A DNA stretch of 24,722 bases, taken from positions 1-24,722 of the forward strand of contig JACPHN010000066.1 in the NCBI GenBank assembly GCA_016188575.1. The letters run 5' to 3'. The notes beneath the pieces were generated by a model that saw nothing but the letters and a program-made list of their open reading frames with translations, was not told where the DNA came from and did no database searches. Every line of letters begins with the position of its first letter. Within the stretch, counting starts at the first letter, position 1. The position numbers were made by a program, and so were the translations under genes. Shown piece after piece: positions 1 through 24,722 of this stretch. The stretch comes from Candidatus Schekmanbacteria bacterium. GTDB lineage: Bacteria; CSSED10-310; JACPHN01.

Positions 1-221
1 CGTAGGTGCCGTCGGCGGCGTCTCCGGCGGCCACCTGCCATCCTCCCTCGGGGCTCATCCGCCACGGCAGCGTCGCGAAGTCACCGCTCTCGAACGACTC
101 GACCACAGCGAGAGCGACGGTCGGAGCGGCGGTTACGGCGATGGCGCAAACGCTCGCCACCACACCAAGGCAAGCCCCACAGAGAGAGAGAGAGAGAGAG
201 AGACATGACGCGCCGCGGCAT
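1..221 (-). CDS. Secreted surface protein, N-terminus only, out of frame at a CT repeat
   Basis: Not listed as one continuous frame; I read it directly. On the minus strand GGGAGG (232-227) sits 5 bases before ATG at 221-219, giving MPRRVM followed by Ser-Leu repeats encoded by the CT tract (203-181). In the frame of this ATG, translation then runs into arginine-rich nonsense and stops at TGA (83-81). One frame over, the tract continues into a hydrophobic run (GVVASVCAIAVTAAPTVALA) and then FESGDFATLPW, open to the window edge. That is a typical Sec signal peptide with a basic n-region, followed by the opening of a jelly-roll/LamG-like or carbohydrate-binding secreted domain. The two halves join if the tract had one more CT unit or two fewer. 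It could be a phase-variable gene, a decayed gene or a sequencing indel. The mature protein's function cannot be told from about 30 residues. Confidence 0.6.
181..203 (-). repeat. CT dinucleotide microsatellite, (TC)11T
   Basis: Twenty-three bases of uninterrupted AG on the plus strand (CT in the sense of the minus-strand gene). It lies right after the second in-frame ATG (206-204) and encodes the Ser-Leu start of the signal-peptide hydrophobic core. Change by one unit alters the reading frame of the downstream protein. Frame arithmetic gives an intact protein at 9, 12 or 15 whole units, and the copy here has 11. Confidence 0.95.
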
Positions 222-260
222 TCGGACCTCCCAGGACATCGGAAACGACCGCCCACTACG

Positions 261-289
261 ATTGTGCGGCCAAGCGGCGCGCGGCGCAA
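261..289 (-). promoter_or_regulatory. Candidate sigma70-type promoter for the left-edge secreted protein
   Basis: Read on the minus strand: TTGCGC (289-284), a 17-base spacer, then CACAAT (266-261). The predicted start near 254 would leave a leader of about 33 bases containing the GGGAGG ribosome site at 232-227. The hexamers match the consensus only partly. Confidence 0.3.
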
Positions 290-453
290 GGGGCTTCAGG
301 GACGTGAATCCGCCGCCGGTTCGAAGCCGGCGCGACGGCGCCCCCCTCCGTGCCTCCTCCTGAACGCGGGGCGAGGTGAGGCGGGGGCATCGTGATGCAC
401 TTTGCGAGGAGCTTGCCGTCGCCTGGGCGCGGGACTCAGGCACAGTCCAGAGC

Positions 454-483
454 TTGACGATGATCTTCGCAAACTACTAAGAT
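454..483 (+). promoter_or_regulatory. Candidate promoter of the polysaccharide operon
   Basis: TTGACG (454-459), 18-base spacer, TAAGAT (478-483). It lies about 30 bases upstream of the first glycosyltransferase start, in the divergent gap 222-514. The gap otherwise shows only GC-rich sequence and a T-arm-like hairpin at 315-331. Confidence 0.4.
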
Positions 484-514
484 TCCTGCCCCTATTGTTT
501 CCAAGGAAGCCGTC

Positions 515-2824
515 ATGTCCGTCCACCTGATGACTCCGAGCCTCGCCCGAGGCGACGCGATCGGCAACTACATCCGATCCCTCGCACATCTCCTGGGCGT
601 CGCCGGGTTTCGCACAGAAATTTACGCCGACCGTGCCGAGGCAGGCGTTCCGTACGCGCCAAGCGGCGCGTACAGCGCGCGGGACGACGCTGTCCTGTGG
701 TATCACTACTCGATAAGCTCGGAGAATCTCGCCTTCCTGGCATCAGGGCCGGATACCAAGATCATTGACTTCCACGGCATCGCGCCGGCGACGCTCTTCG
801 CTGGTGCCAATCCCGAGCTCGAGCGCTTGTGCGCGGACGCGGCAAGACGCTTGCCTGACTTCGCGGACGTCGCTGACCTGGCAATCGCACATTCGACGTA
901 TTCTGAGCACCTTCTGCGAGCCGCCGGCTTCGGCAAGATCGTCAAGCTCCCACTCATCGTGGACCCGGAGCGCTTTCGCACACCCGCCGATCCGGCCCTG
1001 TCCGAGAGCCTGCGCAAGCTGGACTATCTTCTCTTTGTCGGCCGCGTCGTGCCGCAAAAGTCCGTCATCGAGATGGTCGAGCTCATGGCGGCCCTGGCAG
1101 ACGCTATTCCCTCCCTCCGGTTGCTCATCGTCGGAGGGTTGGACACGGCCACTCCCTACCTCGAGCACGTTCGCCGACGCATTGGGGAGCTCGGCCTTGC
1201 GGAGCGCGTCCTGTTGCTCGGCAAGGTATCACATCCCGGAAAGCTGCGAGCGCTGTTCGAAAACGCGCGCCTGCTGCTGTCGCTTTCCCGTTGGGAATCC
1301 TTTTGCGTGCCTATCGTCGAGGCGTTTCACTTCGGTGTCCCGGCCCTGGCCACCAACGTCGCTGCGACTCCGGAGACGGTTGGCGATGCCGGCGTGCTGG
1401 TGCCGCTGGCCGAACCCGAGGCATTTGCCCATGGCCAGTGGGTAACGGATTGGGAAATGGTGCAGCACGCCGCCGCCGCCACAACGTCGCTCCTCGGAGA
1501 CGCGGCGCGCATGCAGGACCTCCGCGCCGCAGCCCGCGAGCGCGCAAGGCGGTTCACCAGCGCGGCCCTGGAGCGGGGGATACACGAGCTCGTGCTGCCC
1601 GCCATCGAGCGCAGAACCCGGCGCCACCGGCGCCGGCTGCGCGTCGGGTTCGTGATTCAACGATATGGCGAGGCCGTGTGCGGCGGCGCCGAAACCCTCT
1701 GCAAGGGCATCGCCACGCGCATCGCACGGCACGTCGACGTCGAAGTTCTGACCACCTGCGCCCAGGACTACATCACCTGGACGAGTACCTTCGCTCCTGG
1801 GCTGTCTCGCGACGGTGACGTCGCGGTGCGTCGTTTTCCCGTCATCGTCGACCGCAACCCGAAGGTCTTCGACCCATACAGCGCATGGTTGCTCGGAAAC
1901 CCGCAACCAACGATGTATGACGACATGAAATGGATGCGGCTGCAAGGCCCAAGAGCGCCCGCGCTTCTCACCCACCTTCGCAAGCACCAAGACGAGTACG
2001 ACGCCTTCGTCTTTTTTTGTTACCTGTATTACACCACCTATTTCGGCCTTCAGATTGTGCGCCACAAGAGTATTCTCGTGCCCACCGCGCACAACGAGCC
2101 GACGTTTTATGTTCGCCTGTTTCGGCCCCTGTTCCGGCTACCGCGGGAAATCATTTACTGCTCTCGCGAGGAAATGCGGCTCAGCCAGGATCTCATGAAG
2201 AACGACCACGTCCCGTCGCAGATCGCGGGCACGGGTATCGACCCCATTACGGGGAGCCCGGACGTCGCGGGCTTCCGGCGGCACTACGGGATCGATGGTG
2301 CGTATCTGTTGTTCGCCGGGAGGATATCGCTCTCCAAGAATTGCGAAAGCATGATCCTGTTTTTTAGCAGATACGTGGAAGAGCACGGCGACAGCGCCCC
2401 GACACTTGTCCTCCTCGGGGTAGATGAGCTATCGTTATTGGAGACGCCAAAATTGAGAAAGCTCGGTTTCGTTCCCGAGGAGGACAAGCGCGCCGCTTTT
2501 TCCGGGGCGCTCGCCGTCGTCAATCCATCCTTTTTCGAAAGTTTGTCGTTGCTCGTGCTGGAAGCCTGGTCGTTTGGGGTGCCGGTGCTCGTCAACGGCG
2601 ACAATATGGTGCTCGCGGAGCATCTCGAGGCCGCCGGCGGCGGCCTCGCATACCGGACGTACGAGGAATTTCGCGGGCACGTGGAACGGCTGCTGACTGA
2701 CCCGGCGCTCTGCTCTTCCCTCGGCAAGCAGGGGCGCCGATACGTTCTCGACAGGTACAACTGGGACGTGACCGTCAAGAAGTATCTTTCAGCCATGGTT
2801 CGAGTCAGCCAGGGGAAACAGTGA
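515..2824 (+). CDS. Tandem two-domain GT4 glycosyltransferase
   Basis: A 769-residue fusion of two GT-B fold, family-4 type glycosyltransferases, expected to transfer sugars from nucleotide donors onto a growing lipid-linked glycan at the cytoplasmic face. Domain 1 (about 1-365) has LLFVGRVVPQKS and the EX7E motif ESFCVPIVE (E261, E269). Domain 2 (about 372-769) opens with the glycine-rich GFVIQRYGEAVCGGAE and has a second EX7E, ESLSLLVLE (E675, E683). Both catalytic motifs look intact, so both domains may be active and could add two successive residues. The start is supported by AAGGAAG (503-509) five bases before the ATG. Only one base separates its stop from the next start, so it heads a co-transcribed unit. 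Domain 2 resembles the separate glycosyltransferase at 14938-16194 (shared GGAE and LTTCA motifs). Donor and acceptor sugars cannot be inferred. Confidence 0.9.
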   Translation: MSVHLMTPSLARGDAIGNYIRSLAHLLGVAGFRTEIYADRAEAGVPYAPSGAYSARDDAVLWYHYSISSENLAFLASGPDTKIIDFHGIAPATLFAGANPELERLCADAARRLPDFADVADLAIAHSTYSEHLLRAAGFGKIVKLPLIVDPERFRTPADPALSESLRKLDYLLFVGRVVPQKSVIEMVELMAALADAIPSLRLLIVGGLDTATPYLEHVRRRIGELGLAERVLLLGKVSHPGKLRALFENARLLLSLSRWESFCVPIVEAFHFGVPALATNVAATPETVGDAGVLVPLAEPEAFAHGQWVTDWEMVQHAAAATTSLLGDAARMQDLRAAARERARRFTSAALERGIHELVLPAIERRTRRHRRRLRVGFVIQRYGEAVCGGAETLCKGIATRIARHVDVEVLTTCAQDYITWTSTFAPGLSRDGDVAVRRFPVIVDRNPKVFDPYSAWLLGNPQPTMYDDMKWMRLQGPRAPALLTHLRKHQDEYDAFVFFCYLYYTTYFGLQIVRHKSILVPTAHNEPTFYVRLFRPLFRLPREIIYCSREEMRLSQDLMKNDHVPSQIAGTGIDPITGSPDVAGFRRHYGIDGAYLLFAGRISLSKNCESMILFFSRYVEEHGDSAPTLVLLGVDELSLLETPKLRKLGFVPEEDKRAAFSGALAVVNPSFFESLSLLVLEAWSFGVPVLVNGDNMVLAEHLEAAGGGLAYRTYEEFRGHVERLLTDPALCSSLGKQGRRYVLDRYNWDVTVKKYLSAMVRVSQGKQ

Positions 2825-2825
2825 G

Positions 2826-5069
2826 ATGACACACAAGACGATATCCGATTGGGCGCTCATGGAACGAAATCACGCGCTCAACGAACACGAAATGCGGCTC
2901 GGCAAGACCGTCCTGTCGTCCCGGCCGCGTACCCTCTCCGTCGCCCTCACCTCTCGCTGCAACGTTGCCTGCCGCATGTGCTTCACCTTGCGCATGCCCA
3001 AGAAGGACATGTCACCGGAGCTGCTCGCAACGGTCGCCGAGCTGTTCCCGACCGCTGAGACGGTGCGCTGGAACGACGCCGGAGAGATCTTCGCAATACG
3101 GGACGTGGAGCCTGTGCTAGAGATCATCGGCCGCCAGCGCCTGAAGGTCAGTTACGTCTCCACAAACTTGATGGCGGCAGAAGAGCACATGGATTTTCTG
3201 GCATCGGGGGCGATCACCGATCTCCACGTTTCAGTGGACGCTGCGACGCCAGAGACCTACGAATATATTCGCCGCGGCTCGAAGTGGGACGTGCTCACAC
3301 GCAACCTGCAGCGCATCAAGGACACCAGGGAGCAGAGCGGAAGCGAGCTGCCGCGACTGACCCTGGTGTTCATCGGGATGCGCCGCAACATCCACGAGCT
3401 ACCGGATTTCGTGCGTTTTGCTCATCGCTACGGCGCAGTGGCGATTCACGTGCTGCGCTTGCTCCCTGACCCCGTAGAGTTCGGCGCCAGCGAAGACCAG
3501 ATTCTGACGCCCGCGGAGGAGCTAGCGTGGTATCGCCGGGCCCTGCCGCTCGCCGATCAGCTCGGTGTCGCCCTGCGGCACATCGCCCTCGACGAAGAGG
3601 GAGCGCGGCGGGAGGGCGCCGACAAGGACGCCATGCCCATTGCGCCGGCTCATCTGGGGGCTCCGGTGCGCTTCGTCGAACGGTTGCAAGGGCGGCCCTA
3701 CTGTCCAGTCCCGTGGCAGGAGTCCCTCGTGGACGTCGATGGCCAGGTCCGCCCGTGTTGCTACATTCCGACCATCATGGGAGACTTGCGCGAGCAGACT
3801 TTCGAGGAAGTCTGGAACGGTGAGCGGTACCAGAAGCTGCGGCGCGACATGCTCGATCACAAGGTGGCCGAGTGCAAGAAGTGTCCGTTCATGGCGAAGC
3901 AGCTCGGCTATCATCCGCTCGACCCGCGCGTGGCGGTCACGCCCTGGGAGCAACGAATCCGACACTTGACGGCGGCGGTGGACCTGGTGCGGCTGCGTGA
4001 GCGCTACTGCGGCAGCGTCAGTGAGGTCCCTGCGCACTGGGTTGGCGAAACTCGTGCCGCGGTCGACAAGCCGCAGCATCAGGCGAACGAGCTGTGGGAG
4101 CTCGGGGGAATGCCGGCGGAGCTCGCGCAGGAGGAACTGGATGCGCTCGTGCGGCGGCACGCGCGCGCCGAGCAGCAGCGCATCGCCCCAGACCAGCCGC
4201 GCGCCCCAGTCGCGGGCGACGGATCGGGAGGCCTCTGGCGACGCCTACGTTCGGCCGCAGTGCGGCGCGTTCGTGGAATGCTCCTGCGACTGCTCGCGCC
4301 CGTGCTCGAGCAGCAGCGGGCGGCGGCGCTGACGGCAGTAGAGGGCCACGTGGCCGAGCTGTCGCGTGACCTCCGGTTGGCCGCTGAATCCGTCACGGGT
4401 CTGGCGCGCCATACCGGGCAGTTTCTGAACCGACAGCGGGACTTCAACGCTCGCGCCGTGCAACTCATCAACGCCCTGGTGAATGAGGTGGACATCCACG
4501 TCGAGGGCCAGAAGGACGTGAACGCCGAGGTGTTGCGGGCCATGAGCCTGGCGTACGAGCGGCAGGACACGGCCGCCAGCCAACTCCAAGTGCTCGCGCA
4601 AGGGTTACAAATTGCCTACCGAGACGCCGCAAACGGCAATGGGCAGCGGCGGTCCATCCCCTGGGAAGCGGGGGGAGATTGGGCGGGTCGCTGGCTGCTG
4701 CGCTGCTCGTTCGTTGATCATGATGTCCCGGCGACGTTCCTTGCGGGAGAGGCGCGCGCCGTCGCAGTTACCGTACGGAACGAAACGATCACCTGGTGGC
4801 TGCGTGACGCAGCCGTTCCGATCCGCCTCGGCTACCAATGGCTCTGGCCGCAGGATCGCAGCCCGGTTGGGGAATGTACCAGCGCCGCCGACCTTCCGGA
4901 GAACGTCGCGCCCGGCGCCGCGGTGCGGCTGACGCTTGAGCTGCGGGCGCCGCTGTCTCCAGGGGGCTACGCACTGCGGATCGGGATGGCCGTTGACGAC
5001 CGGTGGCTGCACGATTTCGGCGGGGCCACTCTTGACTTGCCCGTCCAGGTTGCCGCAGGCGATGCCTGA
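2826..5069 (+). CDS. Radical SAM/SPASM protein with coiled coil and Ig-like C-terminal domain
   Basis: 747 residues in three parts. Residues about 35-250 are a radical SAM core with the CX3CX2C cluster motif CNVACRMC (C45, C49, C52). Residues about 290-355 form a SPASM-type region with C293, C311/C312, C350 and C353, enough to hold an auxiliary iron-sulfur cluster. A long helical segment (about 450-600) contains QRDFNARAVQLINAL and is predicted coiled coil. The last ~120 residues are a beta-sandwich with the pattern VRN...WW...IRLGYQWL and a PG-rich ending (APLSPGGYALRIG), similar to Ig-like tails of other polysaccharide-cluster proteins. Its last 8 bases overlap the methyltransferase start. 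Radical SAM enzymes in such clusters often modify sugars or aminosugars, but the reaction here is unknown. The fusion to a coiled coil plus an Ig-like domain is unusual for a SPASM enzyme. Confidence 0.85.
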   Translation: MTHKTISDWALMERNHALNEHEMRLGKTVLSSRPRTLSVALTSRCNVACRMCFTLRMPKKDMSPELLATVAELFPTAETVRWNDAGEIFAIRDVEPVLEIIGRQRLKVSYVSTNLMAAEEHMDFLASGAITDLHVSVDAATPETYEYIRRGSKWDVLTRNLQRIKDTREQSGSELPRLTLVFIGMRRNIHELPDFVRFAHRYGAVAIHVLRLLPDPVEFGASEDQILTPAEELAWYRRALPLADQLGVALRHIALDEEGARREGADKDAMPIAPAHLGAPVRFVERLQGRPYCPVPWQESLVDVDGQVRPCCYIPTIMGDLREQTFEEVWNGERYQKLRRDMLDHKVAECKKCPFMAKQLGYHPLDPRVAVTPWEQRIRHLTAAVDLVRLRERYCGSVSEVPAHWVGETRAAVDKPQHQANELWELGGMPAELAQEELDALVRRHARAEQQRIAPDQPRAPVAGDGSGGLWRRLRSAAVRRVRGMLLRLLAPVLEQQRAAALTAVEGHVAELSRDLRLAAESVTGLARHTGQFLNRQRDFNARAVQLINALVNEVDIHVEGQKDVNAEVLRAMSLAYERQDTAASQLQVLAQGLQIAYRDAANGNGQRRSIPWEAGGDWAGRWLLRCSFVDHDVPATFLAGEARAVAVTVRNETITWWLRDAAVPIRLGYQWLWPQDRSPVGECTSAADLPENVAPGAAVRLTLELRAPLSPGGYALRIGMAVDDRWLHDFGGATLDLPVQVAAGDA

Positions 5070-6416
5070 CGGCGACGGCGGTGGCAGTGGCGACGGCGGC
5101 GGCTCGCGCTTGCGCGAGCTCATCAGCCGGCTCCTGAGGAGTTGGCATCCCCTGCGCGGCGAGGAGGCGGCTGCTCTCGCCTCTGGCAATTCGTTCGCAG
5201 GGCAGGAGTACGGAGCCGAAACCTGGTTTGCCGAGATCGTGGCGGCGAACGAGGGAGCGCAACAGGTCATCGGCGCGGCCCGCTCCGGGGTGCCGTTCGT
5301 CCCGGACGAGGCGATGCAGGCGCGAGTCGCCGAGGCCTCAGTCGCCTCGGCCCCCCCCCAGGCGCGGAGCAGCGCCGCTGGTTCGGCGCGCGGCACCAGC
5401 TCACTGAGGTCGTGGCGCGACTGATTTCGGAGACTCGTCAGGGGTTCGCTCAGCAAACCCTGCAAAATCGCCACGTGGTGCGAGCGCTCAACGAAGTGGT
5501 GTACGCGGTACTCGGGCGCCGCCAAGGCGAGCTCAACCGCGGTATGTTGCTGGCGCTGCAGGAGGTGGAGCGCCGCCTCGAGCTGCTTGAGGCTGCGGTC
5601 CAGGATCTTCGCACCGGCGCCGAGACTGGAGCCCCGGCGGTGCCCGAGAGTGCTACGAGCGGCACAGGCGCGCCGGCGGTCGCTGCCGGCGTGCACCCCT
5701 ACGCCGCGCGCGCGCTTTCCGAAGCCGCCTATAATGCCTTCCAGGAGACGTTTCGGGGCGACGACGACGCTCTGCGCCGGCACTACCAGGAGCATCTGCC
5801 GACGCTCGCCAGCGCACAGCGCGCGTGCGCGGCGGCCGGCATAACGCCGGCGCGCGTCCTGGACGTCGGGTGCGGCCGCGGAACGTTTCTGAGCGCGCTC
5901 GCGGAGGCAAAAATCGCGGCCTTCGGGATCGACAGCAGCGCTGCCGCGGTCGCCTTGGCACAAGCGCGCGGCCTCGACGCCGTCCGCGCCGACGCCGCCG
6001 AGTTCCTGGCGGCAGTGCCGCCGCAATCGCTTGCCGCGGTTGTGAGCTCGCACGTGCTCGAGCACCTGAGCTGGCCTGAGGTGCGGCGTTTCTTCGACCT
6101 ATCGCTGCGCACGCTGGCCGCAGGCGGCGTTCTCATCGCGGAAACAATCAACCCGACGTGCCTGTTCGCCTATGTCAACGCCTTCTTGCTCGATCCCACA
6201 CACTGCACCCCGCTGCATCCTGAGGCGCTGCGATTTGTGGCAGAGGCGTCGGGGTTCCGCACCGTTCAGGTCCAATTCTTTTCGCCGGTGCCGGACGCTT
6301 CCCGACTGCAAGTGGAGGGTCAGGCCCCGCCTGCCGCATGGGGCGCGCGGAACGTGGAACGTCTCAACGAGCTCCTGTACGGGCCGCAAGAATACGCCAT
6401 CGTGGCCTGGCGATGA
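5062..6416 (+). CDS. SAM-dependent methyltransferase with coiled-coil N-terminus, frameshifted at a C9 run
   Basis: The start ATG (5062) overlaps the end of the radical SAM gene (ATGCCTGA). The first frame encodes MPDGDGGGSGDGG then SRLRELISRLLRSWHPLRG and is convincing to about 5350, after which it stops at TGA 5422-5424 (120 residues). From about 5360 the good frame is the adjacent one: GAEQRRWFGARHQL, a coiled coil (about 5380-5600), then a class I methyltransferase with motif I DVGCGRG (from 5862), an acidic GIDSS strand, VVSSHVLEHL, and the HCTPLHPEALRF segment typical of polysaccharide-cluster methyltransferases. The frames switch at nine Cs (5351-5359). C10 or C7 would restore one product of about 451 residues. 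This is likely a glycan-modifying or chain-capping methylase, by analogy with WbdD-type enzymes (inference). A start inside the second frame (5142) exists, but its first ~70 residues are Arg/Gly-rich out-of-frame translation, so I reject it as the native start. Confidence 0.75.
5351..5359 (+). repeat. Poly-C tract (C9) at the methyltransferase frameshift
   Basis: Nine consecutive Cs, the longest homopolymer I see in the window, exactly where the two methyltransferase frames meet. The upstream frame starts codons at positions 1 mod 3 and the downstream frame at 0 mod 3, so insertion of one C or loss of two joins them. Confidence 0.95.
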
Positions 6417-6466
6417 ACCGCCGGGCGGCGGGCGCGCGGCGGTGGATTCAGAACCGGGCGCACTCG

Positions 6467-6495
6467 TTGACATCCGCGGCGATCGGTGCTTGAGT
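6467..6495 (+). promoter_or_regulatory. Possible promoter for crcB-DUF190
   Basis: A perfect TTGACA (6467-6472) followed after 17 bases by TTGAGT (6490-6495), a poor -10. It is about 70 bases upstream of crcB, and the 150-base gap to the preceding stop argues for separate transcription. No fluoride riboswitch was recognised in this leader. Confidence 0.35.
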
Positions 6496-6566
6496 TTCGC
6501 TGTTTCTTGGCACAGAGGCGACACCTCGCGGGCAAGCGGGGCGGCCGGCTCACGGAAAAGAAAATA

Positions 6567-6956
6567 ATGGGTTTGACCGGTATTTTCCTGGTCGGCACCG
6601 GCGGCTTCATCGGCGCCGTCCTGCGGTATTTGCTCAGCGGGCTCGTACAGCTCGCATCCCGAAGCGTCACCTTTCCTTATGGCACGCTGGCCGTCAACGT
6701 TATCGGCTGTTTCGTCATGGGGCTGCTTTGCCAACTCGCTGATGCTCGCAACGTGCTTGCACCTGAAACGCGCTCTTTCTTGCTGATCGGTGTGCTCGGC
6801 GGCTTCACCACATTCTCGACTTTTGCGAACGAAACGCTGAACCTGGCCCGCGACGGCGAAGACCTCTTGACGATCGCAAATATCAGTGCGCACATATTTC
6901 TGGGCGTGACCGCGGTGTGGGCAGGTCGCGCACTTGCTCAGATGGTGTGGAGATAG
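6567..6956 (+). CDS. crcB: CrcB/Fluc fluoride channel
   Basis: 129 residues, normal length for the family, with four membrane segments. It is a dual-topology dimeric channel in the inner membrane that lets fluoride leave the cell. Family motifs are present: GTGGFIGAVLRY near the N-terminus, GTLAVNVIGCFVMG in the second segment and GGFTTFSTF in the third. I chose the ATG at 6567 (GGAAAAG at 6554-6560, six bases upstream) over an upstream in-frame start at 6486. The extra 27 residues (FRCFLAQRRHLAGKRGG) are basic, precede the conserved start and fall in the leader. It is followed after 3 bases by the DUF190 gene. Confidence 0.93.
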   Translation: MGLTGIFLVGTGGFIGAVLRYLLSGLVQLASRSVTFPYGTLAVNVIGCFVMGLLCQLADARNVLAPETRSFLLIGVLGGFTTFSTFANETLNLARDGEDLLTIANISAHIFLGVTAVWAGRALAQMVWR

Positions 6957-6959
6957 ATC

Positions 6960-7298
6960 GTGACTCTCCCGGAAGAAGGTCGCCTGCTTCGCATTTTCAT
7001 CGGCGAGAGCGACAAGCATGACGGCCGGCCACTCTATGAATGGCTCGTGCTCCATGCGCGCGCGCGGGGGCTCGCGGGCGCCACGGTGTTGCGCGGCATG
7101 ATGGGTTTCGGGCCGGGCAGCCGCATCTACACGGCGAAAATCCTACGGCTGTCCGAGGACTTGCCGATCGTCGTGGAGATCGTGGACACCCAGGAGAAGC
7201 TGGAGGCTTTTCTCGCCGAGGTGGACGAGCTCATTCACGAGGGCATGGCCACGCTCGAGAAGGCGCAAGTCCGTTTCTATCGGGCGCGAAGACCGTAG
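6960..7298 (+). CDS. DUF190 family PII-like protein
   Basis: 112 residues of the DUF190 family, a ferredoxin-like PII-type fold that very often sits beside crcB and is assumed to regulate or assist fluoride handling. Family features are LLRIFIGESDKHDGRPLYEWL, the ARGLAGATVLRGMMGFG segment and a C-terminal HEGMATLEKAQVRFY strand. The start is GTG, three bases after the crcB stop (6954-6956), so translation is probably coupled. The conserved sequence begins within ten residues of this GTG, and no alternative start fits better. Confidence 0.9.
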   Translation: MTLPEEGRLLRIFIGESDKHDGRPLYEWLVLHARARGLAGATVLRGMMGFGPGSRIYTAKILRLSEDLPIVVEIVDTQEKLEAFLAEVDELIHEGMATLEKAQVRFYRARRP

Positions 7299-7675
7299 AT
7301 CCTCGGCGCCGTTCGCGCCATCGGCCGGCGCTGTGGCGTCGACGCCGAGACGACGACTTGCGGACCTGCATAGCATGAAGTATGATGGCGTTGCCTACGG
7401 GCTGGCGGAGCGACGACTCCGCTTGAATGTGCGAGATAGCACGCATGATATCTGTGCCATCGCAGACACAACGGCCGTCACTGCGGATCCTCAGGCGACG
7501 AGCTCCGTGCGCATTCCGTTTCTTCCCGGCAGCGACCGGCTCGCCCTTGGCGGGCTCCTTCCGGCAAAGCTCTTCAGACGCGTGCCGCGCATCCGGCACA
7601 CACGGGCGCTGGCGCCACTGTTCGGTGCCGGGCATTCTCGGTGCGATACCCCCCTGCAATACGGAGCAACGCTAA
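7299..7675 (+). other. Intergenic region before the sensor kinase
   Basis: 377 bases without a convincing gene. Open frames on both strands (for example 7333-7713 plus and 7231-7659 minus) show no family resemblance and overlap each other. Visible structure: a GGCGC/GCGCC hairpin (7305-7319) just after the DUF190 stop, and a perfect GCGGAG/CTCCGC hairpin with a six-base loop (7405-7422). A weak promoter-like pair, TTGAAT (7423-7428) and TGATAT (7446-7451) with 17-base spacing, is followed by GGAG (7663-7666) nine bases before the kinase start. I see no trace of chemotaxis CheB or CheR coding sequence here. Confidence 0.5.
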
Positions 7676-10600
7676 ATGGATGGGTTCGACCGGTCCGCGT
7701 GCCCGTTGGTTGATATGTCATGTTTTTTTTCTCGCTGGCTGCTCGATCGGTTTGGATCCCCTTCGGCTCTCGTCGACGAACGGGGGCGAGTGCGGTTCCT
7801 GTCCGGGGAGGTTGGAAAGTACCTCGAGCACCGGTCCGGGCCGATCGACGACGACCTCGTCAGCCTTTCCCGGGTCGCGTTGCGGCCGCTGCTCCGCGCG
7901 GCGATCGACGAGGCGCAGCGCCTGGGTCGGGAGGTTATGGCTCGCGATCTCACCGTCCAGGTGAGCGGACAGACGCAGCGCTTTGACCTCGTGGTCACTC
8001 CGTTCTCGGAGCCCGACAGTGCGCAGACGCTTTGGGCGGTTGTTTTCCGCGAGACGGGGCGCGCTGTCGAGCCCACTCCCGTGCTCGCCGACATCGGCAA
8101 TGTGGCGGAGCTCTCCACGATGCGACTGCTCGAAAGCGAGCTCGCCACGGCGCTAACCAGGCTCAAGGCCGCCACCGTGGCTCTTGAAGCTCACGCCAAG
8201 TCCGCGCGCGAGGTGCAGGGCGAGAACGCCAGGCTGATCAAGGAGACACAGACGCTGACCGCATACCGCGCGCGCCTGGACACCTTGCTGGATGCCGCGA
8301 ACATTCCCATCGTGTGGGTCGATGCAGAGATGCATATCGCGTTCTTCACGCCAGCCGCTGACGCGGTGATCCATGTATCCGCGCACGATTGCGGGCGACC
8401 GCTGGCGGACCTGGCATGCCGCGTGCGCGGGGTCGATCTCCCCAATGAAACGCGGGCGGTGCTGCAGACCGGAGCGTCGCGTGAGCTGCAGGTGCGGCGG
8501 CTCGGCGCTGACTGTGCGCCGCGCGTCTACCTGCTCCGGATCCACGCGCACCGCAAACTTGATACGGCCATCGACGGCGCGGTGCTCACTTTCGTCGACA
8601 TCAGCGAGCGCGAGCGGATTGTCGCCGAGCTCCGCATGCGAGAAGAACGTCAGACGGCCGTAGCGCAGCTAGGCCTGAAGGCGCTCGCGGCCCCCCACCT
8701 CGATGGCATCTTTTCCCAGGCCCTGAGCCAGGTCAAGGACATGCTGCAGGCCGATCACGTCGAGGTTCTTGAATGGCAGCGCCCCGACGGATATCTGGCG
8801 GTGCGCAGCAGCTTCGGCTGGGATCGCGCCGGGCAGAAAGAGGCCGTCGGCGCTGGCGATGCCTCCCGCACCCTGGCGGCCGTCACCCTGGCAGCCGATG
8901 GGCCCGTGATTTCTCCCGCCTATTTGTCCGACTCCCGCTTCCACCCCTCGCCGGGCCTCGCGGCTCTGGGCGCACGGAGCGCCATGGCATGCGCCATTCA
9001 GGACCATGATGGCCCATTCGGCTTGCTGTGTGCATTCGCGAGCTCACCGCGAACGTTTCGGACTGACGACGCGATTTTTGTGCAGTCAGTGGCCAACATG
9101 CTGGCGCTCGTGATCCAGCAGCACAACTCTTCAGGCAGCCTCGCTATCGAATGCGCGGGAGCGCAGGCCATCATGGAAGCAGGCTCCTTCGAGCAAGCCG
9201 CTCGAGACACCCTGCGCGCGCTGGTCCAGACGCTGGGCGTCGCCGCGGGGGCCTGGTGGGCGCCGCGACAAGAGCAGAGAGAGGAGCCGCTGTGTTGCGA
9301 GCACGTCGTCATCCCGGCGCATCCGGCAAGTGAACGGGACCTGCTCAGGGCGATGGCGGCAGAAACGTGGCAGACCTCCATGGAGAGCGTCGTGGGCACC
9401 GCCATGAGGCAGGGAGCCGTCACCTGCGCCGTGGTGGGCCCGCACTGGCATGAGAATCCGCTTCTGCTCGAGCTGAGCGCGCACCTTGTCATCCGCAGCA
9501 GCACGGCCATCGCCATTCGCGATCGCGATGAAACCATCGGCGTCCTCGAGCTCCTCGCCGAAGATGAGATCCCCTTCGAACGCGCGCTACTGCGGACACT
9601 GGAGCGGATTGGTCGCAATCTCGGTGAATACGCCCGTGCGGCGCGCGCGGAGCAGCGATTGCGGGAGCGTGAACGGAGCTTCCGCGCCCTTGCGGAGTCC
9701 ATCCCGCACCTGGTATGGACCGCGGACGCCACCGGCCGTATGGACTACTTTAACCATCAAGCGCTGGTCTACTTCGGGCGATCGCTCGGAGAAATGACTG
9801 CGCCCGGTGCCTGGCTCGAGCTCATTCACCCCGACGATCGACCCGTGGCACACGAAGCCTGGAGCCACGCCGTCCAATCGGGCGCGGAGCTCCGCATCGA
9901 CTGCAGGTTCCGGCGCGCTCGCGACGATGCGTATCTCTGGCACACGACCCGCGCCGTGCCGCTTACCGATCAGGAGAACAGGCCTTTCCGCTGGTTCGGG
10001 ACCAGCACGGAGGTGCAGGCGCAAAAAGTGACCGAGGCCGCCTTGGCGCAACTGGCTACTATTGTGGAGCAGTCCGACGACGCCATCCTGTCGGTGGATC
10101 TGGACGGCACAATCTTGACCTGGAACCCCGGCGCCACGAGCCTCTTCGGCTTTTCCGCTGACGAGGTCGCCGGGCGCTCTGCCGAGATCGCTCTGTCCCA
10201 TGAGTATCGCGGCCAATTTCTGGAGAACCTGGCGCGCATTCGCCGCGGCGAGCGGATCGACGCCTTCGAGGCGACGTGCCGCCGAAAGGACGGCAGAATG
10301 CTCGTCATCTCGGTGCGGCTTTCTCCAATCAAAGATCCTAACGGAAGAGAGATCGCAGTCTCCGCCGTGGTCAGAGATATCAGCGAGAAGAAGCAAGACG
10401 AGCGCCTCCTGGTTGAAAGTGAGCAGCGCTTGCGCCGGGTGCTCGTCAGCTTGCCGGTTCCCATGGTCGTCTACGACCGGCAAGGCGACATCCTCGAAAT
10501 GAGCTACGCCTGGGCCGCGATCACGGGCCACACCGCGCCGGAGCTGCGCACGATCGACTGCTGGATCAACGCCGTCTCGCGCGGCAGGGCTGATGAGATC

Positions 10601-11905
10601 CGCAACTGCATATTCGGGATATGGACCGCCGACAACGCCTCAGAGACCTCCGAGCACGTCATACGCGGGCCCCTGGGCGAGCCGTTGACGCTGCTCTTTG
10701 CCACCTCGCGCCTGGGACATCTTTCCGATGGTCGCGAGATCGCCATCGCCGCTGCCGTCGACATCACGGGCATCCGCAAGGCCGAGAAGCAGCTCGCGGA
10801 AATGAACCGTCAAAAAGACCAATTCCTGGCCACCCTGGGGCACGAGCTGCGCAATCCGCTGGCGGCAATCAGGACAGCTACCGAGCTACTGATGACCGGC
10901 GACGCTGACGGAGATTCGTTCGCGGAGCCCCTGCGGGTCCTGGACCGCCAGTCGGCGCACATGGCGAAACTGATCGACGGGCTGCTCGATGTTGCCCGCG
11001 TCGCCCGCGGGAAGATCCAGCTTTCCAAACAGCTTCTCGACCTGACGCCACTAGTCCGCAATGTCGTCGAGGATCGCTCGCGGTCGGCCGGCGACCGCGG
11101 TCAGGAAATCCGCTTGGAGGCACCGGCGGCGCCAGTCTGGGTGCTCGGAGACGCCTGCCGTCTCGTGCAGATCGCCGACAACTTGGTGTCGAACGCCGTC
11201 AAATTCTCGGCAGGCCACGGCGCCATCGCCGTCAGGCTCACCGCGGACGCCCACACCGCGTCGCTTACGGTGCGCGATCAGGGGCCGGGCATTGAATCGG
11301 CGCTCCTGCCTCGAATCTTCGAGCCGTTTCTGCAAGCGGAAAAAACCATGGATCGCTCGGCGTCGGGGCTGGGGCTCGGTCTGGCGCTCGTGAAGGGTCT
11401 GGTCGAGCTTCACGGTGGCTCCGTGACGGCGTCCAGCGCCGGTGCCGGGTTGGGCGCGGAATTCCTCGTGAGCCTTCCGATCGCCCAGGCCGCGCCTGCG
11501 GCGGAGGTGAGCATCGAAATGCCGCGTCACAGGTGTCGCGTGCTCGTCGTCGAGGACAACGCCGACACCTTGGTGCTCACCAGAATGGTGCTCGTGCGTG
11601 CCGGGCATGAGGTGGAGACGGCCTGCACGGGCGTGGAAGCTCTGCCGATCGCCCGCCGGTTCAGGCCGGACGTCGTGTTGTGCGACATCGGTCTTCCGGG
11701 TGACCTGGACGGCTTCGCCGTGGCGCGGGCGATCAGAACGGATCCCGAGCTCGCCCACACGCGTCTGGTCGCACTCAGCGGCTACGGGCGCGCCGAGGAC
11801 AAGGTGCGCGCTCGCGACGCCGGCTTCGACGCGCACCTCACCAAACCCGTAGGCGTCAAGCAGATTCGCACCGTTGTTGCCAGCTCGCGAAAGCAGCGGT
11901 CGTGA
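7676..11905 (+). CDS. Hybrid sensor histidine kinase: PAS/GAF array, HisKA, HATPase, receiver
   Basis: 1409 residues with no clear membrane segment, so probably cytoplasmic. Approximate order: a PAS-like region (15-125: SPSALVDERGRVRFLSGEVG), a helical linker (130-200), a PAS (205-320), two GAF domains (325-480, 485-655), three PAS domains (665-790, 795-910, 915-1035), then the kinase core with H-box HELRNPLAAI (phospho-acceptor H1056), N-box DNLVSNAVKFS, G1 DQGPGI and G2 GLGLGLALV, and finally a receiver (about 1285-1400) with VVEDN, phospho-acceptor D1337 (CDIGLPG) and K1390 (LTKP). All catalytic residues are present. The first 320 residues match the part that follows CheR in CheB-CheR-PAS fusion proteins, but CheB and CheR are absent. 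There is no output domain beyond the receiver. GGAG precedes the chosen ATG by nine bases; the ATG at residue 14 is an alternative. The input signal and partner are unknown. Confidence 0.92.
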   Translation: MDGFDRSACPLVDMSCFFSRWLLDRFGSPSALVDERGRVRFLSGEVGKYLEHRSGPIDDDLVSLSRVALRPLLRAAIDEAQRLGREVMARDLTVQVSGQTQRFDLVVTPFSEPDSAQTLWAVVFRETGRAVEPTPVLADIGNVAELSTMRLLESELATALTRLKAATVALEAHAKSAREVQGENARLIKETQTLTAYRARLDTLLDAANIPIVWVDAEMHIAFFTPAADAVIHVSAHDCGRPLADLACRVRGVDLPNETRAVLQTGASRELQVRRLGADCAPRVYLLRIHAHRKLDTAIDGAVLTFVDISERERIVAELRMREERQTAVAQLGLKALAAPHLDGIFSQALSQVKDMLQADHVEVLEWQRPDGYLAVRSSFGWDRAGQKEAVGAGDASRTLAAVTLAADGPVISPAYLSDSRFHPSPGLAALGARSAMACAIQDHDGPFGLLCAFASSPRTFRTDDAIFVQSVANMLALVIQQHNSSGSLAIECAGAQAIMEAGSFEQAARDTLRALVQTLGVAAGAWWAPRQEQREEPLCCEHVVIPAHPASERDLLRAMAAETWQTSMESVVGTAMRQGAVTCAVVGPHWHENPLLLELSAHLVIRSSTAIAIRDRDETIGVLELLAEDEIPFERALLRTLERIGRNLGEYARAARAEQRLRERERSFRALAESIPHLVWTADATGRMDYFNHQALVYFGRSLGEMTAPGAWLELIHPDDRPVAHEAWSHAVQSGAELRIDCRFRRARDDAYLWHTTRAVPLTDQENRPFRWFGTSTEVQAQKVTEAALAQLATIVEQSDDAILSVDLDGTILTWNPGATSLFGFSADEVAGRSAEIALSHEYRGQFLENLARIRRGERIDAFEATCRRKDGRMLVISVRLSPIKDPNGREIAVSAVVRDISEKKQDERLLVESEQRLRRVLVSLPVPMVVYDRQGDILEMSYAWAAITGHTAPELRTIDCWINAVSRGRADEIRNCIFGIWTADNASETSEHVIRGPLGEPLTLLFATSRLGHLSDGREIAIAAAVDITGIRKAEKQLAEMNRQKDQFLATLGHELRNPLAAIRTATELLMTGDADGDSFAEPLRVLDRQSAHMAKLIDGLLDVARVARGKIQLSKQLLDLTPLVRNVVEDRSRSAGDRGQEIRLEAPAAPVWVLGDACRLVQIADNLVSNAVKFSAGHGAIAVRLTADAHTASLTVRDQGPGIESALLPRIFEPFLQAEKTMDRSASGLGLGLALVKGLVELHGGSVTASSAGAGLGAEFLVSLPIAQAAPAAEVSIEMPRHRCRVLVVEDNADTLVLTRMVLVRAGHEVETACTGVEALPIARRFRPDVVLCDIGLPGDLDGFAVARAIRTDPELAHTRLVALSGYGRAEDKVRARDAGFDAHLTKPVGVKQIRTVVASSRKQRS
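7723..7730 (+). repeat. Poly-T tract (T8) near the start of the sensor kinase
   Basis: Eight Ts immediately after an internal ATG in the kinase's first 20 codons, within ATG TCA TG followed by T8, encoding Cys-Phe-Phe. The kinase frame is intact at this length. It stands out in a GC-rich gene, and slippage would abort translation within the N-terminus. Confidence 0.9.
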
Positions 11906-11932
11906 CGCCGCGCTCGAGCTCGTCCGGCGCGC

Positions 11933-11961
11933 TTGCCCGCGCCGCACGTCCATGCTATAAC
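11933..11961 (+). promoter_or_regulatory. Candidate promoter for the coiled-coil/polymerase pair
   Basis: TTGCCC (11933-11938), 17-base spacer, TATAAC (11956-11961). Predicted transcription start is near 11968, only about 17 bases before the ATG at 11985. It lies in the 79-base gap after the sensor kinase stop and is the best -10 match I found in the window. Confidence 0.45.
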
Positions 11962-11984
11962 GGCGCCAGCGTTTTCCCGAAGGC

Positions 11985-12812
11985 ATGGCGGCCTCCGCGA
12001 ACCCCTTACAGAATCCCGATCCTGTGTTTCACCCCAACGACCACGACAATGAAGCCCCCGATATCGCCGCAATCATGCGGCAGATCCGGAGTGAGCTTCC
12101 CGAGGCGGAGCCGACGGAGGTAGGGCTTCCGGAACGGCCAGGAAGGCGGCCTCTGGGTTCTCCAGATGACGATGGCGAGGGCGACCGGATTCTCTGGGAG
12201 GAGCATGGACATCTCCGGCAGACGTACTCGCTCGGCCTGCGCGACGGCGACGAGGACATTCTGCTACGCAGCCTGTACACGCTCAACGACACCTACCTCG
12301 TCTTCGACGAGCAGCGTCCAGCACACTTCGCCACGCCACCCTGCGCGCCGCGGGGCGGCCTGCTGGCGCGGGTCCGCCGGCGAGCTCGCCAGTGGATCCT
12401 CAATTGTATCGGCGAGGATCTCCGCGAAGTCGAAGAAACCCTCCGCGTGTCGCTGGTGCGACAGGTTCACTTCAACGCCACGCAGGTCAGGCTGCAAAAC
12501 GACTTGTGGAACAAGATCGAAACGCAGCGGCGCTTCAACGAGGCGGCAACACGGTTCTGCCAGGATGTCATTCTCCGCCTGCACTCGCACATCTGCACGG
12601 CGCTCGAACATGCAGAGCTTATCCGCGACCTGTACGACCGCGCAGACCGCTTGTTCGTCCTGGGCAACCTCGCTCAGATCACCGAGGAAGAACTGCTACA
12701 GGTGCGTAGAGACCTCGATGCAGCCGGCGAACAGATGAACGAGCTGCAGCGGGCACTGAGCGCGCTGGAGCTGGCGGCAAAATCCTGGGCGCGGGCTGGC
12801 ACCGAGATGTGA
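11985..12812 (+). CDS. Coiled-coil polysaccharide-cluster protein with IMRQIR motif
   Basis: 275 residues, no signal peptide or membrane segment, no catalytic motif recognised. The N-terminus is disordered and acidic and contains DIAAIMRQIRSEL, a motif found at the start of many coiled-coil methyltransferases and glycosyltransferases in polysaccharide loci. Residues about 125-275 are helical, with QRRFNEAATRFCQDVI resembling QRDFNARAVQLINAL in the radical SAM protein, and end in a regular heptad (LRRDLDAAGEQMNELQRALSAL-like spacing). It looks like the tethering part of such enzymes without the catalytic part. The start ATG has only a close GAAGG, so ribosome binding is weak or the short leader is used. 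Its stop overlaps the GTG of the polymerase gene by 3 bases (GTGA), which suggests the two proteins work together. The scaffold role is inference. Confidence 0.7.
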   Translation: MAASANPLQNPDPVFHPNDHDNEAPDIAAIMRQIRSELPEAEPTEVGLPERPGRRPLGSPDDDGEGDRILWEEHGHLRQTYSLGLRDGDEDILLRSLYTLNDTYLVFDEQRPAHFATPPCAPRGGLLARVRRRARQWILNCIGEDLREVEETLRVSLVRQVHFNATQVRLQNDLWNKIETQRRFNEAATRFCQDVILRLHSHICTALEHAELIRDLYDRADRLFVLGNLAQITEEELLQVRRDLDAAGEQMNELQRALSALELAAKSWARAGTEM

Positions 12813-14929
12813 GCGGCGTGGCCGGCACCGAGAGGTTCGCGGCGTACGTATCGGCGTGGAAGGAGGGCATTCGGGCGGAGCCGAGGCGGCATTTGGCCCG
12901 CGCCTGCTGGGTGTCCTTCCTGGTCTTGATGCTGGCACTCCTGGCCGGCAAAAGCTGGGTTTGGCTCCTCGCGCTCTTGTTCATTGTCGCCGATCCGCCG
13001 ACCTCGTTGGCCATGCTGGCAGCGTGCAGCCCGTTTTTCGGCCTGGATCCGGCCTCCCACGAGCTTTACCTGTTCGACATCGCGCAGCTATCCACCCTGC
13101 TCTGCGTCGCCCTTCACCCGCAGCCCGCGCGACGCGTGGAAGCCATGTCGCCAGCCACCGTGGGGTTCATGCATTCCTACATTGCCGTCGCGGGGATTTG
13201 CGCGCTCCCGGTTATGATGCCAACACTCGCGGCCATGGGCGGCTGGCTTCCGGCCGCCGCGGCCCGCGGGCTCACCGTCAATGACACGTCGCCCCTGTTT
13301 CCGTACCGCGTCCTGTTCAACTTGGTGCTCGGCGCCGGCATCTTTCAGGCCTGCCGGAGGTGGCTGGCGGCAAACGGCGGCGCGTTGAAGCAAGTCGCCG
13401 GTGGCCTCATCGTGGGCTTGCTGCTCACGGTGTCGTACGGGCTGCTTCGCCATTTCGATGTCGTGGTGATCACCGCGCTCGACCATCCACTCGTAACCCA
13501 CACCGGCCGCGTTCGCCTGCAGTCCTTCTTCGGCAACTCGGGCTGGTTGGCGGAGTACCTGGCGGTGGCCACGCCGGCAGTCGTGGTGCTCATCCTGTCA
13601 GGAGTCAGGGCGCAGCGGATTCCAATGGGACTCGCCCTGTTTCCGGTCTCGCTCTGCGTGCTGCTGTCACAACAGCGCGGTGGGCTAATCGGCTGGGTTG
13701 GCGGCATCGCTAGCTGTGCGGCGGCGTGGTGGCTTGGCGAGCGTCGGCGCAGCCTGTCCGTTCATGCGCCTGCGCGGCATGTGCTGCGAAGGCTGTACGC
13801 GGCCGCGATCGCGGGCGGCGCCCTCGTCCTCTTTGCTGCCACGGCGCTTGGGCTGGCGATCTGGGAGCCAGGCCTGGCGACGCGTCTGGCCTCGCTTCTG
13901 GATCTGCGGCACCTGGATCTTTCCGATCGCAAGGGCCTTTGGGATGCGGCGCTCGGAATGTTTGCTGCAAACCCGCTCGCGGGCGCCGGCGTCGGCGGTT
14001 ACCAGCGCGCATACGACTGCTATCGGGCGAGCAGCGAAACACTGCTGAACACCTGGTTGCATGGAACCGCTCACAACACGTACCTGCACGTCATGGCCGA
14101 ATCGGGCGTGCTTGGGATTGTGCCATTCGCCGCCTTCACCGCCGGCCTCCTCGCGGCTTCGTGGACTGCCTCCCGCCAGGCGTCCGAACCCGCCCAACGA
14201 CTCGCCGGAGCAGCGAGCTTCGGTGCCATCGTCGCCTTTTGCCTTCTCGGCCTGGTCGACCACATGTTTTTCATCCAGGCGGTCACCTTGCTATTCTGGG
14301 GAAGTGCCGGGACCGCGGTCGGAATCGCCGAGCACTGTGGCAAGAGCAGTGCGAACCGCCCAGGCCACGAGGCGCGCTCCCGTGCCTGGCGCGTGTTGCC
14401 AGCAGCGCTGCCGGCGGCCGCAGTGCTGGTACTGCTCATATCTCCGCGCGCCCCCTGCCCCTCCGTAGCCAATGCGCCGACGACGTACCTCGGCGCGTAC
14501 CATGCCGAGAGGTGGTCAGACGAGCGTCTGTTTCGGTGGACGCGCGGCGATGCGGTCATTCTCGCCCCGGATTGCGGAAATCGCGACCTGGTGATCCCGG
14601 TCAGACCCGGGCCGGGGCGCGTGCTCTCACCGCGGCTTGAAGTCGCAGTATCGGTGCCGGGCCGAGACCCCGTGGACATCCGCTTGATGGATGACCGGTG
14701 GTACTACGCTGTGATCCCGGCTTCTCCGGCAACGCCGCTGCGCGCCGCCAGCCAGCTCGACAGCGACTTCGAGCAGCGCTTCGCGCTCGCTCCGGAGCGG
14801 ATCCCCGCCAGCGGCCATCTCAGACGTATCAGCCTGCGATTGAGCCGCGTCTGGAGCCCACGCGCCTTTGTTCTGGAAGAGTCACGGACTTTCGGCGCGG
14901 CGCTCGGCGAGCCCCGCTGCCTGCCCTGA
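12809..14929 (+). CDS. O-antigen ligase/polymerase-like membrane protein
   Basis: 706 residues starting at GTG (GTGA overlap with the upstream stop). About 10-12 membrane segments occupy residues 25-530. The large periplasmic-loop region carries Wzy_C features: LSQQRGGLIGW, then DRKGLWDAALGMFAANPLAGAGVGGY and HNTYLHVMAESGVLG, the usual Arg...Trp, PLxGxGxG and HNxxL elements of O-antigen ligases and polymerases. This family joins lipid-linked glycan to lipid A or polymerises repeat units on the periplasmic side. After the last membrane segment (about 520-535) there is an extra ~170-residue soluble domain (RDLVIPVRPGPG..., VDIRLMDDRWYYAVIP) that is probably a periplasmic beta-sandwich; most WaaL/Wzy proteins lack it. 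Ligase and polymerase cannot be separated from sequence alone. It converges tail-to-tail with the next gene, only 8 bases between stops. Confidence 0.85.
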   Translation: MSGVAGTERFAAYVSAWKEGIRAEPRRHLARACWVSFLVLMLALLAGKSWVWLLALLFIVADPPTSLAMLAACSPFFGLDPASHELYLFDIAQLSTLLCVALHPQPARRVEAMSPATVGFMHSYIAVAGICALPVMMPTLAAMGGWLPAAAARGLTVNDTSPLFPYRVLFNLVLGAGIFQACRRWLAANGGALKQVAGGLIVGLLLTVSYGLLRHFDVVVITALDHPLVTHTGRVRLQSFFGNSGWLAEYLAVATPAVVVLILSGVRAQRIPMGLALFPVSLCVLLSQQRGGLIGWVGGIASCAAAWWLGERRRSLSVHAPARHVLRRLYAAAIAGGALVLFAATALGLAIWEPGLATRLASLLDLRHLDLSDRKGLWDAALGMFAANPLAGAGVGGYQRAYDCYRASSETLLNTWLHGTAHNTYLHVMAESGVLGIVPFAAFTAGLLAASWTASRQASEPAQRLAGAASFGAIVAFCLLGLVDHMFFIQAVTLLFWGSAGTAVGIAEHCGKSSANRPGHEARSRAWRVLPAALPAAAVLVLLISPRAPCPSVANAPTTYLGAYHAERWSDERLFRWTRGDAVILAPDCGNRDLVIPVRPGPGRVLSPRLEVAVSVPGRDPVDIRLMDDRWYYAVIPASPATPLRAASQLDSDFEQRFALAPERIPASGHLRRISLRLSRVWSPRAFVLEESRTFGAALGEPRCLP

Positions 14930-14937
14930 ATGCCTGT

Positions 14938-16194
14938 TCACGGAAGCGCCAGAGTACACCCGCTGTCGCCTTCGGCCGCGCCGACAAAGTCGAGCAGCCG
15001 ATCGAGGATGCGATCCCAAACAAAGCGCCGGCGCACATACCGATAGCCCGCGTTTCCCATCGAGCCCGCAAGCGCCTGATCGCCGAGCAGCCTGTCCGTA
15101 CAGGCGGCATACTCATCAAAGCTGCGAAACCACAAACCACCGCCGGAATCCTCCACGAAGCCGCGGGTAACCGGGCAGTCGCGGTGCACGAGCACGGGTC
15201 GGTTCGCCAGCCAGGACTCCATGATGGTATACGAAAAACTCTCGTTGACCGAGGGTTGGCAGGTATAGAGCGCGGCGGCGTAAGCATCCGCCTTGTCCTG
15301 CTCGGAAACATAGCCGACGTCGAGAATGCGGTGCCGAGCGGCTTCCGGAATGCTCACGGCGCCCGACCCAAGCAGCACGAGCTTGAGCTCGGCCTGCGGG
15401 CAACCGCCGGCCGCCGCGGCCAGTCCATCCGTACGCTCCACGTAGCGCGCGAAATAGTCGAGCAGAAGGGAGATGTTCTTGCCGGGAACGCGCCGCATCA
15501 CCGCCAGTGCAAACGGCCCATGAACGTGGTAGCGATGACGAAAACGGTTGGGGTCAGCGTCCGGCGGCGAGGCGACGCCGAGGCCGAGCACGATGGATCG
15601 CTGTCCCGGCGAGCCGGTGCCGACAACCTGCTGCAGCAGGCGCGCTTCCCACTTCGAGAAGAAAAGAAACCCCGCTACTGAGCGGAACATCCCGCGATAT
15701 GGTTCGATCCACAGATAGGGCTCGTCGTGCAGGCAGGGCATCAGATAGGAGCGGTCGGGAGCGATTCTGCATCCCCAATACGTAGTCCCGAACATGTACG
15801 GGGTAAAGAGAAAGAGGTCCTTGCGGCGACGGCGCGTGATGAAGTGGCACATCGGAGTCGAGCGAATGATCTGCTCCACGAATAGCCGGTGCTGCTGGAA
15901 GGAGGTCGGTTGCCCGTTCTGAAGGATAATGTTGACCTCGTCGAACGCCGCCTGATCGCGAGGATCGACTGTGAAGCGATGCACGGGGACGCCTTCGTCA
16001 CGCGTCACGCCCGGGGGATGGTGGTTGGACCAGTCGAACAGATCGCGGGCGCAGGTCGTGAGCACGCGCACGTTGGCGCCGCGGCTGGCGAGCCGCGATG
16101 CCAGTTGGCGGCACGCGCGCTCGGCACCGCCCACGACATCCGGTCCGTACCAGGGCACTACGAAGTTGATAGTCTGTCTTTCCTCGGCGGTCAT
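14938..16194 (-). CDS. GT4 family glycosyltransferase
   Basis: 418 residues, single GT-B glycosyltransferase. The N-terminal domain starts INFVVPWYGPDVVGGAERACRQLA, with the donor-side glycine-rich GGAE motif, and continues VRVLTTCARDLFDW. The C-terminal domain has the EX7E motif ESFSYTIME (E318, E326) and GGGLWF. It is close in layout and motifs to residues 372-769 of the tandem enzyme at 515-2824 (VLTTCA, the HDEPYLW/HNEPTFY segment, GGGL), so the two are probably paralogues. GAGG (16207-16204) lies nine bases before the ATG. It is the last gene of the minus-strand operon, 52 bases after the MFS gene. It probably contributes one sugar of the same surface glycan. Confidence 0.88.
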   Translation of the reverse strand: MTAEERQTINFVVPWYGPDVVGGAERACRQLASRLASRGANVRVLTTCARDLFDWSNHHPPGVTRDEGVPVHRFTVDPRDQAAFDEVNIILQNGQPTSFQQHRLFVEQIIRSTPMCHFITRRRRKDLFLFTPYMFGTTYWGCRIAPDRSYLMPCLHDEPYLWIEPYRGMFRSVAGFLFFSKWEARLLQQVVGTGSPGQRSIVLGLGVASPPDADPNRFRHRYHVHGPFALAVMRRVPGKNISLLLDYFARYVERTDGLAAAAGGCPQAELKLVLLGSGAVSIPEAARHRILDVGYVSEQDKADAYAAALYTCQPSVNESFSYTIMESWLANRPVLVHRDCPVTRGFVEDSGGGLWFRSFDEYAACTDRLLGDQALAGSMGNAGYRYVRRRFVWDRILDRLLDFVGAAEGDSGCTLALP

Positions 16195-16246
16195 GCTGAC
16201 GTACCTCTGAAACCGGCGTCCTGCCTATGGCCGGCCTGGCGCGCTG

Positions 16247-17548
16247 TCAAGCACCGGCGGCGGCGCTCGCGGGAGCCGTGATCGCGGCTTCGGCACCATG
16301 CAGCTTTGCGGTTTCCTCCAGCTCCAGTCCGCGCGTCTCTGGCAGCTTGAGCAGCAGGTAACCGAGGGCTACGAGCGGAAAGACCGCGGTAGCGGACACC
16401 GCGACACCCCAGCCGACGCTCTCCGCCGCCCATCCGATGGCGAGCGGGCTGAGCACGTAGGTCGTTCGCCCCAAGATATTGTTGGACCACGCAAAGGCGT
16501 CGCCGCGAAGGTCTGTGGGGAAAAGCTCGGCAGTATACGCGTTGAGCACGGGGAGGATGGCGCTCGATCCGAAGATGCCCATGGCCAGCGCGAAGGTCAG
16601 TGCCGCGGGAGTTTCGAACGTATACGCGGCGTAGACGCCAAAAGAAGTGATCAAGAAGATAATGGCTCCGCCGCCCTTTCTGCCGAGCACGTCCAGCATC
16701 TTGCCGGCGAAAAAGACGAACGGCATGGCGCCAACGGCAGCGTACGTGACGAGGCTGGCGACATCCGCATCGGACATGCCGCGTTCGGCCACGGCAAACT
16801 CCTTCCAGAACGTGATCCCGTTCTGAATACACACGTAGGAGAGCGCCCAGATGAGCGCCAACTGCAGCATCCTACCGCGATACGGCGAAGAAAAAATGCG
16901 GAAAAAATCACTGTGCCGCGCGGCACTGCGTCGTTCCGCGACCTGCTCGGCAAAGCGATGGCTCTCCTTGATGTTGCGACGGGCGAAGGCCAGAATGATC
17001 AGGGGCGTGATGCCGACGAAGTACACGGCGCGCCACCCGTAGTCCGTCGCCAGCAGCAGCGGCACGACGCCGGCGCATACGATCGAGCCCAGGCTCGAGG
17101 TGGCCTGGATAACGCCGATGACCATGCCGCGCCGCTCGGCTGGAAACTCTTCCGCCGCATAGACCACGCTCGTCGCCCATTCCGCGATGAGGAAAATGCG
17201 CGCGAGAAGCTGGCAGGCCGCGAAGGCGACCACGTTTGGGGACAGACCAGTAAGAAAAGTGAAGATGGTGTAGCCGCTGATGGTAAGCATGAGCAGCCGG
17301 CGCCGCCCCCACTGGTCTGCCTTGCGGACCAGCAGATAAGCGACCATGGTACCGAAGTTGATCGCGGCGACCAGATAGCCGCCGTGACTGGGCGCCAGGT
17401 CCATTTCCGCGCGCAGATTCGGCAGAATTTGGGTCAGCGCGAGAAAGTCGTACCCTTCGAAAAAGGTGGCGACGCCCAGGAACACGAACAGCCGGCGCTG
17501 ATAGGGGGTCAACTTTTCCACAGGTCCAGGACTCCGAGGGTTGGTCAC
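16247..17548 (-). CDS. MFS transporter, sugar/aromatic acid:H+ symporter type
   Basis: 433 residues with about 12 membrane segments and a central cytoplasmic loop. EGYDFLALTQILPNL in segment 1 and the motif A-like KADQWGRRRLLML between segments 2 and 3 are typical of major facilitator symporters of the metabolite:H+ and aromatic-acid groups. The substrate is not predictable. The start is GTG, overlapping the stop of the upstream VWA/TPR gene (GTGA at 17548-17545), which implies coupled translation. The C-terminus is Ala-rich. Its place between a Bat-type protein and a glycosyltransferase is odd and gives no clear pathway. Confidence 0.88.
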   Translation of the reverse strand: MTNPRSPGPVEKLTPYQRRLFVFLGVATFFEGYDFLALTQILPNLRAEMDLAPSHGGYLVAAINFGTMVAYLLVRKADQWGRRRLLMLTISGYTIFTFLTGLSPNVVAFAACQLLARIFLIAEWATSVVYAAEEFPAERRGMVIGVIQATSSLGSIVCAGVVPLLLATDYGWRAVYFVGITPLIILAFARRNIKESHRFAEQVAERRSAARHSDFFRIFSSPYRGRMLQLALIWALSYVCIQNGITFWKEFAVAERGMSDADVASLVTYAAVGAMPFVFFAGKMLDVLGRKGGGAIIFLITSFGVYAAYTFETPAALTFALAMGIFGSSAILPVLNAYTAELFPTDLRGDAFAWSNNILGRTTYVLSPLAIGWAAESVGWGVAVSATAVFPLVALGYLLLKLPETRGLELEETAKLHGAEAAITAPASAAAGA

Positions 17549-19188
17549 CAGTCGGGGGCGGTGGACCGCGGGCGGTCCGCAAACTGGTCGAGCACGTGAG
17601 CGCGCAGTGTGTCACTCTCTTCCCGCTCGACCGCGGTCAGCAGCCAGGGGTCGGTGTCCTGGTCGGGCGCCGTGACATTGGGAGCGCCGCCGGCGGCGGC
17701 ATCACCGGAGGAGCTGTCGCCGGCGTCACCACCAGTGCCACCGGATGCTTCGGGAGCCGGTTCCGGCTGGGCCTGATGTCGCCGCAGCGCGATCTCCAAA
17801 AAGATGCGCGCGTCGCGATCTCCAGGTGCCGCGATCAGAGCTTCACGAAAGGCGGCAATCGCCTCGGCGGTCCGGCGAAGCTGAAACAGGCACGAGCCGA
17901 GGTTATAGTATGCGCGCGCGGTGAGCTCGGGGGCGTGCGCGGCGCGGCGCAAATGCTCGACTGCGGCCGCCGGTAAGCCAAGCCTGAGCAGGGTCGAGCC
18001 AATGTTGTAGTGCAACTCGGCGCTGTCTGCGCCCATGGCCAGAGCAAGCTCGTCCTGAGTGAGCTGCGCGCGCCAGAATGCCTGGTCCGGCTCCGCGGCA
18101 CTGACTATCGCCGTTCCCATGGTAATCAGCCCAGCGACAATCGCCGGCAGCAGCGAGCGGCGCCCCGGCGCGACAGCCGCCGGCGAATGACGAGACGGTA
18201 TTATGCAACTGAGCATTTCTGCGAAAAACAAGATGATGGCGACGAGAAGGAATAGAGCGAAGCGCGGGACGTTCCGATAGCGCTCCGCGGCGCCGGATTC
18301 GCGGCGCTGGAGCGCGCCGATCTCGCGGAGAATTTCGCCTACCGCGCCTCCTTGGGCTGAAAGCTTCTCATATCGCCCCCCGGTTTTCCGCGCAAGGTCG
18401 CGCAGCACCGACTCGCGGAGGGCGCTACGGCCTGGTTTGCCGTCGCGGTCGAGGCGGACTGGACCTTCCGGCGCACGGGGGTCCACGGGAACGGTACCCC
18501 CGCCTTCGGTGCCCACGCCGAGCGCATGGATCAGCAGGCCGGCAGCCGCGGCCCGACGCGCCGACAGCTCCCAACGGCCGGCCAGATCCTCACCGTCACT
18601 CAGCACGATCAACACCCTGGCGCGGCCATCCGCCTCCCCCGGCTCTGCGTCGGCCAGCATCGCGTCGATCGCCGGCGCCAAGGCGGTGCCGGGCGCGGGA
18701 TAGAACCCAACCTCGACAACGGACAGAAAGAGCTCGATCAAGCCGCGGTCACGTGTCAGCGGGCACAGGACGTACGCGCCTCCCGAAAAAACCATGAGGC
18801 CGACGCGATATCCGTCAAGCTTCTCCACTATCCGGCGCGCGGCGTCTCGCGCGAGAAGAAAGCGGCTTGGCGCCACGTCCCGCACCCCCATGCTCCATGA
18901 CGTGTCCAGCGCAATCATGACGTCAACGCCTTGCCAGACCGCCGCCTGCTCGATGTTCCCCCACTGGGGCTCGGCCAGCGCCAGGATGAGCGCTACAAAG
19001 GCCAGAGGTGTAAGCGCGTCGCCGGCGAAGCGCCGGAGAAGCGCAGGCGGAAAGAGGCTCGCCGCCGCCACCGATCCTGTAGCCGCACGCAGCTCCCGGA
19101 TCGCCCGGCGCCGCAACAGGCCGGTCACCAGCAAGATCCCGAGCACCGGCGCCAGCGCCCATAGCGTTTCTGGCGTGGCGAATGTCAT
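17545..19188 (-). CDS. Fused BatB-BatC-like protein: VWA domain plus TPR repeats
   Basis: 547 residues. Two N-terminal membrane segments (about 10-25 and 60-75) precede a von Willebrand A domain with a complete MIDAS start DTSWSM (D95, S97, S99), VLIVLSDGED and YRVGLMVFSGGAY. A third membrane segment (about 308-330) is followed by a segment with AAE, then TPR units (ELHYNIGSTLLRLGLPAAAVEHL; ARAYYNLGSCLFQLRRTAEAIAAF) and a Gly/Ser/Asp-rich linker. The tail DPWLLTAVEREESDTLR resembles the end of BatC-type proteins. In most Bat operons, the VWA (BatB) and TPR (BatC) parts are separate genes. The family is linked to envelope stress and aerotolerance, acting with MoxR-type ATPases in the periplasm or inner membrane. 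It starts 24 bases after the BatA-like gene ends. Confidence 0.87.
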   Translation of the reverse strand: MTFATPETLWALAPVLGILLVTGLLRRRAIRELRAATGSVAAASLFPPALLRRFAGDALTPLAFVALILALAEPQWGNIEQAAVWQGVDVMIALDTSWSMGVRDVAPSRFLLARDAARRIVEKLDGYRVGLMVFSGGAYVLCPLTRDRGLIELFLSVVEVGFYPAPGTALAPAIDAMLADAEPGEADGRARVLIVLSDGEDLAGRWELSARRAAAAGLLIHALGVGTEGGGTVPVDPRAPEGPVRLDRDGKPGRSALRESVLRDLARKTGGRYEKLSAQGGAVGEILREIGALQRRESGAAERYRNVPRFALFLLVAIILFFAEMLSCIIPSRHSPAAVAPGRRSLLPAIVAGLITMGTAIVSAAEPDQAFWRAQLTQDELALAMGADSAELHYNIGSTLLRLGLPAAAVEHLRRAAHAPELTARAYYNLGSCLFQLRRTAEAIAAFREALIAAPGDRDARIFLEIALRRHQAQPEPAPEASGGTGGDAGDSSSGDAAAGGAPNVTAPDQDTDPWLLTAVEREESDTLRAHVLDQFADRPRSTAPDW

Positions 19189-19212
19189 GAGCGAGCCTCG
19201 TGTCTCATGGCC

Positions 19213-20172
19213 TCACCGGGGCAGGACTCGCAGCCGCGTCCGCCGCAGCGTCACCTCGAGCAGCAGCAGCGCACCCGCCGGAATCGCGAACCAACCAAAA
19301 TACTCGTGATACACGTAGCGAGCTTCGACGTGCGTTGCGGGGAGCTCCCTGTCGAGCGCACCGAAGACCGCGCGCAGGGCGTCGGCATTCCGGGCGCGGC
19401 GGTAATTTTCGGCGGTGCCGGTGGTCTCGGCGGCAATCCTCCGCAGCACTACCTCGTCGATCCCCGAACCTCGCGGCGCGGTCGCTGGCGGCTCCGCACC
19501 GACGCCGACGGTGTACACCCGAATGCCGCGCGCCCTGGCGAGACGAGCGGCGGCGTCCGGAGTCACCTGCCCCCGGTTATTAATTCCGTCGGTGATCAGA
19601 ATCGCGATGCGGCCCGCGCCCGGCGCGTCGGCCAGACGGTTGACCGTCGTAGCCAGCGCCGTCCCGATGGCGGTTCCGTCCGTAAGCATTCCCGGGTGCG
19701 CACGTTCCAACAGCCTGCGAAGTGCTGCGTGATCGCCGGTAGCGGGACACAAAGTCATGGCCTCCCCGGCGAAGACGACGATGCCGATGCGATCGTGAGG
19801 TCTTCCCCCAATGAACGCCCCGACCACCTCCCGTGCCACCTCAAACCGCGAGCCTCCGCCCACGTCGCGCGCTTTCATGCTGTTGGAGACATCGAGAATC
19901 ACCATGACGTCTACCGCTTCTCCGGGAATCTCCAGCCGCCGCGCCTCACCTTGTGGCCGCGCCAGCGCCAGCACGAGCAGCATCAGGCCGGCCACACGCA
20001 GCCAGGCGAGCTGCTGCGCCAGGCGCACCGCCCACGAGAGGCGCCGGTCCACCCACACCGCAAGGCTCGGATAGGGCAGCGCGGGCAAGGACCCGGCGAC
20101 CCGCCGCTCGAGAAGCACGAGGAGCGGCGGGATCGCGAGCAGTATCAGGGCGTAGGGATGTTCGAAGCGCAT
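19213..20172 (-). CDS. BatA-like VWA membrane protein
   Basis: 319 residues from the chosen ATG (20172), which gives MRFEHPYALILLAIPPLLVLL, the usual BatA opening with a first membrane segment. GGAG lies ten bases upstream. In-frame starts further upstream (up to 20235) would add 21 residues that break this pattern. A second membrane segment (about 58-72), a VWA domain with MIDAS DVSNSM (D94, S96, S98), HDRIGIVVFAGEAMTLCP, AILITDGINNRG and a C-terminal membrane segment (about 297-315) complete the family layout. It is the first gene of a minus-strand operon. The MoxR ATPase and DUF58 genes that usually precede batA are not in the 230 bases upstream, where a divergent Uma2 gene begins instead. 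Confidence 0.85.
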   Translation of the reverse strand: MRFEHPYALILLAIPPLLVLLERRVAGSLPALPYPSLAVWVDRRLSWAVRLAQQLAWLRVAGLMLLVLALARPQGEARRLEIPGEAVDVMVILDVSNSMKARDVGGGSRFEVAREVVGAFIGGRPHDRIGIVVFAGEAMTLCPATGDHAALRRLLERAHPGMLTDGTAIGTALATTVNRLADAPGAGRIAILITDGINNRGQVTPDAAARLARARGIRVYTVGVGAEPPATAPRGSGIDEVVLRRIAAETTGTAENYRRARNADALRAVFGALDRELPATHVEARYVYHEYFGWFAIPAGALLLLEVTLRRTRLRVLPR

Positions 20173-20411
20173 CAAATCGAAGCTCCGACGAGGATTGATT
20201 CCTTCGATCATCACGCTGCCGAAACGTGCCGTCAAGGCTCGAATCTATTCACCCGCTCCCCCCGCTTGCGGGGTGAGGAACGGAGGCGGGCGCTGTCGCG
20301 TCGACGTCGAACAGGCAGTGGCGCCGAGCCCCGCGAAGTCTCTTCGCCTGGCGATGCAGCCACCGCCCGTGCTACCCTCGATCCAGGCACGCCGCCCGAA
20401 AGGAGCCGTCC

Positions 20412-20966
20412 TTGAGCACGACAGCGATCCAGGAACGTCCCATCACCGCCGACGAGCTCGAGCGCATCGCCCACCGACATGGCCGATCAGAGCTTGTTGA
20501 CGGAAGGATCATCGAAATGAGCCCTACGGGTGCCAAACATGGTGACGTTGAGGGTGCTGCCTACTTGCTCTTGCATACGTTCGTCCGCAAACATCAACTA
20601 GGAAAGGTGCAATGCGGCGAGGTTGGCTGCAAGCTGCCCAATGGCCGCGTCCGCGCGCCGGACGTGTTGTTCATTCGCGCTGAGCGCATTCCATCCAGCG
20701 GCTCGCCCAAGGGCTTTTGGCCATTCGCCCCCGATTTGGCGGTGGAAATCGTCTCCGCCAGCGAAACGGCAAGCGAGGTCCGCGACGAGGCCAACGAGTG
20801 GATCGCCGCAGGGTCCCGGGCCGTCTGGATCGTCGATCCCGCCACTCGCACCGTCACCGTCTTCCAGCTCGCCCAGGTCCCCCGCATCCTCGCCACCGGC
20901 GAGTCCCTCGAAGGCGGAGACGTCCTCCCCGGCTTCGCCTGTACCGTGGCAGAGATCTTCAGCTAG
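20412..20966 (+). CDS. Uma2 family endonuclease-fold protein (DUF820)
   Basis: 184 residues with the PD-(D/E)XK fold of the Uma2 family: ELVDGRIIEMSPTGAKH, then RAPDVLFI (catalytic-site Asp), DLAVEIVSASETASEV (Glu) and the ending AVWIVDPATRTVTVF. The start is TTG, supported by AAGGAG (20400-20405) six bases upstream and by the normal family N-terminus. The helix after the Glu reads RDEANEWIAAGS, where many relatives have RDK...Y, so the Lys is replaced by Glu here. Activity is uncertain, and the biological role of this widespread family is poorly known. The gap 20236-20411 shared with batA contains a CCCCG/CGGGG hairpin (20260-20273) but no clear promoter. Confidence 0.85.
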   Translation: MSTTAIQERPITADELERIAHRHGRSELVDGRIIEMSPTGAKHGDVEGAAYLLLHTFVRKHQLGKVQCGEVGCKLPNGRVRAPDVLFIRAERIPSSGSPKGFWPFAPDLAVEIVSASETASEVRDEANEWIAAGSRAVWIVDPATRTVTVFQLAQVPRILATGESLEGGDVLPGFACTVAEIFS

Positions 20967-21107
20967 GGCCGCAGCGCCGCCTTCGCCCCGAGGAGCTCGG
21001 ATCAGTAGTTGAACCCGCGGCGGACTCACGGTCCCCTGCCTCCCTTGCGTAGCCGCCGCACTGCGGCCATATCCGAAGCTACTCGTATCCTCGCCCCGGA
21101 GCGATAG

Positions 21108-21676
21108 ATGTCGGAGCTGACAGCAGTGACCTGGAGCCGGAAGGCCGGGCGCGGCGTTGCATGCCGAGCACTGGTGCTGCTCTTGGGAGTCCTCGTTGCG
21201 CCCTTCGCCCGGGCGGCCGGAGAGGTTACCATCACCGACTTCGCCGCTGGCGAAAATCAGGCCATCTGTGCCGGCCAGAAGTCGACCAGGGATAAACCCA
21301 GGCTGGCGGGTCTCTCTCCCTTCGGGGGCGCGTGGTTCACGGGCTGTCGGCGGCGGTCTTGGCGCGCGCCAACCCTTGGCACTGGTTGGTTCCTCACCGG
21401 CACACCCCGGCTTTTTTCCGCCAGCGTTGAAGACCGAGGCCGTCTTCGGCCCGGACGGCATCGAGTTGACCTGGACCGTCGATGGAGCCGTCACGGTAAC
21501 GACACAGCCGCCATCTGCGACTATCCTCTGCTCCGAAACTACCGCTGCATTCTCCGAGGCACCCGCCAAGAGCTGCCGGAGGCACCGACCACGTGAACAC
21601 ATACTTCTTTCCCGCCGCGCCGCCACCCGTTATCTTTTCTGTATCGATCTATATCTACTCTCCGCACGCCATCTAA
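21108..21676 (+). pseudogene. Decayed secreted Ig-like domain protein
   Basis: A good start (GGAG six bases before ATG 21108) and signal peptide (RALVLLLGVLVAPFARA) lead to AGEVTITDFAAGENQAICAGQ, the opening of a repeated bacterial Ig-like/PKD-type domain. The expected continuation then appears in other frames: FGPDGIELTWTVDGAVTVTTQ in the second (about 21437-21500) and GGTDHVNTYFFPAAPPPV in the third (ending at TAA 21674-21676). The stretch 21280-21430 between them looks unrelated to the domain and contains CTCTCTCCCTTCGGGGG. It ends in a CCGG-rich hairpin with a T6 run, so a small insertion is possible. At least two frameshifts make the gene non-functional as read, unless the errors come from sequencing. 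Confidence 0.55.
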
Positions 21677-22044
21677 CTGTCGCTACTCAGTCGTAGTTGA
21701 TCAATAGCTTCTATTATCCACTCGAGTTTATTTGTTGTTTTATGCGATGAGATATAAGCTTGTAAGTGTTTCCTTACTAATGGACCTCCAATAGAAACTA
21801 GGCCGTCTAGTGCAGTTCTCCATATGTCATTCTCAGAATCATCTAGTGACTCGATGAGGAATCCAATGACTGAGATGTCGCGGAAATACACGATGACCTC
21901 CAACAGCGCCATCCTGAAACATATGTCACTAGTCTCCCTATAACATGAAACGAGACTCGGTATAATTTCTGGACCTATTTCAATTAACTTATGGAATTCA
22001 TCTTCACTATAATGCCGTGATCTACAAAGCGAAATGCGAAACAT
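21673..22044 (-). CDS. HEAT-like putative immunity protein of the Rhs toxin
   Basis: 123 residues with a start at ATG 22044 and GGTGA about seven bases upstream. Helical repeats are visible (HKLIEIGPEIIPSLVSCY; ALLEVIVYFRDISVIGFLIE; IWRTALDGLVSIGGPLVRKHL), matching a HEAT-like solenoid. No signal peptide or catalytic motif. It lies 70 bases downstream of the Rhs toxin-like tip on the same strand, the standard position of the immunity gene that neutralises the toxin inside the producer. Its AT-rich composition contrasts with the GC-rich surroundings and matches the tip, which suggests both arrived together. I do not recognise a named immunity family. The toxin link rests on position and composition. 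Confidence 0.65.
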   Translation of the reverse strand: MFRISLCRSRHYSEDEFHKLIEIGPEIIPSLVSCYRETSDICFRMALLEVIVYFRDISVIGFLIESLDDSENDIWRTALDGLVSIGGPLVRKHLQAYISSHKTTNKLEWIIEAIDQLRLSSDS

Positions 22045-22114
22045 AGTGAAATCACCATAAGCAAACCATCTACTTGCGGATCACTGGGTAAACGTAAGCA
22101 AAATTAAGGAGATG

Positions 22115-22447
22115 CTATGTTGATTCATTATTACATTCACAACCAGGAAGATATGGGTTAAACAGACATGGGTTCATCATAAGAATAAATGGTCCGGGAA
22201 GTCGGAAGAGAAACCACGGAATCTCAAAGAAGTGAGTCCATGATGGCACAGCATATTGACCAGATTCTGGAGGATTTCCTGGAAGATTCTGCCATTCGCT
22301 ATTCCATTGATCGCAGGGATTATAATCCCAATGTCCAGTCGAGTGATGCTCGTCAGCTTCGTGCCAACGCCACTCTCCGCCTTCCGGATCAAACCAGCGA
22401 AAGCCGGCGTTTTCCCTTATTCCTGGAAGCCATTCCCAATCCAATCT
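22115..22447 (-). CDS. Toxin-like C-terminal tip in frame with the Rhs core but behind an amber stop
   Basis: After the TAG at 22450-22448 the Rhs frame remains open for 110 codons (AGA TTG GAT TGG GAA TGG ... to TAG 22117-22115). The product is rich in Trp, His and Asn, with WLPGIRENAGFRWFDPEGG and HSTGHWDYNP, then a hydrophobic region (FFEIPWFLFRLPGPF) and a Cys-containing end (PGCECNNEST). The RWxDP...W...HWDYNP layout resembles Rhs-linked polymorphic toxin tips (I compare it with toxin type 37, tentatively). A TTG codon at 22444 could start it separately, but no ribosome site precedes it. The tract from here leftwards is AT-rich. It could be a nonsense-inactivated tip, or one made by stop-codon readthrough. 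Confidence 0.6.
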   Translation of the reverse strand, partial: RLDWEWLPGIRENAGFRWFDPEGGEWRWHEADEHHSTGHWDYNPCDQWNSEWQNLPGNPPESGQYAVPSWTHFFEIPWFLFRLPGPFILMMNPCLFNPYLPGCECNNEST

Positions 22448-24722
22448 CTATCCTGGTGGGTGGTGGTCCTTGGAGCCCGGCTCAACTAACCCAAGCGGAT
22501 CAATCCTGTTTATGGGGTCATCTCTAGCGTAGGCGAACAGGTTGGACTGGCGACCCTGGAACAGGATCGGATCCCGAGCCGACCACCTCCCGACCGCAGC
22601 GTCGTAGTCGCGGAAGCCGAAGCGCACGAGGCCGGTGTCCGGGTCGTACAGTCCGCCCGCGAACCCGAACGGCTGAAAGCCCGGATTGGTGTCGTTGAGC
22701 ACTCGCCCCCACGCGTCATAGTCGATCCGCTGGGCCACCGCACCGGTCGCGGCGTCCACCACCAGGCGCACGCTGCCGAGATGATCGCTGATGATCCGAT
22801 ACATCGCACCGCCGCGGATCATGGCGTCCGGCACGTGCGCGCGGCTTGCGTAGACGAACACCGAGACCACGGCGCCGCTCGCGTCGAGCTCCGCCACCGG
22901 CTCGAGTGCGTCCTGGTAGAGCCAGGCGCGTTGCAGGATTCCGTCGACCCACTTGCCAACCCGCCGCCCAACCCCGTCGACCTCGTAGGTGACGGCGGTG
23001 CCGTCCGGCTGCGCCACCGAGCGCAGGTTGCCGAGCGCATCGTAGTCGTAGCTCGTCGTCCCCTCCGGCCCAGTCTTGCTTTCGAGCTGACCCGCCGGGC
23101 CGAATGCGTAGCTCGTCTCGCCGTAGGCAATCAGCCGGTCCTGGCCGTCGTAGCTCGCCGCCATCGTTCCCGCGGACGTGGTCTCGGTCAGGCGGTTGCC
23201 GTTCGGGTCGTACGTCCAGCTCGCGACGGGCGCGCCGTCCGCGGTCACTGCCGCGAGCCGCCCGTCCTCGTCGTAGGCGTAGGCCAGCTCGACCGTCTCG
23301 CCAAGCACCGTCTCCTGCTTGCCGGTGATCCGACCAAGGGCGTCGCGCTGGTAGCTCGCGGAATAGAACGTCTCGCTCCCCGCGGACGCTGCGTAGGACG
23401 CCAGGTCGCCGAAGTCGTCGTAGGTGTAGACGTCGGTCTCGGTGCCGAGGGTCGTGCCGCTGAGGAACCCCGTCGCCGCGACGCGCGTCAGGGTCACCGG
23501 CCCGGCCGCGGTCAGGAGCCCGTCATTGTCGTAGGTGTACGCGATCTCGTTTGCCCCGTTCACCCGCCGCGAGGCGATCCGGAAATCGTCGTTCCAGCTC
23601 ACCTCCACGCTGCCCGCGACCGTCCCCGACCACGTCGTCACCACCGGCAGCGCTCCGTCCCAACCGAGCGCCAGGTCGGTGCCGTCGGGACCCGCGATCC
23701 CGGCGAGCCGACCGGTGTCGCCGTCGTAGGTGATGGCGATCTCGCGGTTTTCGGGCAGCTCCAGCCGCGCCAGGCGGCCACCCGCGTTGTAGACGAAGCT
23801 GACGGTCCGGCCTTGGGCGTCGGTCACCGCTTCCGCTCGGCGGTCGCGGTCAAAGCTCGCGCTTGTGCGCCAGCCGTTTGGCCCTGGCTCCGCGTCCGGC
23901 GCGGGCTCTGGCGGGTCGTAGGCGCTCGCCAGGTTCACCGGCGTGTAGGCGAAGGCGTAGGCGTCGCGCTCGGGCGGGGTCACCGCCGTGAGGTTGCCGC
24001 CGAGGTCCCACGCGAGCCCGACCGCGGCGCCGCCGGGGGTGGCAATCCCGGTGGCACGGCCGACCAAGTCGTAGGCGAAGCTCGTCACCCGCGCCAGAGG
24101 GTCGGTCACCGAGGCCACGTTCCAGCGGCCGTCGTAAGTGACCGTGCTCGCCCGCGTCCCATGGGTCACCGTCACGAGCCGCCCCAGTGCGTCGTAGGCG
24201 AAGCTTGCCGGGAGCACCCCGGCGCGGACCGATTCCACTACCCGCCCGTCCGCGTCCAGAGTGACCGCCGCCGTCCGCCCGAGCGGCGAGGTCAGCGTCC
24301 ACCGCCGCGCTGCGCCGTTATAGGCCGCGGTCCAGCTCTTGCCCCCGATGGTCGCGGTGTGCCGGAGCTCGGTGGCGCTGAACGGGTCCGCCGGGTCGGC
24401 GAGCGTCGCCTCTCTGAGGACCGTCACCTCCAGCGTGCGGCCTCCGGGCGTGCGCGCGGTGGTCTTCGCGTTGTACGGCGCCTCCGCGCCCCAGCGCGGA
24501 TCGGCCGCGCGCTCCGTCGTTACTGGCATCCCCGACGGCATCGTCACCTCGGTCTTGCCCGAGCGGTAGCTCTCGGTGCGCGTCACCAGGCCCGCCGGGT
24601 CGGTGACGAGGCTCACCGCGTGGCCGCTCGCCGGCGTCTCGGACCGATACGTAGTCGTCAGCCCCTCCGCGGTGGTCAGCGTCACCTCGTGGTCGTTCGT
24701 GTCCGGGAACAGCGCCCGCGCC
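22448..24722 (-). CDS. Rhs/YD-repeat protein, C-terminal core, enters from the right edge
   Basis: The frame is open from the window edge, so the N-terminus is outside. About 757 residues of YD repeats are visible (YDALGRLVTVTH, YDNDGLLTAAG, YDPNGNRLTETT, YDYDALGNLRSVA), ending in the Rhs-associated core: DHLGSVRLVVD, FAGGLYDPDTGLVRFGFRDYD, GRWSARDPI and NLFAYARDDPINRIDPLGL. In characterised Rhs proteins this shell encloses a C-terminal toxin that is cleaved off after the DPxGL motif. Here the variable region is only VEPGSKDHHPPG before TAG (22450-22448). GC content is high, like the rest of the chromosome, up to this stop. Export by a type VI system or a cell-wall-type route cannot be judged without the missing N-terminus. 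Confidence 0.9.
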   Translation of the reverse strand, partial: ARALFPDTNDHEVTLTTAEGLTTTYRSETPASGHAVSLVTDPAGLVTRTESYRSGKTEVTMPSGMPVTTERAADPRWGAEAPYNAKTTARTPGGRTLEVTVLREATLADPADPFSATELRHTATIGGKSWTAAYNGAARRWTLTSPLGRTAAVTLDADGRVVESVRAGVLPASFAYDALGRLVTVTHGTRASTVTYDGRWNVASVTDPLARVTSFAYDLVGRATGIATPGGAAVGLAWDLGGNLTAVTPPERDAYAFAYTPVNLASAYDPPEPAPDAEPGPNGWRTSASFDRDRRAEAVTDAQGRTVSFVYNAGGRLARLELPENREIAITYDGDTGRLAGIAGPDGTDLALGWDGALPVVTTWSGTVAGSVEVSWNDDFRIASRRVNGANEIAYTYDNDGLLTAAGPVTLTRVAATGFLSGTTLGTETDVYTYDDFGDLASYAASAGSETFYSASYQRDALGRITGKQETVLGETVELAYAYDEDGRLAAVTADGAPVASWTYDPNGNRLTETTSAGTMAASYDGQDRLIAYGETSYAFGPAGQLESKTGPEGTTSYDYDALGNLRSVAQPDGTAVTYEVDGVGRRVGKWVDGILQRAWLYQDALEPVAELDASGAVVSVFVYASRAHVPDAMIRGGAMYRIISDHLGSVRLVVDAATGAVAQRIDYDAWGRVLNDTNPGFQPFGFAGGLYDPDTGLVRFGFRDYDAAVGRWSARDPILFQGRQSNLFAYARDDPINRIDPLGLVEPGSKDHHPPG

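Follow-up and report, generated by a model that had tools for sequence, protein, structure and literature searches.

Candidate slipped-strand switching in a multigene family of predicted secreted proteins from an uncultured, GC-rich bacterium

The window, that is, the whole stretch of DNA analysed (24,722 nt, the entire contig C180 of a Candidatus Schekmanbacteria draft genome), carries at its left edge a gene in which the start codon and the mature protein lie in different reading frames on either side of a CT tract. We interpret this gene as one member of a multigene family of secreted proteins subject to slipped-strand phase variation, with most copies OFF in the assembly, and place the probability of this reading at about 0.83; switching within a population has not been shown. 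An earlier note on this DNA had proposed a single phase-variable secreted gene. That proposal is supported by paralogues, by purifying selection and by similar tracts elsewhere in the genome, but it understated the scale, which is at least 30 genes rather than one. The analysis is limited by the draft assembly, in which many copies lie at contig edges, and by the lack of raw reads, a second isolate or expression data.

The start region and its CT tract

The features of the window gene are collected in Table 1. On the forward strand the tract reads as (AG)11 followed by A, corresponding to TCTC...T on the minus strand; it is 23 nt long and 100% pure, and 7 (overlapping) tract matches were counted in the window against 0.01 expected from dinucleotide shuffles of the window. 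The frame set by the ATG, within which there is an additional in-frame ATG at 206-204 (minus strand), reads MPRRVMSLSLSLSLWGLPWCGGERLRH... before its stop, and the second frame reads ...CLSLSLSLCGACLGVVASVCAIAVTAAPTVALA-VVESFESGDFATLPWRMSPEGGWQVAAGDAADGTY, continuing without a stop as far as the contig edge. Translation of both frames agreed with the earlier note, which had placed the GGGAGG site and the ATG in one frame and the hydrophobic core and mature protein in the other, with the change of frame at the CT tract, and the pure tract does separate the two. Its arithmetic, that one additional unit or two fewer would restore the frame, is also correct, and its assumption that both frames belong to one protein is met by paralogues C258, C77, C211, C162 and C153, where they are joined. 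Early stops downstream, which it had named as the mark of a dead gene, are not found in the mature frame of the window. Only 33 residues of the ConA/MAM-like domain are contained in the window, and because the window is the whole contig, the gene cannot be extended leftward.

Table 1. Features at the left edge of the window (all on the minus strand; positions are those of the window)
Feature	Position	Strand	Occurrence in paralogues
CT tract, 11.5 units, proposed slippage switch, in the signal-peptide coding region	181..203	-	
Start codon ATG (MPRRVM...)	219..221	-	Common to paralogues of the same start-region type
Shine-Dalgarno GGGAGG	227..232	-	GGAGG-type site in most paralogues
Promoter-like TTGCGC - 17 nt - CACAAT, 39 nt 5' of the ATG	261..289	-	Layout recurs across the family
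OFF reading frame as assembled, 46-aa truncated peptide	81..221	-	
Signal-peptide hydrophobic core and ALA cleavage region, other frame	101..180	-	In-frame paralogues C258, C77b
Mature ConA/MAM-like domain start (ESFESGDFATLPWR...), cut by the contig edge	2..100	-	

Two criteria for an SSR contingency locus are thus met: the repeat is pure, lies in 5'-coding sequence well above chance and has a unit that is not a multiple of 3, and an intact start and a conserved protein are joined only at some repeat numbers. In the mechanism that we propose, transcription and translation would begin normally at the conserved promoter, Shine-Dalgarno site and ATG, and replication slippage, which in living cells is an inference, would add or remove CT units after codon 6. 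The CT repeat encodes Leu-Ser in every frame, so that a tract of whatever length can contribute to the signal-peptide core. One length in three would link the start to the mature protein, and the other two would yield a short dead peptide. Each copy would switch independently, so that a population would be expected to form a mosaic of secreted repertoires.

A family of at least 30 paralogues

The genome searched is a draft of 9.2 Mb (about 65% GC, 275 contigs). Within it, a search with the first 300 bases of the window gave 32 matches and one with a domain profile 43, and we put the family at no fewer than 30 paralogues; sequence and profile searches of seven other genomes of the same phylum found no members. 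The copies follow a common plan: a sigma70-like promoter, a short leader, a Shine-Dalgarno site, an ATG, the CT tract, a signal peptide, the ConA/MAM-like domain and a Thr/Pro linker. Three start-region types can be distinguished (MPRRVMS-; MSWRVPS-, with its relative MSRRLNS-; and MTQRVAS-). In nearly all copies a TTGC.. hexamer is separated by 17 or 18 nt from a -10-like hexamer, and the ATG, with a Shine-Dalgarno site before it, follows after 28-39 nt; promoter, Shine-Dalgarno site and ATG are kept in ON and OFF copies alike. Contigs often terminate within family genes (C180, C118, C37, C44, C77, C93, C271 and others), and on some of these contigs stretches of 60-140 nt are common to several copies, reflecting either gene conversion or repeat-limited assembly.

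Full-length members have approximately 900-1,160 aa (1164 aa in C162, 1129 aa in C211, and 890 aa counted from the tract in C195). They begin with a signal peptide and the ConA/MAM-like domain, followed by a Thr/Pro linker and a FnIII-like region that contains a membrane hairpin; an HExxH motif lies near the C-terminus. In C162 and C211 this hairpin has an Arg-rich loop and is apparently inserted in the FnIII-like domain, an unusual architecture. The label ConA/MAM-like reflects only the look of the sequence, without a Pfam or PDB match; a profile search found no relatives of the domain among solved structures in the PDB, and Pfam found no outer-membrane adhesin domain. The motif reads HEVGHAIGAAH in C211, where Pfam reports Reprolysin_5 at E = 1.7e-4, weaker than the curated cut-off, and HEGGHSIHIIH, HEMLH or HEVAH in other copies. 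As this sub-threshold match in one copy is all that Pfam gives, a protease function is predicted as likely but has not been shown. Secretion is likewise inferred. In three full-length copies the next gene downstream encodes a putatively secreted protein, but these three partner genes have no clear similarity to one another.

Whether a copy is in frame depends on its tract. Where tracts are short or interrupted, 8 of 12 copies have the ATG and the mature protein in one frame, compared with 1/16 of those with pure tracts of at least 13 nt (Fisher p = 0.001), and the sole in-frame long-tract copy, C77a, carries another frameshift. This 1/16 is below the expected one-third (p = 0.014, or p = 0.075 with close copies collapsed). 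In addition, the +1 register is common to 13 of the 15 out-of-frame tracts (p = 0.007, or p = 0.065 with relatives collapsed), the remaining two loci being in the other register, and some copies apparently hold the +1 register through compensating indels outside the tract. We read the shortage of in-frame tracts, together with the register bias, as the consensus of a mostly OFF population. The shared register and the compensating indels would also be expected if transcriptional slippage or programmed frameshifting read through the tract, giving constant low expression with the +1 register as the functional one, and this possibility is kept as a rival. We give it very little weight: such a device is needless for the in-frame copies, the +1 register is not universal (two loci differ), the tracts in mod and sspA, described below, are found in unrelated contexts, and collapsing relatives makes the bias less marked. 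Translation from upstream starts in the mature frame was rejected as a general answer because the leader has only ~30 nt after the promoter, including the Shine-Dalgarno site, and because in subfamily C a +1-frame TGA overlaps the ATG. A GTG or TTG start directly 3' of the tract is possible in a few copies, is absent in others and would lack the basic N-region.

The sequence downstream of the tract argues against the OFF copies being merely dead genes. Fourteen of them have, in total, ~3,400 codons open after the tract, to contig edges or natural ends, and the frame breaks cluster in the tract rather than over these codons. One copy, C195, is open for 871 codons to a natural stop and retains its HExxH motif. 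Most OFF-OFF pairs have dN/dS values of 0.11-0.35 (C195/C133, 0.35; C195/C93, 0.25; C133/C93, 0.30), similar to the two in-frame (ON-ON) pairs (0.22 and 0.39), the exception being the subfamily B pairs with dN/dS near 1. Judged by these ratios, purifying selection still acts on the post-tract frame of copies that are OFF, subfamily B excepted; this satisfies a third criterion for an SSR contingency locus. It is hence unlikely that the OFF copies are simply dead paralogues whose tracts expanded after loss of function, since such copies would not be expected to keep ratios like those of ON-ON pairs, an open frame as long as that of C195 or lesions concentrated in the tract. Subfamily B would fit that explanation, as would the in-frame fraction below one-third and the stops, extra frameshifts or fusions seen in several members, outside or beside the tract class. 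Because some copies carry such additional lesions (C67, C4, C102, C14b, C143, whose frame shifts again towards the gene's end, and C239), part of the family is decaying and forms a pseudogene fringe.

Tract distribution and other candidate switch loci

Tract length differs between closely related copies. The tracts of C118 and C189 have 13 and 19 nt at a flank identity of 97%, those of C44 and C14b 23 and 11 nt (94%), and those of C86b and C77a 23 and 17 nt (94%). Close paralogues therefore differ by 3-6 repeat units, which satisfies a fourth criterion for an SSR contingency locus, the comparison being between paralogues and not strains, and the tracts remain pure despite diverged flanks. When the pattern TCTCTCTCTCTCT, a pure (CT)≥6.5 tract, was scanned over the 9.2 Mb, 19 loci were found, and each lies in a gene: in 17 the tract follows the ATG of a family member, one is inside a type III mod gene, and the last follows the start codon of a gene of unknown family on C86. 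No (CT)8 was found in the seven same-phylum genomes. Among other dinucleotides, (GT)8 occurs once in the genome, splitting sspA, and the two (GC)8 tracts sit in ordinary coding regions whose frames are unbroken. Loss of MutS as the source of instability was rejected, MutS-type genes being present in the genome.

The assembled tract lengths could themselves be wrong (through PCR stutter, polishing or repeat collapse), with the real genes simply in frame. Long dinucleotides are the usual site of indel errors, and in a draft of 275 contigs with many copies at contig edges there are no reads against which to check them. The long ORFs of C180 (769, 747, 1409, 706 and 547 aa) nevertheless show no breaks, and most contain complete domains; indels are thus not widespread in the assembly, while single tract lengths could still be off. 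The (GC)8 sites do not break frames either; the restriction of long CT tracts to these genes would be left unexplained, and a long repeat immediately behind a start codon would be expected to be hypermutable even if its length were off by one. Assembly error is thus improbable as the full explanation, and we retain slipped-strand phase variation as the preferred one.

Secreted proteins and DNA modification are the typical targets of simple repeats in known phase-variable species, and candidate switches in DNA modification genes accompany those of the secreted family here. At C194:39191 (L135:3191-3206), (GA)8 splits a type III mod methylase between PADLOC model positions 475 and 482, so that the assembled copy is OFF. 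A type III res gene lies nearby, downstream of the split mod, and the locus is a candidate phasevarion. At C58:10389 (L151:1501-1522), (AC)11 splits a cysteine desulfurase of the sspA/dndA type between model positions 134 and 139, and a SspB/DUF4007 protein is encoded next after it, making this locus a candidate for phase-variable DNA phosphorothioation defence. We found no dedicated report of phase-variable phosphorothioation genes in the full text of open-licence papers.

Further tracts lie in coding sequence elsewhere. Poly-G tracts of 11-12 nt, out of frame, are found in the signal peptides of two genes related to the CT-tract family (C144:5640 and C144:10684, L098) and of a secreted-protein gene on C141 (L172). 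In a further family (C139, C151, C237 and C266), a membrane-anchor segment and a carboxypeptidase-regulatory-like region meet at a poly-G tract of 11-25 nt, which is in frame in C151, out of frame in C139 and C237, and cut by the contig edge in C266. In the C86 gene already counted among the 19 loci (C86:9974, L136:2974-2999), (GA)13 directly follows the ATG (MSIMRERERER...) in frame; its protein has no Pfam match. That these loci form a genome-wide slippage system, in which ~20 CT-tract loci together with AC and poly-G loci control the protease-like repertoire, mod and Ssp phosphorothioation, is in our judgement only slightly better than an even chance.

Comparison with known systems

Most known cases of slippage-based phase variation come from host-adapted pathogens with small genomes. 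One of these, Helicobacter pylori, is a low-GC human pathogen with a small genome, in which the switch targets outer-membrane adhesins at a few loci; in Neisseria, opa comprises about a dozen loci. Simple-repeat phase variation has been reviewed (PMC11868660) and catalogued for meningococci (PMC5084427). The earlier note had pointed to the signal-peptide CT switches of H. pylori, and the literature does report CT repeats within the signal-peptide codons of oipA (PMC10564699). As in oipA (and also sabA and babA), the tract studied here lies in signal-peptide codons, where slipped-strand switching would retain the start and change only the downstream frame. The difference lies in the setting, an uncultured lineage of 65% GC with 30 or more metallopeptidase-like secreted proteins. 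In Neisseria opa, (CTCTT)n is located in the leader peptide (PMC3960869), and the resemblance is to a dispersed multigene surface family with a pyrimidine repeat in the leader of each copy, independent switching and recombination among copies. The repeat is a dinucleotide here and a pentamer in opa, whose products are beta-barrel proteins not known to be homologous. The likeness to OipA and Opa is one of mechanism only, and no homology is claimed.

Phase-variable type III mod genes (phasevarions) are known as well, such as ModS of Streptococcus suis (PMC8125046). The mod gene of the studied genome is similarly split by a repeat, (GA)8, near a res gene, at a locus separate from the secreted family. 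This suggests that the genome applies the same device to a classic target. A search of the full text of open-licence papers found no equivalent system in an uncultured GC-rich bacterium, the nearest match being a gracilibacterium with a 9-mer coding repeat (PMC6851277).

In draft genomes of this kind, automatic annotation would miss these genes or label them pseudogenes. If populations prove to be mixed, the bacterium would be hedging both its secreted repertoire and its defences against phages, an ecological role that is inferred. Should the genome-wide system prove real, its family of CT switches in signal peptides would be unusually large, and its sspA would be the first phase-variable one, judging from the open-licence literature. 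The mechanism is of a known kind (oipA/sabA and opa); what looks new is the lineage of the host, the protein family and the scale. The same solution, in which the genes of a surface family carry a pyrimidine repeat within their signal peptides, would here be reached with unrelated proteins in an uncultured bacterium with a 9-Mb genome of 65% GC.
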